This document shows, piece after piece, positions 1-64,000 of a stretch of 64,000 nucleotides of DNA (positions are counted from its first letter, which is position 1; every line of letters starts with the position of its first letter). The notes beneath the pieces are model-generated. The model ran no database searches, had not been told where the DNA came from, and saw nothing but the letters and a program-made list of their open reading frames with translations. A program made the position numbers and the translations under genes. This DNA is from Halobacteriovoraceae bacterium (GTDB lineage Bacteria; Bdellovibrionota; Bacteriovoracia; Bacteriovoracales; Bacteriovoracaceae). The stretch spans positions 62,001-126,000 of the forward strand of contig PASN01000014.1 in assembly GCA_002711995.1 (NCBI GenBank). Reading direction: 5' to 3'.

Positions 1-712
1 TGAGCTTCTTGGAGAAGGTGAGGACTTTGTTCAGTTTACGGATGGTAGATCTCTTCATGTAAGCTCTTATTTTCAAAACTTTTTATTCATTAAAGATCAG
101 CTTAAAAGGCCTTTAACTTCCTTTTCAGGAGGAGAGTTAAATAGACTTCAACTGGCCATAAATTTAAAAAATGAAAGCGATGTTTGGATTTTTGACGAAC
201 CAACCAATGACTTGGATATCGAATCTATTGAAATTTTAGAGAGCAAGCTGGAAAGTTTCAAGGGCACAGTGCTGTTGATCTCACACGATAGGTCCTTTTT
301 AGAAAATGTCACAAACAAAGTTTGGATGGTTGAGAATAAAAACATTGAGGTCTTCAACAGTGGATACTCCCAAGTCCAGGCGTACCTAGACGCTCTTGAG
401 ATTGAAAAATCATATGAGGATTCTTCAAAAGAAGAACCAGTAAAAACAAAAGAGCAAGATGCACCTCAAGCTAAGAAAAGAAAGCTTACCAATAAGGAAA
501 AAGAGGCGCTTAAAACCCTGCCACAGGAAATCGAAAAACTAGAAGAGAACATTTCCAAACTTGAAGAAGAGATAGGTTCAATTGACTATTCTTCCCTTGA
601 TGCCCAAGGGAGTGAAAAGCTTAATAAACTTGTTGAAACAAAAGACAATGCCGAAACCGAACTTCTTGAGAAGTATGAATTGCTGGAAGAGCTTGAAAAA
701 TACAATAGTTGA
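1..712 (+). CDS. ABC-F ATPase, Uup-like (C-terminal part)
   Basis: The reading frame is open from base 2 to the TGA at 710-712, so this is the 3' part of a gene starting before the window. It carries the second nucleotide-binding domain of an ABC-F protein: signature SGGELNRLQLA, Walker B VWIFDEPTNDLD and switch histidine SHDRSFL. A Lys/Glu-rich linker and a C-terminal coiled coil (roughly the last 80 residues) follow, the tail typical of Uup-type ABC-F proteins. These cytosolic ATPases act on ribosomes or on nucleic-acid branch structures and have no membrane domain. The Uup assignment rests on the tail and is an inference. No clear terminator follows within the 108-nt gap to the next gene. 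Confidence 0.88.
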   Translation, partial: ELLGEGEDFVQFTDGRSLHVSSYFQNFLFIKDQLKRPLTSFSGGELNRLQLAINLKNESDVWIFDEPTNDLDIESIEILESKLESFKGTVLLISHDRSFLENVTNKVWMVENKNIEVFNSGYSQVQAYLDALEIEKSYEDSSKEEPVKTKEQDAPQAKKRKLTNKEKEALKTLPQEIEKLEENISKLEEEIGSIDYSSLDAQGSEKLNKLVETKDNAETELLEKYELLEELEKYNS

Positions 713-820
713 GTTGTTTGGTTTTTGAAGTAAGATTGTTTTAGTTCTATAAAATTGCCGTAAGGTCTTTGGCCTAATAGAGTTTAGTATTCCATTTTTT
801 ATGAAATCAAGGAGGATTGT

Positions 821-2026
821 TTGAAGTTAATCACGGCCATGATGGCACTATCTGTATCTGCTTTTTCAACAGAATATATTGTAAAGCTTAAGAACAATGA
901 CATGAAGTCTATCTTTTCTCTGTCTGAGTACGGACAAGTAAGAGAGCTAAACGTTTCGGTTGGAAACTTTGCTGTTATCAAGTCTGATAAGGAGCTTGGT
1001 CATATCAACCACCCAGCAGTTGAGTATATCGAAGAAAACATTAGGTACGAGCTTCTATCTAACGATGAGCTATTTAAAAAACAGTGGGCTTTAAAAAACA
1101 CTGGCTTTAACTCTTGGAATGTATTGCTTCCTGGAAAAAAAGGTGTGGATATCGACGCTTTGGAAGCTTGGAAAATTACCAAGGGTAAAAAAGATATCAA
1201 GATCGCAGTTATCGACACAGGTGTGGACTACACTCACAAAGATCTTGTTAAAAACATCATGATAAATGAAGCTGAAAAAAATGGTGTTGAAGGCGTTGAT
1301 GACGATAACAACGGATACGTTGATGACATTTATGGATACGACTTTAACGAAGATGACGCTGATCCAATGGACGATCATGGGCACGGAACACACTGTGCTG
1401 GTGTAATTGGCGCCTCTCATGACAACTTTGGCATTGCTGGTGTAATGAACAATGTTCAAATTCTTCCGATTAGATTTCTTTCTGCTCGCGGCGGAACTTT
1501 GGAAGGGGCAATTAAATCAATCGATTACGCAATCAAAAGAGGCGTTGACGTAATGAGTAACTCTTGGGGCGGCGGCGGATTTAGCCAGGCGCTAAAAGAT
1601 GTTATTGAAGAGGCGAACAAGGCCGGAATCGTTTTTGTGGCGGCAGCTGGCAACTCAAACAACGATAATGATAAGAGACCTTCATATCCTGCAACTTACG
1701 ATGTTGAAAACGTAATTTCTGTTGGAGCTCTTTCAGGAAGAGGCAAGAGAGCAAGCTTCTCAAACTACGGGAAAGAGTCTGTTCACTTGTTTGCTCCAGG
1801 TGTAAATATTCTTTCAACTGTTCAAGGAAACAAGCACAAGAAGATGTCTGGCACTTCCATGGCAACTCCTTATGTTTCTGGGATTGTAGGACTTATTCTT
1901 TCAATCAATAACAACATGACTCCTGCTGAAGTTAAGCAAAGAGCTATTGATAGCACTGTTAGAACTGAGGATCTTGTTGAGTACTCACAGTCTGGTTATA
2001 TCTCGGCATTAAAAGCTGTTGAATAA
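821..2026 (+). CDS. Exported subtilisin-like serine protease (S8)
   Basis: A 401-residue secreted subtilase. The start is TTG at 821, chosen because AGGAGG lies just upstream (about 810-814) and because it yields a short signal sequence (MKLITAMMALSVSAFS). Residues about 17-75 look like an I9-type inhibitor prodomain. The catalytic triad is intact: Asp132 in IAVIDTGVD, His188 in DHGHGTHCAG and Ser346 in SGTSMATPYVSG; the oxyanion Asn is in AAAGNSN. An Asp-rich stretch at about 155-185 (DDDNNGYVDD) resembles calcium-binding loops of this family. Expected to degrade proteins in the periplasm or outside the cell. There is no large C-terminal extension, so no anchoring is predicted. Substrate unknown. 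Confidence 0.93.
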   Translation: MKLITAMMALSVSAFSTEYIVKLKNNDMKSIFSLSEYGQVRELNVSVGNFAVIKSDKELGHINHPAVEYIEENIRYELLSNDELFKKQWALKNTGFNSWNVLLPGKKGVDIDALEAWKITKGKKDIKIAVIDTGVDYTHKDLVKNIMINEAEKNGVEGVDDDNNGYVDDIYGYDFNEDDADPMDDHGHGTHCAGVIGASHDNFGIAGVMNNVQILPIRFLSARGGTLEGAIKSIDYAIKRGVDVMSNSWGGGGFSQALKDVIEEANKAGIVFVAAAGNSNNDNDKRPSYPATYDVENVISVGALSGRGKRASFSNYGKESVHLFAPGVNILSTVQGNKHKKMSGTSMATPYVSGIVGLILSINNNMTPAEVKQRAIDSTVRTEDLVEYSQSGYISALKAVE

Positions 2027-2040
2027 AAATTAGTTCAGGT

Positions 2041-2065
2041 CTTGGAGAGCAGCGATCTCTCCAAG
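2041..2065. terminator. Hairpin between convergent genes
   Basis: CTTGGAGAG at 2041-2049 pairs perfectly with CTCTCCAAG at 2057-2065 across a 7-nt loop, in the 41-nt gap between the subtilase and the convergent esterase. Neither side has a strong T tract directly after the stem, so intrinsic termination is likely from position but not certain. Confidence 0.5.
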
Positions 2066-2067
2066 TC

Positions 2068-2700
2068 CTAGACCATTTTCATAGCGCTCTTTACCAAATT
2101 TCTATTTAAAAAGTGATCCTCTTCAACTTCTAAAAAATCACCCTTCGCGCCCAGCTCTTGCATTTTATTAAATTCCTCTTGAGCATCTTCAAAAGAAACG
2201 AGACTGTCCAATTTTCCATGAACTTGAGAGTAGGTTACTTCTTTTCTAATAGAGAATCTCTCTGACCTGAATATGGAGTTAATGGCAATGACCTTTTCAA
2301 CTTCTGTCAGAGACTCAGCAACCTTTGGAGCTATGAAACCTCCCTGGGAATACCCTATGATGGTCACTGGCGCTCTTTTTTTATTTAGCTCTCGCACGAT
2401 ATCACAAAGCCAGTATGAAGCTGGTTCATAGTTTATATAAAAATTTCTCTTATCAGGATCATAAAAATACCAACCATACCTGGCCTCCCAGCCATCGTCT
2501 TTCTTGAGTGGCACGACAAAGGGGGCATTAGGGGCCATGACCAGGGTGTTGCTTGAAAAAAGTTTTTCGAATCTTTTAAACATGAACTTTCCATTAAGTT
2601 GGAAGCCGTGAAGTAGAAGGACTACTTTTTCGTAGTCCTTGGTCTCGTTAATGTGAATGTCATGTTCATAGCTAATTGGATTGGATTTAGTGATCTTCAT
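2068..2700 (-). CDS. Alpha/beta hydrolase, carboxylesterase type
   Basis: About 210 residues when started at the ATG at 2700 (MKITKSNP...). A longer frame to 2811 exists, but those 37 codons lie inside fxsA in another frame and look non-native. Motifs: oxyanion-loop HGFQLNG, nucleophile elbow GYSQGG, acid in HGKLDSLV and final histidine in EEDHFLN. The pattern and length match the phospholipase/carboxylesterase (Abhydrolase_2) family. No signal peptide, so cytosolic. The start overlaps the end of fxsA by 14 nt, so the two are co-transcribed and probably translationally coupled. Likely hydrolyses acyl esters; substrate unknown. Confidence 0.85.
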   Translation of the reverse strand: MKITKSNPISYEHDIHINETKDYEKVVLLLHGFQLNGKFMFKRFEKLFSSNTLVMAPNAPFVVPLKKDDGWEARYGWYFYDPDKRNFYINYEPASYWLCDIVRELNKKRAPVTIIGYSQGGFIAPKVAESLTEVEKVIAINSIFRSERFSIRKEVTYSQVHGKLDSLVSFEDAQEEFNKMQELGAKGDFLEVEEDHFLNRNLVKSAMKMV

Positions 2701-3199
2701 CTTTCTTTTCGTACTCGGCCTCAAAGGTGTTGGAGTCCACTCTTTGTTCCGGGGTGTGATGTCCTTGTGGACGATTTGTTCTAAAGCCTTGGCCCATGTT
2801 TGTGAAGACATGGATGTTTCCGTTTTTCATGCCTTTTTGGATGCTCTTAAAGAAGGTCTTTTTAATGATGGCCGCAAGAATTGTTCTTGTTCCTGGAAGG
2901 ACCATGGAAAACCCAAGGATGTCAGTTACAAAACCAGGAGTTAAGAGCAGCAATCCACCACCCATAACCAAAAATCCTTGAAGAAGTTGACCAGTTGGCA
3001 TCTCGCCGCGATTCAGTTGATCCTGTATTTTAAAGAGAAGCTCAAGGCCTTGCGACTTGGCCAGGGATGCCCCAACAATGCCTGTGGCAATGATAATGAA
3101 TATGGTGTTTAGAGCGCCAATTTGAGCGCCCACGCTAAAAAGCAGGTATAACTCTAAAGCTGGAACACATGTAAAAAGCAAAACGAGTATTAAAAACAT
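2687..3199 (-). CDS. fxsA: FxsA family membrane protein
   Basis: 170 residues. An N-terminal hydrophobic segment (MFLILVLLFTCVPALELYLL) leads into the conserved FxsA core, with IVGASLAKSQG, then LLQGFLVMGGGLLLLTPGFVTD and GFSMVLPGTR. FxsA is an inner-membrane protein whose overexpression in E. coli relieves F-plasmid exclusion of phage T7; its normal role is unclear. The tail is polar and charged, as in the family. Upstream on this strand lie a TTGACG element and CATATAATCC immediately before the ATG, so the transcript may begin at or very near the start codon. It is the first gene of a two-gene unit with the esterase. Confidence 0.9.
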   Translation of the reverse strand: MFLILVLLFTCVPALELYLLFSVGAQIGALNTIFIIIATGIVGASLAKSQGLELLFKIQDQLNRGEMPTGQLLQGFLVMGGGLLLLTPGFVTDILGFSMVLPGTRTILAAIIKKTFFKSIQKGMKNGNIHVFTNMGQGFRTNRPQGHHTPEQRVDSNTFEAEYEKKDEDH

Positions 3200-3250
3200 G
3201 GGATTATATGACCATTTGGATGATTTGGCGTCAAGTGAAAGGGTGCCTAG

Positions 3251-3517
3251 TCAGGCCTGTGTATTATGATCTTTGATCAAGGTCAGCTTTTGTTTTTTAG
3301 TCATCTTTTTGATTTCAATTTCTCTTTTTAAGGCCTTTGACCTGTCAAGCCCGGACTCTAAATACACAATTTCCTTAGGGGTGGCGCTTCGAAAGAACTT
3401 TGCGCCCTTATTTCCAGAAAGGTGCTCTTTAAATCTACGCAGTGGGTCGGTGCTGACACCTGTATAGAGTTTTCCACACACTGTTTCAATCATATAAACG
3501 CTGTAATTCTCTTCCAT
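3251..3517 (-). CDS. GIY-YIG nuclease-domain protein (UPF0213 type)
   Basis: 88 residues forming a single stand-alone GIY-YIG domain. YSVYMIET is the diverged GIY strand, followed by KLYTGVSTDPLRRFKEH, which holds the YIG-like TGVS and the catalytic-type Arg, and KEIVYLESGLDRSKALKREIEIK with the metal-binding-type Glu. Length and order match the small UPF0213/YhbQ family, linked to DNA structure processing in E. coli and otherwise poorly defined. No partner gene adjoins it; fxsA upstream is on the same strand 51 nt away. No clear Shine-Dalgarno sequence is seen, and TAAAGT lies 5 nt before the ATG. Confidence 0.88.
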   Translation of the reverse strand: MEENYSVYMIETVCGKLYTGVSTDPLRRFKEHLSGNKGAKFFRSATPKEIVYLESGLDRSKALKREIEIKKMTKKQKLTLIKDHNTQA

Positions 3518-3597
3518 GTCTTACTTTAGCAAAGTATGAGGCCTGTGTCTTAGATATTGAGCTTGATTGAAGTAAACGAATGTATCAGAATATTCAT

Positions 3598-4629
3598 ATG
3601 AAAATTTTATTTATAACACTAATTTTGGCGAGCTCTGTATTTTCTCAAAAACTTGAACTTGTTCACAAGGACGAGGGAGTCATTTGGGGTATGGATTTTG
3701 TGGATGATAACAAAATTGTCTACACTCTAAGAGATGGAAGAGCAAAGCTCTTAGATCTAAAAACAAAAAAAGCTAAGGCCATAAACCATCCCAAAGTAGA
3801 GGCCGTCGGACAGGGCGGACTGCTCGATGTGCTTTTCCATAAACATAATGGAAAAGAGTATTTATATTTCAGTTTCTCCGAAAAAACCAAAGAGAAAAAG
3901 GTAGTTACCTCCCTTGCTCGTGGAGAGTGGGATGGGACACAGGTTAAAAATCTAAAAACAATTTTTAGTTCGAATGCCCACAGTGACACTACAAGGCACT
4001 TTGGTTCAAGAATCGTAATTATGGAAGATCAGCTTTTTCTCACTGTTGGTGATAGAGGAGAGCGGGACGAGGCCCAAAAGGTAACATCGCACAATGGAAC
4101 AGTGTTGCGCATGAAGATTGATGGATCGCCTTATCCTGGAAATCCATTTAAGAAAAATCCATATGTTTTTAGCTACGGACATAGAAACCCTCAAGGAATG
4201 GATATAAAGGATGGGAAACTCTTCACGGCAGAGATGGGACCGCGGGGAGGAGATGAGCTCAATATTATTGAAAAGGGAAACAATTACGGCTGGCCTGAAA
4301 TCACTTACGGTAAAGAATACTGGGGGCCTAGCATTGGCAAAGAGAAGAAAGAGGGGATGGAGCAGCCTCTCATAAATTGGACACCATCAATATCTCCTTC
4401 GGGCATGGCCTTTTATACTGGTGATAAAATTAAAAAGTGGAAGGGAGACCTTTTCATTGGCTGTTTAAGCGGTGAACAGGTACGGAGGATCGACTTTGAA
4501 GATGGCAAAGTGAAGTCTCAACGGCCTCTTTTTGAAGATAAGGATGAGCGATTTAGAGATGTGTTAAATGGTGCGGATGGAAGTCTTTATCTTTCCACAG
4601 ATAGTGGAAAGATATTCAGGGTGAACTAG
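3598..4629 (+). CDS. Exported PQQ-type sugar dehydrogenase (GSDH family)
   Basis: 343 residues from the ATG at 3598, which gives a clean signal peptide (MKILFITLILASSVFS); an in-frame ATG at 3580 adds six residues and cannot be excluded. The fold is the six-bladed propeller of soluble aldose sugar dehydrogenases: GGLLDVLFH, HFGSRIV, HNGTVLRMKIDGSPY, YGHRNPQGM, EMGPRGGDELN, NNYGWPEITYG and SPSGMAFYTG in order. These periplasmic enzymes oxidise sugars with PQQ as cofactor. No PQQ-synthesis genes occur in the window, so the cofactor source is unknown. The gene appears monocistronic. Confidence 0.9.
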   Translation: MKILFITLILASSVFSQKLELVHKDEGVIWGMDFVDDNKIVYTLRDGRAKLLDLKTKKAKAINHPKVEAVGQGGLLDVLFHKHNGKEYLYFSFSEKTKEKKVVTSLARGEWDGTQVKNLKTIFSSNAHSDTTRHFGSRIVIMEDQLFLTVGDRGERDEAQKVTSHNGTVLRMKIDGSPYPGNPFKKNPYVFSYGHRNPQGMDIKDGKLFTAEMGPRGGDELNIIEKGNNYGWPEITYGKEYWGPSIGKEKKEGMEQPLINWTPSISPSGMAFYTGDKIKKWKGDLFIGCLSGEQVRRIDFEDGKVKSQRPLFEDKDERFRDVLNGADGSLYLSTDSGKIFRVN

Positions 4630-4690
4630 CTTATACTGTATTTTTTACATTTTAACTGAATGTGAACCCATTCTCCATTAAGGTACTCAC

Positions 4691-5170
4691 ATGAAGTTAG
4701 TCCTACTTTTCTTGTCATTAAGCGCTCTATTGTTTGCCAAGGAGCCCCTTTCGAGGTTTGATCGATTTGTGTGTGATGATGGCCTCAAACTTCTAAAAAA
4801 GACTTATATTCTATCCTACGCCGAAGGCGATACTTACTCTGAGGCCTTGGATGAATTGAATAGAGTTCACAAAATTTTAGCTTCAGAAGTTGAGGACGAG
4901 AAAAATTACTTCTTCAACGAGTTTAAACTTGCCATCATCTTTGATCATTTAGAAGAAAAATACTTAGTGATTGACTCCATATGTTTTTCAAAGAACATTT
5001 TTAATTCCGATTCAACCGTGAACTCCCTCCTGATGAAAAACAGGTATGGACTCGAAACTCAAGTTATTAAAGTGCACACCAATAGGTGGGACGGTCAAAA
5101 AGGCTTTAGAGGGGATTACCTTGAGCTAATCTTTGAAAGCGAACGCTACAGTTTTTCTAATTTAAATTAG
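4691..5170 (+). CDS. Exported protein of unknown function
   Basis: 159 residues beginning with a signal peptide (MKLVLLFLSLSALLFA). The mature part starts KEPLSRFDRFVCDDG and has only two cysteines (FVCDDG and SICFSKN), which may form a disulfide. It is rich in Glu, Asp and aromatic residues. I recognise no family. AAGGTACTC just before the ATG can act as ribosome binding site. It follows the sugar dehydrogenase by 61 nt on the same strand and may be a separate unit. Confidence 0.75.
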   Translation: MKLVLLFLSLSALLFAKEPLSRFDRFVCDDGLKLLKKTYILSYAEGDTYSEALDELNRVHKILASEVEDEKNYFFNEFKLAIIFDHLEEKYLVIDSICFSKNIFNSDSTVNSLLMKNRYGLETQVIKVHTNRWDGQKGFRGDYLELIFESERYSFSNLN

Positions 5171-5256
5171 CACTATAAAAAGTTCAAACCATCTGTTCTA
5201 GCGCTTACGAGCATTCTAAAAAGGTCTAATTATAGACTTAAAACAGGTGCCGTTTC

Positions 5257-5553
5257 ATGAAAGCAATTATTATTCCAGCATTACTTATGTCTTTTTCCGC
5301 TTCCTCCAAAGTTATTCAAGGGCAAGAAAATGGACTTCGAGTTTTTATCAACACCGAGACTTTGATGATGAAAGTCACAAACTCTCAAAACGAGCAAGTA
5401 AGCGGCTATGCCACTAAACTACTTTCACCTTCTGGAGCAGAGTCCTACAAACTTGTTTTTCCCCTAACAAAATACAGAGCATCCATCTATGAGGCGAAAG
5501 TGAAAGATGGCTCTTTAGAGGCCGCCAACAATCACATCACCAGGTGGTACTAA
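5257..5553 (+). CDS. Small exported protein of unknown function
   Basis: 98 residues with a short signal sequence (MKAIIIPALLMSFSASS). The mature part is mainly predicted beta (GLRVFINTETLMMKV, SYKLVFPLTKY) and ends HITRWY. No cysteines and no recognised domain. Part of a run of three small plus-strand genes between 4.7 and 5.9 kb, each separated by 70-90 nt. Confidence 0.65.
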   Translation: MKAIIIPALLMSFSASSKVIQGQENGLRVFINTETLMMKVTNSQNEQVSGYATKLLSPSGAESYKLVFPLTKYRASIYEAKVKDGSLEAANNHITRWY

Positions 5554-5626
5554 CAAACCTTTGACAAAACTTAGACGATCAAGTCACTATGCGCGTGTTT
5601 TGCATGTACACCCTTAGGAGGTCTAT

Positions 5627-5887
5627 ATGCAAAATTCGGATACTGAAGCTTGGGAAGGACATGACAATGACGATGTTCTTTATGGCAACCCAAACAAATC
5701 CAAAGAGGAGTTCTTAATGGACTTTGAAAGGGCGGTTCTAGAGGAACATCCAGAGTTCAGAAAAGAGGTTCTGAGGTCATTTAGAAACTTTTTTGACCTT
5801 TGGGAGATGGAGCTTGAACGGGTTGAACAAGTATCTGAGCAAAGTGCTCCCAAAGTTCTAAAAAGGTTTATCAAGAAAAGTTTGTGA
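5627..5887 (+). CDS. Small acidic cytosolic protein, unknown function
   Basis: 86 residues with no signal peptide. TTAGGAGG about 5 nt before the ATG is one of the best Shine-Dalgarno sequences in the region, which supports a real, well-translated gene. The sequence is acidic at the N-terminus (DTEAWEGHDNDD) and helical later (FLMDFERAVLEEHPEF, LRSFRNFFDLWEMELERVEQ). Not recognised. Confidence 0.7.
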   Translation: MQNSDTEAWEGHDNDDVLYGNPNKSKEEFLMDFERAVLEEHPEFRKEVLRSFRNFFDLWEMELERVEQVSEQSAPKVLKRFIKKSL

Positions 5888-5992
5888 TCTAAAACAATAA
5901 ATAGGGCCAATCTATATGCCGATAGGTAATCGTAATTAGATTTCTCAAATAAAATCGCTATCATCCTTGTATAGAAACTAAAGGAGTTAGTC

Positions 5993-6109
5993 ATGAGCAA
6001 ATCTTTATTATTATTTACCGCAATGCTGCTATTGGCCGCATGTGCTGCAACTGAAGAAAAAAAGAAACCTGTGCCACAGGGCATAGAGTATATGCTTAAT
6101 AATAAATAA
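5993..6109 (+). CDS. 38-residue lipoprotein
   Basis: A short gene found by reading the sequence: ATG at 5993, TAA at 6107-6109, with AAAGGAG at the right distance upstream. The product begins MSKSLLLFTAMLLLAAC, a type II signal peptide with lipobox LAAC, so the mature lipoprotein would be only about 22 residues (CAATEEKKKPVP...). Such tiny lipoproteins are often missed. It ends exactly one base before the last base of the convergent ABC-F gene. Function unknown. Confidence 0.75.
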   Translation: MSKSLLLFTAMLLLAACAATEEKKKPVPQGIEYMLNNK

Positions 6110-7726
6110 TTAAGCCTTCATCTCCAGATAAGACTTATAGCTGCCAGGGTGCAAATACACATTCCCTTTATCCACTTCAAGCACCTTGGTGGCGAGTTCA
6201 TCTAAAAAGAACCTATCGTGACTCACGAACATAATCGTGCCTTCATAGCGCTTCAAAGCGTCCAAGAGAACCTCCCTGGAACCTATATCCAAGTGGTTGG
6301 TTGGTTCATCTAGTAACAGGAGGTTGTGAGGACAAGACAACAGGCCTGCAAGTATAACTCGCGCTTTCTCGCCACCTGAGAGGTATCGAACCTTTTTGAA
6401 CACCTCATCACCCTTAAATAAAAAAGCGGCCAGTAGGTTTCTTAGGAATCCATCTGAAGCATTCGGAAGTCTTGATCTTACTTCTTCAAACACTGTATTT
6501 TCCATATTTAGGTTTTCAAATGAATATTGGCCAAAGTAGCCCATGTTCACACTAGGCCCAATTTTTACTTCACCATTGGTTGCTTCTGTCTGGTTGGCGA
6601 TAACTTTCATTAGCGTTGATTTCCCCGCTCCATTAACACCAACTACCGCAAGCTTGTCCTGTCTAGAAATTACCGTGTTCAGCTTCTCAAAGACCCAGTG
6701 GTCTTTGCCCTCACTGTTTACCCACTTTTTGGAAACGTCTTTAAGGATTGCAACATCATTTCCTCCACGAGGAATCTCTGGAAGCATGATGCTCATTTGC
6801 TCGAGGTCAGCTTCAAGCTCGACCCGGTCAATCTTATCTAGCTTTTTTACTCTTGATTGAACCTGCGCCGCATGGGATGCCCGTGCTTTGAATTTTGCAA
6901 TGAACTCTTCTTCTTTTTTAAGCGTTGCTTGTTGTCTTGCAAAGTTTGCCTCAAGCTGCTTCTTTCTGAGTTCTTTTTCTTTTTCGTAAAAGTCGTAGTT
7001 TCCTGAGTAGGTGAAAACGCCGTGAGGTGAGACTTCCACAATCTTTTTGGCCACGTTGTTCATAAACACACGGTCGTGACTGGTCATAAATACCGAGCCT
7101 TTAAAGTTTTGGAGCCACTTCTCCAGCCAGAGAATTGTTTCCATGTCCAAGTAGTTGGTAGGCTCATCCATCAAGATGATATCAGGCAAAGTAATTAGAA
7201 CCTTGGCCAGAGCAATTCTCATCTTCCAACCACCAGAGAAGTCTTCAACTGGCGTTTGGTGTTTTTCAGGGCCAATGCCAAGCCCTGACAGGATTTCCTG
7301 CGCGTTGGTTTCAAGTTCATATCCGCCAAGTTTTTCAAACTCAGTTTGGGCCTCGCCCATTTCTTCAAGAACCTTGTTCATTTCATCTGGGTCAAGGTCT
7401 GGATCACAGAGCTTAGTTTCAAACCCCTTCAATTGAGCGTCCAGTTCCCCAAGTCTCGCATTTCCACCCATAACCTCTTCAAGGGCAGTGGTTCCAGACA
7501 TTTCTCCAACATTTTGTGAAAAATAGCTTATCCTCATGTTTGGCGCCAGGGCAATTTGTCCTTCGTCTGGACGATCAAGTCCTGAAATAAGATTGAAAAA
7601 CGTAGTCTTCCCAGCTCCGTTTGGACCTACAAGGCCAACTTTCTCACCTGGGTTGATTTGAAAGCTTGCCTCAGAGTATAGAGGGATGCCATTCATTAAC
7701 TTCGTAACATTTGAAACACTTATCAT
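6110..7726 (-). CDS. ABC-F ATPase (complete)
   Basis: 538 residues from the ATG at 7726 (MISVSNVTKLMNG), chosen because AAAGG lies 8 nt upstream and family members start this way; the open frame extends 16 codons further. Two ABC domains: GPNGAGKTT, FSGGWKMR and LMDEPTNYLD in the first; GVNGAGKST, LSGGEKAR and LLDEPTNHLD in the second. The inter-domain linker is long and charged (about residues 225-300). ABC-F proteins bind the ribosomal E site and regulate or rescue translation. It lacks the coiled-coil tail of the Uup-like gene at the window start, so it is a different subfamily (YbiT/EttA side); I do not assign a symbol. Confidence 0.93.
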   Translation of the reverse strand: MISVSNVTKLMNGIPLYSEASFQINPGEKVGLVGPNGAGKTTFFNLISGLDRPDEGQIALAPNMRISYFSQNVGEMSGTTALEEVMGGNARLGELDAQLKGFETKLCDPDLDPDEMNKVLEEMGEAQTEFEKLGGYELETNAQEILSGLGIGPEKHQTPVEDFSGGWKMRIALAKVLITLPDIILMDEPTNYLDMETILWLEKWLQNFKGSVFMTSHDRVFMNNVAKKIVEVSPHGVFTYSGNYDFYEKEKELRKKQLEANFARQQATLKKEEEFIAKFKARASHAAQVQSRVKKLDKIDRVELEADLEQMSIMLPEIPRGGNDVAILKDVSKKWVNSEGKDHWVFEKLNTVISRQDKLAVVGVNGAGKSTLMKVIANQTEATNGEVKIGPSVNMGYFGQYSFENLNMENTVFEEVRSRLPNASDGFLRNLLAAFLFKGDEVFKKVRYLSGGEKARVILAGLLSCPHNLLLLDEPTNHLDIGSREVLLDALKRYEGTIMFVSHDRFFLDELATKVLEVDKGNVYLHPGSYKSYLEMKA

Positions 7727-7779
7727 TAAAATACCTTTAACTTGAAATTTTGCTATACAGAGTAGCAAATTCAATTGGG

Positions 7780-7808
7780 TTGAGCCATAGCTTTTACGGC
7801 GCTATAAT
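7780..7808 (+). promoter_or_regulatory. Sigma70-type promoter
   Basis: TTGAGC at 7780-7785 and TATAAT at 7803-7808 are separated by exactly 17 nt. It lies 21 nt before the ATG of the small zinc-ribbon-like gene at 7830, whose ribosome site AAAAGGA follows. The position in the divergent gap supports function. Confidence 0.75.
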
Positions 7809-7829
7809 AGCCGCTTAAAAGGATAAAAT

Positions 7830-8036
7830 ATGGCAACTTGCAAATACTGTGGAAAAAACGTTACTTGGCTTAAAGAGGGAAGGAAAAATGTGCCGGTGGA
7901 AGATGACGGTGGCATTCATGAGTGCGAACAATACAAAAACGTCAGACGCTCTGCAAAGAAGCTTACTCCCAAAGAGATTGATCCTGAGATATTAAAGCAG
8001 TATCAGGAAAACATGAACAAGAAGCTCAAAAAATAA
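7830..8036 (+). CDS. Small protein with zinc-ribbon-like motif
   Basis: 68 residues. The N-terminus holds CKYCGKNVTWLKEGRKN, then IHECEQY, giving a CxxC...HxC arrangement that could bind one zinc ion. The rest is basic and helical (KLTPKEIDPEILKQYQENM). A good promoter and ribosome site precede it. Such proteins often bind nucleic acid, but that is inference; I do not recognise the family. It precedes the DNA methyltransferase by 86 nt on the same strand. Confidence 0.75.
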   Translation: MATCKYCGKNVTWLKEGRKNVPVEDDGGIHECEQYKNVRRSAKKLTPKEIDPEILKQYQENMNKKLKK

Positions 8037-8122
8037 GCGCCGTAAAAAGTCTCCCATAATTTTCAAATTCATCTTATAATTAAGTAAACCAATAACTTAG
8101 GAAGAGTTGAGGTGCTTTTAGG

Positions 8123-9097
8123 ATGAATAATCTCAGGTTTATTGATTTGTTTGCCGGGATCGGCGGGTTTAGATTAGGTTTGGAATCTCTGGGTATGGAA
8201 TGTGTCTATACCAGCGAGTGGAACAAACGAGCTCAAGAAGTTTACAAAATGAACTTCAACGAAACCCCAGATGGCGATATCACCAAAGTTAAAGAATCAG
8301 ACATACCACCTCATGACATTCTTTGTGGAGGCTTTCCTTGCCAAGCATTTAGCGTTGCAGGCAAAAGACTTGGCTTTAATGACACAAGAGGAACTCTCTT
8401 TTTCGACGTGGCAAGAATTGTTAAATACCATAGGCCAAGTGTCGTCTTCTTAGAGAATGTAAAAAACTTTCTAGGACACGACAGCGGCAGAACGATGCAA
8501 ACTGTTAAAGCAACCCTAGAAGACCTAGGATACAACGTGACCTTTAAGGTGCTTCGCTCAAGCGACTATGGAGTGCCTCAGGCCCGAGAAAGAGTCTTTA
8601 TAATTGGCGTTTATGGCAGCAATGAAAACTTTATCTTCCCTGAAGCTATAAGAGCTCAAAAGGTTGTGGACGACATTATTTTGGACCTTTCTCAAAAAGA
8701 ATTTAAGGAACTCCAAATTAAACGCGACGACATGTACTTTTATAAGGATGAAAAGGCTGTTTTAAATCTTCGGTCTCCACATCAAATTGGAAAAATAAAC
8801 AAAGGCGGACAAGGTGAGAGAATCTACTCCAGATTCGCTGCCGGCATTACCTTAAGCGCATATGGCGGTGGAGCTGCTGCAAAAACTGGCGCCTATAAAG
8901 TTGGGAGAAGAGTCAGAAAGCTTCACCCTGTGGAATGTCTAAGAATGCAAGGCTTTCCAGACAACTTTAAGCTTGGGCCATCCATAGTTAACACTTATCA
9001 ACAGCTAGGAAACTCGGTCTCTGTCCCGGTTATCAAAGCAGTTGGCAAAGAAATTTTAAATCAGGTATTTATCGGCGAAGAATTGAAGGCGTCGTAA
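8123..9097 (+). CDS. DNA (cytosine-5) methyltransferase, orphan
   Basis: 324 residues with the ordered motifs of C5 methyltransferases: motif I FAGIGGFRLG (SAM binding), motif IV GGFPCQAFS with catalytic Cys73, motif VI LENVKN, motif VIII QARERVF and motif X LGNSVSVPV. The target-recognition region (about residues 205-260) is short. The enzyme methylates cytosine in a specific DNA sequence that cannot be read from the protein. No restriction endonuclease is adjacent: the neighbours are a 68-residue zinc-ribbon protein and a lipase-like gene. It therefore looks like a solitary methylase, acting in regulation or protection. Confidence 0.94.
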   Translation: MNNLRFIDLFAGIGGFRLGLESLGMECVYTSEWNKRAQEVYKMNFNETPDGDITKVKESDIPPHDILCGGFPCQAFSVAGKRLGFNDTRGTLFFDVARIVKYHRPSVVFLENVKNFLGHDSGRTMQTVKATLEDLGYNVTFKVLRSSDYGVPQARERVFIIGVYGSNENFIFPEAIRAQKVVDDIILDLSQKEFKELQIKRDDMYFYKDEKAVLNLRSPHQIGKINKGGQGERIYSRFAAGITLSAYGGGAAAKTGAYKVGRRVRKLHPVECLRMQGFPDNFKLGPSIVNTYQQLGNSVSVPVIKAVGKEILNQVFIGEELKAS

Positions 9098-9100
9098 TAA

Positions 9101-9130
9101 AGCTGTACCACACACATGTGTGGCACAGCT
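9101..9130. terminator. Long hairpin between convergent genes
   Basis: AGCTGT at 9101-9106 pairs with ACAGCT at 9125-9130, and CCACACA with TGTGTGG inside, interrupted by one A/C mismatch. It sits in the 41-nt gap between the methyltransferase and the convergent hydrolase, a typical place for a shared bidirectional terminator. T tracts are modest on both sides. Confidence 0.6.
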
Positions 9131-9138
9131 CTTGTCAT

Positions 9139-10119
9139 TTACTTCTTTAGAAAACTCATTAATGCATTAATGAACTTGGGATAAGCTTCAATGTGAGGCA
9201 GGTGTCCCACGTCCTCAAGAAGGGCAAGAGAGGCGTTTGGTATTGCCGCTTCTGTTTTCTTGGCAAGCTCTGGGTAGTTACCCATGGTTTTTCTGGTGGC
9301 ATCATCCACCAAGTTCTTGCCTAGGGCTGTTTTATCTCTATCACCAATTATTAGTAATGTTTCAGGTTTAAGTTGGTTAAACTCATGAACCACCGGTTGA
9401 GTGTAAATCATGTCATATGTAAGTGCTGAAGTGTAGGCCAAATGTTGCCAATCAGGTCCTTTTATCCAACCAGTTTGAAGCTTAAGCCACCTCTCATAGT
9501 TTTCACTCCAACGGCCACCATAGTAGTTTTCCACTTGGTATTTTCTTACTTGTTTAGGTTTAAGTTTTAATTGCTTTTGAAAGACAACGTCAATTGGCTC
9601 GTATGGAACTTTAAGCTTGTAATCCTCAAGACCAATAGGGTTTACAAGCACAAGCTTCTCAACCATCTGTGGATACATAAGAGCAAACCTTGATGCGAGC
9701 ATTCCACCCATTGAATGTCCAAGCACTGTTACTTTATCCCACTTGTACCAGTCGACTAGCTTTTTTGTGTTATAGGCCAATCCATGGAAAGTGTATTGGT
9801 ATTGGAGCGGCTTTGAAGATCTGCCAAAGCCAATCTGGTCTGGAATTAAAACTGTGTATCCAGCGGCCGCAAGATCTCTTGCTGTTTGACCCCAATAAGC
9901 TCCCGAGAAGTTCTTCCCGTGCATTAGAACAATCTTCTTTCCATTGGATTTTTCAGGCTTAACGAGACTATATGCCATCTCCAGCTTATGAGTTTGGGAC
10001 AAAAACTTATATAACTTGGTTTTAAATGGATATTTGTAAGTTTTTAGTCTTTTATCCAAATTTGCTTTTTTAGGATCCGCACAGGCGAATAGCAACGATA
10101 GCATTAATAAGTATTTCAC
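9139..10119 (-). CDS. Exported alpha/beta hydrolase (probable lipoprotein)
   Basis: 326 residues starting at GTG 10119, with AAAGGAG upstream. The N-terminus MKYLLMLSLLFAC is a type II signal peptide, so the enzyme is probably lipid-anchored. Hydrolase motifs: oxyanion HGKNFSG, DQIGFGRS, nucleophile elbow GHSMGG, acid in IGDRDKTALG and histidine in EDVGHLPH. The layout resembles lipases and C-C bond hydrolases; substrate unknown. The ribosome binding site is buried in a 16-bp hairpin at 10124-10160, which suggests post-transcriptional control. Confidence 0.88.
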   Translation of the reverse strand: MKYLLMLSLLFACADPKKANLDKRLKTYKYPFKTKLYKFLSQTHKLEMAYSLVKPEKSNGKKIVLMHGKNFSGAYWGQTARDLAAAGYTVLIPDQIGFGRSSKPLQYQYTFHGLAYNTKKLVDWYKWDKVTVLGHSMGGMLASRFALMYPQMVEKLVLVNPIGLEDYKLKVPYEPIDVVFQKQLKLKPKQVRKYQVENYYGGRWSENYERWLKLQTGWIKGPDWQHLAYTSALTYDMIYTQPVVHEFNQLKPETLLIIGDRDKTALGKNLVDDATRKTMGNYPELAKKTEAAIPNASLALLEDVGHLPHIEAYPKFINALMSFLKK

Positions 10120-10123
10120 AGAA

Positions 10124-10160
10124 AGCTCCTTTGATAGGACAAAATCCTATCAAAGAAGCT
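10124..10160 (-). promoter_or_regulatory. 5' UTR hairpin that buries the ribosome binding site
   Basis: Read on the minus strand, AGCUU-CUUUGAUAGGA, a UUUUG loop, then UCCUAUCAAAG-GAGCU form a continuous 16-bp stem containing one U-G wobble. Read on the plus strand the same site is a C-A mismatch, so the RNA belongs to the minus strand. The 3' arm contains the Shine-Dalgarno AAAGGAG of the GTG-started hydrolase at 10119. Closing the stem should block initiation; a thermosensor, ligand, protein or RNase could open it. Confidence 0.7.
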
Positions 10161-10253
10161 CCACTATGAAAACGTTGTTCATGGCAAAGAATGCCTTTTC
10201 ACTAATTGAAAACTTTTGAGCTCATGCTGGATATATAAAGGAAACTGAATTGT

Positions 10254-10440
10254 TGTGCTGTAAAAAGCACACATCTTCCGTGACTCCCTCAATGAAGAGG
10301 GAGCCTTTAACATAAGGCTTTTGTTATGGAAGACATGAAAAGGGTCTTGAACTTCATCGTGATAGTCTTGCAACTGGCAATTGCAATTCTTGATCTGATC
10401 AAGTGATAGTTCGGGGAAGGTGTAAAAAGCATCTTCCCAC
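10254..10440 (+). ncRNA. Structured mRNA of small-peptide element, copy 1
   Basis: Ordered elements: hairpin 1 (10254-10271, TGTGCT/AGCACA, loop GTAAAA), linker CTTCCGTGA, hairpin 2 (10284-10303, CTCCCTC/GAGGGAG, loop AATGAA), hairpin 3 (10303-10318, GCCTT/AAGGC), peptide gene (10326-10406) and 3' hairpin (10414-10438, GGGAAGGTG/CATCTTCCC, loop TAAAAAG). The same order occurs at 16189-16373 with different stem sequences that still pair and identical or similar loops, i.e. covariation. TCTTCC in the linker is complementary to GGAAGA at codons 1-4 of the peptide gene. Promoter not clearly seen. Confidence 0.75.
10326..10406 (+). CDS. 26-residue amphipathic peptide, copy 1
   Basis: ATG at 10326, TGA at 10404-10406. 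The product begins MEDMKRVLNFIVIVL and ends LAIAILDLIK: charged ends around a roughly 18-residue hydrophobic or amphipathic helix. AAGG at 10314-10317 is spaced 8 nt from the ATG and lies in the 3' arm of leader hairpin 3. Copy 2 conserves MED, RVL and ILDLIK; many shared residues use different synonymous codons (GTC/GTT, CTT/CTA, GAT/GAC, CTG/TTA, AAG/AAA), which indicates selection on the protein. It resembles type I toxin peptides or phenol-soluble-modulin-like peptides in size and character only; no homology is claimed. Confidence 0.72.
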   Translation: MEDMKRVLNFIVIVLQLAIAILDLIK

Positions 10441-10455
10441 CTTTCATGCAAATTT

Positions 10456-10484
10456 ATAATACCAAACGCCAAGTTCGAGTTCAA
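10456..10484 (-). promoter_or_regulatory. Promoter for putative antisense RNA, copy 1
   Basis: On the minus strand TTGAAC (10479-10484) and TATTAT (10456-10461) are separated by 17 nt. Transcription would start near 10449 and run back through the 3' hairpin and the peptide gene. Copy 2 has a promoter-like sequence at the same place (16392-16420), 18 nt beyond its 3' hairpin as against 17 nt here. Confidence 0.55.
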
Positions 10485-10578
10485 TAAATTGAAGTCATTT
10501 TATACTTTGAAATTAGTTTATCTAGTAAAACTAATATTTTAGAAAGATGCTCCCAAATAGGGAGCATCAAAAAAGCAC

Positions 10579-11307
10579 TTATGATTGAAAGTATTTCTCT
10601 AGCTCGTCTGCGCCACCGATTCTTTCTCCCTGAATGAAGATTTGTGGAACGGTTGTTGCTCCACTTATTGCAACGAGGGTCTTAATGCTGAAATCCCTGT
10701 TGAGAACATGTTCTTCATATTCACAGTTGTTTTTCTGTAGAAGCTCCGCGGCCTTAGCACAAAAAGGACAACCTGGACGGGTGAACATTGCAACTGACTT
10801 TGGAATTTTTCCGTCTAGATATTTAAGCATGGTGTCTGCATCGGACTTGTTGAACGGATCCCCTGGTTTCTCTTCTTCAATAAACATTTTTTCGATTTTG
10901 CCATCATTCACTAGCATCGAATAACGCCAGGATCTTTTCCCAAAGCCAAGGTCTGATTTATCCACCAAGAAGCCAAGCCTTTCGGAGAACTCGCCATTTC
11001 CGTCTGGAAGCATTGTAATATTTTTGGCGTTTTGATCTCGCTTCCAATCATTCATTACGAAACTGTCGTTAACTGAAAGACATATAACGTCATCAATGCC
11101 TGCTTCCTTGAAAGCTTCATAAAGCTCATTGTATCTTGGAAGGTGCGTTGATGAACACGTAGGGGTGAACGCGCCTGGAAGAGCGAAAAGCACAACCTTC
11201 TTACCTTTAAAAAAGTCGTCTGTGGTCTTTTCAACCCACTCATAGCCTTCGCGTATTTTAAATTTTGCCTGAGGCACTTGCTTTCCTGTTTGATCGGGTA
11301 GTGACAT
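10579..11307 (-). CDS. Hybrid peroxiredoxin-glutaredoxin
   Basis: 242 residues. Residues 1-165 are a Prx5-type peroxiredoxin with peroxidatic Cys51 in PGAFTPTCSSTH; residues 170-242 are a glutaredoxin with Cys180-Pro-Phe-Cys183, the cis-proline in TVPQIF and GSH-binding-type GGADELEKY. This natural fusion, known from Haemophilus and other Proteobacteria, reduces hydrogen and alkyl peroxides using glutathione. No signal peptide, so cytosolic. An AAAGGAG ribosome site precedes the ATG. No oxidative-stress regulator adjoins it; the small-peptide element lies just downstream. Confidence 0.95.
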   Translation of the reverse strand: MSLPDQTGKQVPQAKFKIREGYEWVEKTTDDFFKGKKVVLFALPGAFTPTCSSTHLPRYNELYEAFKEAGIDDVICLSVNDSFVMNDWKRDQNAKNITMLPDGNGEFSERLGFLVDKSDLGFGKRSWRYSMLVNDGKIEKMFIEEEKPGDPFNKSDADTMLKYLDGKIPKSVAMFTRPGCPFCAKAAELLQKNNCEYEEHVLNRDFSIKTLVAISGATTVPQIFIQGERIGGADELEKYFQS

Positions 11308-11494
11308 AGAATCTCCTTTAGATTGGTTGTATTAAAATATTAAATATTAGTTTTAAATTTCAATCAAATTACTTGTTCTTATACTCTCATAACACACGAC
11401 TATTAAAGAGGTAAGTGTTTGCAATCACTTAGATTTTAGAGGTTTATTTAAGCATGGCATCAATATTGGACGATAAGCATTGCTGGAGGTTTTA

Positions 11495-11764
11495 ATGAGC
11501 ATCAAAAACGTTCGTGCTTTTAATGAGGCCATCCGTTCCATAAATAGTGGAACTGCAGAGATGAGCAAAGCTATTGAGGCCAATACCAGCGAGATTAAAA
11601 AAATTGTTAAGGCCATAGACAATGCCAAGGAAGAAGCAAAGATTGATTGGAAGAAAGTTGAAAGACTCGGAGAGTCAGATAGGTATCCACTTGCTAGTGG
11701 TTCGCCCCAATCTATCGAAGTTGATGGCGCTGCGTTGCTGCTAAAAAAACTTGATGTTTTATAG
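11495..11764 (+). CDS. Small helical protein, unknown function
   Basis: 89 residues from the ATG at 11495, preferred over 11480 because GGAGG sits 6 nt upstream. The first 60 residues are helical with a heptad-like pattern (MSKAIEANTSEIKKIVKAIDNAKEE) and could form a coiled coil. The C-terminus is SIEVDGAALLLKKLDVL. No signal peptide and no recognised family. The 187-nt region upstream is AT-rich and holds the divergent promoters for this gene and Prx-Grx, but I could not fix them. Confidence 0.65.
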   Translation: MSIKNVRAFNEAIRSINSGTAEMSKAIEANTSEIKKIVKAIDNAKEEAKIDWKKVERLGESDRYPLASGSPQSIEVDGAALLLKKLDVL

Positions 11765-11861
11765 CGCTGCTTCATAAGGTTAGTTGAAACAACCTTAATT
11801 TTTTCTTTGTAAAAGCAAATTCTAATTAGTATCTTATGGCCGTTAACTATAAGGAGATTTA

Positions 11862-12575
11862 ATGGGTGCTATAAGATTAGCTTTTATGTTCATGTTGACT
11901 TCAAACTTTGCTTTGGGCGCTATTTTTTGGGATGAAAATAGAGTTCAGGTAAAAAAACTTGCCGTTAAAAATCACAGACCTATTCAAGACTATGGCTATT
12001 CCAGAGAAGTGGTTATGCAAAAGATTCACCTTAAAAAGGACACTCAAGGGTACTATGTTGAAGATGTTTATTGTCATAAGACTTTCAGAAATGTAGGTCC
12101 GAACCGAATGCCACGACATACGGTTATAAACATTGAACATACCTGGCCACAAAGTCGATTTAGCACTCGCCAAAGCAAAAGGAATCAAAAAGCGGACATT
12201 CACCATCTATATCCAACCGAAAGCCAGTCCAACAGCAAAAGGTCTAGCTTCTACTTCTCTGAAGTAGAACATGGCACCAGCCCAACTTATGACTGTGATG
12301 ATTCAAAACTAGGATATAATTCAGAGATTGGAGATACAGCTTTTGAACCACCTGAAGATCACAAGGGCAATGTAGCTAGGGCTCTTTTTTACTTTTCTAT
12401 TAGATACGATATTGAAATCCCAGAGTACGAAGAAATGTTCCTGAGAATGTGGAACAATATCGATCCAGTTGATGAAAATGAGCGCAGAAGAAACGACATC
12501 GTTGAAAAGGAACAGGGAAATAGAAACCCATTTATTGATGACCCAGGTCTTGCAGATCTAATTACAAATTTCTAA
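11862..12575 (+). CDS. Exported endonuclease I (EndA/NucM family)
   Basis: 237 residues with a signal peptide (MGAIRLAFMFMLTSNFALGA) and a strong AAGGAGATTT ribosome site. The family core is NIEHTWPQSRF (catalytic His region) followed by KADIHHLYPTESQSNSKRSS, the metal-binding and active-site block of the endonuclease I family. Such enzymes cut double-stranded DNA non-specifically in the periplasm or outside the cell. In a predator this could degrade prey DNA or environmental DNA; that role is inference. A strong terminator follows. Confidence 0.93.
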   Translation: MGAIRLAFMFMLTSNFALGAIFWDENRVQVKKLAVKNHRPIQDYGYSREVVMQKIHLKKDTQGYYVEDVYCHKTFRNVGPNRMPRHTVINIEHTWPQSRFSTRQSKRNQKADIHHLYPTESQSNSKRSSFYFSEVEHGTSPTYDCDDSKLGYNSEIGDTAFEPPEDHKGNVARALFYFSIRYDIEIPEYEEMFLRMWNNIDPVDENERRRNDIVEKEQGNRNPFIDDPGLADLITNF

Positions 12576-12583
12576 TTAACTCT

Positions 12584-12608
12584 GGCCTCTACTTCTAGAG
12601 GCCTTTTT
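12584..12608 (+). terminator. Rho-independent terminator
   Basis: GGCCTCTA and TAGAGGCC (8 bp, loop CTTC) followed by TTTTT, 8 nt after the endonuclease I stop codon. The stem also lies at the end of the convergent hydrolase gene and may serve both. Confidence 0.9.
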
Positions 12609-12614
12609 ATTTGC

Positions 12615-13697
12615 TTAGTTTGCTAGTAAAAATTCCACAACATTGTCCAAATCCGAGTGAAGATTTTTGTTCATAAAGAAGTCTTCATGGCCACGGTCCT
12701 GTAGAATCTCATACTCTTTGTTGCTTGAGCCAATTCTGTGGAAGTTGTCTTTTAAAGTTGCTTCGGCCTCTGCAAGAGGATCATCAGCATAAAGCTGTTG
12801 AAAAACTGGAATGCGAATAAGCGGCAAGGCCGAAGGGTAAGGAAGCTTGGTTCTTGTTTTTATAGCTCTGTCTCTCACACCCTCAGCAAATTGAAAAAGA
12901 ATGCCATTTGTGGTGCTGTCCACAGTTTTTGTATACAAGGCCTTTCTTGCTTCTTTTGAAGTATTGTGACGATTATAAAGCCACTGCCAAAGGTTTAGGT
13001 TGGAAACAGGACCAGTAAAGCGAGTAAGGGTTTTCACATCAATTTCATCAAAGAATCGAAATGCCGGCCTAATAAAAAGAGCCATCTTTGCAAGCTCGTC
13101 CAATTTGTTGTCAACTCTGTCCACTGACATTGCTGTGTTCCCGGCAAGTAATGCCACGGCCTTAACCTTTCTCTGTCTTGACCAGGCCTTAGCTGGATTA
13201 AAGCAATTGGCCACAATGCACTTTGAAAGCCCTGCGAGGTAGGCCTGAGTGGTAATAGAGCCTTGGGAGTGGCCCATAATATAGATCTTGTCCTTGCTTT
13301 TTTCTTTGAGCCAGTCTACTGCCATTTCAATGTCATCCATGGCAATATCATCCATATTGGTGCCAGCAACATAGTCTGAGTTGCCTATTCCACGAACATG
13401 TAAGACATAAGGACGTAGGTTCCACTTCTCAACCAAATACCTGGCGACGGAGACTTCTTTGTTAGGCAGTAAGTCCCAGATATATGCGTTTTGAAAAAAG
13501 CCGGATACTAAAAGAACCAGTTTTGCATCATCGTTTTTGTTTTCAAATTCAATTAACTCTAAACAGTACTCTTGTTTCTCTCTAGAGTCTTGTCCGCAAG
13601 TTTTATGAACACTCCAGTCTGGGTGGTATTCAAACTTGGCGTGAACACTTACAGACAAAAGCAATAAAGAGATAAAAAACAACAAATTCTTATTCAT
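12615..13697 (-). CDS. Exported alpha/beta hydrolase
   Basis: 360 residues with a signal peptide (MNKNLLFFISLLLLSVSVHA) and AGGAAA ribosome site. The hydrolase core has VLLVSGFFQNAYIWD (oxyanion strand), HVRGIGNSDY, nucleophile elbow GHSQGS at about residue 143, an acid candidate in YADDPLAEAE and histidine in DRGHEDFF near the end. It looks like a lipase or esterase acting outside the cytoplasm. Two cysteine pairs (HKTCGQD...EYCLE and SKCIVANCFN) may form disulfides. It is one of several exported hydrolases in the window. Confidence 0.85.
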   Translation of the reverse strand: MNKNLLFFISLLLLSVSVHAKFEYHPDWSVHKTCGQDSREKQEYCLELIEFENKNDDAKLVLLVSGFFQNAYIWDLLPNKEVSVARYLVEKWNLRPYVLHVRGIGNSDYVAGTNMDDIAMDDIEMAVDWLKEKSKDKIYIMGHSQGSITTQAYLAGLSKCIVANCFNPAKAWSRQRKVKAVALLAGNTAMSVDRVDNKLDELAKMALFIRPAFRFFDEIDVKTLTRFTGPVSNLNLWQWLYNRHNTSKEARKALYTKTVDSTTNGILFQFAEGVRDRAIKTRTKLPYPSALPLIRIPVFQQLYADDPLAEAEATLKDNFHRIGSSNKEYEILQDRGHEDFFMNKNLHSDLDNVVEFLLAN

Positions 13698-13754
13698 ACG
13701 ATTTCCTATTACGAGAAGGGCACCAATAATTTATCCCCATAGTGCGCGAAGTGT

Positions 13755-13875
13755 AAAATAACACATGATGAGTTTTTCAACTTTAATTGTTCAAGTGTTT
13801 GAAAATACGATCTTAAATGATTCTTAATATAAAAAATTCAATTCTATATATCGCAATGTTGCGTTGTGTTATTTT
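13755..13875. repeat. Inverted repeat in the divergent promoter region
   Basis: AAAATAACACA at 13755-13765 and its exact reverse complement TGTGTTATTTT at 13865-13875 flank the AT-rich 99-nt core of the gap between the divergent hydrolase (13697) and the 734-residue protein gene (13911). Such spaced arms suit a regulator that binds two sites, but chance in AT-rich DNA is possible. The 213-nt gap contains no gene that I can support. Confidence 0.4.
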
Positions 13876-13910
13876 GCGTCGACATATTTTGAGATCAAAA
13901 GAGAGTTTAT

Positions 13911-16115
13911 ATGACGAAGAGCTTAATTATACTTGCCGCATTGGTTGCAGCTATCGGTTCCAAAGGCTTTGCAGCGGATATGGTGGGGAATGACCTGATC
14001 AATTACTTCGCTTCCACCTGTAGAACACAGGGTGAGTATACAAAACAAGCACTCAACGATGCCCAGTCTCTAATTAGTATTCTGGAAAATATCAAGTCAG
14101 ACCCAGACTGTTCAACCATTGCGGGTGGAATAGGGCAGTTATCAAATCTTCAATCAAAGCTCTCTCAACTTGAAAATCAGGGCTCTATTCAAGTAGAGAT
14201 TGAAAAACTCACCGCGCAAGAAAACGAGCTTCTGCTTCAACTTTCTAACACCCAAGAAGAGTATGCCAAACAAGAGATAGAAACATCTATCAGGCAAGTT
14301 CAAATCTATAAGGCATCTTATGTTGCGGAACTTGCTGCCAAAGAGGAGTTGCAAGGATCCGATGTGAAGGATCTTTATTCAAAGATTGTTTCAAGCACAA
14401 ATAGTCTATTTAAAACAATCTCTTCAAATCATAGATGCCTTAATAAAAATCCAAATATTCTGCCTGCGGCAACATCTTTAACCGGCGCAATCGCCGCCGC
14501 ATCCACCAATATTAACCCTGCTTTGGGTATTGGTATCTCTGCGGCAACAGACTTTATCGGACACACTATCGAATCGTTTAGAGTGGGCAAATACAATAAG
14601 ATGATTCGCAATATCTCTGATAGTGGCATGGCCTTGGAGGGATATAAATGTGTGTTGGAATCACTTTCGGACAGGTGGTGTTCTTTGGAGGACGCAAAAG
14701 GCTTCCTAGAACTTAAAGCTTCTGTGAGAAGGGAAACCAACTATGAAAGCGGTCTTCGCTCTGCTTTTAGACTGAATGACAGGGATGTCCCTGTTCTTCT
14801 AGATTGGCTGGACAAAGTAAAAACAGGTGTACCTGCTTCCACGACTGCAGATGCCCAAAGACAAATTAGAGTTTATCAAAGAGAGGCCAGAGTGAGATCT
14901 GCGGCCGCACTAGGCAATGGTGTTATCTCGCAAAATAGGCCACTTTTTAATTCTATGGAAACAGCACAGGATAGATATACCGTTATTAGACAAGTCATCA
15001 CGTCTTTAACTGGAACCTCCTGTGGAGGAGCGTGGGGAGAGTCGAATAAAGGCTCAAACCCCATGTCAGATATTTACGCTCCAGGATATGCCCCTTACTA
15101 TCTTTTAGGCCTGGATGAGATACCAAGATTAAATGGCTTTGGAATAAGCTTTTGCGACTTTGATCCTTTCACACAATGGCCAAGTGGTGGGACATATACT
15201 CCCAATCTAAATGAAGTTCAAAATAGGTACTCGGACTGGATAGAAAAGGCCAGACAGCGAGTTAATCAAGAACTTACTTTAGTGCTTCAACCTGATTCGC
15301 TCCAAGTCTTATCTCTTGCATATGAGGAGACTAGTAATAAATGGAAGTATTCGCCGGTTAACTCAATTAATAATCTAGCTGACTTTCTCATGAACCATAT
15401 GCCGGAAAGTTTTGAAGATGATTCTTTTCAAAGACTTTACACCAGCACAGTGTCAAAGCTTTTAGAAATTAGAGATATTGTGGAGGGTGGAGTCATTGGT
15501 GACGCGTTTCCAGATCCTAAAAGAGCGCTTGAAGAGATTTTTAAAGCGGCCGAACTTCAGTACGGAGTTATTGTTCTTCAATCCAGACTTGAGATGATTT
15601 TAAGAATCTCGATAAAGGACTACTTAGACTCGCTTGATCATGACGGTAGCAATGAGGCCGCTCAACTTCTTGCAGCTGAGTCTTTTGTAGACGTTCTTTC
15701 AAGAATTAGCGGCACAGACAATCTCGCCTTGATTGCCGCAGACATTAAAAGAGCAAGGCCTATTGCCATAGGGAACATGATTTCATTCCTGGATGTGTTT
15801 GGAGAAAACATCAATCGAATCCTAGAGAAGAACTATGAGCTGATTAACGAATCAAACGATCCAATTCTTGGAGAGGTTTATCAGAGAAACGCCTCTGAAA
15901 TATGTCTGCTCCTTTCATCTATGCCTAACTGGCCAAAAGACGTTGATAAGAAATATTGCCTTGGAACAATGCTCGAAGAGGTTTTGCCAGGAGGGCCAAG
16001 TTCCACAATGATCACTGGAGACTATCTCAATCAGAACTTTGGAGAGAGAAACTGCGGATATAGGAACTACATTAGAAAATCCAAAATCTACCAAGAGTGG
16101 GGAATAACACTGTAG
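13911..16115 (+). CDS. Large exported helical protein, unknown function
   Basis: 734 residues with a signal peptide (MTKSLIILAALVAAIGSKGFA). I recognise no family. Visible layout: residues 70-150 are heptad-like coiled coil (EIEKLTAQENELLLQL); residues about 183-217 are an Ala/Gly-rich hydrophobic segment (LPAATSLTGAIAAAS, then LGIGISAATDFIG) that could be a membrane hairpin; the remainder is mostly helical. Ten cysteines are spread along the chain (TCRTQ, DCST, RCLNK, KCVLE, WCSLED, SCGGAW, FCDF, ICLLL, YCLGT, NCGYR), consistent with disulfides in an exported protein. A coiled coil plus hydrophobic hairpin recalls alpha-helical pore-forming proteins, but this is only a shape argument. Peptide-element copy 2 follows 73 nt downstream. 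Confidence 0.85.
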   Translation: MTKSLIILAALVAAIGSKGFAADMVGNDLINYFASTCRTQGEYTKQALNDAQSLISILENIKSDPDCSTIAGGIGQLSNLQSKLSQLENQGSIQVEIEKLTAQENELLLQLSNTQEEYAKQEIETSIRQVQIYKASYVAELAAKEELQGSDVKDLYSKIVSSTNSLFKTISSNHRCLNKNPNILPAATSLTGAIAAASTNINPALGIGISAATDFIGHTIESFRVGKYNKMIRNISDSGMALEGYKCVLESLSDRWCSLEDAKGFLELKASVRRETNYESGLRSAFRLNDRDVPVLLDWLDKVKTGVPASTTADAQRQIRVYQREARVRSAAALGNGVISQNRPLFNSMETAQDRYTVIRQVITSLTGTSCGGAWGESNKGSNPMSDIYAPGYAPYYLLGLDEIPRLNGFGISFCDFDPFTQWPSGGTYTPNLNEVQNRYSDWIEKARQRVNQELTLVLQPDSLQVLSLAYEETSNKWKYSPVNSINNLADFLMNHMPESFEDDSFQRLYTSTVSKLLEIRDIVEGGVIGDAFPDPKRALEEIFKAAELQYGVIVLQSRLEMILRISIKDYLDSLDHDGSNEAAQLLAAESFVDVLSRISGTDNLALIAADIKRARPIAIGNMISFLDVFGENINRILEKNYELINESNDPILGEVYQRNASEICLLLSSMPNWPKDVDKKYCLGTMLEEVLPGGPSSTMITGDYLNQNFGERNCGYRNYIRKSKIYQEWGITL

Positions 16116-16188
16116 CTTAAGCAGTCCCTGGTTTTCAAATATGAAATGCTTCATCCCACGAGTTTGAATACTACTGAACATTGAACTT

Positions 16189-16373
16189 GCGTGCTGTACA
16201 AAGCGTGCAGCTTCCGTAACTCCCCAATGAAGGGGAGCCTTTTAACCAAAGGTGTTTGTTATGGAAGACATAATCAGGGTTTTGACTTTGATTAAACTAG
16301 TTTTGGATATCGCGAATTCAATTCTAGACTTAATCAAACGATGATTTGGGTGGGGTGTAAGCAGCACCCCACC
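16189..16373 (+). ncRNA. Structured mRNA of small-peptide element, copy 2
   Basis: Same order as at 10254-10440: hairpin 1 (16189-16208, GCGTGCT/AGCGTGC with two wobble pairs, loop GTACAA), linker CTTCCGTAA, hairpin 2 (16220-16237, CTCCCC/GGGGAG, loop AATGAA), hairpin 3 (16237-16253, GCCTTT/AAAGGT), peptide gene at 16261-16344 and 3' hairpin (16349-16373, GGTGGGGTG pairing with CACCCCACC, loop TAAGCAG). Stem changes relative to copy 1 are compensatory; loops 2 and 4 are conserved. CTTCC of the linker can pair with GGAAG beside the start codon. Confidence 0.75.
16261..16344 (+). CDS. 27-residue amphipathic peptide, copy 2
   Basis: ATG at 16261, TGA at 16342-16344. The product begins MEDIIRVLTLIKLVLDI and ends NSILDLIKR. 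Hydrophobic residues are spaced every 3-4 positions with Lys and Asp between, so it is more clearly amphipathic than copy 1. AAAGGTG (16248-16254) provides a ribosome site within hairpin 3. The two products share about half their residues while their leader stems have diverged by paired changes, so peptide and RNA fold are both under selection. Function unknown; membrane-active toxin or signal is inference. Confidence 0.72.
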   Translation: MEDIIRVLTLIKLVLDIANSILDLIKR

Positions 16374-16391
16374 ACCTGATCATGTTCTATA

Positions 16392-16420
16392 ATATTAGCA
16401 AATCTAAAAGGCCTCTACAA
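16392..16420 (-). promoter_or_regulatory. Promoter for putative antisense RNA, copy 2
   Basis: On the minus strand TTGTAG (16415-16420) and TAATAT (16392-16397) lie 17 nt apart and point into the peptide gene; a start near 16385 is expected. Position relative to the 3' hairpin matches copy 1. The rest of the gap to 16598 holds no gene that I can support. Confidence 0.5.
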
Positions 16421-16598
16421 GCAATACGAATAAAACTCTTTTAAGAAGCATAATGAACTCAAAGTGGTTTTTATTGCGAAAAATAAAGGCTTTAGTTCTA
16501 AATATTTTATAGGGCATATTGTTTGGAATGACGGACTGCGTTAAGCTGGTCTAAATGATTTAGATTATTGAAAATTCTTTATGAACCGGAGAATCTTT

Positions 16599-17276
16599 AT
16601 GAAAGTGAACCTGTTTTATGGCCTAATTGTTTCTGTTCTAACTATATCCAACGTTTTTGGAAAAACAACTTTTTTGAATCGTGCCTGCGACTCAAATGCT
16701 GAATATTTAGGCAATGGGGATGCACCAAACGGTAAGAACAATATGACGTTGTTCGCCGCCTATTTAGAAAAAACCGATGAAGATATAAGTTTAAGATTAG
16801 ACTGTGACAAAATGAAACTATTTGCAGTTAGTGAGTTTTATGGATCACACGAGTCTGAAGATGTCATAAAAATTTCATCAAAGAATATTAACTTTCAATA
16901 CGATCAAACTACAAAAGAAGTGAGTTTCAATGTCTTTAATCAAAAAGTAATTGCAACATTAAATAGTAGAGACTTTGTTTTTGAGGAACAGGTTGCGGAA
17001 GAAGTTGGCAAAGAGGTTAATGATGAAGTAGTTAGGCACGAATATAAAGACAAAATTGTTGTTTTTAAAGATTACTTTGATGGGCTAGTTTCTATTGATA
17101 TTAGTGAAGATGGTAAAACTCGGAACCTTGACATTAGGGACGTTGCTTTTAACTTAACGGATTTATTATATCCAGAAGTTAACTTTTTACACAATGGTAA
17201 TGTTGGCATTCACCAGCTTTCTTATGGTCAACAAGGTGACTATAAACTTGTTCTAAAGGAGTTATCTGGCCTGTAA
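16599..17276 (+). CDS. Exported protein of unknown function
   Basis: 225 residues from the ATG at 16599, preferred to the in-frame ATG at 16581 because CCGGAG lies upstream and it gives a standard signal peptide (MKVNLFYGLIVSVLTISNVFG). Mature part is acidic and mainly beta-like (KISSKNINFQYD, VSFNVFNQKVIATL), with two cysteines near its start (NRACDSN, LDCDKM). An acidic helix (EEQVAEEVGKEVNDEVV) lies mid-protein. No recognised domain. Confidence 0.72.
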   Translation: MKVNLFYGLIVSVLTISNVFGKTTFLNRACDSNAEYLGNGDAPNGKNNMTLFAAYLEKTDEDISLRLDCDKMKLFAVSEFYGSHESEDVIKISSKNINFQYDQTTKEVSFNVFNQKVIATLNSRDFVFEEQVAEEVGKEVNDEVVRHEYKDKIVVFKDYFDGLVSIDISEDGKTRNLDIRDVAFNLTDLLYPEVNFLHNGNVGIHQLSYGQQGDYKLVLKELSGL

Positions 17277-17382
17277 CTATATGAGTCTTATCCTTTCACT
17301 CGAAAGCTTCTGTTAAATCAAAGAGGTGCTCATGGGATTGGAGGTTTGTCGATCTAAAATCAAGTTTAAAGGGGGTATTTAA

Positions 17383-18321
17383 GTGAGAAGAATAAATCAA
17401 GAAAATATATACTCATTTAATCTAACCTATAAAGGTTTGGTCTTAATACTTTTCTCCTTGCTTTTTTCAATCCCCTCCATCGCGGCCAGAAAGTATCCTG
17501 GCAATGATAGATATTCAAAGCAAAGGTTGAAGGTCTATAAGGCGCATTGGGCCCCTGAAAAGATGACTAACCCTTACTTTCACGACGATCAAAAGTTTGA
17601 TTATATAGTAAATATTGTCGACGGATCGCTTGGGGCGTTTGGTAGAGTGTCCTCACTTCATTACTACGCCAAGCTAAATACATCGAACCCAAGTTTGATT
17701 TCAAACAATCCGAGAATCTGTGCTAGCTACATCAATCAAGATCACAGGGAATTGTTTACTGGACAAATTGGATTGATCTTGAAAGTTCCAGAATATAACT
17801 TCGGGCCAATGAGCTTTAAGGATCTTGGAAGTTATGCGGTAGGTAGTTATACCACTGCAGTAAGATACTTCAATAAGCTATTTAAGCAACCAAAACAGCT
17901 GATCTTCTCACCAGCCGATTTAGCTAGAAAAAGCCGCAACAGTTGGAATGAAATGCTTATAATGGGACATAATGAGTATTATGATACAAAAGTAGGCTCT
18001 GAAGGTGCCATTTTAAGGTGTAAAAATTGGAAATCATTTGTCTCGAAGCATGGAGATCGTCTCCAGATTCAACCTGGTCAAAGCTCGGCCCCTATCGACC
18101 TCGTAGAGCAACCTGAAGTTGCATTTGAATGCCTTACGGGTAGTAAATTGCTAACAGATGAATTAATTAAAAATCCTGTGGCATTAAAAGCCGATTTATT
18201 ACGAGATGATAAAAACTCAACGCTAACAGTCGATGAAATGAGAGCGATATATCTCCTAAACTTAAGGGATTATATTTTACATGAAGATAAAGGTTTTCAG
18301 GTTATTCTTTTCGAGATGTAA
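17383..18321 (+). CDS. Exported protein of unknown function
   Basis: 312 residues starting at GTG 17383, with AAAGGGGG 8-9 nt upstream. The N-terminus has a long basic and polar n-region followed by a hydrophobic core (GLVLILFSLLFSIPSIAA), i.e. a signal peptide or anchor. Mature sequence is basic and rich in Tyr, Asn and Lys, with three cysteines (RICASY, LRCKNW, FECLTG). I recognise no domain. It follows the 225-residue exported protein by 106 nt. Confidence 0.75.
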   Translation: MRRINQENIYSFNLTYKGLVLILFSLLFSIPSIAARKYPGNDRYSKQRLKVYKAHWAPEKMTNPYFHDDQKFDYIVNIVDGSLGAFGRVSSLHYYAKLNTSNPSLISNNPRICASYINQDHRELFTGQIGLILKVPEYNFGPMSFKDLGSYAVGSYTTAVRYFNKLFKQPKQLIFSPADLARKSRNSWNEMLIMGHNEYYDTKVGSEGAILRCKNWKSFVSKHGDRLQIQPGQSSAPIDLVEQPEVAFECLTGSKLLTDELIKNPVALKADLLRDDKNSTLTVDEMRAIYLLNLRDYILHEDKGFQVILFEM

Positions 18322-18388
18322 GTGAAATCCGTAATTTTTGACTTTAGATAATATGAGAAAGATCGCCTCCACTTTCACCATGCTACAA

Positions 18389-19429
18389 TTATTTTTTGCT
18401 GCCGTTGGGGAAAAGGGATGAAAACTTCTCGTAGCCTCTTTCTTTTAGTTTCTCTTTTGGGATGAATTCTAAGGCCGCAGAATTGATACAATAACGAAGG
18501 CCTGTGTGTTTTGGCCCATCATTAAATACATGGCCTAGGTGACTGTCCGCTTTTTTACTTCTAACTTCAGTTCTTTTCATCCAAAGAAGGTTGTCTTCTT
18601 TTTCTATAATGTTCTCGTCTACGAGTGGTTTTGTAAAAGACGGCCAACCGGTGCCGGATTTGTATTTATCTGTAGAGCTGAAAAGAGGCTCTCCTGAAAC
18701 GATATCCACATAAATGCCTTCTTTTTTATTATCCCAGTATTTATTCTTGAAGGGCGGTTCAGTGGCGTCTTCTTGGGTTACTTTGTATTGAAGCTTAGTC
18801 AGCTCTTTTAACCTTTTCTTTTTATCAATGCTGTTAGGTTGTCTTTGGATGTATTCTAAGTCTTCTCCCCAGGCCTTATCGAGAAAGTCGTCCCTTCCTG
18901 ATCTGTATCTATAGAACTTATATTTTAGCGGGCTTTTTTTGTAGTAGTCCTGGTGGTACTTTTCCGCAGGGTAGAAGGTGCTGGCCTTTTTTATTGGGGT
19001 GACTATAGGCTTGTCGAAGCGCTTGCTTTTAATAAGCTTCATTTTACTTTCTTCTGCGATTTCTTTTTGCTTATCATTAAAGTAAAAGATTCCCGTTGTG
19101 TATTGCTCGCCACGGTCGACAAACTGTCCTTTGTCGTCAGTGGGGTTAATTTGACGCCAGAACACTTCAAGGATTTGTTTCAGTTCAATTAAAGAGTTAT
19201 CGAACTTAACCAATACGGCTTCTTTATGGCTTGTTGATCCTGAACTTACCTCTTTATAAGTGGGGTTCTTTTTATCTCCATCGATATAGCCTGATGTTAC
19301 CGACTCGACACCGGGAAGTTTTTCAAAGGGCTGCTCCATACACCAAAAGCATCCTCCCGCTAGCACAATCTTTTCCTGTGCCGCTAAAGAGGTTAGTGAG
19401 AAGAATATAGTTAAAATCAGAGTGCGCAT
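18389..19429 (-). CDS. msrAB: Exported MsrA-MsrB fusion, methionine sulfoxide reductase
   Basis: 346 residues from the ATG at 19429, which has GGAGG upstream; a start four codons earlier lacks this. A signal peptide ([17 protein letters not shown]) places the enzyme in the periplasm. MsrA domain: GGCFWCME with catalytic Cys27 and Cys30. MsrB domain: [26 protein letters not shown], and catalytic Cys314 in [10 protein letters not shown]. The MsrB part lacks the two CxxC zinc-binding pairs and a second cysteine, as in several periplasmic fusions. The A half reduces S- and the B half R-methionine sulfoxide, repairing exported proteins after oxidation. No electron-donor gene adjoins it. Confidence 0.95.
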
Positions 19430-19483
19430 AATTGCCTCCATATTTGCTTTTTAACAATTATACCGCACTCTGGTTCATTTGTC

Positions 19484-20650
19484 TTACGCTGCCCACTGAT
19501 CCAATACCACCTTTAGGCAATTGTCCTGCTTTTTATTAAATATCTCATAACCCTTTGGAGCTTCTCTTAGTGGCAACCTGTGGGTGATTATGTCATCAAG
19601 CTTAACCTTTTTGTTCTTCACCAAATCCATCAAGTGGTCGATGTAGTTGTGAACTGTGGCCTGCCCTGTTTTTAGGCTTAATTCTTTGTCAAATATTTGG
19701 CCAAAGTGAAAGTTGTTATAATTGCTTCCATACACTCCCACAACTGAAACTGTGCCGCCTCTTCGAACTGCGCTCAAACATGAGTTTAAAGCGTTTAATG
19801 AACCCCTTTCAAATTGAATTACATTTGCGGCCTTGGCAAGAATTCCGTGATCAGCTTCCATGCCAACAGCATCAATGCAAACATCCGCTCCACGGCCTTC
19901 AGTTAGCGAGCGAATAACTTCAACAGGATTCTCATCTTTGGCATTTATTGTTTCCACATTTGCTGACTTAATTGCTTGATCAAGTCTATAGTTTTGAATA
20001 TCAATTCCTATGACTCTACCTGCTCCTTGAAGCCATGCAGACTTCATTGCCATTATACCCACTGGCCCTGCTCCAAATACAGCAACGGTTTCTCCGCCTT
20101 TAAGGTTTGACCAATCCACTGCAGACCATCCAGTAGGGAAAATATCCGTAAGAAACAAAACATCATCATCTGTTAACTCGTCTGGCACCGCTCGCGGTCC
20201 ATAGTTTGCGTAGGGGACGCGCACATATTGCGCTTGTCCACCACTATACCCACCATAGAGGTCTGTATAGCCAAACAATGCTCCGCCTTTTTCTTTTATA
20301 AGACCACCTTCGGGGCCATAGTTTTTTTCATTGCTGTTTTCACATTGAGTGGGCAGCTTATGGTTGCAAAAGAAACAGCTCCCACAAGCGATAGGGAAAG
20401 GGACTACAACACGGTCGCCTTTATTAAACTTTTTAACGGATTTTCCTACCTCTACCACTTCTCCCATGAATTCGTGGCCTAAGACATGGTTTCTTGCCTG
20501 AGGGACCATGCCATTTAATATGTGGAGGTCTGAGCCACAGATGGCCGTTGAGGTGACTTTAAGGATTATATCGTCGTCTTTTTCTATTTTTGGATCATCC
20601 ACTTCATCAACGCTGACTTTTTTTGGATGATGGAATCTAAGTGCTTTCAT
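19484..20650 (-). CDS. Zinc-dependent alcohol/formaldehyde-type dehydrogenase
   Basis: 388 residues from the ATG at 20650, selected because AAGGAG lies upstream (the frame extends to 20728). Medium-chain dehydrogenase motifs: catalytic zinc ligands in AICGSDLH and GHEFMGEVVEVG, structural zinc cysteines in CGSCFFCNHKLPTQC, and the NAD-binding AVFGAGPVGIMA. The insertion pattern and RGADVCIDAVGMEA match the glutathione-independent formaldehyde dehydrogenase-like branch used for aldehyde detoxification. Substrate not certain. Cytosolic and apparently monocistronic; the 231-nt region upstream holds no gene. Confidence 0.92.
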   Translation of the reverse strand: MKALRFHHPKKVSVDEVDDPKIEKDDDIILKVTSTAICGSDLHILNGMVPQARNHVLGHEFMGEVVEVGKSVKKFNKGDRVVVPFPIACGSCFFCNHKLPTQCENSNEKNYGPEGGLIKEKGGALFGYTDLYGGYSGGQAQYVRVPYANYGPRAVPDELTDDDVLFLTDIFPTGWSAVDWSNLKGGETVAVFGAGPVGIMAMKSAWLQGAGRVIGIDIQNYRLDQAIKSANVETINAKDENPVEVIRSLTEGRGADVCIDAVGMEADHGILAKAANVIQFERGSLNALNSCLSAVRRGGTVSVVGVYGSNYNNFHFGQIFDKELSLKTGQATVHNYIDHLMDLVKNKKVKLDDIITHRLPLREAPKGYEIFNKKQDNCLKVVLDQWAA

Positions 20651-20881
20651 AAAAAACTCCTTTTTAAGATTTTTAGATGCAAAAGAACTTCCATTAATTG
20701 GTTCCCAACTAAGTTGTCTAAAAAACAACGATTTTAATCTGTTTTCGGAGAGCTAAGTGGGGTGTCAGGATTCTAACACCCCTGTGAAAATTTAGTTCAT
20801 GGGTGAAAGTAGCGGCCTTTTAGTTGGTAATATTTCTAAAAATACAAGTTAACCCTAAACGATCTGAACAAGGAGATTATT

Positions 20882-22069
20882 ATGAAAAAAGTTCTAACTC
20901 TTGGCCTAGCTTTGGCCACAACTGCCTCATTTGCCGACTATTACAACAGCAGCTCAAGTCTTCCTAAAGAAGAGCAAAAAGTTAGCTTTAATCCAGGTGA
21001 TTGGAAACCAAACACTATTCCTGGTCACCTCACTCAATTTTTCACTTCTAGGTTTAATGCAATCCAGATCGATGGCCTTGCCCAGGATATGATTAAGGAT
21101 GGCGTTGAAGAACAATTGTTCATTGGTAAGGTAAGCACTGAAGGTGGTCTCTTCCACACTCAAAAAGATAACCGGGGTTTTGATGAAGTGGTAGAGAATG
21201 GCGAGATGACCTTCATCCCATTTAAAATCTCTACTTCATCGGACGGGTCTTACTCTGTACAGTATGCTCTGTTCACAGCGAGAGACAATCAATTTAGAAG
21301 CTATAGTCGCTTGGAAGGTTGGATTAACGTCGATAATATTGAGATTCTATCCAAGTCAGTGGAAAACGATGAGTCTAGAGGGATCAAGATGGAAGAGATT
21401 GTTCCGATTGATGTTGATTTAAGAATTGGACTTTATCAAACAGAAGATAGAAAACATAACTTCTATCTGAAGCCTGGATACACTAATTACAATGAAATCA
21501 AAGGCGGAATGGACGCAGAAGATGGATATCGTTATGACTTTAAAGGTTCAGGTGACGATCTTAGAATTTCTGCTGCATATACTTATGGAGAAACAAAAAG
21601 CTCAAGATTTGATATTGAGGCAGGATATGAGCGTGGAATGTATGAAGGGATAGCAACCACTCCATTTGATAGGTTTAACATGTCAGCTCAAACTGACGCT
21701 TTCAATGCATCTTTAGCAGAGCATGAGCAAAATCTTTCCGACTACAATGCGGCAAAAGCAGAATTTGAGCAACAACATAATTTTCCTGCTGGGTCTCTAA
21801 GCCATGAAAGTTATGCGAACCTTACAGGAAACCAATTGCCGGTTTTCGATCAAGAAGCTCCTGAGCTCGAAAGGTCTGAAGTTGATAGAACTAGAAATAC
21901 TGTGTTTGGAAAGATGAGCTACTCAAAATATCTTCCAGAAAGAAATATCAGACTTGGCTTCTCTCTAGACGCCAGATACAACTTGGATGATGTTATGGAA
22001 GGCCTTAACACTCAACAAACTATGGGTGACAAGTACAATGTTGGAGCAAAGTTTAGAGTAGAGTTTTAA
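20882..22069 (+). CDS. Outer-membrane-like exported protein, unknown function
   Basis: 395 residues with signal peptide (MKKVLTLGLALATTASFA) and AAGGAG ribosome site. Alternating polar/hydrophobic segments (FYLKPGYTNYN, LRISAAYTYGETKS, FDIEAGYERGMY, IRLGFSLDARYNL) and a C-terminus ending KFRVEF, with terminal Phe, suggest a beta-barrel outer-membrane protein. A helical insert at about residues 270-310 (LAEHEQNLSDYNAAKAEFEQ) would be an external or periplasmic loop. No recognised family. A strong terminator follows. Confidence 0.78.
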   Translation: MKKVLTLGLALATTASFADYYNSSSSLPKEEQKVSFNPGDWKPNTIPGHLTQFFTSRFNAIQIDGLAQDMIKDGVEEQLFIGKVSTEGGLFHTQKDNRGFDEVVENGEMTFIPFKISTSSDGSYSVQYALFTARDNQFRSYSRLEGWINVDNIEILSKSVENDESRGIKMEEIVPIDVDLRIGLYQTEDRKHNFYLKPGYTNYNEIKGGMDAEDGYRYDFKGSGDDLRISAAYTYGETKSSRFDIEAGYERGMYEGIATTPFDRFNMSAQTDAFNASLAEHEQNLSDYNAAKAEFEQQHNFPAGSLSHESYANLTGNQLPVFDQEAPELERSEVDRTRNTVFGKMSYSKYLPERNIRLGFSLDARYNLDDVMEGLNTQQTMGDKYNVGAKFRVEF

Positions 22070-22081
22070 TAAATACTTAAT

Positions 22082-22107
22082 AGGCCTGCCTTTGCGCAGG
22101 CCTTTTT
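22082..22107 (+). terminator. Rho-independent terminator
   Basis: AGGCCTGC pairs with GCAGGCCT (8 bp, loop CCTTTGC-like) and is followed by TTTTTC, 12 nt after the stop codon of the outer-membrane-like protein. Confidence 0.92.
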
Positions 22108-22161
22108 CTTTTAAATCATTTCTAGAAGAAGTCTGGCATTGGTGCTAATCTTTAGGACAAT

Positions 22162-22770
22162 ATGCCAAACAACAATTCAAATAGACACTGTCACTTCATA
22201 CATATAAAGAAACTTGGAAAATGTTTCGTTAAACCTGAGGACTACGACTCTATAGTTTGGGACCTTGATGGAACTTTATACTCCATACCAGCTTTAAAGC
22301 TTAAAATAATAAAGTCGCTTTATAAATTCTCTGTTTTGAAAAACGTTTTAAACTTTTTTAGAACGGAGTCAATTATCCAAAAGGAGAGGCAAAAACATCT
22401 TTTTGGTCTCCAAGAATATAAACATGAATTCTATGCGATGCAGTCCTTTATAAATTCATACCTGGATCAGGCCCTTGTCAAACCTGAGGCCCTTCAATTG
22501 GCACTAGAGGCGCGCAATCATAATTTAAACCAATTAGTGGTAAGCGAGTATCCCATAGGGAACAAGCTTGAGCTTTTGGGTATTAACGAACACTTTCATG
22601 GTGCATACAGCTGTTGTGAAGATATGGGGTGTTGGAAGCCTGCCGAAAAAACAGCAAGATTTGTATTGTCCAAACTAGGAAATCCAAAACGGGTTTTAGT
22701 GATCGGGGATAGAGACGATACTGATGGAAAACTCGCTGAGAATATAAATGAGCTTTTAAATAAGGAGTAG
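22162..22770 (+). CDS. HAD-superfamily hydrolase
   Basis: 202 residues. HAD motif I is IVWDLDGTLY with Asp34 and Asp36; motif III is probably the Lys in CWKPAEKTARF; motif IV is VLVIGDRDDTDGKLA. The cap region is helical and small. Likely a phosphatase acting on a small phosphorylated molecule; substrate unknown. Stop and the next gene's start are 2 nt apart, and AAGGAG of the following SDR lies within this gene, so they form an operon. The N-terminal 26 residues (His/Asn-rich) are atypical and the true start may be later. Confidence 0.85.
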   Translation: MPNNNSNRHCHFIHIKKLGKCFVKPEDYDSIVWDLDGTLYSIPALKLKIIKSLYKFSVLKNVLNFFRTESIIQKERQKHLFGLQEYKHEFYAMQSFINSYLDQALVKPEALQLALEARNHNLNQLVVSEYPIGNKLELLGINEHFHGAYSCCEDMGCWKPAEKTARFVLSKLGNPKRVLVIGDRDDTDGKLAENINELLNKE

Positions 22771-22772
22771 GA

Positions 22773-23432
22773 ATGTTGGTTGCAATCACAGGAGCGAATA
22801 GGGGAATTGGACTTGAACTTACAAAAAAGTACGTGGAAAAGGGAGATAAGGTTTTTGCAATGTGCAGACGCGTAAGCGATGAACTAAAGTCTCTTGATAA
22901 TGTCCAAATCGTTGAAGGTATCGACACCACAGACTTCAATCTTAAGCAGAAGCTTGAAAGCACTTTTGGCAACGAAAAAATCGATCTTTTTATAAATAAC
23001 GCAGGAGTGCTGACAAGTGAATCATTGAACAGCCTTAACTTTGATGACATAAGAAAGCAATTTGAAGTTAACTCAATTGGCCCTCTAAACATGGTTCACC
23101 AAATTCTTCCACATCTCAGCAGTGGCGCAAAAATAGGAGTCCTTACCTCTAGGATGGGCTCTATCGGCGACAATACCTCTGGTGGCATGTATGGCTATAG
23201 AATGAGTAAAGCTGCAGCGAACGCTGCATGCAAGTCTCTTGCAATGGACCTTAAAGGCAAACACCCAGTCGCCATTCTTCATCCTGGATACGTAAAGACA
23301 GATATGACTGGCAACAACGGTGATATAGTACCTGAAGAAGCGGCCAGAGGGCTTGTTAAAGTTATGGAAGAACTAAATGATGGAAACACTGGCACATTCT
23401 GGCATCAGAATGGCCAAGAGCTTCCATGGTAA
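22773..23432 (+). CDS. Short-chain dehydrogenase/reductase
   Basis: 219 residues. Classical SDR features: cofactor loop TGANRGIG near the N-terminus, NNAG strand (FINNAGVLTSE), catalytic Ser in LTSRMGSI and the YxxxK pair in YRMSK. CRR after strand 2 suggests NADPH preference. Related to C-factor-type SDRs by overall pattern. Translated from the same mRNA as the HAD hydrolase, which may act on a related metabolite; the substrate cannot be read from sequence. Confidence 0.92.
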   Translation: MLVAITGANRGIGLELTKKYVEKGDKVFAMCRRVSDELKSLDNVQIVEGIDTTDFNLKQKLESTFGNEKIDLFINNAGVLTSESLNSLNFDDIRKQFEVNSIGPLNMVHQILPHLSSGAKIGVLTSRMGSIGDNTSGGMYGYRMSKAAANAACKSLAMDLKGKHPVAILHPGYVKTDMTGNNGDIVPEEAARGLVKVMEELNDGNTGTFWHQNGQELPW

Positions 23433-23433
23433 A

Positions 23434-23739
23434 TTATTTACAATCAACACGGGAAGTGAAGTTGTAGCCTTCGCTTTCCGTTCTTTGTAAAAGCCTTTTT
23501 GCAAGCTCCTTCTCTGCCACATCATTTTTGCTGTCCACTTGCTCTTGAATGACAGCGGTTATTTTTGCGTTTTTCTCTGGTCCCTTAAAGGTGCTTATAA
23601 AGCAGTCTTGCTCTTCTTGCATTTGTTGAATTTGATCTTGCTTCTCGTGCGCGTCCAATGCCTCTATGCCCTGTGGTATTCCTACTTGGGTTGCATAAGT
23701 TGCTGCGGAAGCAAATAACATAAATGTGAGTATTCTCAT
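23434..23739 (-). CDS. Small exported protein, unknown function
   Basis: 101 residues with signal peptide (MRILTFMLFASAATYA). Mature part is Gln/Glu/Lys-rich and helical (DAHEKQDQIQQMQEEQDC), with two cysteines (EQDCFIS and the penultimate residue of RVDCK), probably one disulfide. The stop is one base from the convergent SDR stop, so the two genes share their 3' ends. AGGAGG lies before the ATG. Confidence 0.7.
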   Translation of the reverse strand: MRILTFMLFASAATYATQVGIPQGIEALDAHEKQDQIQQMQEEQDCFISTFKGPEKNAKITAVIQEQVDSKNDVAEKELAKRLLQRTESEGYNFTSRVDCK

Positions 23740-23820
23740 CGATCCTCCTTGTTAGGCCATTATACTTTGCCCCCATTAAGGAATTCAAAGATCTGGCCTA
23801 TACCTTTGCTGGGCGCAGGG

Positions 23821-24444
23821 TTAGGGAGTAACCTCATACTCTAGGGGCTGATCAGTTTTACCTCTTAAGGCCAAATCAACCATTGCACAGGCCACATGGC
23901 GCGCTTTAATGGGAGAGTATCTTGCGGGGAGAACGAACTTGAGAAGTGGGGATAGAAATTGCCCAATATCTTCCCCCAATCGAGTTTCTGTCCGGTCTCC
24001 AAGAAGCAAAGATGGACGCACAATTGCGAGTTTTTTTAGGGAAGCGTTTTTGAGTTCATATTCAAGCTCTCCTTTAACTTTGTTATAAAAAAATGGAGAG
24101 CTTTTATTTGCGCCGATCGCGCTTATAACTACAAAGCCTTGGTGTTTTGTTTTAGAAAAGTTCCTGGCAAAGCTTAGAGGAATTTCTAGATCCACTTTTC
24201 TAAATGCTTCCTTGGAACCGGCCTTTTTAATTGTGGTTCCCAAGCAGCAAAACATAAAGTCCGCTGAAACATCAAGGTTCTGAATTTGATCAAAATCCAC
24301 GATCTCCTCTTTGAGTTTTGCATGCTCTATGCCTAATGAGCGCCTGTTGAATGCTACAACTTCTCTAAAACTCTCTGATTCAAGGAGAAGTCTTAATAAA
24401 TGACCTCCCACGAGACCAGTTGAACCTAATATGATTGCCTTCAT
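23821..24444 (-). CDS. NAD(P)-binding protein, TIP30/HTATIP2-like
   Basis: About 207 residues from the ATG at 24444 (MKAIILGSTGLVGGHLL). The Rossmann motif GSTGLVGG is followed by FNRRSLG, FCCLGTTIKKAGS and VISAIGANKSSPFFYNKVKGELE, which contains the YxxxK catalytic pair of extended SDRs and matches the NAD(P)H-binding HTATIP2/YbjT-like group. No Shine-Dalgarno is visible; TATAAT ends 7 nt before the ATG, so the mRNA may start at the start codon. Function in bacteria is unclear. Confidence 0.85.
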   Translation of the reverse strand: MKAIILGSTGLVGGHLLRLLLESESFREVVAFNRRSLGIEHAKLKEEIVDFDQIQNLDVSADFMFCCLGTTIKKAGSKEAFRKVDLEIPLSFARNFSKTKHQGFVVISAIGANKSSPFFYNKVKGELEYELKNASLKKLAIVRPSLLLGDRTETRLGEDIGQFLSPLLKFVLPARYSPIKARHVACAMVDLALRGKTDQPLEYEVTP

Positions 24445-24524
24445 GCGGGACATTATAGATTTTGCACATTGTAAAAACCACCAAAATTTCGTATGTAGAA
24501 CTATTGTCAATCAAAGGAGGGCCT

Positions 24525-25463
24525 GTGGCCGCTTACACTAGACTCAGCGAAGATGATGTCGCTGAAATACTTTTTCTATATGGCTTCGAAGATATTAAAG
24601 AAGTAGAGCCTTTAAGCTTAGGCATTTCAAATTCCAATTATCGCTGTTCCCTTGGAAATAGTGACGCTGTTATCCTAAAGGTTTCCAATGACAAAGGGAT
24701 TTCAGAGATGCAGGAAGAACAAGAGATCTTGGAGGCCTTAGGGGAATTTCCATTCACCCTGACTCCTTATAAAACTAAAAGCAACGCTTCCGTATACACC
24801 TGGAAGGAGCTCTATGGAGCTGTTTTTCCATTTGTAAGTGGAAGCAAGTCTATGGGGTCTCTTGAAGATCTAGAACAACTTGGCGAAGCTCTAGGCCTTC
24901 TTCACATGTTCTCAATAGAGCATGACCTTTCCAATAAGGGCTTCAGATGCCACTCAAAGGTAGGATACGACTTAACTGGCGTACTAGAGTACTGCGAGCT
25001 GGAAAACTCACTAGAGGAGTTTAGAGTCGCCTGCTCCGATCTATTTGCAAAAGATGAAGTGAAGTTGTGGAAAGAGAGCAACCTGCCCAAAGGCCTCATT
25101 CACGGAGATCTCTATATAGACAACGCCTTGTTTGAAGATGGAAAGCTTCAGATGCTTCTTGATTTTGAGCAGTCTGGGATTGGATGCTTTCTTCAAGATA
25201 TTGGAATCAGCGTGTCTGGTAGCTGTCTGAGCCGTGATGGGGTTGATTTGGATATGGTTGAGGCCTTTTTAAAAGGGTATCAGTCTCAAAGAAAACTTAC
25301 CGATGAGGAATCAAAGCTTCTAAACTTTTCAATCACTCTTGGACTTATGGAAATATCTTTATGGAGGATTAAGCGGTTTCATGAAGGAGATCTGGATCCA
25401 CTTAAGAGAGAATCTTTTAGAGAGTTGATTCAACTGGCAAAAAAATTTAAGGATAGTCTTTAA
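24525..25463 (+). CDS. Kinase of the APH fold, homoserine kinase type II-like
   Basis: 312 residues starting at GTG 24525 because AAAGGAGG lies 4 nt upstream. Motifs of choline/aminoglycoside-kinase folds: LGISNSNYRC (glycine-rich loop), VILKVSN (ATP-lysine), catalytic loop LIHGDLYIDNALF and LLDFEQSG (metal binding). The pattern is closest to ThrB of the type II family, which phosphorylates homoserine in threonine synthesis. That would link it to asd and lysC in this window, but it lies 27 kb away without thrC or hom, so the substrate is an inference. Confidence 0.82.
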   Translation: MAAYTRLSEDDVAEILFLYGFEDIKEVEPLSLGISNSNYRCSLGNSDAVILKVSNDKGISEMQEEQEILEALGEFPFTLTPYKTKSNASVYTWKELYGAVFPFVSGSKSMGSLEDLEQLGEALGLLHMFSIEHDLSNKGFRCHSKVGYDLTGVLEYCELENSLEEFRVACSDLFAKDEVKLWKESNLPKGLIHGDLYIDNALFEDGKLQMLLDFEQSGIGCFLQDIGISVSGSCLSRDGVDLDMVEAFLKGYQSQRKLTDEESKLLNFSITLGLMEISLWRIKRFHEGDLDPLKRESFRELIQLAKKFKDSL

Positions 25464-25498
25464 GTTGTCTTAAGGGCCAGGACGCCCCGTGCGATGCA

Positions 25499-25523
25499 TT
25501 ATGGGGACAAAGTGTCCCCATAA
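25499..25523. terminator. Hairpin between convergent genes
   Basis: TTATGGGGACA and TGTCCCCATAA form a perfect 11-bp stem with a 3-nt loop in the 71-nt gap between two convergent genes. T tracts on both sides are weak, so this may be a shared terminator of reduced strength. Confidence 0.6.
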
Positions 25524-25534
25524 AATGGTGCCGT

Positions 25535-26302
25535 TTAGCCCCTTCTTCTTCTTCCTGCTGGAATACTTCTTCTAGGAGATCTTCCACCGTTTCCTGGAGG
25601 ATTGTAACGCGGACCTCTAGGAGCTGGTCTAGTGCTTGGTCTTCTCGGTGATGGCGCGGGCCTTGTGCTTGGTCTTCTAGGAGCTGGAGCTGGTCTTGTG
25701 CTCGGTCTTCTAGGAGCTGGAGCTGGCCTATGTCTTGGGTTTCTTGGTGCCGGTCTAGTTCTCGGTGGTCTTGGAACCGGAGCTGGTCTGTGTCTTCTAG
25801 GGTTTCTAGGCGGATCGTATCTTCTATGAGGGTACCTTGGAATTGGCTCATATCTTCTGTGTGGATATCTTGGGATTGGGTCGTAGCTTCTTCTTGGGTA
25901 TCTATCTCTAAGCTGATTCATAGTATAGCTTAAATCGTAATAAGCATTCTCAACTCTTCTCATGTCGTATTCAAGAGAGCCGCTGTAATCATATGAGTTT
26001 CTATAAGCGTTTTGAAGTGCTGTGAATGCTGCAACAATGCTTATGTTGTAGTCGCGGAAGATTTCTGCGCAATTTGATGCATGGCGAACAGTTCTTTCAA
26101 AGCTCTCAGAGTTTCTCCAAAGTCTTTTTGCTGTTTCTTGAACACTGTACTCACCTTGGCGAGATGCATCGTAAGCTAGGTCTGAAGAGCTGTGCTGTAG
26201 ATCATTTACATCGTTAATAACGTCTCTTGTATTCGCGCAGTATGCGAGTACCGAGGTTGAAGTGAATAGGGCCGCGGCTGCGACAAGCAGTTTAACATTC
26301 AT
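25535..26302 (-). CDS. Exported protein with Arg/Pro repeat tail
   Basis: 255 residues from the ATG at 26302 with AAGGAGG upstream; the signal peptide is MNVKLLVAAAALFTSTSVLA. Residues 20-140 are helical with two cysteines (AYCAN, SNCAEI). From about residue 140 the sequence becomes basic and proline-rich: YDPIPRYPHRR-type repeats, then three near-exact copies of RRPSTRPAPAP, ending SIPAGRRRRG. Such tails bind polyanions, cell wall or membranes; function unknown. Repeats at DNA level make copy-number change likely. Confidence 0.82.
   Translation of the reverse strand: MNVKLLVAAAALFTSTSVLAYCANTRDVINDVNDLQHSSSDLAYDASRQGEYSVQETAKRLWRNSESFERTVRHASNCAEIFRDYNISIVAAFTALQNAYRNSYDYSGSLEYDMRRVENAYYDLSYTMNQLRDRYPRRSYDPIPRYPHRRYEPIPRYPHRRYDPPRNPRRHRPAPVPRPPRTRPAPRNPRHRPAPAPRRPSTRPAPAPRRPSTRPAPSPRRPSTRPAPRGPRYNPPGNGGRSPRRSIPAGRRRRG
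25619..25729 (-). repeat. 33-bp tandem repeat within coding sequence
   Basis: About three consecutive 33-bp units encoding RRPSTRPAP[AS]P inside the Arg/Pro-rich gene. The units are nearly identical at DNA level and in frame, so slippage would change the tail length by 11 residues without a frameshift. Confidence 0.85.
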
Positions 26303-26373
26303 AGTAATCCTCCTTAGATTGTTGCTGCCTATGTCAGCAATCAAAGCGCCAAGTTTTGTATTGTAAGAAAAAG

Positions 26374-27441
26374 TTAGATAAGCTTTTTCTTTTTAAAAAA
26401 TATCAGCATGCCAACTGAGATCGATATCATGACAAGCCACACAATAGGGTAGGCATAGCGCTCATCTAACTCCGGCATAAATTTAAAGTTCATTCCATAC
26501 AACCCAGTGATAAAAGTCAGAGGGATAAAAATGGTGGAATAAACCGTGAGGAACGTTAATACCTTATTTGTTCTAAGGTCAATGTTCGTTGCGTAAATAT
26601 TAAGAAGGTCACTGGCCATGTCTCTGTATGAGCTTGCGGCATTGGTGATTTGCTCTATATGGTCTTTAAGATCATTCAGGTAATCATTTAGGTTGCAATC
26701 AAACAAAGTGTCCTGGTGATTGATCATGATTCTAATTGACTCTCTGATAGGGAGGATGAGTTTTTGAAGCATTAAAAACTCGGTCCGAAGTCGATAGATG
26801 TCTTTTGTTAGGTTTTTCTCATAGCGCTGTTGATTGGCCACTAAAACCTCAAGCTCCTCAACGTTGTTTCCAAGTCTCTCAACTACCGCAAGATATTTGT
26901 CCACAACAGCATCTATTAAGGAGTAAAACAGGAAGTCCTCATTCTGTTCCCTTATTTTTCCATAACTTCTTTCAAGCCTTCGAATCACATACTCAAATAC
27001 GTTTGTGGGACGTTCGCAAAAGGTGAGCACGTAATCTTCTCCAACAAAAAGCCCTAAGTGGTTATACTCCACCAGTTTCGCGGTCTCATTAAGATGAACA
27101 TTTTTCATGAGAAAGAAGAGTTGGTCTTTAAGATCCTCAAATTTTGGGTGATGGTCCGTGTTTAAAATATCCGCAAGTTGAAGACTTGGTAGGTTAAAGG
27201 ATGACTTTATATTATTAAAAAACTCTTCACGTCCAAAGCCTTCAAAATGGTACCAGTGCACAAAGTCCTCAGAATGCTTGATGTCAGGTTTGAGGTCCGT
27301 TGCTTGAATTTGTTCGCAGGTGAAGTGGGATGCGTTGTACTGAATATAGAAGCCGTTGACCTCTGTGGAAGCGTTTTGAACAAATAAGGTTCCGGGCTCG
27401 GTACCGGATTTCTCTTCGGCGTTTTGTATTAGTCTGGCCAT
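26374..27441 (-). CDS. corA: CorA magnesium/cobalt transporter
   Basis: 355 residues. The long cytosolic part (about 1-290, including the helical stretch KNLTKDIYRLRTEFLMLQKL) is followed by two membrane helices; the loop signature YGMNF directly follows the first (LTFITGLYGMNF), and the end is KKKKLI. CorA pentamers carry Mg2+, Co2+ or Ni2+ inward. There is no Shine-Dalgarno; a good promoter (TTGACC-17-TAGACT) ends 6 nt before the ATG, so this gene is probably read from a leaderless mRNA. Confidence 0.93.
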   Translation of the reverse strand: MARLIQNAEEKSGTEPGTLFVQNASTEVNGFYIQYNASHFTCEQIQATDLKPDIKHSEDFVHWYHFEGFGREEFFNNIKSSFNLPSLQLADILNTDHHPKFEDLKDQLFFLMKNVHLNETAKLVEYNHLGLFVGEDYVLTFCERPTNVFEYVIRRLERSYGKIREQNEDFLFYSLIDAVVDKYLAVVERLGNNVEELEVLVANQQRYEKNLTKDIYRLRTEFLMLQKLILPIRESIRIMINHQDTLFDCNLNDYLNDLKDHIEQITNAASSYRDMASDLLNIYATNIDLRTNKVLTFLTVYSTIFIPLTFITGLYGMNFKFMPELDERYAYPIVWLVMISISVGMLIFFKKKKLI

Positions 27442-27447
27442 TGGCCT

Positions 27448-27476
27448 AGTCTAAGTTTTGTGAAATGGCCGGTCAA
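27448..27476 (-). promoter_or_regulatory. Promoter of corA, abutting its start codon
   Basis: On the minus strand TTGACC (27471-27476), 17-nt spacer, TAGACT (27448-27453), then AGGCCA and the ATG. Transcription would begin at or within a base or two of the A of ATG, leaving no room for a ribosome binding site. Confidence 0.75.
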
Positions 27477-27509
27477 AACTCTGGCCTTGATAAGGCCTAA
27501 ACAGAATTA

Positions 27510-28622
27510 CTATTTTTTGTAAGGGAGGTGATTCGCTAAGTGGCCCATCTGCTCCTGCATGATTTTATTCTCTTGGGTCACATGCTTTTCTATCGCTTCA
27601 TGGATTGGCTCTATAGAGAGTTTATGACTGCTAAGAATTTCCACAGGCCTAAACCCTCTTAAAAGCTTTTGCTCGCCTTGCGCTCCGGCCTCAAAAAGTT
27701 TAAGGCCATGACGCATGCAATACTCGATGCCTTGATAGTAGCTTAGTTCAAAATGAAGATATTGAATTTCTTCTTCCGGGTAAACACCCCAGTACATTCC
27801 ATACAATGTTGTTTCGCTTTTGATGAAGTACGACATGGCAATCATTCGTTCTGCTTTGAAGGCCGCAATCACGACTGTGTTTTTCGAATACTCTGACTCC
27901 ATTAATTCAAAAAACCTTTCGTTTAGGTATGCCTGACTATATTTTTTATCAATGGTCGTTAGGTAGAGGGCGTACACTTCGGATACTTGTGTTGGCGTTA
28001 AGCTTTCCAGAACTTTAATCTCTATGTCTGAATCTTTAATTGCTTGGCGTTCCTTCTTTACTTGTTTCCTCTTCCTGGCCTTGAGGTTTTGCAAGAAGTC
28101 ATTGAAGTCTTTATATATGACGTCAAAGTGGTATTGAATTGTTTTTCGCGAAAAGTGTCCAAGCTCGTTAAGTAAAGAGTCTTGTTCTTTTGTAGCAAAT
28201 AGGAAGTGAGAGGAGCTTAAGGCCTTATTGCCCGTTAAGAGTGAATCGTATGCCGCTAAAAGCGCTTTTTCTGTTTCGACATTGTTGGCGATGATTTTTG
28301 AAACATTCACCGGTGTAAACGGAAGGGCGCATATTAATTTGGGATAATAGGGGATGCCGTGTCTTTGGTAAAGGTCGGCCCATGCCCAATCAAAAATAAA
28401 CTCCCCATAACTATCATTCTTAATATAACAAGGTAGAAAACCCTTAACTTCATTCTCTTCAATAGCTAGGAAGTAAACTGGAGTCCATCCAGTTCCTGGG
28501 CCAACTATTTTTGAATTCTCGCACAGTTTAAAAAATTGTGGATCCTGAAAAGGATTATTGTTTTTTAAAGGGCTCAGGTCCCTTTTGCATGAATTTAGAT
28601 TTGAGTGGATTTCAATTTTCAC
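27510..28622 (-). CDS. GNAT-fold protein (DUF482/FemAB-like)
   Basis: 370 residues starting at GTG 28622 with AGGA upstream. The pattern NPFQDPQFFKLCENS, then GWTPVYFLAIEENEVKGFLP, then FDWAWADLYQRHG and YYPKLICALPFTPV is characteristic of the DUF482 family of acyl-CoA N-acyltransferase-fold proteins; the C-terminal GNAT half includes YGMYWGVY, HFELSYYQGIEYC and GLKLFEAGAQGEQKL. The reaction is unknown; relatives transfer aminoacyl or acyl groups. Cytosolic. No partner gene is adjacent. Confidence 0.88.
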   Translation of the reverse strand: MKIEIHSNLNSCKRDLSPLKNNNPFQDPQFFKLCENSKIVGPGTGWTPVYFLAIEENEVKGFLPCYIKNDSYGEFIFDWAWADLYQRHGIPYYPKLICALPFTPVNVSKIIANNVETEKALLAAYDSLLTGNKALSSSHFLFATKEQDSLLNELGHFSRKTIQYHFDVIYKDFNDFLQNLKARKRKQVKKERQAIKDSDIEIKVLESLTPTQVSEVYALYLTTIDKKYSQAYLNERFFELMESEYSKNTVVIAAFKAERMIAMSYFIKSETTLYGMYWGVYPEEEIQYLHFELSYYQGIEYCMRHGLKLFEAGAQGEQKLLRGFRPVEILSSHKLSIEPIHEAIEKHVTQENKIMQEQMGHLANHLPYKK

Positions 28623-28712
28623 AAACTTATCCTAACACGGCCTTAAAGATTTGCCCTAAGTCAAAGGCATGTCTACGTGTGTTTTTAATATGTTTCTGTC
28701 ATATTTTAAATC

Positions 28713-29477
28713 ATGAAAGCTTTATTATTATTTTTATTGTGTAGTGTCAGCTCCTTCGGGATCGATACCAAAGAATTCATTTACGAAGTGGAAGGGCAAA
28801 AGTATCAGGGATACATTGCTTCTCCTGAGGGGGATAAAAAAGTACCTGGGGTTATTGTTGTACATGAATGGTGGGGACATAATGATTATCCTCGAATGAG
28901 GGCCGACGAGCTTGCAAAAGAAGGTTATGTCGCATTTGCAATTGACTTGTTTGGAAAAGGCAAGGTCGCCACACATCCTAAAAAAGCAAAAGAGTTTGCT
29001 TCCAGTGCGATGGGGGACATGGATGGCCTTGAAAAAAAGTTTAAAGAAGCTTTATCGATTCTTAAAAAAAGAGATGATGTTGACCAAGACAAAGTAGCAG
29101 CGATTGGTTTTTGCTTCGGGGGCACCGTTGTTCTTCAAATGGCAAAACGAGGTGTCGACCTTGACTTATTGGCAAGCTTTCACGGAGGGCTTCCCGAAAA
29201 ATATGATATCCCCAAAAGAAAAGATAACCCAAAAGTTTTGATCTTCAACGGTGCGGCAGATCCAATGGTCACAAAAGACCAGCTTAGTGGAATTGAAAAA
29301 TCTCTTAAAAGCGCAGATGTTGATTACACTATCAAAAACTACGAAGGCGCCAAGCACGCTTTTACCAATCCAGGAGCATCTGAAATCGGTAAAAAGTATG
29401 AAATGCCGCTTGAATATAACAAGAAAGCTGCTAAAGACTCTTGGAGCAAACTTCTTAAGTCCTTAGATAAGCTTTAG
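28713..29477 (+). CDS. Exported dienelactone hydrolase-like enzyme
   Basis: 254 residues with signal peptide (MKALLLFLLCSVSSFG). Family features: VHEWWGHNDYPRMRADELAKEGY, then cysteine nucleophile elbow GFCFGG in AAIGFCFGGTVV, acid in FNGAADPMV and histidine in AKHAFTNPG. Dienelactone hydrolases use Cys-Asp-His on lactones or esters. The periplasmic location and lack of aromatic-degradation genes nearby suggest a general esterase role rather than chloroaromatic breakdown. Confidence 0.92.
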   Translation: MKALLLFLLCSVSSFGIDTKEFIYEVEGQKYQGYIASPEGDKKVPGVIVVHEWWGHNDYPRMRADELAKEGYVAFAIDLFGKGKVATHPKKAKEFASSAMGDMDGLEKKFKEALSILKKRDDVDQDKVAAIGFCFGGTVVLQMAKRGVDLDLLASFHGGLPEKYDIPKRKDNPKVLIFNGAADPMVTKDQLSGIEKSLKSADVDYTIKNYEGAKHAFTNPGASEIGKKYEMPLEYNKKAAKDSWSKLLKSLDKL

Positions 29478-29510
29478 GTCTTCCTGGGGACTCCATAGAA
29501 CTGTCAAGGT

Positions 29511-29531
29511 TTGCTTTATTTCTTAAAGCAA
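29511..29531. promoter_or_regulatory. Perfect hairpin in the intergenic gap
   Basis: TTGCTTTA and TAAAGCAA form an 8-bp stem with a TTTCT loop between the hydrolase and the cysteine-rich protein gene. TTGCTT in the left arm and TAGACT at 29533-29538 are 16 nt apart and could be a promoter, so the palindrome may be an operator overlapping it. It could also be a weak terminator. Confidence 0.35.
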
Positions 29532-29544
29532 GTAGACTTAAACA

Positions 29545-29976
29545 ATGAAAAAATTCATTTGTCTTTTTCTTCTTAATACTTTGTCTGTGTTCGCATGTGA
29601 CAACCCTTACGAGTGTGCATCTAAGGACGAAAAGAATATTAAGGTTCAGACGCTTGAACTGCAAAACTACATCAAACAAAGACACAGTCTTCTCAATACC
29701 CCTGTCAAAGTTAAAGGGAAGTTTCATCCTCCAAGGCCGTGCCCTAAATGTCCTCCTAAGGCCATGTGCAAGCCATGCCCAACTGCATACTTTTATCTGA
29801 ATTCAGCGGATGGAAAGTCTCAAATTGGAGTGAACTTTTCACCGGCACATCAATTGAAAAAAGAATTAAAAGGTGGTCAGGCAATTACAGTCTTGATTGA
29901 GTATCGAGGAGAAAGAGGAAACGGTGTCAACTCACCATTTGGATTCTTTGTTTTGAAAGACGATACGATCTATTAA
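29545..29976 (+). CDS. Exported cysteine-rich small protein, unknown function
   Basis: 143 residues with signal peptide (MKKFICLFLLNTLSVFA). After CDNPYECASKDE there is a cysteine/proline cluster HPPRPCPKCPPKAMCKPCP that could bind metal or form disulfides. The C-terminal half (TAYFYLNSADGKSQIGVNF, AITVLIEYRGERG) looks like a small beta-barrel fold. No recognised family. A terminator hairpin follows at 30001. Confidence 0.75.
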   Translation: MKKFICLFLLNTLSVFACDNPYECASKDEKNIKVQTLELQNYIKQRHSLLNTPVKVKGKFHPPRPCPKCPPKAMCKPCPTAYFYLNSADGKSQIGVNFSPAHQLKKELKGGQAITVLIEYRGERGNGVNSPFGFFVLKDDTIY

Positions 29977-30000
29977 TTTTTAAGTAACAAAATTATTAGA

Positions 30001-30028
30001 ATGGCCGTCTATGATTTAACGGCCATTT
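30001..30028 (+). terminator. Probable terminator
   Basis: ATGGCCGT (30001-30008) pairs with ACGGCCAT (30019-30026), followed by TTGCCTTCTT. It lies between the cysteine-rich protein gene and the convergent GNAT-nitrilase gene. Confidence 0.65.
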
Positions 30029-30039
30029 GCCTTCTTCAT

Positions 30040-31581
30040 TTATTTGGAGTTATGCCACTTTACAGAGTAAAGATCGTGTCTTCTGTCTTTTAAGTTTTGG
30101 ACAGTACCATTGTTTCTCGCTTCTAAAAGAGCATCAAGTCTTAAGTCTGCAAATGCAACTGTCTCAACGTTTGGAGTCGTGTCCGCTGCAATGCCATCTC
30201 TAGAGAATGGAAAGTCACATGGAGTTAATATACAGCTTTGAGCATACTGGATGTCCATGTTGCTAACCTTTGGAAGGTTTCCAACGTTTCCGCTCATAAC
30301 AACATAAATTTGATTCTCCACAGCTCTTGCCTGACAACAGTATCTTACTCTTAAATAACTTTGCCTCTCATCAGTCATAAATGGAACAAATAGAATTTGA
30401 ATACCCTGATTTACCAAGTGTCTGGTAAGTTCTGGAAACTCACTGTCGTAGCAGATTAATACTCCGATAGGGCCACAGTCAGTTGGAATGACTTTAATCT
30501 TGTCACCACCTTGAATGTTCCACCAGTATGCCTCATCTGGTGTGGGGTGAATCTTAGCTTGTTCGTGAAGCTCTCCGTTTCTTAGACAGATATAGGAGAT
30601 GTTTTTGATCGCCCCATCTTTCATGGTGCTTGGGTGTGAGCCGCCAATGATGTTTATGTTGTATTTTATGGCAAGCTCTCTTAAGAGATTTTTCACATCA
30701 TCTGCGTATTCAGTCATTCGCTCAATTGCCACGTGAGGCTTTACCTCCTCGTTTTCAATGGAGAGAAGCTGCATTGTGAAGTATTCGGGAAATACCACAA
30801 AGTCCGAGTTATAGTTTGAGGACACATCAACAAAATAGCGAACAATCTCAGCAAACTCATCAAAGTTCTTAATCTTTCGCTGCTGATATTGAACTGTTGC
30901 AAGTCTTACTACGTTTTTTTGAGGAGGTTGGCCTTTGATGAGGCTATCCTGATTGTACTCAGGATTTTCCCAAATGAGGTGAACGGCGTTGCCCATAGAC
31001 TCTTTATCATCTGGAAGGTAGTTCTTTAAAACACCAAGGACTTCGAAGCCATTTCTTAGCTGAAAGCCAAGAGCTGGATCTCTAAACGTCTTGTCCTGAA
31101 CCTTTTCAATGTATTCCTCCACACTGGAAACACGTTTATGTCTTCTTCTGTAGTTTGGAATTCTTCCAGCAAATACGATTCCTTTAAGTCTGTAGTGTTT
31201 TACAAGCTCTTTTCTTGCGTTGTAGATTCGCTGGCCTATTCTTTGGCCTCTTTGTTCTGGGTCCACAAAGATCTCATAACCATAAAGGAACTCACCGTCT
31301 TTTTCATGGGTGGTTCCAAAGCCGCCACCTGTAATAGAGTTCCAGGTATGCTTTCTTTTAACCTTCTTTTCGGATAGGCGAATTGAAGCGCTATAGGCAA
31401 CAAGTTTACCGTTTAACTCCACAACCATGCACCCTTCTGCGTAGTTGGTGATTTGACCTAAGATCATTTCCGGTGGATAGGGAGGCAGGTTCGGATATAC
31501 CTTGTTGTTAAGGTTTATAATCTCTGCGACATCTTCGCTTCGCGCTTGGCGAACTAGTAGTTGAGCTTTGTTTTTCTTCAT
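30040..31581 (-). CDS. GNAT acetyltransferase-nitrilase fusion
   Basis: 513 residues. Residues 1-210 are a GNAT domain (VRQARSEDVAEIINL, then DPEQRGQRIGQRIYNAR with the acetyl-CoA RGxGxG-like loop). Residues about 225-510 are a carbon-nitrogen hydrolase with the Glu-Lys-Cys triad: FVVFPEYFTM, EQAKIHPTPDE and GVLICYDSEFPEL. This two-domain architecture is known in bacteria but its substrate is not; an amide is probably both formed and hydrolysed, or sensed. Cytosolic. TATGAT ends 6 nt before the ATG and no Shine-Dalgarno is visible, so a leaderless mRNA is likely. Confidence 0.92.
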   Translation of the reverse strand: MKKNKAQLLVRQARSEDVAEIINLNNKVYPNLPPYPPEMILGQITNYAEGCMVVELNGKLVAYSASIRLSEKKVKRKHTWNSITGGGFGTTHEKDGEFLYGYEIFVDPEQRGQRIGQRIYNARKELVKHYRLKGIVFAGRIPNYRRRHKRVSSVEEYIEKVQDKTFRDPALGFQLRNGFEVLGVLKNYLPDDKESMGNAVHLIWENPEYNQDSLIKGQPPQKNVVRLATVQYQQRKIKNFDEFAEIVRYFVDVSSNYNSDFVVFPEYFTMQLLSIENEEVKPHVAIERMTEYADDVKNLLRELAIKYNINIIGGSHPSTMKDGAIKNISYICLRNGELHEQAKIHPTPDEAYWWNIQGGDKIKVIPTDCGPIGVLICYDSEFPELTRHLVNQGIQILFVPFMTDERQSYLRVRYCCQARAVENQIYVVMSGNVGNLPKVSNMDIQYAQSCILTPCDFPFSRDGIAADTTPNVETVAFADLRLDALLEARNNGTVQNLKDRRHDLYSVKWHNSK

Positions 31582-31726
31582 AGATCAATCATAACAATAG
31601 TTTGAAAAACTAGCTACAAATGTAAGGTTTTGGACAAATTTGCTTAGAGTGACTTAACGAAAATCTAGGTTTGGCAAATTTTCAACTCTAGTGTCTTAGT
31701 CTTCTTTTTAAGCTACAAATACAGTC

Positions 31727-32704
31727 ATGATAACTGCCTACTGTTGCGCATTTTTAGCGGCATTCTTTTGGGGTGCTGGATTCATTGGGAGCCGCTTCGG
31801 ACTTGAGGCCATGGGCCCAATGTGGGTTTGTTTTTTTAGATTCTTTATCGCGTTTGTTGCGACATCTCCAATTCTGGTAATTAATAAAAAGTTCAACATT
31901 GATAAAAAAGAGCTCAAGGCTGTTGGCGTTTGTTCATTTTGCCTTGCAGCAATGATCTTTTTACAAATCAAGGGACTTCAATACACTACAGTGGCAAAAA
32001 GTGGATTTATCACTATTTTGTACGCCTTCATGACCCCAATTCTGGCCAATGCCTTCTTTAAAAAGAAGGTAAGTATCTATTACTGCGTTATGGCCATAAT
32101 AGCCTTTGGAGGGGTCTGTCTTCTTATGGAATTGGACTTCAAGAACTTTAACTACGGGGATGCCCTAACACTGGGGTGTGCCTTTTTCTCAGCACTGCAT
32201 ATTTTAAGTGTGGGCCATTACTCAGATGTCTTTAAAAGCTCTGGCGTTTTTAACGTTCTTCAAATGCTTGGAGTATGTGTTTTGACTTTACCTCTTGCGT
32301 TCATATTAGAGGGAGTTGGACCTATAGAGAACTTTGTTAAGGGTGCGGTGAGCGATCAGGCCTTTTGGGGCTTGATCTTTATGGGTGTGTTCTCCACCGC
32401 TTTTGCTTTTTTCCTTCAGCTTCGCTCACAAAAATTTATTGAGCCACACATTGTCGCGTTGGTATTTCTGATGGAGTCTCCATTGGGGGCCACAATGGGT
32501 TGGTTCGTTTTAGATGAGAGTATTGGTTTCAAAGGAATCATAGGCTGTTCGGTTACACTCTTCGCTGTTGCGATGATAGCGCTTGAAAAACCTTTTCAAG
32601 AAGTGATTGCAAATGTATTAGGTAAGCATGAGCAAAGAACTAAAAGACAAACTGAAAGAAGAAATAGACCAGGCCTCGTGGGCAATGCTGGAAGATCACT
32701 ATAA
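31727..32704 (+). CDS. EamA/DMT-family transporter
   Basis: 325 residues with ten predicted membrane helices in two EamA repeats: MITAYCCAFLAAFFWGAGF begins the first, and WGLIFMGVFSTAFAFFLQLR with FLMESPLGATMGWFVL marks the second. Members export amino acids, nucleosides or other metabolites. The last 26 codons overlap the start of the next gene by 77 nt; the tail there (KHEQRTKRQTERRNRPG) is strongly basic and cytosolic. Confidence 0.9.
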   Translation: MITAYCCAFLAAFFWGAGFIGSRFGLEAMGPMWVCFFRFFIAFVATSPILVINKKFNIDKKELKAVGVCSFCLAAMIFLQIKGLQYTTVAKSGFITILYAFMTPILANAFFKKKVSIYYCVMAIIAFGGVCLLMELDFKNFNYGDALTLGCAFFSALHILSVGHYSDVFKSSGVFNVLQMLGVCVLTLPLAFILEGVGPIENFVKGAVSDQAFWGLIFMGVFSTAFAFFLQLRSQKFIEPHIVALVFLMESPLGATMGWFVLDESIGFKGIIGCSVTLFAVAMIALEKPFQEVIANVLGKHEQRTKRQTERRNRPGLVGNAGRSL

Positions 32705-32921
32705 ACGTGGAGCTGTATTCCTAGTCAATAAAGTTGAACTGGAAGACGTTGGGGTTGCTCTGGCTACAGATGACACTCAAAAAGTTAAACTATGGCTAGA
32801 TAATGAAGAGCTGGTAAAAGTCGATGAGCCACACCAGAAAGAGTGGGAAAAAACGGCAAATGAAAAGAACTTTAAATTTCTAATTATACAGCCATACGTG
32901 TTAATTCAACTACTTAACTAA
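32628..32921 (+). CDS. DUF2288 family protein
   Basis: 97 residues. SKELKDKLKEEIDQASW, then LEDHYKRGAVFLVNKVELEDV and LATDDTQKVKLWLDN, ending LIIQPYVLIQLL, matches the small DUF2288 family in length and order. Function unknown. It overlaps the transporter's last 77 nt in another frame; both frames look real, since the family match begins right at this ATG and the transporter's core is complete before the overlap. AGG lies 5-6 nt upstream. Confidence 0.85.
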   Translation: MSKELKDKLKEEIDQASWAMLEDHYKRGAVFLVNKVELEDVGVALATDDTQKVKLWLDNEELVKVDEPHQKEWEKTANEKNFKFLIIQPYVLIQLLN

Positions 32922-32967
32922 CTTTGGCAATCTAAATTGTTTTTCCACTTATTCCGATCAGGTATAA

Positions 32968-33780
32968 GTGAAGCTTATCTATATTTTTCTATTCTTCGTA
33001 ATAAGCGCTGCCCAGGCGCAAATCGATATCGTTTTTGATATCGACTGGACTCTTGTTTATCAAGTGGATGAGTCGATGAAAAATAGGCCTAGGGTTTATT
33101 CTGCTCAAGGAGAGTACTATCGGTTAAGTGATGGAGCTGAAGAGGTTATTGCTTCACTTTCACAAGATCCACGCTTTAGAGTGTCATTCTTTAGCGGGGG
33201 AGGCCACGCCAGAAATAAAGAGCTTTTAAAACAAATAAAGCTTCCATTAAAAAATAAGACCGCGTTCGATGTTGCGTATAAGGTTTTAAGTAAAGAAGAC
33301 CTGGCCATTGTATCTCGTGATAAGAGCTTAAGGTTTAGTGAGCGGTATAAAAAAGATCTGACTCTTGTAAATAAAGATTTAAATAAAGTGATTCTTGTGG
33401 ATGATTTGAAACACTTCACACCAAGTGGCCAGGAGGACAATGTTCTATGGGTTGGTGAAACATACAAATATCAAGAGTTTTACAGAAAGCTTCCCCAATC
33501 AAAGCACAATCCCAGCTCAGAGCTTGCATGGTTAAATGAGCGCTATAAAATGTATTGGGTGTATTCTGCAATAGAGGAGGCGGCAGACTTAAGCAAGAAA
33601 ACAAATTCAAGCTTTAAGGATGTTCTCAATAGAGTTCTTGAGAACAAGCAACCACAACGCCCTAGGCTCAAAATAATCAGAGAAGCGATGGATGCTATGA
33701 CAAGACTTTCTGATCAACACAACAAGGGCCTAAAACTCCCATTCAGCACAATAAACTGCGAGGCCAGTTTTATTAAGTGA
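32968..33780 (+). CDS. Exported HAD-like phosphatase
   Basis: 270 residues starting at GTG 32968, with signal peptide (MKLIYIFLFFVISAAQAQ). HAD motif I is IVFDIDWTLVY (Asp24, Asp26), motif II the Ser in VSFFSGGGHARN and motif IV VILVDDLKHF. An NIF/acid phosphatase-like member working in the periplasm is likely; substrate unknown. The C-terminal 80 residues are helical and basic with no recognised domain. The gap to the preceding gene is 46 nt. Confidence 0.83.
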   Translation: MKLIYIFLFFVISAAQAQIDIVFDIDWTLVYQVDESMKNRPRVYSAQGEYYRLSDGAEEVIASLSQDPRFRVSFFSGGGHARNKELLKQIKLPLKNKTAFDVAYKVLSKEDLAIVSRDKSLRFSERYKKDLTLVNKDLNKVILVDDLKHFTPSGQEDNVLWVGETYKYQEFYRKLPQSKHNPSSELAWLNERYKMYWVYSAIEEAADLSKKTNSSFKDVLNRVLENKQPQRPRLKIIREAMDAMTRLSDQHNKGLKLPFSTINCEASFIK

Positions 33781-33794
33781 TCCTTAGAAAATCA

Positions 33795-34358
33795 CTAATC
33801 ATTACAAACAGGACGAATTTCGAAACCTTCACCTAAGGTCTGCGATAGTGACTTAAAAGACAACTCTTTATTATCTCTGTAATCTACTCCTGCTCTCTCA
33901 AAAGTGAGTCGATGTAGAGGACAATTTTCACTCGTTGCTTGCAGAGATACTGATTTATTCGATGGAGTTTTAACTTTATAAATGCAACGATATTCTTGAA
34001 TTGTGCTATCTTTGTTGATTGAATTAAATTTATAATCTACTCCCACATATCTATTAAAACCTTTTTTAATCCATGCATCTAATCCTCCATATGGTAAGTA
34101 TATATCACCATCCATGAAGTAATATGAAACGAGAACGTCTTTCAAATGTGCGGGATCTCGTAATTCTTCAGGTAGGAAACTTAAAGTTTCTCTCTTTACA
34201 TCAGTACCAAGTAAGGCGTAGAAATCAATTTTGTCTTGACTGATAATTACTCCCTGAACTCTTTCATCAAGTAGCGAAGTTTCGTCGGAACATTTGTTTG
34301 AAGCTGATGCTGTTGTTGAAATCGCTAAAATCATTACAACTAATATTAAATTCTTCAT
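33795..34358 (-). CDS. Exported protein of unknown function
   Basis: 187 residues with signal peptide (MKNLILVVMILAISTTASA). Four cysteines (NKCSDE, YRCIYK, ENCPLH, PVCND) suggest two disulfides. Mixed alpha/beta composition; no recognised domain. An imperfect palindrome containing a 15-bp sequence shared with the next minus-strand gene lies 119 nt upstream of the start. AGGAGAAG precedes the ATG. Confidence 0.75.
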   Translation of the reverse strand: MKNLILVVMILAISTTASASNKCSDETSLLDERVQGVIISQDKIDFYALLGTDVKRETLSFLPEELRDPAHLKDVLVSYYFMDGDIYLPYGGLDAWIKKGFNRYVGVDYKFNSINKDSTIQEYRCIYKVKTPSNKSVSLQATSENCPLHRLTFERAGVDYRDNKELSFKSLSQTLGEGFEIRPVCND

Positions 34359-34465
34359 ACAAACTTCTCCTTCATCTTGGACCTAAACCTAATGGTTCAC
34401 AATCAAAGTTTATTAATCATTTCTTTGTTTTAATGTTTATATTCTATAATGAGTTTGGATGTTCC

Positions 34466-34497
34466 CACACCTTCATTGAAATACATTCATAGGTGTG
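34466..34497. promoter_or_regulatory. Nested palindrome with shared 15-bp sequence
   Basis: CACACCT and AGGTGTG (7-bp arms, 18 nt apart) surround TGAAATACATTCATA, itself a TGAA/TTCA dyad. The 15-bp sequence recurs exactly at 35375-35389. Each copy sits about 120-130 nt upstream of a minus-strand exported-protein gene (34358 and 35245), suggesting a common regulator. Confidence 0.5.
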
Positions 34498-34582
34498 TTT
34501 AAAGTTTCAACAATGGACCCTGGGGCTATCTTAACTATGCATGAGGTGGAAAATGTATTGGGTCAAATTTTAGATAAAACAG

Positions 34583-34613
34583 AAAGTCCCTGTCTCGGCG
34601 AGAAGGGACTTTT
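34583..34613 (-). terminator. Rho-independent terminator
   Basis: AAAGTCCC pairs with GGGACTTT, and inner TCTC with GAGA; on the minus strand the stem lies 6 nt past the stop codon of the 208-residue protein gene. T-rich sequence flanks both sides, so it may also work on the plus strand. Confidence 0.8.
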
Positions 34614-34618
34614 ATTGG

Positions 34619-35245
34619 TTATAGGGAAATTAGGTATGACTTTAGTGAGTCCTCTAATCTTTTTTGAAGAAGTGATTTTACTCTTTCTAAACGTTCAGAA
34701 TCCTCACATCTTGCTTCATAAATCGCGAGGGCCTCAAGAATGGCCCTTTGATAATTTAATACCTCAAAGGACGCTTCAATGTCTTTTTTGGCCTTGTGGT
34801 ATGCCTTGGACTTAATTTCATTCACAGTTGTTTCAAGTGAGGTGATTATTGTATTTGGAGTGTTTAGGAGCAACATGTCTAAAACTGGCTCAAAACGATT
34901 TAAACTTATTAAATTTGCATCTCCATTAAAAAAGGTTTTTGCTCCAATGGCGGCACTAACTTTCTTATTGTCTTGAATGACAGTTATTGGGATTATGCTT
35001 GCGTTGTTTTCCCTTAAAACTATAGGACTGATTGATTCAACACAATAGTCGCCACGCAATGATTCTTTTCTACCCCATGCGCCTCTGCCTATTACAAATT
35101 GTTCCTCTGGTGGGTATTCACCATACTTCGCTTCATCAGATGAAAGTTGGGTTATTACTAAATCAGAAAACACATTTCCCATATCTGCTGATGAAAATGC
35201 CGACAAAGTGCTTAGCAAGCCTAATCCTAGAACCACTTTTTTCAT
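34619..35245 (-). CDS. Exported protein of unknown function
   Basis: 208 residues with signal peptide (MKKVVLGLGLLSTLSAFSSA). The first half is mixed (EEQFVIGRGAWGRKESLRGD), the second half helical (KAYHKAKKDIEASFEVLN, LERVKSLLQKRLEDSLKS). Two cysteines (DYCVES, ARCEDS). No recognised domain. It shares an upstream 15-bp sequence with the gene at 34358, and the two may be co-regulated. Confidence 0.75.
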   Translation of the reverse strand: MKKVVLGLGLLSTLSAFSSADMGNVFSDLVITQLSSDEAKYGEYPPEEQFVIGRGAWGRKESLRGDYCVESISPIVLRENNASIIPITVIQDNKKVSAAIGAKTFFNGDANLISLNRFEPVLDMLLLNTPNTIITSLETTVNEIKSKAYHKAKKDIEASFEVLNYQRAILEALAIYEARCEDSERLERVKSLLQKRLEDSLKSYLISL

Positions 35246-35374
35246 AAAATTCTCCGTATTAATATATTCAGTAAAACAATAGTTCGCGCTTTAAATGATG
35301 CTTGCACAACCATTTAAATGACACTTTAGTGTTTGTTAATTGTCTAATGATTATGAATTTTGGCATAGGTGCAA

Positions 35375-35389
35375 TGAAATACATTCATA
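35375..35389. repeat. Second copy of the 15-bp sequence
   Basis: TGAAATACATTCATA, identical to 34477-34491. With the preceding A it forms ATGAA-ATACA-TTCAT, a perfect 5-bp dyad. It lies 130 nt upstream of the gene starting at 35245. Confidence 0.5.
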
Positions 35390-35458
35390 TGGGTGTATAG
35401 AGTGTTTACAGTTATTTTTGGTGCTCTAGGCGGGCTAAGGTGTGGGAATTGTGAGAGA

Positions 35459-35475
35459 AGGGCCGCGTGGGCCCT
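35459..35475 (-). terminator. Probable terminator
   Basis: AGGGCC and GGCCCT (6 bp, 5-nt loop), 14 nt beyond the stop of the SDR gene and followed on the minus strand by TCTCTC. Short but GC-rich. Confidence 0.5.
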
Positions 35476-35488
35476 ATTGTATTTGGAC

Positions 35489-36181
35489 CTATATTTTTCT
35501 GAGGTCTGCGAACTGGCCAGATTCTAGCTTGAATAATTTTGGAAGTGCAGACTCGAATCTTTTCGCAAACTCTTCTGGTTTTGGCATGTTTTCTGTCCCA
35601 CGAGCGTCGTGCAACTTTTTGACTGAAGGATACTTTTCTTCTGATACTTCCCAAAGATAGTCTTGCATGTTGGTGTCCACCAATCCAGGTGCAAAGGCGT
35701 AAAACTTGGTGTCTTCAAACTCTTTTGCATAAAGTTGAATAAGCATGTTAAGAGCTGCCTTGGAGAGACTGTATCCACTCCAACCCATATTGCCATTCAC
35801 AGCAGCACCGGATGAGATTCCAATGACCGTCTCTACTTTATTGTTTGATAGGAGAGTGTCTAATAAAACCTTTTGTGACCATAGGTTTAACTCCATGGTG
35901 TTTTTAAGTTCATCAAGCTCTGCTTTGGCCATCGGTTGGATCTTGCCAAGCACGCCGGCATTAAGGATGGCCAGGTCTAAATCTTTATTTGAAAGGAATT
36001 CAGGTAGCTTAGTTTGAACTGCAGGGTAGTCTAGAAGGTCCAAAGGTAGGTGGTGAAAGTTCTCATTGTCTATTTTGGTTTCTCTTCTGCTTATTCCATA
36101 AACTTGATGTCCAGCTTCGCTGAAGTGTTTTGCAAGTCCATAACCAATTCCAGAGCTTGTGCCAGTAATAAGAATATTCAT
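35489..36181 (-). CDS. Short-chain dehydrogenase/reductase
   Basis: 230 residues. Cofactor loop TGTSSGIGYGLA, NAG motif in LAILNAGVLG, catalytic Ser in IGISSGAAV and YxxxK in YSLSK; SRRE after strand 2 suggests NADPH. Substrate unknown. AAAGGAG precedes the ATG, and it follows rlmN by 11 nt, so it is the last gene of an add-rlmN-SDR operon. Confidence 0.92.
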   Translation of the reverse strand: MNILITGTSSGIGYGLAKHFSEAGHQVYGISRRETKIDNENFHHLPLDLLDYPAVQTKLPEFLSNKDLDLAILNAGVLGKIQPMAKAELDELKNTMELNLWSQKVLLDTLLSNNKVETVIGISSGAAVNGNMGWSGYSLSKAALNMLIQLYAKEFEDTKFYAFAPGLVDTNMQDYLWEVSEEKYPSVKKLHDARGTENMPKPEEFAKRFESALPKLFKLESGQFADLRKI

Positions 36182-36192
36182 TTTAATCTCCT

Positions 36193-37218
36193 TTAAGACT
36201 TTAATTGACCACAGGCCGCTAAGATATCATCGCCTTTGGTCTTTCTAACCATAACTCTCGCATCCTCTTCAACCAGCCACTGTTTGAATTCTTCTACACG
36301 CTCAGGCGCTGGGCGTTTAAATTCCGAACCAGGGAATGGGTTAAAGGGAATAATATTAATCATATGGGTTCTTGTATTAAGAACGCGTGCCAAGTCTTTA
36401 GCATCCTCTTTCGAGTCATTTAGGTCATCGATTAGGAGGTATTCGTACTCAACCGTTTGTCTCTCGTGTCTTTCAAGTCTGTCGATTTGAGCAAGGACGT
36501 CATTTAGTGGGTAGCGGTTGTTGATTGGTATAAGCCTGCTTCTCACCTCATCATTTGTTGAGTGAAGAGAAAGGGCAAGGTTTACACCACCCAGTTCCTC
36601 AAATCGTTTTAGGCCTGGAAGGTAGCCTGAAGTGGATACGGTGATACTTCTTTTGCCAAGTCCCAGTCCTTTTGGTTCTGTGAGAATTGAGATAGCTTCT
36701 TTTAGAGCTTCAAAGTTGTGAAGAGGCTCGCCCTGGCCCATAAAAACAACATTGGCGATATCTCTTTTTTCACCCATTTCCTTAAGGACTTCTTTGGCCT
36801 TTAGCACCTGGCCTATTATTTCGTGAGGCCTCAGGTTTCTCTTAAAGCCTTGAGTTGCTGTAAAGCAGAACTTGCAGTTCATGGCACAGCCAACTTGAGA
36901 TGAAACACAAAGAGTATACTTTTTATAAAATGGAAGAAGAACTGATTCAACACTTTCTCCATCCTCAAGGCCTAAAAGAAGCTTTACTGTTCCATCCGTT
37001 GAGTTTTGTCTCCTGACAATTGTTGGGAGCTCATGAGCGTAGTTCTCTTTAAAATGGTCTCTAGCTTTCTTAGAGAGTTGTGAATACTGCTCAAAGCTTT
37101 TATGCCTGCTTCTATAGATAAGATTTAGCACAAGGCCTGCGGTGTCTGGGGCGTTTCCTAGAGACTGTAGATCTTGTTCAACCTGATTAAGAGTAAGTGT
37201 GTATGCTTTAGGCTGCAT
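36193..37218 (-). CDS. rlmN: RlmN, 23S rRNA/tRNA adenine-C2 methyltransferase
   Basis: 341 residues. Radical-SAM cluster motif VGCAMNCKFC (Cys111, Cys115, Cys118), family block GQGEPLHNFEAL, and the C-terminal methyl-accepting Cys337 in AACGQLK. RlmN methylates A2503 of 23S rRNA and A37 of some tRNAs, affecting translational fidelity. The ATG shares one base with the add stop codon (TAATG), indicating translational coupling. Confidence 0.96.
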   Translation of the reverse strand: MQPKAYTLTLNQVEQDLQSLGNAPDTAGLVLNLIYRSRHKSFEQYSQLSKKARDHFKENYAHELPTIVRRQNSTDGTVKLLLGLEDGESVESVLLPFYKKYTLCVSSQVGCAMNCKFCFTATQGFKRNLRPHEIIGQVLKAKEVLKEMGEKRDIANVVFMGQGEPLHNFEALKEAISILTEPKGLGLGKRSITVSTSGYLPGLKRFEELGGVNLALSLHSTNDEVRSRLIPINNRYPLNDVLAQIDRLERHERQTVEYEYLLIDDLNDSKEDAKDLARVLNTRTHMINIIPFNPFPGSEFKRPAPERVEEFKQWLVEEDARVMVRKTKGDDILAACGQLKS

Positions 37219-38441
37219 TAAATAACTCCATGCTTTTTAGCGACCTTGTCAAAGTAAAGCATTGCGTTTTTAGCGTATTGTCGTTTCTCAACATAGCTTC
37301 CTGGAAAGAAGCTTTTCTTAAAACCATAGGCCACTATATCTTTAAGCCTCTTTAGTGGAATATCAAAGTTGTCCACTGCAAGTCTGTACTCATTGGTAAC
37401 TGTCGTGTTTGACACAAGTCTGTTGTCGGTGCAGATACTAACTGCCATTCTGTTATCCAACATATCTTTAAACTTGTGCTCTTTAAGAGACTTGATCTCT
37501 GGATTGGTTTGCATGTTGCTTGTAAGACAGACCTCAATCACTGTTCTTCTGTCCGCAATATAAGACGCTAAGTTTTTAATGTATGTGTTTTTGTCCTTGA
37601 TGCTTGGATCAAGAATTCTCTCTGGCATGAATAGGGAATAGCCATGGCCTATTCTGTCTGCCTGGCACTCTGTGATTGCTTGGAAAATACTTTCTGCGCC
37701 ATATGCCTCTCCTGCGTGAACAGTTTTATGCATGAAGTTTTTGTGAACATGCTCGTAAGCGGCCTTGAAGTTATTGGCCGGAAATCCTTCCTCTTGGCCT
37801 GCAAGGTCAATGCTCACAATTGGAAGCCCTTTTGTGTCTCTAAGCTCAACCACAGCTTTTGAAAGCTCTAGGGCCGCAAGAGATATCACTTCTGAAGACT
37901 TCAAATATTTAAGAGAAGAAAAGAGGTTTGTGTAGTAAGGAGAAAAACCCTTTGGCCCAAACGCTCGCATTGCACAACAGATAATTCCATAGTGAAATGG
38001 AGGGAGCCCATCTTCTTTCACTGCTTTTGAGTTGTTATATTCCGACTGGGCCCTTTTAAGACCATTGTTTACTCGGGTGAGGATTTCTTCCATTTCGATT
38101 CCTTTTTCAGGATCCATTAGAAGTTGTGGAGCAAACCTTGGCTCAATATAGCTTACACCCTCGTTTATATTGTCCCATGCAAGTTCATATGCGGCCCGCT
38201 CAAGGTTCTCCATATCTCTTAAAACTTCGCAAGTGTACTGGAAGCCTCTTAGGTACTCACCAAGATTGGCGTACTTCTCTTTATATACTTGATCCTTCAA
38301 ACCCTCTGCTGTGCTGGCCGGTAGCTCAAGTTTGGAGTTCTTTGCCATCTCAATCATACTTTCCAGACGGATAGAACCATCAAGGTGGATATGAAGGTCG
38401 GTCTTGGGCATTTCTTTTAAAAATTCGTCGCTGTAGTTCAT
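37218..38441 (-). CDS. add: Adenosine deaminase
   Basis: 407 residues from the ATG at 38441; an in-frame TTG at 38453 is possible but has no better context. Zinc and catalytic motifs: TDLHIHLDGSIR, VHAGEAYGAES, DRIGHGYSL and SICTDNRLVSNTTVTNEY. Family enzymes convert adenosine to inosine in purine salvage. At 407 residues it is longer than the usual 330-350 owing to inserts around residues 115-165, which may change substrate choice. First gene of the add-rlmN-SDR operon. In a predator purine salvage from prey would be useful (inference). Confidence 0.9.
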   Translation of the reverse strand: MNYSDEFLKEMPKTDLHIHLDGSIRLESMIEMAKNSKLELPASTAEGLKDQVYKEKYANLGEYLRGFQYTCEVLRDMENLERAAYELAWDNINEGVSYIEPRFAPQLLMDPEKGIEMEEILTRVNNGLKRAQSEYNNSKAVKEDGLPPFHYGIICCAMRAFGPKGFSPYYTNLFSSLKYLKSSEVISLAALELSKAVVELRDTKGLPIVSIDLAGQEEGFPANNFKAAYEHVHKNFMHKTVHAGEAYGAESIFQAITECQADRIGHGYSLFMPERILDPSIKDKNTYIKNLASYIADRRTVIEVCLTSNMQTNPEIKSLKEHKFKDMLDNRMAVSICTDNRLVSNTTVTNEYRLAVDNFDIPLKRLKDIVAYGFKKSFFPGSYVEKRQYAKNAMLYFDKVAKKHGVI

Positions 38442-38527
38442 AAATTCTCGCAATTTAAATGGTTCCTATCCATATCAGGTTTTAAGTACAATTTGAACTA
38501 TTGCGTTGAGTAAGATACCTAAAATAC

Positions 38528-39295
38528 ATGCATAAAAAATTAGAGCTTAAAACCCTGGATGACTACAGGGACTTGGCACAAAGCAGTGATGTAAGTGTCG
38601 GAAATTGCGTTAATCAGACAGGTTTTTTCAAATACCCGCTTGAGGACTACCAGGACAGTCAGGCCCACTCGGCCATAGTCGACGATATTTTGGGAATAGA
38701 TGTCATAAACACCGAAAAAGGACTTCGAAAAAAGGCCCAAGAATTCCAAGGCCCAGGCACTGTGGAGTCTTGGTCAGCGGCACTGCATGAAGGTACTCTT
38801 ACATGGGTTGGACTTAATCCAGCTCAACTGCAGACGCCATACGCAGAACTGCTTGAATTGATAGAGGAGCTTGAGCCACAAAAAAATGACCATTTCATTG
38901 ACCTAGGAGCAGGCTACGGCAGAATGGGAGTTCTCATTGGACAGCTTTATCCCGATTGTGATTTTACAGGATTTGAAATGGCAGGCGAAAGAGTGGATGT
39001 CGGGAACCATTCCTATGAAAAGCTCGGGTTCAAAAATGCCCATCTATTTCAGCAAAATATTGCTTCAGACACTTTTGAGCTTCCGGTTGCTGACAACTAT
39101 TTTATCTACGACTTTGGAAATCTGCCTGACATGAAAAAGCTTATTGCAAAGCTTGAGGCACTTGCTGATGAAAAAAGAAAATTCACAGTTATAGCCAGAG
39201 GAAGAGGTATCAATTCTCTTATCCAACAAACAGCACCTTGGCTAAGTGTTGAATCTAAGAAGTTTCGACATAGCGTTTTTTATCACTACTCTTAA
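38528..39295 (+). CDS. SAM-dependent methyltransferase
   Basis: 255 residues with a class I methyltransferase core: motif I FIDLGAGYGRMGVL, post-I GFEMAGERVDVG and motif IV FIYDFGNLPDM. The N-terminal 110 residues lack a recognised domain. The sequence around motif I resembles DOT1/histone-type and RNA-type methyltransferases, too weakly to assign a substrate. The stop overlaps the convergent SH3 gene by 4 nt. Confidence 0.85.
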   Translation: MHKKLELKTLDDYRDLAQSSDVSVGNCVNQTGFFKYPLEDYQDSQAHSAIVDDILGIDVINTEKGLRKKAQEFQGPGTVESWSAALHEGTLTWVGLNPAQLQTPYAELLELIEELEPQKNDHFIDLGAGYGRMGVLIGQLYPDCDFTGFEMAGERVDVGNHSYEKLGFKNAHLFQQNIASDTFELPVADNYFIYDFGNLPDMKKLIAKLEALADEKRKFTVIARGRGINSLIQQTAPWLSVESKKFRHSVFYHYS

Positions 39296-39753
39296 AGTGA
39301 GAGAGACTTAAGGTTGTTCTTTGGCCAAAGAATGTGATTTTCAAGCCAAAACACGTTTCCTGTCTTGTCCTGAACCTTTGTCATGCCCATTTCGGCCTTT
39401 AATATTTTAAAGCCTTCACCTGTAAGAACGGTTTCTCTGTACTTGTGCTCAGTCGAAGATGTGTAGCTTTCATGAGTTTTATAAGACTTAGTGGACAACA
39501 CGCACTTATAGCTATTGTCTAGAAGCTTATTGAAAATCCATCCTTCAAAAGATTTACTTTTAACTTTGGTCCAACCTTCTTGTTCCTCAACCACAATAAG
39601 GGGAGTGTACTTTGGAAGTTGTGTCACGAGGCTGGCCTTTGCGTCAGGAGCTGATCTTAGGTTGGAAATATATCCGTCTGTGCAAATGAACTTTTTAGGA
39701 TTTGCATAGGCGAGAGATGAAATAGATATCAAAGTAAAAATAAGTTTTCTCAT
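39292..39753 (-). CDS. Exported bacterial SH3-domain protein
   Basis: 153 residues from the ATG at 39753, giving signal peptide MRKLIFTLISISSLAYA. Residues 20-80 form an SH3_3-type domain (GYISNLRSAPDAKASLVTQL, EEQEGWTKVKSKSFEGWIF). A second, diverged SH3-like segment may follow (KILKAEMGMTKVQDKTGNV). Such domains bind cell wall or protein ligands in the periplasm. No ribosome site; TACAAT ends 6 nt before the ATG, as in other leaderless candidates here. Confidence 0.83.
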   Translation of the reverse strand: MRKLIFTLISISSLAYANPKKFICTDGYISNLRSAPDAKASLVTQLPKYTPLIVVEEQEGWTKVKSKSFEGWIFNKLLDNSYKCVLSTKSYKTHESYTSSTEHKYRETVLTGEGFKILKAEMGMTKVQDKTGNVFWLENHILWPKNNLKSLSL

Positions 39754-39802
39754 AAGCGCATTGTAACGCAATTAGGTGCTTTTATCCAACCGGCAGGATC
39801 TT

Positions 39803-40324
39803 TTACGGTTTCGCCCAAGGAAACAAACGTTGAAATTCTTCTTTAGGAAGTGACTTTAAAAGACGTTCATTGGCGAAACTTATTTCTTCGCCTGTATTTT
39901 CATTTAGATCTAGCTGATCAAAAGAGGACCTTTTTAGTATGTGAACCGTCGGGTACGGTGATCTGTTCACAAAGTTTGCAAGGTCATCGGGTTTAAGGCC
40001 TTGGAAAACAAATTTTGGATGGAAGGCCACAAGTTGAAAGTGCTGATCAAGTCCATTGTCTTCCAGCATATCCTCCAAAGAGGTGAAGTTGTTGTAAAAC
40101 TCTTCAAAGGTTGATTTGTCTTCAAGCACAATTAAAGTAGTTTCAAACTTGCCCTCGTTGAGCTTTTCCAACTCGTTGGCAAAGGTGTCAATGAGATTTG
40201 AGTTAGGACAAGAAACAATTTCGATTGACTTGTTCTCAAGTGGGGCCTTGGCAAATGGACATAGGTTTTTGCACACGACGACTTCTTTGAGCCACCTGTG
40301 TGTGCTCTCAATGTATTTATTCAT
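39803..40324 (-). CDS. DUF1415 family protein
   Basis: 173 residues. THRWLKEVVVCKNLCPFAKAP at the N-terminus (cysteines CKNLCPF), then VAFHPKFVFQG and NRSPYPTVHILKRSS, match the DUF1415 family across its length. Function unknown. It directly follows the LysR gene, whose stop codon ends at the base before this ATG, so they are likely co-transcribed. Confidence 0.9.
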   Translation of the reverse strand: MNKYIESTHRWLKEVVVCKNLCPFAKAPLENKSIEIVSCPNSNLIDTFANELEKLNEGKFETTLIVLEDKSTFEEFYNNFTSLEDMLEDNGLDQHFQLVAFHPKFVFQGLKPDDLANFVNRSPYPTVHILKRSSFDQLDLNENTGEEISFANERLLKSLPKEEFQRLFPWAKP

Positions 40325-41311
40325 CTAAGATTTGCCTTTCTTTTGCTTCTCTTGAAGTTTGTCGCTTGGGATCTCAGCGATCTTAATCATCAGCTCTGGG
40401 TTGTTGTATTCCATTGGCTTTGTGGACATATGGATCAATTGCTCAAGCTTTTGAGTGGAGATCATTTTGTTTGTGGACTTTTTCCAAGCGCAGTAGATGG
40501 GAATTTCAATTGGCTCTTCCCCAAGATCAAATATGTGGATGTTGCTAAGCCAACCTTGCTCTTTGATAACCTCGCGATCAACAACCGTTATGCATCTGCC
40601 ACGCTCGGCCAACATTAAAGCGAGCTCTCTGTGGTCGGTCTCAAGAATCTCTTCCACCGCCACATTATGATCCTGAAGGTGCTTGATCACGTTTTTATTT
40701 AAGGTTTGGTCCCAGTTGTTTAGCGCCAAAGGGACAGCTGAAAACATATCTCTCTCTTCTTTAAAACGTTCTTTTAGGTGCTTTGAACAACAAAAGGCGA
40801 TTGTGAATTTGTCGATTTCAGCAGAGTCGATCATTTTGCCTTTGGGCTTTGAAGTTGTGATGATCCAGTCAAACTGCCCTTGCAGAAGAGAGTCCAATAG
40901 CTTGTCGGAGTTATACTCCCTTCCTGTGTGAACGATGCCGTAGGGGGCGTATGTGTCATAATATTGAGAAATAAATTGAAGAGATTTAATGTCACTTACT
41001 GTGTCCAGAACGCCAACCTTTACAGGGTAGCCTCCAAGAGGGGAGGTTGAAATGCTATCAACCATTCTAAGCCCTGTCTCAAACATGTCTTTTGTATATT
41101 CAAACAATGCCTCGCCATCTTTGGAGAGGATAAGGCCTTTATGATTTCTGTGAAACAAATCAAAACCGAGGGTTTTTTCTAGTTTTTTTATATGTTCGCT
41201 TAATGTGGCGCTGGATACACCAAGAACCTTTGAGGCCTTTTTAAGAGATTGCTTTCTTGCCACTTCATAGAAGTAGTAGATCTGGTTCCAATTTATGTCT
41301 TTTAAATTCAT
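40325..41311 (-). CDS. LysR-type transcriptional regulator (NhaR-like)
   Basis: 328 residues from the ATG at 41311 (a TTG six codons earlier is the alternative). The N-terminal helix-turn-helix is WNQIYYFYEVARKQSLKKAS with SSATLSEHIKKLEKTLG; residues 95-300 are a substrate-binding-like effector domain. The pattern resembles NhaR, which responds to sodium and pH in enterobacteria, but no nhaA lies nearby. It is co-oriented with DUF1415 downstream. Confidence 0.9.
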   Translation of the reverse strand: MNLKDINWNQIYYFYEVARKQSLKKASKVLGVSSATLSEHIKKLEKTLGFDLFHRNHKGLILSKDGEALFEYTKDMFETGLRMVDSISTSPLGGYPVKVGVLDTVSDIKSLQFISQYYDTYAPYGIVHTGREYNSDKLLDSLLQGQFDWIITTSKPKGKMIDSAEIDKFTIAFCCSKHLKERFKEERDMFSAVPLALNNWDQTLNKNVIKHLQDHNVAVEEILETDHRELALMLAERGRCITVVDREVIKEQGWLSNIHIFDLGEEPIEIPIYCAWKKSTNKMISTQKLEQLIHMSTKPMEYNNPELMIKIAEIPSDKLQEKQKKGKS

Positions 41312-41358
41312 ACTAAGTAAATACCACAATAGGGCCGTGAATCAAGGCGCACTGAGTT

Positions 41359-41976
41359 TTAGAGATTGTTGTCCATAATTATGGGGTGAAGAAAGGGCGA
41401 TAGGTCATATCTTTTTGGAGCGAGAGTATCAATTAGGGTTTTTATTTTGGCGTCAAACGAGTTGATAACCATCAGTTTTTCTCTTTCTTGAATATTTCTC
41501 ACTAAAAGAAGAACTGTGTAGTTGATTATTGACTCTTGATCCTGAAGAATTTTACGCAGCTGCGCTTTCTGGGTTTCGAAGTGTGGCTGTTTGGCTATCT
41601 CACTCCAGAGAAGTTCTCTTAATAAGGAGAGATCCTCTTTAAGCGTTACCTTTTCATTTTCGAATATCTTTTCATACTTATACTGAAGGTAGGGAAACGT
41701 TTGCACTCTTTCTGTTAAACGCACTTTTTCAACTCCTGTGATAACCACATCCATCCTTCCGTCTTCGTATTTTTGAAGAAGCATTGGGATCCCTGCAATA
41801 CAAACTCTATTTTTAAAGTCATTTCCTCTAGGTGGAAGCACGGCCACTCGCTGATTTGTAAGAAAGGAGTCGTGCATCATCTGCGTGTATTTCTTTTCAA
41901 AGACATGATATGGAAGTGGGATCTTCTTAAGGGTTATTGAGTTGTGCAATGGGAAGACTGCGCATATTTGTTCCAT
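41359..41976 (-). CDS. LON substrate-binding domain protein
   Basis: 205 residues consisting of a single Lon N-terminal-type domain without ATPase or protease parts: CAVFPLHNSITLKKIPLPYH, then RVCIAGIPMLLQKYEDGRMD and GVEKVRLTERVQ, followed by a helical bundle ending at about residue 195. Such stand-alone proteins are widespread and of unclear function, perhaps binding misfolded protein. It lies between the LysR and sigma-factor genes on the same strand. Confidence 0.88.
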   Translation of the reverse strand: MEQICAVFPLHNSITLKKIPLPYHVFEKKYTQMMHDSFLTNQRVAVLPPRGNDFKNRVCIAGIPMLLQKYEDGRMDVVITGVEKVRLTERVQTFPYLQYKYEKIFENEKVTLKEDLSLLRELLWSEIAKQPHFETQKAQLRKILQDQESIINYTVLLLVRNIQEREKLMVINSFDAKIKTLIDTLAPKRYDLSPFLHPIIMDNNL

Positions 41977-42072
41977 GCGTAAATGGTATCATATGGGACT
42001 CCATGAAAGCATTAATGTGCTTCGATAACCCTTATATTGTTTGTAAACAAATCATTACAAGACAAGGGTGTT

Positions 42073-42759
42073 TTAGGCGGCCTTGTCGAAGTCATCGTCT
42101 TTATAAAAGTCTTTAAGTTTGAAAAGAGCGCTCTTTTCAAGTTGATGGACTCTTGCCTCGCTTAGTTGGAGCTTTTGACCAATCTCTTTCAACCTTAGTT
42201 CTCTGTGGAACCTAAAGTTAATTACATTCTGCTCATTTGGCGGAAGCTTTGAAACGGCCTTCTTTAGGTTTTCATTTCTTTGCTTTAACTGGATGACATT
42301 CTCAGGGGTTGTGTCCTCACTTGCTTGATTACTAAGGTCTGCATCAACGATTTTTAAGGATACGATCTTGTTGATCTTTTCAATTTCTTTCTTAGACAAA
42401 CCACATGTTTCTGAAAGAGATCGTTTAGTCCCTTTTTCTTTGGAGTGAAGGAGCTCCCTTTTAGCGTTTTGTATTTTCTTATGCTTTTCAATAACGTTTC
42501 TTTTATGGGTTTGATACTTTCTCACTTCATCAAGCATAGAGCCCTTAATTCTAAAGTAGGCAAAAGTGGAAAACTTAACGTCTTTGGAATCATTATAGGT
42601 CTTAGTGGCCTCCATTAGTCCAATAAGGCCGCAATTGATTAGGTCATCTCGATCAATCACAGCGTTTGGCACTCTGGCCATTTGAGATGCCAACTTTTGA
42701 ATAAGCGGCATGCAGGTTTGTAGTGCGGATTCCCAGGTGATCGTATTTGTGTTCTTCAT
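42073..42759 (-). CDS. FliA-type (sigma28-like) RNA polymerase sigma factor
   Basis: 228 residues from the ATG at 42759. Region 2: IDRDDLINCGLIGLMEATKTY and FSTFAYFRIKGSMLDEVRKY, as in FliA. Region 3: SETCGLSKKEIEKI. Region 4: LPPNEQNVINFRFHREL and EIGQKLQLSEARVHQLE. FliA directs flagellar and motility genes; no flagellar gene adjoins it here, so the regulon is inferred. The gene has a promoter (TTGTCA-18-TAATAT) ending 5 nt before its ATG and no Shine-Dalgarno, hence probably leaderless. Confidence 0.9.
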   Translation of the reverse strand: MKNTNTITWESALQTCMPLIQKLASQMARVPNAVIDRDDLINCGLIGLMEATKTYNDSKDVKFSTFAYFRIKGSMLDEVRKYQTHKRNVIEKHKKIQNAKRELLHSKEKGTKRSLSETCGLSKKEIEKINKIVSLKIVDADLSNQASEDTTPENVIQLKQRNENLKKAVSKLPPNEQNVINFRFHRELRLKEIGQKLQLSEARVHQLEKSALFKLKDFYKDDDFDKAA

Positions 42760-42764
42760 AGATA

Positions 42765-42794
42765 ATATTATGAAGCATTTTGAATAATTGACAA
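42765..42794 (-). promoter_or_regulatory. Promoter of the sigma-factor gene, abutting its ATG
   Basis: On the minus strand TTGTCA (42789-42794), 18-nt spacer, TAATAT (42765-42770), then TATCT and the ATG at 42759. Transcription should start at about the first base of the start codon. Confidence 0.7.
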
Positions 42795-42920
42795 GGGGTG
42801 TCAAGTGTTTGATTTTATGGGAAATTCATAAATTTATTTTTAAAACCTGATTTTTGGACCGAAAACTGGCCTGTAATGAAGTGTCCTCAACAAATGCACA
42901 TAATGGTGTACAATTAATCC

Positions 42921-44057
42921 ATGCTTAAAATTCTAATAGCTATTTTGGTAAGTTTTAACACTCTGGCCGCATGGAGCCCTGAGGCGAAGAAAGACTTCAG
43001 TGAAATGCAAGGTCTTATCTCATATAAGGGGAAAGATTTTGTGACACTTTGGGGATCAATAAGACGGTTCGTATGGTCCAGCTCTCTAAAGGGTGAGCAG
43101 TTTAAGGTCAAACTTCCTGAACTTGAAAAAGAACTTCCTCTGTACGCGTTCAAGGCACAGGGGAAAAAACCATTGGTGATTTTCTTCCCTGGAATCTTTG
43201 GAAGCCATGAAGGTGAGATTAATCATTGGAACGCCAATGAGTTTGAGAAAAGCAATATGCACTTGGGCATTGTGCCAAACTTCTTGAATAAACACTACAT
43301 CGCCGCCAGGCCAAAATACTCAAATGCAAATGCTCTTTCCATTGACGTTAAAACAGCTCTGGATGCCGCTCAAAAAATAATTCAACGAATTGGAGAAGAG
43401 AATATTGAAAAGGTGGTCTTCGTTGCAGAAAGTCTGGGCACCTTCATTGCTTCGAGTTCAATAAGCTATAAGGATAAGTATCCTGGGATCTTTAATCGTC
43501 TGGATAAGGTTATTCTTCTTTGGCCGCCTCTAGACATTCGGCATTCTCTAGCGGCATTTGATGAGAAATTTAAAAAGACTGCAAAGGCCGACCAGGAGTG
43601 CTCTTATCTTTTAAAGATTCCCATGTTTTTTAAACACTACTTTTGGCAAGAATACCCTGAAAATGTTGCCAAAGACGATGCTGAATGCTTTGGCGCTTTT
43701 TTATTTCATGCAGGATTTAAAAATAGCATAGATAAGTCGTTTAAGGCCGTAGTGGAAGTTAAAGGCGATGCTGCGGGCAAAGAACCATCAAACTTTTCTG
43801 AGCTTGTTAACGCCCACAACCCAAGCTTTATTGAATCCATTAATAATACACCCGAAAAGGTGAGGCTTTCTTACTGGATGGATAAGTGGAAAGGTCAAAA
43901 TGTTGATGTCAAAATTATAAGTTCCAAAGATGACTTCATTAATGATCCAGTAGGCTGGGATGCTGTGGAAGGTGAGGTATTATTTGATTGGGGAGGGCAC
44001 TGCGCACCTCTATCTCTTGAATCGATGCAAAAAACTTTGGCAAGGGAGGCAAAATGA
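42921..44057 (+). CDS. Exported alpha/beta hydrolase-like protein
   Basis: 378 residues with signal peptide (MLKILIAILVSFNTLAA). VIFFPGIFGSHEGE (oxyanion strand), nucleophile elbow VAESLGTFIAS and a C-terminal histidine in DWGGHCAPLS form a plausible catalytic set; the acid may be in SKDDFIND. The elbow is AESLG rather than the classical GxSxG, so activity is not certain. Its last four bases overlap the mltF start (ATGA). TACAAT ends 6 nt before the ATG and no ribosome site is visible. Confidence 0.8.
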   Translation: MLKILIAILVSFNTLAAWSPEAKKDFSEMQGLISYKGKDFVTLWGSIRRFVWSSSLKGEQFKVKLPELEKELPLYAFKAQGKKPLVIFFPGIFGSHEGEINHWNANEFEKSNMHLGIVPNFLNKHYIAARPKYSNANALSIDVKTALDAAQKIIQRIGEENIEKVVFVAESLGTFIASSSISYKDKYPGIFNRLDKVILLWPPLDIRHSLAAFDEKFKKTAKADQECSYLLKIPMFFKHYFWQEYPENVAKDDAECFGAFLFHAGFKNSIDKSFKAVVEVKGDAAGKEPSNFSELVNAHNPSFIESINNTPEKVRLSYWMDKWKGQNVDVKIISSKDDFINDPVGWDAVEGEVLFDWGGHCAPLSLESMQKTLAREAK

Positions 44058-45409
44058 GAAAGGTCATAGTCGCATTTTTTATGTGTGGGCTTTGCTTTGC
44101 CGCCAAAGACCTCAAAGGACATCTAGGCGACAAAGAGTATAACGATCTAGATGACATTGTTAATGCCCGCTATTTTAGAGTCCTCACGACTCGTAGCTCT
44201 TTCGACTATTATATCTATCAGGGTAAGCATCATGGCTATCAGTATGAACTCATGAAAGAGTTTACAAAAGGGCTAAACAAAAAGTTTGTCAAGAAAGGCG
44301 AACTGCATATTCAATTTGAGCTTATTCCCGTTGATTATGACCAGCTTATTCCCATGCTACTTGCAGGAAAGGGAGATGTCATCGCCGCAAACCTCACAAT
44401 AAAACCTTCTCGAGAGGAGAGAGTCGCTTTTTCGAGACCACTTAGGGAAGTTCGTGAACTGCTCGTGACAAGGAAAGAGTTAAAAAACAAAAATCCCTAC
44501 CAGAAAAAAATTGCTGTTAGAAAAAGCAGCAGCTATTACCAAAGTATTAGAAATTGGAATATCAAACATAAAGAAAAATTCTTCCTGTTGGATGATGTGA
44601 ATGAAGACCTTGCTCCTGAAGACATATTGGACCTTCTATCAAAAAAGAAGTTTGACTACACCGTAGTTGACTCAAATATTTACGAGGTCGCGTCCAAGGT
44701 TTACCCAAATTTGGTTTTAAGCGAAACTCAGCCCTTTAAGGCCAAAAAAGAACATATAGCCTTAGCAGTAAGAAAGGACTCCAAAGAATTGTTGAAGGCG
44801 TTAAATGAGTTTGTGCCGAGAGTTAAAAAGGGCAGCTTCTTAGGAAACGTAATTAACCAGAAGTACTTTAATGACTCTCTTTATGTTGCAAACCAGAATA
44901 TGGACAACACCAAGATCTCTCCTTATGACAATCTTCTGAAAAAATATGGAAAAAAATACGATTGGGATTGGAAGCTACTCGCATCCCTTGCTTTTCAAGA
45001 ATCAAGATTTAATGCATCCATTGTCAATAGGTGGGGGGCCATAGGTTTATTTCAAATCAAACAGGCCACCGCAAATGAGCCCTATGTGAACATAAAGCGA
45101 ATTCGTGGCAAGTCCAATGTTGAAAATAACGTCCATGCTGGAGTGAAATATCTGAGCTGGTTGAGAGACACATTTTTTAAAGACCTTCCAAGGCAAAAGC
45201 AGATCAGACTGGCGCTGGCCGCCTACAATGCAGGGCCTGGCCGATTAAAAAAAGCAAGACGTTTGGCTAAGAAAATGGGACTAAATCCCAACATATGGTT
45301 TAGAAACGTTGAACTCGCTTTGGTTAAAATGAGAAAAATCGAACCTGTTAACTACGTAAGCGAAATCAACAAGCGATATGTAGGCTACACTTTGCTCATG
45401 CCAAATTAG
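44054..45409 (+). CDS. mltF: MltF-like lytic transglycosylase
   Basis: 451 residues with signal peptide (MRKVIVAFFMCGLCFA). Residues 35-270 are a solute-binding-like domain (RYFRVLTTRSSFDYYIYQG, LLAGKGDVIAANLTIKPSR), residues 290-440 a transglycosylase SLT domain with catalytic Glu316 in LAFQESRFNA, GAIGLFQI and AAYNAGPGR. MltF cleaves peptidoglycan glycan strands to 1,6-anhydro ends; its regulatory domain senses muropeptides. It overlaps the upstream hydrolase gene by 4 nt, so the two exported enzymes are co-translated. Confidence 0.93.
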   Translation: MRKVIVAFFMCGLCFAAKDLKGHLGDKEYNDLDDIVNARYFRVLTTRSSFDYYIYQGKHHGYQYELMKEFTKGLNKKFVKKGELHIQFELIPVDYDQLIPMLLAGKGDVIAANLTIKPSREERVAFSRPLREVRELLVTRKELKNKNPYQKKIAVRKSSSYYQSIRNWNIKHKEKFFLLDDVNEDLAPEDILDLLSKKKFDYTVVDSNIYEVASKVYPNLVLSETQPFKAKKEHIALAVRKDSKELLKALNEFVPRVKKGSFLGNVINQKYFNDSLYVANQNMDNTKISPYDNLLKKYGKKYDWDWKLLASLAFQESRFNASIVNRWGAIGLFQIKQATANEPYVNIKRIRGKSNVENNVHAGVKYLSWLRDTFFKDLPRQKQIRLALAAYNAGPGRLKKARRLAKKMGLNPNIWFRNVELALVKMRKIEPVNYVSEINKRYVGYTLLMPN

Positions 45410-45510
45410 GCCAAGTTCATCCCTTGTACGGCCAAGTTCTAGGGGCCTAAATTTACCTTGAAAACACTCCTTAGTAAAAAGACGAAAGTTTTTTCATCTA
45501 AGGAGTATTT

Positions 45511-45987
45511 ATGAAAATTTTATTAGCTGCGATTGCAGTATCTCTAGGAGCGTCTGCTAGTCATCACCATGATTGGCTCTTAAGTAAAACCACTGGGGGT
45601 GGCTTTGTCATACCTGAGCTGGCCAGAACCGAAACATGTAAAATCTTTGAAGGAAAGAAGAATGGCCATTACAAAGTCAAAATTAAAAAAACCTTCGGAG
45701 AGTTGGAGTACAGAAAGATTAAGCATGTCTATATCCGAAACCTTGAAGAGGCCATAAGCGCTTCCTTCCAAGAAAACCTGGTTTCAACAGCCAACCCCGT
45801 TTGTGACGCTCCTGAAACCACTGTGAAGGCCCAACTGCCAGGAGAGCTGGGGGAGCTTACAATCTTTTTCACTGGAGGCTGTGGCACAGACGAACTTGAA
45901 CGAACCGGCGCCAATAGCCAAAACCTAAGAGGTCTTATTAGTGAGTTCTGTCCAACAACTATAGATTTTGATCCTCCAGTATTATAA
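45511..45987 (+). CDS. Exported protein of unknown function
   Basis: 158 residues; TAAGGAG precedes the ATG. Signal peptide MKILLAAIAVSLGASA is followed by a His cluster (SHHHDW). Four cysteines (ETCKIF, PVCDAP, GGCGTD, EFCPTT) suggest two disulfides. Predicted mostly beta. No recognised domain. Confidence 0.75.
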   Translation: MKILLAAIAVSLGASASHHHDWLLSKTTGGGFVIPELARTETCKIFEGKKNGHYKVKIKKTFGELEYRKIKHVYIRNLEEAISASFQENLVSTANPVCDAPETTVKAQLPGELGELTIFFTGGCGTDELERTGANSQNLRGLISEFCPTTIDFDPPVL

Positions 45988-46002
45988 AAATTACATACGT
46001 TT

Positions 46003-46060
46003 CCTAATTGGTTCTTATAAGAATGCACATTTGGTAAGTGATCATTCTAAACCAATTAGG
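46003..46060 (+). promoter_or_regulatory. Inverted repeat that can pair with a ribosome binding site
   Basis: CCTAATTGGTT at 46003-46013 is the exact reverse complement of AACCAATTAGG at 46050-46060, and the right arm runs into the Shine-Dalgarno AGGAG of the gene at 46071. A 12-bp palindrome TTCTTATAAGAA (46012-46023) overlaps the left arm. If the transcript begins upstream of 46003, the pairing would hide the ribosome site. Confidence 0.55.
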
Positions 46061-46070
46061 AGATTACACT

Positions 46071-46394
46071 ATGAAACTATTAGTATTGTTGGCACTTGTT
46101 TCCCTTAGCGCTTTCTCAAGAGATGCATGCGAGCAAATGGGTTATACTGCAGAGTACATCGATTATGATTCAGAGCTTAATGGGTCATGCGCAAAGATGA
46201 TCCAAATGCTAATGAAGGACAAAGGGTGCAGTAAGGAAACCACTAAGAAAGTACACTACTCCTCTGTCTTAAAGATGGAGCAAGGAAGTTCAATGATGTG
46301 TATCTACAAGAACAAAAGCGGGATCTACCAGTTGATGGCAAGCCAGATGGCCGAGCCTCACAAGGCCGTGGCAATGTTCTCTGTATGGGACTAG
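46071..46394 (+). CDS. Small exported protein, unknown function
   Basis: 107 residues from the ATG at 46071, selected because TTAGGAG lies upstream and a signal peptide results (MKLLVLLALVSLSAFS). Mature part has four cysteines (RDACEQM, GSCAKM, KGCSKE, MMCIYK) and is rich in Met and Lys. No recognised domain. Possible control through the inverted repeat at 46003-46060. A strong terminator follows. Confidence 0.75.
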   Translation: MKLLVLLALVSLSAFSRDACEQMGYTAEYIDYDSELNGSCAKMIQMLMKDKGCSKETTKKVHYSSVLKMEQGSSMMCIYKNKSGIYQLMASQMAEPHKAVAMFSVWD

Positions 46395-46413
46395 AATTAA
46401 ACTGAAGTTTTAT

Positions 46414-46440
46414 GGCCTCTTTTCCAAGAGGCCTTTTTTT
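46414..46440. terminator. Rho-independent terminator
   Basis: GGCCTCTT and AAGAGGCC (8 bp, loop TTCC) followed by seven or more T. It ends the plus-strand small-protein gene and touches the end of the convergent lysine operon. Confidence 0.93.
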
Positions 46441-47564
46441 TACCTATAGATATTTGTCATTATTTGAAAAAGCTCCATCCCTTGATGAACGTTGCTGGAT
46501 GGGCATCTGTTGATAACAATGCCGTCCGCCTTGGCAATAAGAGTGTGGGAGCAAGAAGCGATAGGATCCATAGGATCAATATCCTTCATTTGATAAAAGG
46601 TTGCTAGTTTATCACCCTTTTTGAAGTGATCGCCAGGCGCCACATGATAGTCAACCAGGCCTCCTCTAGGAGCATACATTGTGGTGTAGTCTTTAAGCTT
46701 TGAATAGTAAGGATTAGCTGCCTCTGGCTCCTCGTCCAAAACACCCTTAAATTTTAGATAGTTTAAAATACTCTCAACATCTTTTGAGCCTTCATCCATT
46801 CTAAAAGTTTCTTCCGAGCCAAACTCAAGCGTGAAGGACTCAACGTCAAGGTTCACTTTCCTGCCAAGCTCTTTGAACTTATTTCTCAGATGAATCCAAG
46901 GCATGAAGGACGCCTCATCCATTGCTCCGGCAAAGTCATTTGGGATGACCAGCACATGCCTAAAGAGCATATGCTTTGAGACATTCTCTTCGTATTCTGC
47001 GCTGTAAATGTATCTGGTTGCCGTCGGTCCTGTGTGAAGGTCTAAGATGCCATCAGCGCCGAGTGCCAACTCTTGAAGAATAAGATTGATCTTATTGTTG
47101 TCTTGAATTTTGTTTTCTTCTTTAAGGGTATTTGTGAACTCTTCAAAACTTTGTTTAAGCTCATTTTTAAAGCTTTCTTTGACTAGGCCCCATTCAGTCT
47201 CTAGGTTTCTTTTGCAGAATGCCTCCAGATCAAAGCCTGAGACTTTTACCACATCGACATAGTTTCTGTTCCAATTGTCCCCAGTGACCGGATTATAACG
47301 TCCATAAGTGTAGGTGCCGTGCTTGTTAAGTGTGGCATAAGGGTTGGCCATAGGTATGAGAGTTATCGAGCCTTTAATCTTCTTGTGTTTCAAGGCCTCC
47401 ATCAGTTTTAGTATGACAGCGTTTCCTTGAATCTCAGCGCCGTGAACACTTGCTTGAATGTGAATATGTGGGCCATCTCCATTTGAAAGAGTAAAGGTCT
47501 TAATTTTTAAAACTTCACCTGTGGAAAGTTCTTTTACTGGTAAATCTTTTATTGTCCAACTCAT
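46440..47564 (-). CDS. M14-type desuccinylase/deacylase (AstE/aspartoacylase-like)
   Basis: 374 residues from the ATG at 47564, which shares one base with the lysA stop (TAATG). Zinc motifs of the succinylglutamate desuccinylase/aspartoacylase family: SVHGAEIQGN (His and Glu ligands), LDLHTGPT (third ligand) and the catalytic Glu in FTLEFGSEE. Such enzymes remove acyl groups from N-acyl amino acids. As the last gene of lysC-dapB-dapA-dapD-lysA, in a pathway that needs a desuccinylase after DapD but has no dapE here, it may act on N-succinyl-diaminopimelate. That role is inference. AstE in arginine catabolism is the alternative, but no other ast genes are seen. Confidence 0.88.
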   Translation of the reverse strand: MSWTIKDLPVKELSTGEVLKIKTFTLSNGDGPHIHIQASVHGAEIQGNAVILKLMEALKHKKIKGSITLIPMANPYATLNKHGTYTYGRYNPVTGDNWNRNYVDVVKVSGFDLEAFCKRNLETEWGLVKESFKNELKQSFEEFTNTLKEENKIQDNNKINLILQELALGADGILDLHTGPTATRYIYSAEYEENVSKHMLFRHVLVIPNDFAGAMDEASFMPWIHLRNKFKELGRKVNLDVESFTLEFGSEETFRMDEGSKDVESILNYLKFKGVLDEEPEAANPYYSKLKDYTTMYAPRGGLVDYHVAPGDHFKKGDKLATFYQMKDIDPMDPIASCSHTLIAKADGIVINRCPSSNVHQGMELFQIMTNIYR

Positions 47565-48766
47565 TAAATCATCCAATCGTAAGAGGTTTTAGGAGGCCGC
47601 GGAACCATGAGGTCATTGTTGTAAACCAATGCCTCTCCTGGAAGCTTGTGGCATAGAAAATATGGCATGGACTCTGTAAAACCATATGCTCCGGCCATTG
47701 TGAAAATAAGCCAATCGCCAATTTTTAAATCTTCCGGCAAGTCAAAGTCCCCCAAGTGATCCAATGCCGTGCATAGTGGGCCGTGAACTTGAAAGTTAAC
47801 TTTTTTTACATTGGAAGGGGATAGTGCCTTGCATGGAAACGCTTGGCCGGTAAGGGCCACTCTTGCGCAGTGGTTGATTCCGCCTTCGGTGACAAGAAGT
47901 TTCTTTCCTCTCACTTCTTTAACATCTACGATTTTAGTAAGGTAGTTGCCGCACTCGGCGGTGGTGAAGCGTCCAAGCTCCATCCAAATTGTTTTTAAAT
48001 TGTACTTTTTCTTAAGGTTAACCAAGATTTCATGAATCTCTTTGAAATCAATCTTCGTCTGGCCTTCTTTGTAAGGAACTCCAAGGCCTCCGCCAAGGTC
48101 CATTATTTCAGCACTCACGTTTAAGTCGGCAGCAAGGGAGAGAATGTTCTCAACACACTTCTCCCAAATCGATTCAAGCTTTTTGGGATCCATGATATTT
48201 CCCCATTGGAAAATATGAAATCCTTTGAAATTAATGTTTTTGAACTGCTGGAGGTCATGTTGTTTCCAGTCCTCTGGGCCAAGACCAAATGGTGTGATTG
48301 CGTCTCCACCTAAAACACTCTTTCCTTCGTTCCAATCGAGTTGGACTCTTATAAGAGCATCCACCTTTTTTCCAAGCTTCTGTGCCGCCTCGTCAAGCCA
48401 AACAACCTGGTTGTAAGACTCCACCACAATTGTTTTCACTTCATTCTTTATGAGGTGCTCAAGGTAGTCTCTAGACTTTCCAGGCCCTGTCGCGATGACA
48501 TGTTCGCCTTTGATGCCTGAATTTAAAACCTGGTGAAGCTCGCCGGAACTCGCAACATCTATACCAAATCCAAGGTTTCTCAAAACTTTTAGCACAGCAG
48601 ACATGGGATTTGCCTTGCAAGCGTACCAAAGCTTAATGTCCGGGTCTAAGATTTCGGCCATAGCGCTTAAATGAGATCTTAAAAGGTCGAGGTCGTAGAA
48701 GTAAAAGGATGCATCGAAACGATCAATGACCGTCTCGATATGTTTTTTAGTTTCAGCTTTCACCAT
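47564..48766 (-). CDS. lysA: Diaminopimelate decarboxylase-like PLP enzyme
   Basis: 400 residues. Fold-type III PLP decarboxylase: LWYACKANPMSAVL with the PLP lysine, GFGIDVASSGEL, GFHIFQWG, MDLGGGLGVPY and the C-terminal GAYGFTESMPYF. LysA decarboxylates meso-diaminopimelate to L-lysine; the context with dapD, dapA, dapB and lysC supports this. The HIFQWG segment differs from typical LysA (HIGSQ), so specificity for another diamino acid (carboxynorspermidine or similar) is possible. AAGGAACC precedes the ATG. Confidence 0.85.
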   Translation of the reverse strand: MVKAETKKHIETVIDRFDASFYFYDLDLLRSHLSAMAEILDPDIKLWYACKANPMSAVLKVLRNLGFGIDVASSGELHQVLNSGIKGEHVIATGPGKSRDYLEHLIKNEVKTIVVESYNQVVWLDEAAQKLGKKVDALIRVQLDWNEGKSVLGGDAITPFGLGPEDWKQHDLQQFKNINFKGFHIFQWGNIMDPKKLESIWEKCVENILSLAADLNVSAEIMDLGGGLGVPYKEGQTKIDFKEIHEILVNLKKKYNLKTIWMELGRFTTAECGNYLTKIVDVKEVRGKKLLVTEGGINHCARVALTGQAFPCKALSPSNVKKVNFQVHGPLCTALDHLGDFDLPEDLKIGDWLIFTMAGAYGFTESMPYFLCHKLPGEALVYNNDLMVPRPPKTSYDWMI

Positions 48767-48784
48767 TGGTTCCTTAAAGTTTAA

Positions 48785-49540
48785 TTAACGTAAAAAATCT
48801 TCCAGCTCTAGAGACGCTTGGGTCTTCTCGTCTTTGTACTTAATGATGATCGCACAGTTTAAAGCAAGACCTTGTTCGGCCGCACATGCGAGTTTTTTGT
48901 TAATAGGCCTTGAGCCTGGAACAACAACCGCGTTTTCTGGAATAATGCAATCAGTGATCATCTTTTCATTTACACAATCATATATTGGAGTGCCTTTTGA
49001 TAGGGCGACGTTTGGAGCAATTACAGCACCTTTAGAAACCTGAACTCCCTCCACAATAACAGCTCCCGCTCCAATGAAAGCGTTGTCTTCGATAACCACT
49101 GGAGCAAGTCCAATCGGCTCAAGAACGCCGCCAATTTGAACTCCTGCTGACAAGTGAACGTTTTTGCCAATTTGAGCGCAAGATCCAACAAGAGCGTGAG
49201 AATCCACCATTGTGCCTTCATCAACAAAGGCCCCAACGTTTACATATGCTGGCGGCATAAGGATCACACCCTTTGACACATACGCGCCTCTTCTAATTGA
49301 AGTACCACCGGGAACCATTCTGATCCCATCTTCAGGTTTAAAAGCTCTTGGAGCTAAATTGTGCTTGTCCACAAACCCATGAAAGTGTTCTTCAGAAAAC
49401 TCTTTGAGCTCTCCGGCCTTGAATGCTTCAAGAATCATTTTTTTTACATCAGTGTTTGCAACCCACTTGCCGTCAATCTTATTCGCTGCGCGAACCTCTC
49501 CAGATTCAAGTAGGTCTAGTGCTTCTTTCCAGTCTTTCAT
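48785..49540 (-). CDS. dapD: DapD, tetrahydrodipicolinate N-succinyltransferase
   Basis: 251 residues. N-terminus with LESGEVRAANKIDGKWV as in DapD, then hexapeptide repeats forming a left-handed beta-helix (GGTSIRRGAYVSKGVILMP, VGAFVDEGTMVDSHALVGSC, NVHLSAGVQIGGVLEPIG). It succinylates tetrahydrodipicolinate, committing the pathway to the succinylase branch, which then needs an aminotransferase (DapC) and a desuccinylase. Fourth gene of the lysine operon, 12 nt after dapA; AAAGGAAA ribosome site. Confidence 0.95.
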   Translation of the reverse strand: MKDWKEALDLLESGEVRAANKIDGKWVANTDVKKMILEAFKAGELKEFSEEHFHGFVDKHNLAPRAFKPEDGIRMVPGGTSIRRGAYVSKGVILMPPAYVNVGAFVDEGTMVDSHALVGSCAQIGKNVHLSAGVQIGGVLEPIGLAPVVIEDNAFIGAGAVIVEGVQVSKGAVIAPNVALSKGTPIYDCVNEKMITDCIIPENAVVVPGSRPINKKLACAAEQGLALNCAIIIKYKDEKTQASLELEDFLR

Positions 49541-49552
49541 TATATTTCCTTT

Positions 49553-50446
49553 TTAGTTGTTATACTTTTTAAACCATTCATTAACGTTATTGTTTGCCGC
49601 AAGAATGTCGTCATTGCGATCAAGGTCCAAACTTGTTAGGGGAGGCATCAAGGCGTCAGAGCCAATCCTATGCTCAAGCTTAAGCAGTCTTTTGGCCGGA
49701 ATTGGGTTTGAAGCTATGAAAAGAGAATTGGCCGCAGCTTCCCACATCTTATTTTCCTCAAGAGACTTGTCCAGTGCCTTTTGCACATATAGGGCCGTTT
49801 GCTTAGGCCATGTGTTGCTGGCAACACTTACAAGGCCGCAAGAGCCTGCGTCTGCGAATTCTGGGAAAAGCCCATCGTCACCACAATAAACCTGAGCATT
49901 TCCGCTGGCCTTAAGGTAGGCCTTGAATTTATTTACATCGCCACTGGCCTCTTTAAGCGCCCAGAAGTTTTTGTGATCTTTTAAACGCTCCAATGCTGAG
50001 ACTTCCAATTCTTTGCCTGTTCTGCCTGGCACATTGTAGAGCATTACAGGCCTTGAAACTTTATCCATTAGAGATTTAAACCAGTGATACTGGCCTTGCG
50101 CTCCTGGTTTTGCATAAATTGGCACCACCATTAAGTAAGCGTCAATGTTTTGGGTTTCAAGCCAAGACACCCAGCTTTTTTGATCTTCGAGGTTGTGGCC
50201 TCCAACTCCGGCCATGACAGGCACGCTAGGGGAGAGCTTCGTCACATACTCAATAATCTCTTTTCTCGTTTCAAGACCTAAGTTTAGAGCTTCTCCTGTG
50301 CTTCCTAATATAAGGAGACCATTGCCTGCTTCTTCTTGCTCTTTAACAAGAGATTTAAGAGAGTCCCAATCAACCGATAGATCTTTGTTGAAAGGTGTCA
50401 CCAACGCGGTCCACAGGTTAAAATCATTAAGGTTAAAATTACTCAT
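49553..50446 (-). CDS. dapA: DapA, 4-hydroxy-tetrahydrodipicolinate synthase
   Basis: 297 residues. TIM-barrel aldolase of the DHDPS family: LLILGSTGEALNL (substrate-binding GSTGE), Tyr137 in MLYNVPGRTG and Schiff-base Lys165 in FWALKEASGD. It condenses aspartate semialdehyde with pyruvate, the first step of the lysine branch. Third gene of the operon, 10 nt after dapB, with AAAGGAT ribosome site. Confidence 0.96.
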   Translation of the reverse strand: MSNFNLNDFNLWTALVTPFNKDLSVDWDSLKSLVKEQEEAGNGLLILGSTGEALNLGLETRKEIIEYVTKLSPSVPVMAGVGGHNLEDQKSWVSWLETQNIDAYLMVVPIYAKPGAQGQYHWFKSLMDKVSRPVMLYNVPGRTGKELEVSALERLKDHKNFWALKEASGDVNKFKAYLKASGNAQVYCGDDGLFPEFADAGSCGLVSVASNTWPKQTALYVQKALDKSLEENKMWEAAANSLFIASNPIPAKRLLKLEHRIGSDALMPPLTSLDLDRNDDILAANNNVNEWFKKYNN

Positions 50447-50456
50447 ATATATCCTT

Positions 50457-51122
50457 TTATAGTTTTAAATAGTTCTTTACCACTTCGTTAAAATCTAAAA
50501 GTCCCTTAGAAAGGTTGTGGTCCTCATGTAGAATTTTAGCGGCCCATACAGCGCCTCTAGCAAAGATTGTTCTGTCCTTGGCCTCGTGAACTAATTTAAT
50601 TTTTTCATCGGCGCAATCAAACTCCAGGTGGTGATATCCAACCACGTCGCCCTCTCTTTGCGCGGTTATCTCAGCGTCCTTTCCTAGCCATTCCTTCCAA
50701 GAGATGGCCGTACCGCTTGGTGCGTCTTTTTTATGAACGTGGTGAATGTCATGAATTGTGAATGTGCCGTCATCGAACAAGTCTGACAGCTTTGACATGG
50801 TCTTAATCATCTCTCTTACAACATTCATCCCAAGGGAGAAATTGTGGGCCTTGATCCATGAGGCATTGTTTTCTTTGAGTCTTTGTTCAATATTCTTAGG
50901 CCATTCCATTCCAGTTGAACCTGTGACCACTGGAAGGCCAGATTCAACTAAAAGATCAATGTGATCCAAAAAGGCCTCACCTGGAAGGAAGGAGACAACC
51001 ACATCACAATTTTTTAGTGAATCAAGAGTTGCGGGATTTCTAGTGTTGAAAAGCTCAACATCCCCATGGATGTCCGCAACCTTCATTCCAGTTTTCCCTG
51101 TCCCTAGTAATGCAATTTTCAT
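50457..51122 (-). CDS. dapB: DapB, 4-hydroxy-tetrahydrodipicolinate reductase
   Basis: 221 residues from the ATG at 51122 (MKIALLGTGKTGMKVAD). An open frame continues to 51230 but would run into lysC. Rossmann GTGKTG, VTGSTGM and the signature HHVHKKDAPSGTA with substrate-binding residues. It is shorter than the usual 240-270 residues because the N-terminal domain is compact, as in several non-enteric DapB proteins. Second gene of the operon, 7 nt after lysC; AGGAAG ribosome site. Confidence 0.94.
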   Translation of the reverse strand: MKIALLGTGKTGMKVADIHGDVELFNTRNPATLDSLKNCDVVVSFLPGEAFLDHIDLLVESGLPVVTGSTGMEWPKNIEQRLKENNASWIKAHNFSLGMNVVREMIKTMSKLSDLFDDGTFTIHDIHHVHKKDAPSGTAISWKEWLGKDAEITAQREGDVVGYHHLEFDCADEKIKLVHEAKDRTIFARGAVWAAKILHEDHNLSKGLLDFNEVVKNYLKL

Positions 51123-51129
51123 AGTCTTC

Positions 51130-52485
51130 CTATTTGCAATTCTCAATAAACTTTTCGTGAAGTCTTTGCACGGCCACATTGCAGTCTTCTTCGGCCACAA
51201 GAAGGTTAAAGTTGTGAGCGGATGCTCCAAGACACATCATGCGCACATTGATCTCTCCAAGAGCGTTAAACAAGTCTCTTGCAAGTCCGTGAGTTGAAAG
51301 AATCTTGTTTCCAATTAGTGAGATCAAGGCCTGACCTGTTTCAAAGCTTACTTCTCCAAATGCTTCCAAATCTTTAATTAGCGCCTTGTGCTCCATCATT
51401 GATCTATCGATTGAGACAGAAACACTAATCTCGGAAGTTGTTACACAGTCCACACTTATTTGGTGATTGGAAAACACATTGAAGATGTTTCCCATAAAAC
51501 CAATGGCGTTTAACATTTTTGGAGTTCTAATAGTTAAAAGAGCTTGATCGCTTCTTTTTGCAAGGGCCCTGATTAGAGGTTTGTCTTGAACCTCTTGTCG
51601 AATCCAAGTTCCTTTAGCGTCCCCCTCGTAAGAGCTTCCAACAAATACAGGTATGTTTTTTTGCATCGCTGGCACAAGAGTGGTTGGGTGAAGGATCTTG
51701 GCGCCGTACTGGGCCATCTCACTCGCTTCATCATAGCTGATTTCATGAATTGGAGTTGCGCCTTTGCAAATTCTTGGATCTGTTGAAGCTATGCCTGCGA
51801 CATCTGTCCATATCTCTAAAACATTTGCGTTTACCGCTTGGGCAAAAAGGGCCGCAGAGTAGTCAGAGCCGCCTCTGCCAAGAGTTGTCGTGTGTCCGGC
51901 CTCAGTTTTTCCTATAAAGCCTTGGGATATGTAAATTCTCTCTGGTGAAAAATCAAAAACCTCTTTTGCCTTTCTAGCTATGACATCAATTTGAGGACGA
52001 GCTTTTGTGTGCTTGTCGTCCGTAATGATCACATCTCTTGCATCAAGAAGAACAACGTCCTTCTTTGGAAATAGCTTTTTATAAGAAAGTGAAAATAGTA
52101 GAGAAGACATTCTTTCACCTAAGCTTAAAACTTGATCGCGGGCCTTGTCAGAACATTCTTTTAATAAAAATATTCCTCTTGATAAAGTCTCAAGCTCTTT
52201 TAAAAGGGCCTTTAGTTTGTCTGTTGGATCGGAATCTTTTGTGAAGTTTGCAAGAATGTCAAAATGCTTTTCTCTAAGATTGAATAAGAGCTTTTCACAT
52301 GTGCCCCAATTTCCTTCTTGAGCGGTGTTTATCAACTCCAAAAGTTTATCCGTTGTTCCATAGGTTGCAGACACCAATACGATGGATGAATTCTGTCTGT
52401 GCGCTATTTTAGCACTCCTATCCATTGCCGCTTCATCGGCCATGGAGCTGCCTCCAAATTTGGAAACAATAATCTGATTAGCCAT
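51130..52485 (-). CDS. lysC: Aspartate kinase (monofunctional)
   Basis: 451 residues. Kinase N-terminus IIVSKFGGSSMADEAAM, FIGKTEAGHTTTLGRGGSDYSA (nucleotide and aspartate site), WTDVAGI, and two C-terminal ACT domains (LLTIRTPKMLNAIG, ALISLIGNKILST) that usually confer lysine and/or threonine feedback. First gene of lysC-dapB-dapA-dapD-lysA-AstE-like. CGGAG precedes the ATG. A short hairpin in the leader may attenuate; I find no lysine-riboswitch core. Confidence 0.95.
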   Translation of the reverse strand: MANQIIVSKFGGSSMADEAAMDRSAKIAHRQNSSIVLVSATYGTTDKLLELINTAQEGNWGTCEKLLFNLREKHFDILANFTKDSDPTDKLKALLKELETLSRGIFLLKECSDKARDQVLSLGERMSSLLFSLSYKKLFPKKDVVLLDARDVIITDDKHTKARPQIDVIARKAKEVFDFSPERIYISQGFIGKTEAGHTTTLGRGGSDYSAALFAQAVNANVLEIWTDVAGIASTDPRICKGATPIHEISYDEASEMAQYGAKILHPTTLVPAMQKNIPVFVGSSYEGDAKGTWIRQEVQDKPLIRALAKRSDQALLTIRTPKMLNAIGFMGNIFNVFSNHQISVDCVTTSEISVSVSIDRSMMEHKALIKDLEAFGEVSFETGQALISLIGNKILSTHGLARDLFNALGEINVRMMCLGASAHNFNLLVAEEDCNVAVQRLHEKFIENCK

Positions 52486-52509
52486 TCTTGCTCCGATATA
52501 TAAAGAAAG

Positions 52510-52523
52510 AGGGCGACTGCCCT
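52510..52523 (-). promoter_or_regulatory. Hairpin in the lysC leader
   Basis: AGGGC and GCCCT pair around AGTC on the minus strand, followed by CTTTCTTTATAT. It could be an attenuator-type terminator ahead of lysC, but the stem is only 5 bp and no leader peptide or anti-terminator is evident. Confidence 0.3.
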
Positions 52524-52676
52524 GCTAAATTGTTGATTATATAAGGATAATAAAGAACGGTCGCTAATTCAAGGTGATGACAATATTTTACCCTGGGGTT
52601 TGAGTACCTTACTGTTTTTGTCTGAATGGGGTAGATTTACGTGACCGAAATAAAGTCTAGAACTATAATAAGTTTT

Positions 52677-53192
52677 ATGAGGAATAAAAGTCAGATTTTA
52701 AAAGCGACAAATCACAGATGGTTTAGCGCCTTCTTTTTGGGTGGCGCAGCCTTGGCCTTCTTTATGATTGAACCAGAAAAGTCACTATTCCTAAAGTATG
52801 GAGTTGTATGTCTTTCCTTACTTATTGGAATTTGGTTTCTTCTTAGAAAGTCTGAAGATAAAATTTGGATCTCCAATGGAATCTTTCACTTCTCTCAGGT
52901 CAGAGGCAAAGAGGCAAAGGCCGATAACGTGCCCATTAAAGATATCAGATCATTTGAAATTGTTTTCTCTGGACACCACGGAGGGAACTCCATTGTTAGA
53001 CATAATTGTTATGTAGTCACCAAAGACGGCAAGAGGATAAAGCTTCCTGATGGAATTAAGTACGCGGCATATAATCCAGGCCAAGTTGGGCTGTCGTTTC
53101 TAGTAAGGCCACTTCAAGTTATTAATCGGAATATATTTGTTGATGTGAATGATGAAGAAGTCAAAGGCAAGGCCAAACCTGTCTTTAAGTAA
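52677..53192 (+). CDS. Membrane protein with two helices, unknown function
   Basis: 171 residues from the ATG at 52677. An in-frame GTG at 52641 exists, but it lies inside GTGACC, a -35-like element spaced 17 nt from TATAAT, which ends 7 nt before this ATG; the short start with a leaderless mRNA is preferred. Two adjacent membrane helices (FSAFFLGGAALAFFMI and YGVVCLSLLIGIWFLL) precede a cytosolic beta-rich domain (RSFEIVFSGHHGG, YVVTKDGKRIKLP) reminiscent of bacterial PH-like domains. Function unknown; asd follows 78 nt downstream. Confidence 0.75.
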   Translation: MRNKSQILKATNHRWFSAFFLGGAALAFFMIEPEKSLFLKYGVVCLSLLIGIWFLLRKSEDKIWISNGIFHFSQVRGKEAKADNVPIKDIRSFEIVFSGHHGGNSIVRHNCYVVTKDGKRIKLPDGIKYAAYNPGQVGLSFLVRPLQVINRNIFVDVNDEEVKGKAKPVFK

Positions 53193-53270
53193 TTAAGATC
53201 TCTAAAACCCTTTATATTTGTCACCATCTATCCGACAATGGCATATACATAATTTATTTTTGGAGAGTAT

Positions 53271-54377
53271 ATGAAGAAAGTTGGCATTGTTGGTTGGAGA
53301 GGAATGGTAGGTTCGGTCCTTATGGAGCGAATGGAGCAAGAGAAAGATCTTGAGCTTATTGACGCCACACTGTTTTCCACCTCTCTTAAAGGCGAAAAAA
53401 ACAATTGGCATCCAAAATGCTCCGACACTGTAATGGACTCAAACTCCATAGAAGAATTAAAAGAAATGGATGTCATCATCACTTGCCAAGGCGGAGACTA
53501 TACCAAAGAAATTCATCCCAAGCTTCGAGCAACAGGATGGAGTGGACATTGGATTGACGCTGCAAGCGCCATGAGAATGGACGAAAATGCAACAATCGTT
53601 TTGGATCCAGTGAATCAAAAACAAATAGTCCAAGCTATAGACAGTGGTAAAAAAGATTTTGTGGGCGGCAACTGCACAGTTTCCCTGATGCTTTTGGCCC
53701 TTGGGGGGCTTTTTGAAGAGGGGATAGTTGAGTGGGTCTCTGGACACACCTACCAAGCTGCAAGCGGCGCTGGAGCAAGAAACATGATTGAGCTCTTAGA
53801 ACAAAGCCACTTTCTTACTTCACAATATGTGGACGCAAAAGCTCCGGGCAAGGCAGCTCTTGAATATGAAAAGCTTGTAACCGAGGCAGCAAAATCAAAA
53901 GATATGCCTGTGGATAATTTCGGTCAGCCTTTGGCGCTATCTTTACTTCCTTGGATTGATGTAAAGATGGAAAACGGACAATCTAGAGAGGAGTGGAAGG
54001 CCCAAGTTGAAGCTAATAAAATCCTTGGAAGCAAAGAAATCATTCCTATAGATGGAACTTGTGTTCGTGTTGCTAGTCTAAGATGCCACTCTCAGGCATT
54101 CACCATCAAACTCAAAAAAGACGTTGGAATACAAACGATAGAAAATCTTATAGGCCAACACAATGATTGGGTTGAACTTGTTCCCAACAATAAATAAGAC
54201 ACTGTAGAAAAGCTTACTCCTAAGAATGTGACTGGCACATTGAAAATTCCTGTGGGAAGAATTAGAAAAATGAATCTTGGGGACAACTTTGTAAACGCCT
54301 TCACCGTTGGAGATCAGCTCCTTTGGGGAGCTGCAGAGCCACTTAGAAGAACTTTAAGATTAATACTAAAAGATTAA
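53271..54377 (+). pseudogene. asd: Aspartate-semialdehyde dehydrogenase, in-frame stop at codon 309
   Basis: An asd gene with all landmarks: [10 protein letters not shown] (NADP loop), catalytic Cys135 in [18 protein letters not shown] and [14 protein letters not shown]. At codon 309 (54195-54197) there is a TAA. The same frame then continues for 59 codons to TAA at 54375-54377 and encodes the conserved C-terminus ([34 protein letters not shown]). Total 368 codons matches E. coli Asd (367), with the TAA aligning to a Glu codon. The terminated product would lack a conserved segment of the enzyme. Asd supplies the semialdehyde for DapA and for threonine/methionine. Nonsense mutation, sequencing error or readthrough are all possible. 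Confidence 0.85.
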
Positions 54378-55480
54378 ACGTAGGTTGTGAAGGCCCTTGG
54401 ATCTAGCACTAGCTCTCCAGAGGCCTCTTTTTGTTTGAGGTATTTAATGATCTCATTTTGGGCCTTGCTGATGGCCGTAGGCGGTTTTTCTCTTTCCAAC
54501 CTTTCAAGGAACTCAACACGAACATTCTCGCTGAGCTCAATAAAGAGGTCATAGATCAGCTCTTTGCTGGATAGGCGAAGGGCCGTGGCCAGAAGGTCAT
54601 GGCTCAAGTCCTGCAATAGCTCAATTTTCATTTGAGTTGTCATATATCTTAGGCGATCTAGGTACTCTATAGAGTCGCGAAGATTGTTCGCCAAGATTTT
54701 ATTTTTCACTTCAATATTGTTAATAATTCTATATTGATCCTCTGGATCAAGGCCACAGTATCTTTCAGGGTCTAGACCTTTAACTCTTGTTGCCTTCTTT
54801 TCAATCACAGAGTTTATTGACTTGTAGCTTACAGTGTCCAACTCGGATGAGAATTTAAGCCCCACCTTGAAAAGGATATCGTCTGGAGCTCCCTTGTATC
54901 GCTCCATATACACAACTTTGGTCTTTAAAGGCTCCGGCAATGCCTGATCCGTAAGATTCATGAGATTTAAATCCATGCCCTCGGTTAGCCTGTGCTTAGA
55001 CTGCATGTTGATAACCATACTTGCCCCTGAGATTGAGATATCCACAAGGACACAACTAAGAAGAAACTCTGGCTCGCCATTTTCTTTCTTAGTGGTGGAT
55101 TCAAAAGTAATGTTTTTATGGTCTTGATACTTATAATAAAAGCGTTGATGCTTTCTTTTCTCGTAAACCTGCAACTCATTAGGTTGGGTTGAGTCAAAAA
55201 TATTTCCGTAAAACTTGTATTTGTCCTTCTTAAAAATAATGTCAATGGACTTAACATGAAAATAGACAGGCTTATCTGCCATCAAGTCGCCATACTTTTT
55301 TAAAGAGGAGTTCTTTATAAAGAATTGCATTCTGGACGGATCAAGCTCGCGAAGCTCAATGTCATAAATTTTTCTTGAGCTTCCATACTGTTGCCACAAA
55401 ATAAAATCACATTCGCTGTCTTTTGCAGTTGTTAGCAACTCATGAATAAGAGGTTTTTGGTAAGTCTTCCAGTAACGCAT
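54374..55480 (-). CDS. PilZ-domain protein with FliG C-terminal-like domain
   Basis: 368 residues. Residues 1-100 resemble a YcgR-N-type domain. The PilZ domain (about 105-220) has both c-di-GMP motifs: Arg109xxxArg113 in [10 protein letters not shown] and Asp147-x-Ser149-xx-Gly152 in VDISISGAS. Residues 265-365 ([20 protein letters not shown], then [19 protein letters not shown]) look like the FliG C-terminal fold. The pairing suggests a c-di-GMP-responsive protein at or mimicking the flagellar switch. TATCAT lies 6 nt before the ATG; no ribosome site. Its end overlaps the asd frame by 4 nt. Confidence 0.8.
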
Positions 55481-55531
55481 AAATATATGATATCAAAAAT
55501 TAAAGCATCTCCATAGTGGATAATTTTGGAC

Positions 55532-55567
55532 AAAAAAAAAGGAGACTAAAAAGTCTCCTTTTTACTT
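55532..55567. terminator. Bidirectional terminator
   Basis: GGAGACT (55541-55547) and AGTCTCC (55552-55558) form a 7-bp stem with an AAAA loop, flanked by nine A on the left and TTTTT on the right. It lies beyond the stop of the 34-residue basic gene on the minus strand. Confidence 0.9.
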
Positions 55568-55582
55568 TCGAAAAATGACGAA

Positions 55583-55687
55583 TTATTTTTTAGCTTCGTC
55601 GATTTTTCTTTGAATCTTGGCCTTTTTCTTGGCCTGATTTCTTTTTCTTCTCATTTTAAGTTCTGTCTTTTTTCTACCTCTACCCAT
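55583..55687 (-). CDS. 34-residue very basic protein
   Basis: A short gene not long enough for usual ORF cut-offs: ATG at 55687, TAA at 55583-55585, with TTTGGAGGTCC giving a strong ribosome site and a strong terminator after it. The product starts MGRGRKKTELKMRRKRNQ and ends KIDEAKK; about half of its residues are Lys or Arg. Composition and size resemble small ribosomal or RNA-binding proteins such as the THX or Sra type, without clear homology. It has its own transcription unit. Confidence 0.78.
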   Translation of the reverse strand: MGRGRKKTELKMRRKRNQAKKKAKIQRKIDEAKK

Positions 55688-55764
55688 TGTGGACCTCCAA
55701 AGCATTAATTTTTAAGCTAAATTTCTTCATATGTAAAGTATTTGCGCTGTGTGTCTGAGTGGTA

Positions 55765-56430
55765 TTATACGCAAAAACCCTCGAAATTGCGAGTCAATTG
55801 TGCCTCTAAATCGCTTTGAGGCGTCTCGAGAATCTCTGCACAACGAGCATATATATCTTTAATGGTTTTGTCTGGTTGATCGTCAGTTTCAAAGAAGATT
55901 CTATCTTTATCAAACAAGTTTAAGTTTTTTACCGCAGTTGATTCCGTGGTGAATAGACGGGCGCCAAAAGAAAAGTAACAATCTGCCGCTTCTCTAAGTT
56001 GTTTGTAAGTTTGAGCATTTCCATTGAAGTCATGAAAAAGAAACTTGGTTGAAGGCCTTGCTTTTTTTAGAAAGGGAATTATATCTGAATAGGCCTTAAC
56101 ACAGTGTATGACAACTCTTTGTATTTTGAAGCGTGCAGCAAATTCCATTTGGTGTTCAAACACCTCAAGCTGCTTTTCCCATGTTTCTTTTCTTGCCCGG
56201 TCCAGCCCAATTTCTCCAAGTGCAAAAAAGCCCGGCATTTGAACAAAAGACTTTAAGCGGTCTAAAAAATCTTTGTACTCTATTTCCTCAACATGCCACG
56301 GATGAAGTCCATAGCAAAACCTTCTACTGCTTGGAAACGCAAGGCCTGCAGGAAGACTTGAATCCATTACTTGAACCTCAATTAGCTCTGGATCATGGCT
56401 TAATGTGTGGGTGTGTATGTCAATCATCAT
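55765..56430 (-). CDS. TatD-family metal-dependent hydrolase
   Basis: About 221 residues from the ATG at 56430, where GGAG lies upstream. MIDIHTHTLSHD (HxH metal site), GLHPWHVEE, ALGEIGLDRAR, VIHCVKAYSD and FFETDDQPD match the TatD nuclease family; the family acts as a 3'-5' DNase or other metal-dependent hydrolase. It is smaller than typical TatD (about 260) and diverged, like the QatD/TatD-like branch. Overlaps the tcdA end by 11 nt. Confidence 0.87.
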   Translation of the reverse strand: MMIDIHTHTLSHDPELIEVQVMDSSLPAGLAFPSSRRFCYGLHPWHVEEIEYKDFLDRLKSFVQMPGFFALGEIGLDRARKETWEKQLEVFEHQMEFAARFKIQRVVIHCVKAYSDIIPFLKKARPSTKFLFHDFNGNAQTYKQLREAADCYFSFGARLFTTESTAVKNLNLFDKDRIFFETDDQPDKTIKDIYARCAEILETPQSDLEAQLTRNFEGFCV

Positions 56431-57190
56431 TTTTTGCTCCCATGGCCAGATCATTTATTACTCTCGCCGCGGCCATGAAGCCAAAAGTGCCCGTTATGAA
56501 AACTGAAGATCCAAAGCCATTCTCACAATTGATATTGGTTGGGCCTTTATCAGTTGAGCAGGTCTTTTCCGGAAGGATCTGATCTTCAGGAGAAAATATG
56601 CAGGGGATCTTGTATTTTCTTTTTTTGTTGCGGCTAAATCCATGTTCCACTTTGAGTCTTTTCCTAACTTGGGCAAGAAGTCTGCAGTTGTAGCTTCTAT
56701 TTAAATCGGACTCTTGAATGAGGGAAGGATTAATCTTACCTCCAGCGCCACCTGTGACCACTAAAGGGATAGATCTTTTGTTGCATTCAGCTATAAGAAG
56801 GCATTTGCTTTTTACGCTGTCTATAGCATCTATGATGTAGTCGCAATCAATGGAAAGTATATCCTCCATAGAGCTTTGGCTGAAGAAGTCCTCTATGGCC
56901 TCGACAGTGACGTTTGGATTTATCTCCACAATTCTATGCTTCATCTGCTGGACTTTCATTTTTCCAACACTCATGGATGTTGCATGAATTTGTCTGTTTA
57001 TATTGGTCACACAAATGTCATCAAGATCAACTAAAGTTAGTTTTCCAACGCCGCTTCGCGCCAGAGCTTCAGCTGCCCAAGACCCAACTCCGCCAATGCC
57101 AACAACCATTACATGAGCTTTTGCCAGGTCATTGAATCCATTTTGAGTATATAGGCGCTCTACGCCTTCAAAAGGTGATTTTGTTTCCAT
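56420..57190 (-). CDS. tcdA: tRNA threonylcarbamoyladenosine dehydratase (TcdA/CsdL)
   Basis: 256 residues of the E1/ThiF fold: VERLYTQNGFNDLAKAH start, nucleotide loop VGIGGVGSWAAEALARSG, LVDLDDICVTNINRQ, IIDAIDSVKSKC and GGAGGKINP. TcdA converts t6A37 of tRNA into its cyclic form (ct6A), helping decoding of ANN codons. Middle gene of a tRNA/RNA-related minus-strand cluster: truC-like, tcdA, tatD. Confidence 0.94.
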   Translation of the reverse strand: METKSPFEGVERLYTQNGFNDLAKAHVMVVGIGGVGSWAAEALARSGVGKLTLVDLDDICVTNINRQIHATSMSVGKMKVQQMKHRIVEINPNVTVEAIEDFFSQSSMEDILSIDCDYIIDAIDSVKSKCLLIAECNKRSIPLVVTGGAGGKINPSLIQESDLNRSYNCRLLAQVRKRLKVEHGFSRNKKRKYKIPCIFSPEDQILPEKTCSTDKGPTNINCENGFGSSVFITGTFGFMAAARVINDLAMGAKNDD

Positions 57191-57204
57191 GCTCTTTAAT
57201 TATC

Positions 57205-57876
57205 TTAATCTGCAGAGGGTGTAAATTCTCTTTGTCGCATCTTGGAGAGGGAGTTTTGTAAATCCACAGGAAGGGGACAGTTTATTTCCACTTCTTTTTC
57301 GGTAATGGGATGTATAAAGCTTAGTTGAGTTGCGTGTAGGAATATTCGATCTATGCCGTAAATATCTCGGTAGTGGTCATTTATGGCCTTTTTGCCATAC
57401 TTTCGATCACCAATAACATTAGCAATTCTTCTAGAGAGATGCCTTCTTATTTGATGCCTACGGCCTGTTTTAATTTCCACCTCAAGGAGAGTGGATCGCT
57501 CAAACAACTCCTTTGGTCGAGTCAATGTAAGAGCTTCCTGTTCTACCTTCTGCTCATTTCTTAGGGCAAAGGAGTATTCCTGCGGCGATTCATGTCGCCC
57601 TCTTGCAAGTGCTGTGTATATTTTTCTTGTGCTCTCCTCATGCCATGAACTCTGTAGTGATCTCACCGCCTCTTGATTAAGACCAAAGATCACAATGCCA
57701 GAGACTGGGCGGTCAAGACGATGAATGGGGTAGAGGTACATGTCTATTTGATCTCTTAGATCTTTAAGAAGACATTCTTTCTCATTGGTCTCTTTCCAAT
57801 AGGGATGAACCAAAAGCCCTGAAGGCTTATTGGTCGCAACAAAATGTTCATCTTTAAAAAGTATCTCTAAGCTCAT
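57205..57876 (-). CDS. RluA-family pseudouridine synthase (TruC-like)
   Basis: 223 residues. Catalytic Asp55 in IHRLDRPVSG, N-terminal FVATNKPSGLLVHP and C-terminal TGRRHQIRRHLSR. Length, lack of an S4 domain and the Asp55 position fit TruC, which makes pseudouridine 65 in some tRNAs; the exact target is inferred. Overlaps the end of the upstream membrane-protein gene by 4 nt and precedes tcdA by 14 nt. Confidence 0.88.
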   Translation of the reverse strand: MSLEILFKDEHFVATNKPSGLLVHPYWKETNEKECLLKDLRDQIDMYLYPIHRLDRPVSGIVIFGLNQEAVRSLQSSWHEESTRKIYTALARGRHESPQEYSFALRNEQKVEQEALTLTRPKELFERSTLLEVEIKTGRRHQIRRHLSRRIANVIGDRKYGKKAINDHYRDIYGIDRIFLHATQLSFIHPITEKEVEINCPLPVDLQNSLSKMRQREFTPSAD

Positions 57877-58820
57877 ATGCGTCCAAATATTGCCTCAAAC
57901 TTCACAGTGGCAATGGGTGTGCGCCTAAAGTCTTGTTCTCGAGGAAAGTTCAGCGCGGGTGACAATTCCCAAAAAAACCACTTGTCGTATAGGAGCTGTC
58001 TAAAGCCCACGCCAATCTGGTAGTTTTGGGAACTTAAATTTGGGTTTTGCTCGAGAGTTGCTCTTGCGTTGTAGGACAGTCCCATTCTGTCGTTTATTTT
58101 TTGAAAAAAGCTTGGGCCATGTTGAAACCTAAGCTTGTAGTCAATATCGTTCCATTCAACATTGTTAACAAATCTAAATAGCCAAAAGGGATTGATTCTT
58201 CGATCAAAGTTTAGATCGGTTTCAGAAAACCATCCTTCGCGATCAAACCAAGTGATCTCCTCAACTGGACGGAAAACCCATTTCCCAAAGTTAATATTTT
58301 TTCTAAATCTCATCCGTCCAAATATTTGGGGCGGCCAACTCAGTCTAAGTCCAAGTTCAGAGGAAAAGTTGATGTCGGCAACATCAAGGAGGTATCTGAG
58401 ACCTGCTGTGGTTTTTTCCGCCAGCCCTTGTTGGTTTTGGCCAGGTTCATTTTCGGAAGGCCTAAGTTCTTCCTCGTCGTCTTCTTGATCTCTTTGCACC
58501 ACAAGTTGAAGCCGCTTTTCGGTTTTTGGAAGTCTAAGTTGGATGCGAAAGTTCCCCTCAGTGCTGGCCTTTTGCGCCTCTCTAAATGTTGTAACGGTAA
58601 ATAGTCGAACTCTGGTGTTGTTGGCCTCGTCATCAATTCTTTCATCGCCAAAGAAAGAGTCAATTCTGTTTGATAAGTTGATTATCTTCTTTGAAATATC
58701 CTCGTGAGTCACATCAAGAAACACATCGCTTTCCTTGCCAATCACCAGGCATGGAGACATCGCGCATAGAAACGCGAGCTGTTTGAATATTCTTGATACA
58801 TTCTTACATATAACTTTAAT
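57873..58820 (-). CDS. Outer-membrane-like exported protein, possible AUU start
   Basis: At least 295 residues from the ATG at 58760. From that ATG the protein lacks a proper signal peptide, although its body looks like an outer-membrane beta protein (LGLRLSWPPQIFGRMRF, YNARATLEQNPN, FWELSPALNF) ending FEAIFGRI. The frame stays open upstream, and 20 codons earlier an ATT at 58818-58820 preceded by CGGAGAG would give KVICKNVSRIFKQLAFLC..., a standard signal sequence. No ATG, GTG or TTG lies between. I therefore annotate the longer form, with the start as a proposal. Function unknown; it overlaps the pseudouridine-synthase gene by 4 nt. Confidence 0.65.
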   Translation of the reverse strand: MKVICKNVSRIFKQLAFLCAMSPCLVIGKESDVFLDVTHEDISKKIINLSNRIDSFFGDERIDDEANNTRVRLFTVTTFREAQKASTEGNFRIQLRLPKTEKRLQLVVQRDQEDDEEELRPSENEPGQNQQGLAEKTTAGLRYLLDVADINFSSELGLRLSWPPQIFGRMRFRKNINFGKWVFRPVEEITWFDREGWFSETDLNFDRRINPFWLFRFVNNVEWNDIDYKLRFQHGPSFFQKINDRMGLSYNARATLEQNPNLSSQNYQIGVGFRQLLYDKWFFWELSPALNFPREQDFRRTPIATVKFEAIFGRI

Positions 58821-58893
58821 GTTGCGTCTCTCCGTGGAAGTTAAACAATGTCCGGTTTAAAATTGTGGCAATACCTGTATTTAGGAGGATTTT

Positions 58894-59274
58894 ATGAAAA
58901 TGCCAATCATTTTGCCACTTCTTTTCTTCACTTGGACGGCACATGCCACATTTAACGAGTTTGAGTGCAAGTTTAACACACGAAGCTCTGGATTGGTTGA
59001 AATTGAAATTGATAGGGCGGGCGAGCCAGATAGCATGCGAACGGCAACTCTTTTAGTTAATAGAGAGCGTCCGAGAGAGTTTCAGGTTACGGGCAAATAC
59101 AACAAAACCACTCGCAAGATGAGCTTTTGGGGACAAAACTTTGATCTTGAAATTCAAATATGGCCGCATATATCTCCAAAGTTTGGAAGGACCTATAGGG
59201 CCGACTTTAAGACCAATGTCTTGCCGGAGGGGCCAAACTTCTTAAATGTAACATGTAGATACTATGGATATTAA
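58894..59274 (+). CDS. Small exported protein, unknown function
   Basis: 126 residues with TTAGGAGG ribosome site and signal peptide (MKMPIILPLLFFTWTAHA). Predicted beta-rich (LVEIEIDRAGEPDS, REFQVTGKYNKTTRKMSFWG), two cysteines (FECKFN, VTCRYYG) near either end, probably joined. No recognised domain. Confidence 0.75.
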   Translation: MKMPIILPLLFFTWTAHATFNEFECKFNTRSSGLVEIEIDRAGEPDSMRTATLLVNRERPREFQVTGKYNKTTRKMSFWGQNFDLEIQIWPHISPKFGRTYRADFKTNVLPEGPNFLNVTCRYYGY

Positions 59275-59307
59275 AAAAGACGACGCAAAAGCGGCGCCTT
59301 AACTAAT

Positions 59308-60714
59308 TTATACGTGTAAAGCTCTGTTTTCAGTCGCTGCAAGACAGGCCTCTTTGAAGGCTTCTGTGTAGGTCGGGTGGGCATGAGAGATTCGTGCGAT
59401 ATCCTCAGCGCTGGCCTTGTACTCCATTGCAACAACGGCCTCGCCAATTAAATCGGCACATCTAGGCCCAATCATGTGAACCCCTAAAATCTCATCGGTT
59501 TCCTTGTGCGCTAGAACCTTAATAAGTCCATCAGACTCATTCGAAGCTCTTGCTCTACCTAAGGCCTTAAAAGGAAATGAACCTTTTTTATAAGGCATTT
59601 TTTCAGCTTTCAGTTGCTCCTCTGTGTAGCCGACACTTGCAACCTCTGGCCAAGTGTAAACAACACCAGGAATTAACAGATAGTTGATGTGAGGTTTTTG
59701 CCCTGTCATATGCTCAGCTACATAAACGCCTTCTTCTTCAGCTTTGTGCGCAAGCATAGCACCCACAACAACATCGCCAATAGCGTAAACGTTATCAACC
59801 TTGGTCTTTAAGTGGGACTCAACAGGAATTCTTCCTCTTTCATCCAGCTCAATGCCAATGTTATCAAGGCCTAGACTGTCTGTATATGGACGTCTGCCAA
59901 CAGATACTAGACAGTAGTCGCCTTTAAGCTCAATTTCGTTTTCTTTCTTTCTGTTTTTGGCCTTTACAACAACTTCTTTGCCTTTGTTTTCAACACTTGT
60001 TACCTGGTGGCCAGTGTAGAACTCAACGCCGTCTTTTTTAAGAACTCTTTGAAGCTGCTTGCCCATGTCAGAGTCCATAGTGCCAATGATGGAATCAGCG
60101 TATTCAACAACGCTTACTTTTGAACCAAGTCTTCTATAGGCGGAGCCAAGCTCAAGTCCAATAACACCGCCGCCAATTACGATCATGTGCTTTGGCACCT
60201 CTTTAAGTTTAAGAGCTTCTGTGGAGGAAATAACTCTTTTCTTGTCTATTTCCATACCAGGAAGCGTTGAAGGCTTCGAGCCAGTTGCAATTACAACCTT
60301 GTCAGTTTTGATTTCTGTTTGCTCTTTATCACCCTTAACAAGAATAGTGTTTTTGTCTTTGAAAGACCCATGTCCGTGAAAGACCTGGATTTTGTTCTTA
60401 TCCATAAGGTACTTAACGCCACCACAAGTCTGGTCAACAACAGATTGAACCCTGTTCATCATCTTAGGGAAATCAAGCTTAACTTCGGATACATTGATCC
60501 CATGCTCTGAATGAGATTCAACTGTCTCATGATATCTTTCACTTGAATCTAGAAGGGCCTTCGATGGAATGCAGCCCACGTTTAGACATGTTCCACCAAG
60601 AGTAGGGTATCTCTCCACTATGGCAGTTTTCATTCCAAGCTGGGCGCAACGAATAGCGCAAACATAGCCGCCAGGGCCAGATCCAATTACTACTACATCA
60701 AATTTATCACTCAT
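59308..60714 (-). CDS. lpd: Dihydrolipoamide dehydrogenase (E3)
   Basis: 468 residues. FAD motif VVIGSGPGGYVCAI, redox disulfide Cys43/Cys48 in GGTCLNVGCIPSK, NAD motif VIGGGVIGLELGSAY and the C-terminal active-site SHAHPTYTE. It reoxidises the lipoyl groups of the 2-oxoglutarate (and possibly pyruvate) dehydrogenase complex with NAD+. Third gene of sucA-sucB-lpd, 12 nt after sucB, with AAAAGG ribosome site. Confidence 0.97.
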   Translation of the reverse strand: MSDKFDVVVIGSGPGGYVCAIRCAQLGMKTAIVERYPTLGGTCLNVGCIPSKALLDSSERYHETVESHSEHGINVSEVKLDFPKMMNRVQSVVDQTCGGVKYLMDKNKIQVFHGHGSFKDKNTILVKGDKEQTEIKTDKVVIATGSKPSTLPGMEIDKKRVISSTEALKLKEVPKHMIVIGGGVIGLELGSAYRRLGSKVSVVEYADSIIGTMDSDMGKQLQRVLKKDGVEFYTGHQVTSVENKGKEVVVKAKNRKKENEIELKGDYCLVSVGRRPYTDSLGLDNIGIELDERGRIPVESHLKTKVDNVYAIGDVVVGAMLAHKAEEEGVYVAEHMTGQKPHINYLLIPGVVYTWPEVASVGYTEEQLKAEKMPYKKGSFPFKALGRARASNESDGLIKVLAHKETDEILGVHMIGPRCADLIGEAVVAMEYKASAEDIARISHAHPTYTEAFKEACLAATENRALHV

Positions 60715-60726
60715 TTATAAACCTTT

Positions 60727-61941
60727 TTAAATCTCAATTAGCATTCTGGCAGGATCTTCCAGATACTCTTTAACTGTTTTTAAGAATGTTACCGATTCCT
60801 TTCCGTCAATGATTCTGTGGTCGTAAGAAAGCGCAAGGTACATAATTGGTCTTACTTTTATTTCGCCATCAACAACCCATGGACGTTGAACAATATTGTG
60901 CATTCCTAGAATTGCTGATTGTGGAGAGTTAAGAATTGGAGTTGAAAGCATTGATCCAAAAATACCACCGTTGGTGATAGTGAATGTTCCACCGCTCATC
61001 TCATCAATTGTAATCTTTCCATCACGAGCTTTGGTTGCAAGCCTAATGATCTCTGCTTCAATTTGAGCAAGACTCATGTGCTCTGCATTTCTTAGCACTG
61101 GAACAACAAGGCCTCTATCACTTGAAACTGCTATGCCAACATCAGCGTAGTCGTGATACACGATCTCTTCCCCGTCAATTTGAGCGTTTACGCCTGGAAC
61201 TTTAGCAAGCGCCATTGTGCATGCTTTTGTAAAGAAAGACATCATGCCTAGCTTGTAGCCATGCTTTTTAACGAACATGTCTTGGTATTTTTTTCTAAGG
61301 TCCATGATTGGCTGCATATCAACTTCGTTGAAAGTCGTAAGCATCGCAGTTTCGTTCTTGGCTGCTGTAAGCTTTTTGGCGATTGTTTTTCTAAGTCTGG
61401 ACATCTTTTCTCTTCTAACTTCTCTGGAAACTCCACCAGAAAGCTGAACAGGTGCTGCCTCTTTTGCCTTCTCTTTCTTCTCTTCTTTCTTCGGCGCTGA
61501 CTCTGCCGCCAAAGCATCCGCCTTAGTCACTCTTCCGTCTTTGCCGGTACCTTTTATGTCGTCTGCTGACATTCCCTTTTCTGCAAGAATTTTGCTTGCG
61601 GCAGGGGAGGCGTGTTGAACAGTTTTACCTGAGTCCTGAGAGCTTTCAGAAGCTTGGGCCGGAGCGCTTTCTTCTTTAGGTTCTTCTTTTTTCTTAGGTG
61701 CGCCTTCACCCTCTTCAAGGGAAGCTATCACCTCGCCAATTTTAAGGTCTGAACCTTCTTCAGCGATAAGTTTGATTGTTCCACTAGACTCAGCTGGAAG
61801 CTCGACAGTTGCCTTGTCCGATTCGATATCAGCAAGGATGTCTCCCTCTTCAACAAAGTCTCCGTCTTCCACGTGCCAACCCGCAAGAGTTACCTCTGTG
61901 ATTGATTCTCCAATAGCTGGAATTTTAATTTCAATGGCCAT
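60727..61941 (-). CDS. sucB: 2-oxoglutarate dehydrogenase E2, dihydrolipoyl succinyltransferase
   Basis: 404 residues. Residues 1-80: one lipoyl domain with lipoylated Lys43 in [10 protein letters not shown]. Residues 80-115 and 145-175: Ala/Pro/Lys/Glu-rich linkers. Residues 110-145: peripheral subunit-binding domain ([20 protein letters not shown]). Residues 180-404: catalytic acyltransferase with [12 protein letters not shown]. Context between sucA and lpd identifies the 2-oxoglutarate complex of the TCA cycle. Spaced 27 nt from sucA; AAGGAAAAG ribosome site. Confidence 0.97.
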
Positions 61942-61968
61942 ATTCTTTTCCTTATTTTTCAGTATCTA

Positions 61969-64000
61969 CTATTCAAAACTCTTTTTAATAATGTCTTGCT
62001 GCTCTTTTGCGTGTCTCTTTGCCATTCCTGTAGCCGGTGTGGCGCTTAGTGGTCTGGAAATTAAACCAAACTCAGCAAAGATCTCCGGGTGTCTTGAAAG
62101 CAAGAAGCTCCAATATCCCATATTCTCTGGCTCTTCTTGCACCCAGTAAAACTCTTTAGCTCCACTGTATGATTTGATCATATCCTTAATCTGGTTGTAT
62201 GGAAGAGGATAGAGCTGCTCAAGGCGAACAATAGCAACATCGTCGCGCTTGTTGTCCTGTTGGTGCTGCATAAGATCGTAATATACTTTTCCAGTACAAA
62301 GAAGGACTCTCTTAACACCCTTCTTATTCGTGTTTGGATCGTCAATCAATTCTCTAAATGAACCAGACTCTAATTCTTCGCTTGTAGATCTACATCTTGG
62401 ATCTCTAAGAAGTGACTTCGGTGTGAAAGATATAAGTGGCTTTCTGAACTCCCACATTTGTTGTCTTCTTAAGGCGTGGAACTGGTTCGCAGGAAGTGAA
62501 CAGTTAACAACCACCATATTGTAGTTGGCGCACATTTGAAGAAATCTTTCTGGCCTTGCACTGGAGTGTTCCGGGCCTTGTCCCTCATATCCATGCGGCA
62601 GAAGCATTACAAGTCCGCTCATTCTGTCCCACTTCTCTTCAGCTGCGGAAATGAACTGGTCCACAATTACTTGTGCTGTGTTTGAGAAATCTCCAAATTG
62701 AGCTTCCCAAATGTTTAAAGACTTTGGAGACGCCAATGAATAACCATACTCAAAACCTAGAACTCCGTATTCAGATAGGTGAGAGTTGTATATTTCAAAT
62801 TGTCCCTGGTCATCAGACAGATTTCCAAGTCCACAGTAACCTTCATTCGTTTTTTCATCATATAGCTTTGCGTGTCTGTGGGAGAAAGTTCCTCTCACAA
62901 CATCTTGGCCAGAGAAGCGGATATTGTTCTTTTCCATCAAAAGGGAGCCGTAGGCCAAAAGTTCGGCAAGTCCCCAATCGATTTGATCTTCTTCGTAGGC
63001 CTTCTTTCTATCAGCAAGAATCTTTTTAGCTTTCTTAAGAACGTTAAAGTCATCTGGCGCAGAGGTAATTTTCTCAACAATATGGTTAAGAGACTTCTTG
63101 GAAACTCCAGTGTTTGGAGACTTTTCAAAGTCTTCAGGCTTGGACCATCTAAGGTCAAGCCACTCTGTATGATAGCCCTTGTTCTTTTCTGGCATTTTGT
63201 TTTCTTTAACATTGTTAAAGCGATCAGAAAGCATGTCCTTAAACTCTTTCTGCATGTCCTTTGCAATGTTTTTGAAATGCTCGCCTCTGGAAGTTAGGAA
63301 ATCAATGTATAGCTCACGCGGGTTTTTTGTTTTAGCGATTAAGTTGTAAAGGTGAGGCTGAGTGTATTTAGGCTCGTCACCCTCATTGTGTCCATGTTTT
63401 CTATAGCAGACCATATCGATGAAGATGTCTGTTCTAAACTTCTGTCTAAACTCCATCGCAAGTTCCATACAATAAACAACGCACTCTGGGTCGTCTCCGT
63501 TAACATGGATGATTGGAGCTTCAAGAGTTCTGGCAAGTGAAGTGGAGTAGTGTGAAGACCTTGCGTCTTCCCAGTCAGTTGTAAATCCAATTTGGTTATT
63601 AATTACAAAGTGAATTGAACCACCACACTCATATGCGTCTAGCTCAGCCATTTGAAGAGTTTCATAAACAACACCCTGGCCAGCAACGGCTGCGTCGCCG
63701 TGGATAATGATAGGGAGAATTTTAGATTCGTCTCTATTGTTTCTTATGTCGGCCTGCGCTCTTGAGTAGCCAAGCGCAACTGGAGCCACTGCTTCAAGGT
63801 GGCTAGGGTTGTGCATAATCTTAAGATAAACTTCTTTGCCGCTTGGAGTCTTTTGAATGGAAGAGTAGCCTTGGTGGTATTTTACGTCACCGCCGCCAGT
63901 ATGTTGCTCGTGAGAGCTTCCACCCTCAAATTCGTGGAAGATAAACTCGTAAGATTTTCCAATGATGTTTGCAAGAACATTTAGACGTCCCCTGTGGGCC
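61969..64000 (-). CDS. sucA: 2-oxoglutarate dehydrogenase E1 (partial)
   Basis: The frame is open from the stop at 61969 to the window edge (about 677 residues), so the N-terminal third lies beyond 64000. Family blocks: AHRGRLNVLANIIGK at the edge, HTGGGDVKYHQGYSS, NPSHLEAVAPVALG, HGDAAVAGQGVVYET (thiamine diphosphate region), CYRKHGHNEGDEPKYTQP and LLPHGYEGQGPEHSSARPER. E1 decarboxylates 2-oxoglutarate and passes succinyl to SucB. First visible gene of sucA-sucB-lpd. Confidence 0.97.
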   Translation of the reverse strand, partial: AHRGRLNVLANIIGKSYEFIFHEFEGGSSHEQHTGGGDVKYHQGYSSIQKTPSGKEVYLKIMHNPSHLEAVAPVALGYSRAQADIRNNRDESKILPIIIHGDAAVAGQGVVYETLQMAELDAYECGGSIHFVINNQIGFTTDWEDARSSHYSTSLARTLEAPIIHVNGDDPECVVYCMELAMEFRQKFRTDIFIDMVCYRKHGHNEGDEPKYTQPHLYNLIAKTKNPRELYIDFLTSRGEHFKNIAKDMQKEFKDMLSDRFNNVKENKMPEKNKGYHTEWLDLRWSKPEDFEKSPNTGVSKKSLNHIVEKITSAPDDFNVLKKAKKILADRKKAYEEDQIDWGLAELLAYGSLLMEKNNIRFSGQDVVRGTFSHRHAKLYDEKTNEGYCGLGNLSDDQGQFEIYNSHLSEYGVLGFEYGYSLASPKSLNIWEAQFGDFSNTAQVIVDQFISAAEEKWDRMSGLVMLLPHGYEGQGPEHSSARPERFLQMCANYNMVVVNCSLPANQFHALRRQQMWEFRKPLISFTPKSLLRDPRCRSTSEELESGSFRELIDDPNTNKKGVKRVLLCTGKVYYDLMQHQQDNKRDDVAIVRLEQLYPLPYNQIKDMIKSYSGAKEFYWVQEEPENMGYWSFLLSRHPEIFAEFGLISRPLSATPATGMAKRHAKEQQDIIKKSFE

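What the first reader, a model, noticed from the sequence alone, without database searches (positions are those of the whole stretch)
10254..10484. Duplicated structured-RNA element encoding a short amphipathic peptide, with a back-facing promoter: possible new type I toxin-antitoxin family
Seen: two copies (10254-10440 and 16189-16373) with the same order of three leader hairpins, a 26- or 27-codon peptide gene and a 3' hairpin. Stem sequences differ between copies but still pair (TGTGCT/AGCACA vs GCGTGCT/AGCGTGC; CTCCCTC/GAGGGAG vs CTCCCC/GGGGAG; GGGAAGGTG/CATCTTCCC vs GTGGGGTG/CACCCCAC), while loops AATGAA and TAARVAG-like are kept. The peptides conserve MED, RVL and ILDLIK with synonymous codon changes. 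On the opposite strand, 17-18 nt past the 3' hairpin, each copy has a 17-nt-spaced promoter (TTGAAC/TATTAT; TTGTAG/TAATAT). Known: hydrophobic peptide plus structured leader plus antisense RNA is the type I toxin design. Inference: this is such a locus, or a regulated membrane-active peptide useful to a predator.
Basis: partly seen in the sequence, partly recalled or inferred. Interest (0 to 1): 0.92.

Follow-up and report, generated by a model that had tools for sequence, protein, structure and literature searches.

The report
New RNA-locked membrane-toxin family in Bacteriovoracaceae
The two odd repeats belong to a large, previously unnamed family of tiny membrane-peptide genes in predatory-lineage bacteria, whose messenger RNA folds its own start signal shut and is faced by a conserved antisense promoter, which is the design of a self-poisoning gene kept silent by an antidote RNA.

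Summary
The window's genome holds 10 copies, and 35 of 129 sampled genomes of its family hold about 100; none was found outside that family. Named hits are Bacteriovoracaceae, Bacteriovorax and Halobacteriovorax assemblies.

Almost every copy keeps an intact 23-30 aa hydrophobic peptide. RNA structure is supported by strong covariation, and the G-U/A-C asymmetry places it on the peptide-coding strand. A stem hides the start codon and a hairpin hides the ribosome-binding site.

The back-facing promoter is conserved (30/48 independent copies against 6 expected; 16/29 against 2.7 in held-out copies). It would start an antisense RNA at the foot of the 3' hairpin. That hairpin's 5-nt loop differs between nearly all paralogues in a genome, as expected of an antitoxin-matching barcode.

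Best reading: a new family of type I toxin-antitoxin loci, working like AapA/IsoA, hok/sok and Fst but related to none by sequence. Toxicity, the antisense RNA and repression are inferred, not shown. 'Amphipathic' fits only one subgroup; the predator-weapon idea has no support.

The parts
10196..10212 (.). copy 1: upstream palindrome (TTTTCACTAATTGAAAA; family consensus TTTCA-N4-TGAAA), candidate operator
   Evidence: conserved in 37 of 57 distinct upstream regions, 72-96 nt before the start-codon stem, against 1.7 +/- 1.4 in shuffles
10251..10273 (+). copy 1: 5' hairpin P0
   Evidence: covariation helices 1-2
10274..10333 (+). copy 1: three-way junction. P1 (10274-10284 with 10323-10333) hides the start codon; P2 10285-10302; P3 10303-10318 pairs the ribosome-binding AAGG
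   Evidence: P1 and P2 covariation; P3-type hairpin scored in 61 of 63 copies
10326..10406 (+). copy 1: peptide gene, 26 aa MEDMKRVLNFIVIVLQLAIAILDLIK; contains its own internal hairpin
   Evidence: frame intact in 59 of 63 copies, pN/pS 0.48 in frame against 0.79 and 1.41 off frame
10334..10343 (+). copy 1: P4 5' strand (codons 3-6), pairs with 10440-10448
10414..10438 (+). copy 1: 3' hairpin, loop AAAAA
   Evidence: (helix 9, 96.7% of cells paired)
10440..10448 (+). copy 1: P4 3' strand, directly after the 3' hairpin
10456..10484 (-). copy 1: antisense promoter TTGAAC-17-TATTAT with TG before the -10; predicted start near 10449
   Evidence: conserved across the family
16133..16146 (.). copy 2: upstream palindrome TTTCAAATATGAAA
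16187..16210 (+). copy 2: 5' hairpin P0
16211..16267 (+). copy 2: three-way junction. P1 (16211-16220 with 16258-16267) hides the start codon; P2 16221-16236; P3 16237-16253 hides the ribosome-binding site
16261..16344 (+). copy 2: peptide gene, 27 aa MEDIIRVLTLIKLVLDIANSILDLIKR
16268..16278 (+). copy 2: P4 5' strand, pairs with 16375-16385
16349..16373 (+). copy 2: 3' hairpin, loop AAGCA
16375..16385 (+). copy 2: P4 3' strand
16392..16420 (-). copy 2: antisense promoter TTGTAG-17-TAATAT, extended -10 (TGC before it); predicted start near 16385
   Evidence: read; conserved across the family

Best explanation
Each element is a type I toxin-antitoxin locus of a new family. The sense transcript encodes a 23-30 aa single-helix hydrophobic peptide, inferred to be a self-poisoning inner-membrane toxin. 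In the full-length transcript translation is locked in three ways: stem P1 pairs the start codon, hairpin P3 pairs the ribosome-binding site, and helix P4 pairs codons 3-7 with the segment just past the 3' hairpin. An extended -10 promoter on the other strand starts an antisense RNA at the foot of the 3' hairpin, so its 5' end is the complement of that hairpin and it reads back through the peptide gene. The antisense RNA is inferred to dock through the 3' hairpin loop, whose sequence differs between copies and so can match each antidote to its own message, then spread into a duplex that blocks translation or is degraded. Activation would need processing that removes the lock, plus loss or dilution of the antisense RNA. 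Shown: family, peptide frame, RNA structure and its strand, P4, antisense promoter conservation, loop diversity. Inferred: toxicity, existence of the antisense RNA, loop docking, activation by processing.
For: Ten intact copies in the genome in two sequence subgroups. 35 of 129 family genomes, 12 of 48 genera, about 100 copies, often in tandem. Peptide frame intact in 59 of 63 with pN/pS 0.48 against 0.79 and 1.41 off frame; all hydrophobic, best 15-residue window about 2.1-3.5. Structure: 612 both-side changes against 192 shuffled, 0.493 against 0.194; 385 G-U against 50 A-C cells, placing selection on the sense strand. P4: mean duplex energy -11.7 against -7.8 +/- 0.34 with swapped partners and -5.7 shuffled; 36 both-side changes against 10.3, all four Watson-Crick types at one pair; predicted unprompted by folding in two genera. 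In full-length RNA the start codon is 1% and the ribosome-binding site 15% unpaired on average. Antisense promoter: TTG at the right spacing in 30 of 48 against 6.1 +/- 2.2, extended -10 TG in 20 against 4.2; held-out copies 16 of 29 against 2.7 and 11 against 2.1. 3' loops all distinct among the 10 paralogues; in close paralogues coding identity 92%, downstream flank 79%, loop 58%, near the 51% seen between genomes. The design matches published type I features: short hydrophobic transmembrane peptide (PMC8309996), hidden ribosome site (PMC4147584), 5'-3' interaction and loop-loop docking in AapA1/IsoA1 (PMC8167048).
Against: No expression, translation or toxicity data. No intrinsic terminator on either strand near the window copies, so the ends of both RNAs are unknown. 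The sense promoter is not sigma-70-like (1 of 57 with TTG against 3.4 expected). Trimming the 3' end alone does not open the start codon in silico (1% to 2% unpaired); removing the 5' strand of P1 does so only partly (36%), so the trigger is unclear. Part of the peptide's N-terminal conservation lies in P1 and P4 and may reflect RNA rather than peptide selection. Loop diversity could partly be lack of constraint.
Confidence: 0.8

Rival explanations
1. A dual-function or purely regulatory small RNA: the structured sense RNA acts in trans on other messages and the peptide is incidental or a non-toxic membrane regulator.
For: Very strong RNA structure, including inside the coding region. The conserved P2 loop (AATGAA-like) could be a binding site.
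Against: The frame is intact in 59 of 63 copies, with hydrophobicity kept while residues change and pN/pS lowest in frame. Start codon and ribosome site are specifically hidden. A regulator would not need a conserved antisense promoter or copy-specific loops.
Confidence: 0.1
2. A short mobile or selfish repeat (MITE- or REP-like) whose peptide and hairpins serve only its own spread.
For: Multi-copy, dispersed, patchy across genera; the copy 1 site is empty in a sister species; homology ends abruptly at element borders.
Against: No transposase, no target-site duplication recognised, no terminal inverted repeats defining the unit. Selection on a peptide frame and on a sense RNA is not expected. 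One copy is a positional orthologue in two species, judged from matching downstream flanks (G000 C13 and G001 C116). Type I loci are themselves often multi-copy, so this is not exclusive.
Confidence: 0.06
3. A regulated peptide effector used against prey, released or delivered by the predator.
For: Host lineage includes predators; subgroup B peptides are amphipathic (moment z about 2.2).
Against: No signal or export sequence was recognised by eye; most of the family is a plain hydrophobic helix (mean moment z 0.07). A self-locking message plus an antisense promoter is a self-protection design. No secretion gene was recognised beside the window copies.
Confidence: 0.03
4. A leader peptide or attenuator controlling a downstream gene.
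For: Short frame plus hairpins.
Against: The neighbours of the two window copies differ: copy 1 lies between a hydrolase and a redoxin-glutaredoxin gene, both on the other strand, and flanks differ between dispersed copies. No terminator switch found.
Confidence: 0.01

Closest known systems
AapA/IsoA (Helicobacter pylori) type I toxin-antitoxin
   Same: Multi-copy chromosomal loci; short hydrophobic peptide; full-length message locked by 5'-3' long-distance pairing; antisense RNA proposed to dock by loops (AapA1/IsoA1 as described in PMC8167048)
   Different: No family-library match of the peptides and no Rfam match; here P4 pairs early codons rather than the ribosome site, which is hidden by its own hairpin; different phylum
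Fst/RNA II (par of pAD1) and the 3'-overlap systems BsrG/SR4, TxpA/RatA, YonT/SR6
   Same: Antisense gene faces the toxin gene from its 3' side; contact at a 3' hairpin loop; ribosome site in a stem (PMC8309996, PMC4147584)
   Different: No shared bidirectional terminator found; antisense start lies at the foot of the hairpin so the antisense RNA should run into the coding region; no sequence relation found
hok/sok
   Same: Long-range 5'-3' pairing keeps the full-length message inert until processed (PMC4147584)
   Different: Peptide about half the length (Hok's size from memory), no overlapping leader frame, antisense at the 3' side; no Rfam or Pfam match
Ibs/Sib
   Same: Very short hydrophobic peptides (IbsC 19 aa) in repeated loci; the antitoxin SibC recognises its target through dedicated recognition domains (PMC8309996)
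   Different: Here the candidate discriminating site is the 3' hairpin loop; no sequence relation found

Membership tests
type I toxin-antitoxin (as a functional class) | toxin gene under 60 codons encoding a hydrophobic, potentially transmembrane peptide | tested here: met
   50 distinct peptides of 23-30 aa, GRAVY mostly 1.0-2.0; intact in 59 of 63 copies
type I toxin-antitoxin (as a functional class) | translation start sequestered by mRNA structure | tested here: met
   P1 over the start codon and P3 over the ribosome site; 1% and 15% unpaired in full-length RNA
type I toxin-antitoxin (as a functional class) | antisense RNA complementary to the toxin message | tested here: inconclusive
   its promoter is conserved in position and sequence; the RNA itself was not observed
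type I toxin-antitoxin (as a functional class) | ectopic expression of the peptide is toxic | not testable with these tools
   needs an experiment
type I toxin-antitoxin (as a functional class) | the antisense RNA neutralises toxicity by lowering toxin synthesis | not testable with these tools
   needs an experiment; copy-specific loops are consistent with it
Hok, Ldr/Fst, Ibs, TisB, ShoB, AapA families (by sequence) | match to a curated protein or RNA family model | tested here: not met
   no type I toxin family among hits in Pfam, NCBIfam or PHROGs; no Rfam match at gathering score in the window and only sub-threshold chance matches on the element
mobile repeat (MITE/REP) | terminal inverted repeats or target-site duplication | tested here: inconclusive
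   empty orthologous site of copy 1 in a sister species has 13 nt between the matching flanks; no duplication or terminal repeats recognised by eye, no systematic test

The most novel reading that the evidence does not exclude
A lineage of predatory bacteria carries up to ten parallel, mutually non-cross-reacting type I toxin-antitoxin loci per genome, each insulated by its own 5-nt hairpin-loop barcode under diversifying selection; this would be a first type I family in this phylum, with a triple-locked message.
Probability: 0.5. Interest if true: 0.82.

Novelty: new member of a known kind. Interest (0 to 1): 0.72.

Why it matters
A 2025 paper states that type I toxin-antitoxin systems were known only from Proteobacteria, Firmicutes and Tenericutes before its cyanobacterial example (PMC12390103), and blames search methods that need similarity to known loci. 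This family was found with no such similarity and carries covariation, an antisense promoter and a model that can be searched. It would extend the class to Bacteriovoracia (depending on how that lineage was classified in the cited count) and raises the question of why predators keep up to ten self-poisons. The paralogue loops offer a natural experiment on how many antisense pairs can coexist in one cell without cross-talk.

Tried and rejected
Rfam gave nothing at gathering score; the sub-threshold matches are chance. Pfam, NCBIfam and PHROGs gave only weak hits to short hydrophobic models (phrog_5134, E 0.003; KdpF, E 0.06), not counted as membership; no solved structure. Phage and plasmid collections: none. 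Five viral-contig pattern hits and the non-Bacteriovoracaceae pattern hits in the genome collection do not match the RNA model and are chance. A sigma-70 sense promoter was sought and not found. The upstream palindrome as a genome-wide regulon: 22 exact sites against 14 for the reversed control, so no clear regulon. The palindrome as an RNA stem was set aside because its letters, not just its pairing, are conserved (by eye). Opening of the start codon by 3' trimming alone was not seen. Literature on antisense toxins in Bdellovibrio or small RNAs in Bacteriovorax: nothing relevant found in the library.

Full report
Observation. The two copies are present as described: a 5' hairpin, a leader with two further hairpins, a 26- or 27-codon frame and a 3' hairpin. 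Each 196-nt stretch folds 5.6-5.9 standard deviations better than dinucleotide shuffles. Searching the window's own genome with copy 1 returned eight further strong matches besides both window copies, making ten, and a covariance model built from the ten (R1) found the same ten and no more. All ten keep the frame and fall into two subgroups: A, MEDMTRVLSLIVIVLQLAVAILDLIK-like, to which copy 1 belongs, and B, MEDIIRVLTLIKLVLDIINSILDLIKR-like, to which copy 2 belongs.

Distribution. R1 found homologues in 9 of 59 relatives. A model rebuilt from 62 copies (R2) found the family in 35 of 129 genomes of the window's family, 12 of 48 genera, about 100 places, up to ten per genome and often in tandem clusters. 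The class-level search drew the same genomes. In 291 genomes drawn across the phylum all 26 positives belong to that same family. A DNA pattern scan of named genomes gave Bacteriovoracaceae, Bacteriovorax, Halobacteriovorax and related assemblies; pattern hits in other phyla failed the RNA model. Phages, plasmids and viral contigs have none. The site of copy 1 is empty in a sister species of the genus, with 13 nt between the matching flanks, whereas another copy (G000 contig 13) shares its downstream flank with a copy in that species. The elements therefore come and go, as toxin-antitoxin loci do.

Peptide. 59 of 63 copies keep an intact 20-32 aa frame although sequences differ widely, and pN/pS is 0.48 in frame against 0.79 and 1.41 in the other frames. 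The 50 distinct peptides are strongly hydrophobic with a charged N-terminus (MED/MEE/MDD) and usually one or two charged C-terminal residues. Only subgroup B is notably amphipathic. The N-terminal codons lie inside RNA stems, so their conservation cannot be credited to the peptide alone; the hydrophobic remainder keeps its character while changing its letters.

RNA structure. On 62 copies 88.9% of cells form standard pairs; 612 cells show changes on both sides against 192 in shuffles, with a covariation score of 0.493 against 0.194 and at most 0.106 when the partner is slid. The alignment was fitted to the model, so the size of the effect is somewhat inflated. G-U cells number 385 and A-C cells 50, which places the constraint on the peptide-coding strand. 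Stem P1 covers the start codon, P2 is a hairpin with a conserved AATGAA-like loop, and P3 pairs the ribosome-binding site; a hairpin with at least 4 pairs near the start was scored in 61 of 63 copies, in some of which the scorer picked P2 instead. Full-length RNA leaves the start codon 1% and the ribosome site 15% unpaired on average.

A long-range helix. Folding the antisense strand suggested, and tests on the sense strand confirmed, a further helix (P4) between codons 3-7 and the 9-13 nt immediately after the 3' hairpin. Over 61 copies the mean duplex energy is -11.7 kcal/mol against -7.8 +/- 0.34 with partners swapped between copies and -5.7 shuffled; windows further downstream give about -5. 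In 36 ungapped sequences 36 cells changed on both sides against 10.3 shuffled, 0.312 against 0.117, with all four Watson-Crick types at one pair. Free folding predicts P4 in both window copies and in a copy from another genus. P4's 3' strand sits just outside the stable 3' hairpin, so trimming by a 3' exonuclease down to that hairpin would remove it; that is an inference, and in silico trimming frees the early codons (23% to 43% unpaired) but not the start codon.

Antisense promoter. In 48 downstream regions less than 80% alike, a -10 was anchored without reference to the -35. TTG then lies 16-19 nt before it in 30 copies (most often 17) against 6.1 +/- 2.2 in shuffles, and the extended -10 TG is present in 20 against 4.2 +/- 1.9. 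In 29 held-out regions fetched later the counts are 16 against 2.7 +/- 1.7 and 11 against 2.1 +/- 1.3. The -10 usually ends 12-13 nt beyond the modelled end of the element, so transcription would start at the foot of the 3' hairpin (about 10449 and 16385 in the window). Because the neighbours differ between copies, the promoter belongs to the element. No intrinsic terminator was found for either strand, and no sigma-70-like sense promoter; a palindrome TTTCA-N4-TGAAA at a fixed distance upstream (37 of 57 against 1.7) is an unexplained candidate operator.

Copy-specific loops. The 3' hairpin loop differs in all ten copies of the window's genome and in nearly all paralogues elsewhere, even where the flanking stem is identical. 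Among 50 same-genome pairs with at least 80% coding identity, mean identity is 92% for the coding sequence, 88% for third positions, 79% for the downstream 60 nt and 58% for the loop, close to the 51% seen between genomes. The pairs are not independent. This is what selection against cross-talk between antisense pairs would give; relaxed constraint on a loop is the dull alternative, and the larger divergence than in the flank argues against it but does not exclude it.

Interpretation and comparison. Short hydrophobic peptide, hidden ribosome site, 5'-3' lock, and an antisense promoter facing the 3' end together match the type I toxin-antitoxin plan. Published parallels are AapA1/IsoA1 (long-distance 5'-3' interaction and kissing loops, PMC8167048), Fst/RNA II (contact at the terminator loop, hidden ribosome site, PMC8309996), hok (inert until processed, PMC4147584) and Sib recognition domains (PMC8309996). 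No sequence family links it to any of them. It is filed as a new putative family within the class; membership in the strict sense awaits toxicity and antisense tests.

Noticed in passing
window 34441-34512 and 35339-35410: A second duplicated 72-nt element (72% identical) sharing TGAAATACATTCATA; the first copy reads as a hairpin (CACACCT...AGGTGTG) around it.
   Followed up: no
window 25620-25778: Five 33-nt tandem repeats spaced 27-33 nt, lying in an open frame; probably a repeat protein.
   Followed up: no
L030, L055, L057, L058, L074, L096, L104, L125, L172-L174 and others, often near an element copy: The motif AAGGTGCCAGGT recurs beside element copies in other genera (22 of 189 loci); possibly a separate dispersed repeat.
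   Followed up: partly
loci L040, L049, L098, L106, L158, L164, L169: Decayed copies: start codon changed to ACG, early stops, frameshifts or truncation, as expected if single copies are dispensable.
   Followed up: partly
upstream palindrome TTTCA-N4-TGAAA, e.g. window 16133-16146: Position-fixed conserved palindrome of unknown role; letters rather than pairing are conserved, suggesting a protein site.
   Followed up: partly
P2 loop, window 10291-10296 and 16226-16231: Loop AATGAA (or ACTGAA/ACTGAT) is conserved across genera while the P3 and 3' loops vary; it may be an RNA or protein contact site.
   Followed up: no

Follow-up and report, generated by a model that had tools for sequence, protein, structure and literature searches.

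A divergent LysA-like decarboxylase paired with an M14 amidase in lysine operons: a possible late-desuccinylation end to lysine synthesis

The lysine operon of a Halobacteriovoraceae bacterium ends in two genes, one for a LysA-like decarboxylase and one for an M14 amidase, that together look like an undescribed late shortcut to lysine rather than a mere stand-in for a missing enzyme. The pair is our main finding: judging from sequence comparisons, the decarboxylase appears to belong to a new LysA subfamily that carries a diagnostic substitution and is linked to the M14 amidase. The operon lies on the minus strand of the window, by which we mean the whole stretch of 64,000 nucleotides that was analyzed (assembly GCA_002711995.1, contig PASN01000014.1, positions 62,001 to 126,000). 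Its order is lysC-dapB-dapA-dapD-[lysA]-M14, with M14 as the last gene. The features, in window coordinates, are:

46440..47564, minus strand: M14 amidase of the AstE/AspA/CphZ group, 374 aa (P0001), from the open reading frame and a profile match; the predicted desuccinylase of the lysine branch
47562..47566, minus strand: TAATG, in which the stop of the LysA-like gene overlaps the start of the M14 gene, from the junction sequence
47564..48766, minus strand: LysA-like PLP decarboxylase, 400 aa, with Thr333 and with Arg266 and Arg302 kept (profile and alignment)
48785..49540, minus strand: DapD, tetrahydrodipicolinate N-succinyltransferase of a short, divergent type (NF008808, 302 bits, above the cut-off of 204)
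49553..50446, minus strand: DapA (TIGR00674, 253 bits, above cut-off)
50457..51230, minus strand: DapB, reading frame as listed (PF05173 and PF01113 above cut-off)
51130..52485, minus strand: LysC, aspartate kinase of the lysine-sensitive type, first gene of the operon (NF006570, 515 bits, above cut-off)
52486..53270, no strand assigned: region upstream of lysC, in which the RNA search detected no lysine riboswitch

The first-pass annotation of this DNA had described lysC, dapB, dapA, dapD and lysA followed by an M14 gene coupled to lysA by TAATG. Both the order and the coupling hold, with the junction reading ATT-TAATG and the stop of the LysA-like gene sharing one base with the M14 ATG; the naming of "lysA" does not hold, as described below. 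The DapD falls below the cut-off of TIGR00965 (211.5 bits against 375) and reaches 97 bits with the acetyl-type model TIGR03532, so that the succinyltransferase models score best. DapB scores 111 bits with TIGR00036, slightly below the cut-off of 122, and the gene probably starts further downstream, past its overlap with lysC. By inspection of the sequence, an aspartate-semialdehyde dehydrogenase-like gene (window 53271-54197) is transcribed away from lysC, and a homologue of it (cluster c3) lies near most dap operons of the order. In the nearest relatives (L178-L182, L114), a PLP aminotransferase-like gene directly follows M14 and is itself followed by an adenosine-deaminase-like gene; the window lacks that aminotransferase-like gene and has an adenosine-deaminase-like counterpart at 37218-38453 (again by sequence inspection).

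The M14 reading frame is found on the minus strand only, the plus strand of 46440-47564 being crowded with stops. The motifs that had led the first-pass annotation to an AstE/aspartoacylase-type enzyme are all present (HGAE at residues 41-44, DLHTG at 175-179 and LEFG at 246-249), and the assignment is borne out by Pfam AstE_AspA_cat (PF24827; 1.8e-20, 73.8 bits against a cut-off of 25). All matching models are M14 models, and none is of the M20/DapE type. In a column alignment of 94 M14 rows (which omits L212, truncated by the edge of its contig, and L234, which has its LysA-like gene elsewhere), H41, E44, N99, R100, H177 and E247 vary little or not at all; H41, E44, H177 and E247 are the predicted zinc-binding and catalytic residues, and N99-R100 the putative NR substrate motif. 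The AlphaFold model (pLDDT 93.0) has as its top PDB structure matches 3fmc/3lwu, which are Shewanella structural-genomics proteins (Z 45.3). The closest M14 match with a known function is CphZ (8eip, Z 38.3), whose catalytic Glu251 aligns with E247, and DoeB (6twm) scores Z 27.8; true AstE, from E. coli (1yw6), reaches only Z 17.1 at 14% identity. A search for ast genes, which the first-pass annotation had suggested, found no match to the AstE_AspA_hybrid model PF04952 anywhere in the genome (the E. coli control was positive), and an enzyme of the AST pathway was therefore rejected as the identity of the M14 protein. The protein very likely serves the succinylase branch as an amidase. By sequence inspection, the genome has a second AstE-like M14 gene (350 aa; its contig C6, locus L157, 8741-11128), whose neighbours are a RimK-like ATP-grasp gene and a gene for a small protease-like protein; a weak M14 match like that of L157 is present in many genomes of the order.

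Searching the whole genome (3.70 Mb, 96.4% complete) extended to all of it what had been noted for the window, namely that DapE is missing: the DapE model TIGR01246 has no match anywhere, and PF01546 finds three proteins only: judged by sequence, one resembles a PepD-type M20C peptidase and the other two resemble secreted M28 peptidases. DapF (243 bits) is encoded, as is a DapL/DapC-like aminotransferase (L146) that scores below the cut-offs of the models.

The gene taken for lysA in the operon scores 201.9 bits with the canonical LysA model TIGR01048 (cut-off 297.9), and a canonical LysA (411.8 bits) is encoded on another contig of the same genome; on profile scores, the operon gene is a divergent LysA paralogue, not canonical LysA. 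Among PDB sequences it matches BtrK best (4.1e-41), and LysA 2p3e less closely (5.6e-37). When it is aligned to Thermotoga LysA (2yxx), Thr333 takes the place of Glu315, and Arg266 and Arg302 correspond to Arg249 and Arg285. The 85 distinct LysA-like sequences (from 91 rows, as some scan loci duplicate genomes of the order sample) all have Thr at position 333, and the 23 canonical LysAs, 21 of which come from the same order, all have Glu there. The two arginines are retained in all 85, and the PLP lysine, K51, in 84 (the other row is gapped). In Thermotoga LysA, Glu315 reads the distal amino group of diaminopimelate (DAP) and two Arg bind the distal carboxylate; the E315T variant drops in DAP activity from 675 to 26 mU/mg and rises from 15 to 482 with 2-aminopimelate, which has no distal amine (PMC8277567). 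The natural Thr333 is the same swap, and thus points to a substrate that has a distal carboxylate and lacks a free distal amine. N-succinyl-DAP fits on both counts, and is the expected product of the adjacent DapD with an aminotransferase. The genome also has a third LysA homologue (253 bits, below cut-off; its contig C7, locus L156, 8328-11346) beside a 602-aa protein resembling PLP enzymes, possibly another specialized decarboxylase pair.

In the standard succinylase branch, DapA, DapB, DapD and an aminotransferase make N-succinyl-LL-diaminopimelate. We propose that the LysA-like enzyme would decarboxylate N-succinyl-diaminopimelate, removing the free alpha-carboxylate at the non-acylated amino-acid end to give N2-succinyl-L-lysine, and that the M14 zinc amidase would then cut this product into L-lysine and succinate; from sequence and gene context, we see the case for this proposal as evenly poised. 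Decarboxylation would thus come before desuccinylation, DapE, DapF and ordinary LysA would be bypassed, and lysine would be made without a drain on the meso-DAP pool needed for the cell wall. N-succinyl-DAP may be a second substrate of the M14 enzyme; this would account for the lineages that have M14 and no LysA-like gene. Both substrates, the acyl group (succinyl, not acetyl) and attack at the L-centre are the parts of the route that we infer. The wider proposal, which we put forward tentatively and with somewhat less than even confidence, is of an undescribed lysine pathway that would occur as a lysine-repressed dapA-dapD-LysA-like-M14 cassette beside a full DAP pathway (Pseudoalteromonas, Colwellia) and within the main lysine operon (Bacteriovoracia), and that would uncouple lysine from cell-wall DAP.

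Several properties of the two proteins bear on this route. Canonical LysA attacks the D-centre, and it counts against the route that the proposed substrate offers an L-centre instead; BtrK and FigC, going by the names of their substrates, act at the L-centre. Structure comparison, which was dropped as a means of deciding between LysA and BtrK because the scores are tied (LysA 2qgh Z 41.8, BtrK 7ru7 Z 41.2), also counts against it. In its favor are the Glu-to-Thr change with both Arg kept, which matches N-succinyl-DAP, and the BtrK match as best PDB sequence match, given that FigC-type relatives use acylated substrates and that BtrK and SbnH are grouped with FigC, an N-citrylornithine decarboxylase (PMC7857480). 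In addition, CphZ takes beta-Asp-Arg, and N2-succinyl-lysine would, on chemical grounds, resemble beta-Asp-Lys minus its amino group.

The order sample comprises 57 genomes, with a strong M14 match in 26 (G037, where two contigs each hold part of the gene, is counted as one), a LysA-like gene in 25 and DapD above cut-off in 46. Among the 46 DapD-bearing genomes, the LysA-like gene is present in 24 of 26 with M14 versus 1 of 20 without M14. Conservation of a lysA-M14 pair, a question raised by the first-pass annotation, is therefore found in 24 of the 26, with the qualifications that the partner is LysA-like and that G055 and G036 have M14 without it; the one genome with the LysA-like gene only is G027, which is counted against the route. 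That genome (locus L099) lacks M14 genome-wide, and has a riboswitch and a canonical LysA. Because of kinship, the Fisher p of 9.4e-10 overstates the association of M14 with LysA-like, which comprises 2 supported independent pairs and 7 in all; a kinship-corrected test was abandoned, as 2 supported pairs are too few events, and this small number of independent events is likewise counted against the route. (The DapD tree holds 45 of the 46 DapD-bearing genomes, G001 being left out.) Canonical LysA is absent from 5 of the 25 LysA-like genomes and in pieces in one more, so that the LysA-like enzyme may be the sole route there, which counts in favor. A DapF match is absent in G041 and G055, both rated 99-100% complete.

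A wider scan, of public genomes, yielded 228 M14 relatives, of which the best 80 were analyzed. Among these best 80, the gene directly upstream of M14 is LysA-like in 66, dapD in 4, lysC in 4, dapA in 2 and another gene in 3, with one contig edge, so that 76 loci, from several phyla, have a lysine gene directly upstream; the 66 LysA-like cases count for the route, and the gap is at most 30 nt in 63 of these adjacent pairs. Gene orders include dapA-dapD-LysA-like-M14 in Pseudoalteromonas, dapD-LysA-like-M14 in Colwellia, lysC-M14 in Shewanella and Paraferrimonas, and dapA-M14 in Thalassotalea and Thalassomonas. Among the ORFs of 130 scanned loci (the best 80 of 228 plus 50 from the order), no DapE was found, and DapF was found in no M14 operon (one M14-less locus has it). 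That the cassettes lack both, and that gene order follows reaction order, counts for the route. Some operons carry an aminotransferase instead of DapE or DapF (L178-L182, L278); in L278, from Acidobacteriota, lysC-dapB-dapA-dapD-LysA-like is followed by an ArgD-like aminotransferase (by sequence inspection), and M14 is on another contig. A contig labelled as a Gammaproteobacteria MAG (L205) has dapB-dapD-LysA-like-M14, with its M14 falling among Bacteriovoracia rows on a long branch of unsure placement; it is possibly a misbinned contig or a transfer.

Twenty M14-bearing genomes were searched whole, 14 of them gamma-proteobacteria. All 14 have DapE (534-575 bits), LysA (479-556) and DapD (467-502) above cut-offs. 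In 8 of them, this set is joined by a second DapD (180-198 bits) and by the LysA-like gene (165-206). M14 thus fills no DapE gap in the 14 gamma genomes, and the coexistence with a canonical DapE, DapD and LysA is counted for the route.

Set against this are the M14 copies that stand alone: 12 of 94 rows have no LysA-like gene nearby, and lie instead beside dapD (Bacteriovoracia), dapA (Thalassotalea/Thalassomonas) or lysC (Shewanella/Paraferrimonas). On an M14 tree of 69 of 96 rows (the 27 omitted rows are gamma-proteobacterial, most of them from Pseudoalteromonas, and G037 was not among the 96), linkage to LysA-like changes at least 4 times on supported branches, and most likely 6 times. We looked in the conserved columns of the 94 rows for a residue switch between linked and unlinked copies and found none; only 2 columns differ in at least 2 of the unlinked groups. 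The likeness suggests one shared substrate and, together with the unlinked copies themselves, counts against the route.

A lysine riboswitch (RF00168) lies upstream of 19 of the 22 M14 operons searched, the window's own being among the 22: 8 of 8 gamma loci, 6 of 7 further M14 loci and 5 of 7 others. This is counted for the route. The three loci at which it is missing are L115, L138 and the window's own (L142), where nothing was found at E <= 1 across 52300-54300; the lack of a detected riboswitch in the window operon counts against. RF00168 also occurs at 4 of 8 M14-less dapD operons, and so marks lysine control of the operon, not M14 itself. Among the operons that a survey lists under lysine riboswitches are dapA-dapD-lysA-hypothetical1-hypothetical2 of P. 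haloplanktis and lysC-dapB-dapA-dapD-lysA of B. marinus; in these operon entries, M14 is not named and lysA appears under its ordinary name (PMC5584792).

The idea of the first-pass annotation was that M14 is a non-orthologous DapE, converting N-succinyl-LL-DAP to LL-DAP, and that a canonical dapE elsewhere in the genome would speak against it. For this genome the idea is partly supported, given that DapE is absent and M14 is linked to the lysine genes. It gains from the 57 genomes of the order, in which no DapE (TIGR01246) exceeds the cut-off, yet 46 have DapD above theirs; from M14 genes that directly follow dapD without a LysA-like gene (G055, G036, L185, L188, L189 and L204, where L189 is the G055 locus and L204 the G036 locus); from Shewanella, in which lysC-M14 is under a lysine riboswitch without LysA-like; and from the constancy of the M14 recognition columns across gene settings. 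As a general role, simple DapE replacement was rejected: a true DapE accompanies the same M14 family in 14 of 14 gamma genomes, and M14 tracks LysA-like, not the absence of M20. M20 DapE-like matches occur in 10 of 26 M14 genomes and 9 of 20 M14-less ones (46 DapD-bearing genomes), with no trade-off. The 20 DapD-bearing genomes without M14 indicate that DapD there does not require it, and in the 11 that also lack an M20 match (G015, G018, G023, G031, G032, G035, G042, G046, G047, G053 and G054), either DapD has a different use or there must be a further desuccinylase. (PF24827 was dropped as a finder of such an alternative, since 57 of 57 genomes match it.) DapE replacement also gives no reason why the partner decarboxylase has a fixed Glu-to-Thr change. 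A version that differs by lineage, with replacement in Bacteriovoracia and, in gamma-proteobacteria, a lysine-repressed second DapE among extra copies (DapA2, DapD2, M14, LysA2), belongs to the same explanation, which we regard overall as unlikely, if still to be reckoned with.

Alternatively, the M14 protein could be an N-acyl-amino-acid amidase of broad specificity, with N-succinyl-DAP and N-succinyl-lysine, or the N-acetyl forms, as its substrates, so that the two steps could take place in either order. Its occurrence both with and without LysA-like, conserved columns that lack a subfamily switch, and the presence in the family of deacetylases such as DoeB are consistent with this, but a defined role is the more natural reading of a fixed partner and of operons regulated by lysine, and the DapD scores given above are those of a succinyl type; we find it improbable. 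Hardly credible, in our view, is an unrelated peptidase (e.g., of the isoaspartyl-dipeptide or cyanophycin-dipeptide type) whose only tie to the lysine genes is the shared operon. The closest characterized structure is indeed a beta-Asp-Arg hydrolase, CphZ, but such a role is difficult to reconcile with LysA-like, dapD, lysC or dapA directly upstream in 76 of the best 80 loci and with riboswitch control of the M14 operons.

Compared with the succinylase route (DapD-DapC-DapE-DapF-LysA), the proposed late desuccinylation has DapA, DapB and DapD feeding the same intermediate and, in relatives, the same regulation by lysine, but the M14 operons have LysA-like and M14 instead of DapE and LysA, and the order of the last steps would be reversed, with no DapF. 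M20 DapE would share with M14 the removal of N-succinyl in the lysine branch, whereas its fold and metal site are unrelated, and the two coexist in gamma-proteobacteria. CphZ, the cyanophycin dipeptide hydrolase of Acinetobacter baylyi (8ein/8eip), shares the whole-length fold, the zinc-site motifs and the catalytic Glu, but has 21% identity to the M14 protein and a beta-aspartyl dipeptide as substrate, and we know of no role for it in a lysine operon. AstE (succinylglutamate desuccinylase) belongs to the same M14 superfamily and reaction class, and is far more distant than CphZ. On the decarboxylase side, FigC/FslC, SbnH and BtrK are related to LysA and act as decarboxylases on amino acids that are acylated, as proposed for LysA-like, or bound to a carrier, although in siderophore and antibiotic pathways, and BtrK has CT instead of CE in its specificity loop, like LysA-like. 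The N-citrylornithine route of FigC circumvents putrescine and is a close precedent in logic (PMC7857480). Within lysine synthesis, a search of open-licence PMC papers brought up no title, abstract or passage on an N-succinyl-DAP decarboxylase or an N-succinyl-lysine desuccinylase.

The analysis exposes a gap in that many Bacteriovoracia have DapD without a recognizable DapE and without M14. In the textbook pathway, the final two steps of lysine synthesis are regarded as invariable, with DAP formed first and meso-DAP then serving as the substrate of LysA. If the proposed route is correct, decarboxylation with the succinyl group still attached would be a new end to the pathway. It would give a function to the structural-genomics structures 3FMC and 3LWU, correct widespread "lysA" and "succinylglutamate desuccinylase" annotations, and explain why many marine gamma-proteobacteria have a second dapD and "lysA".
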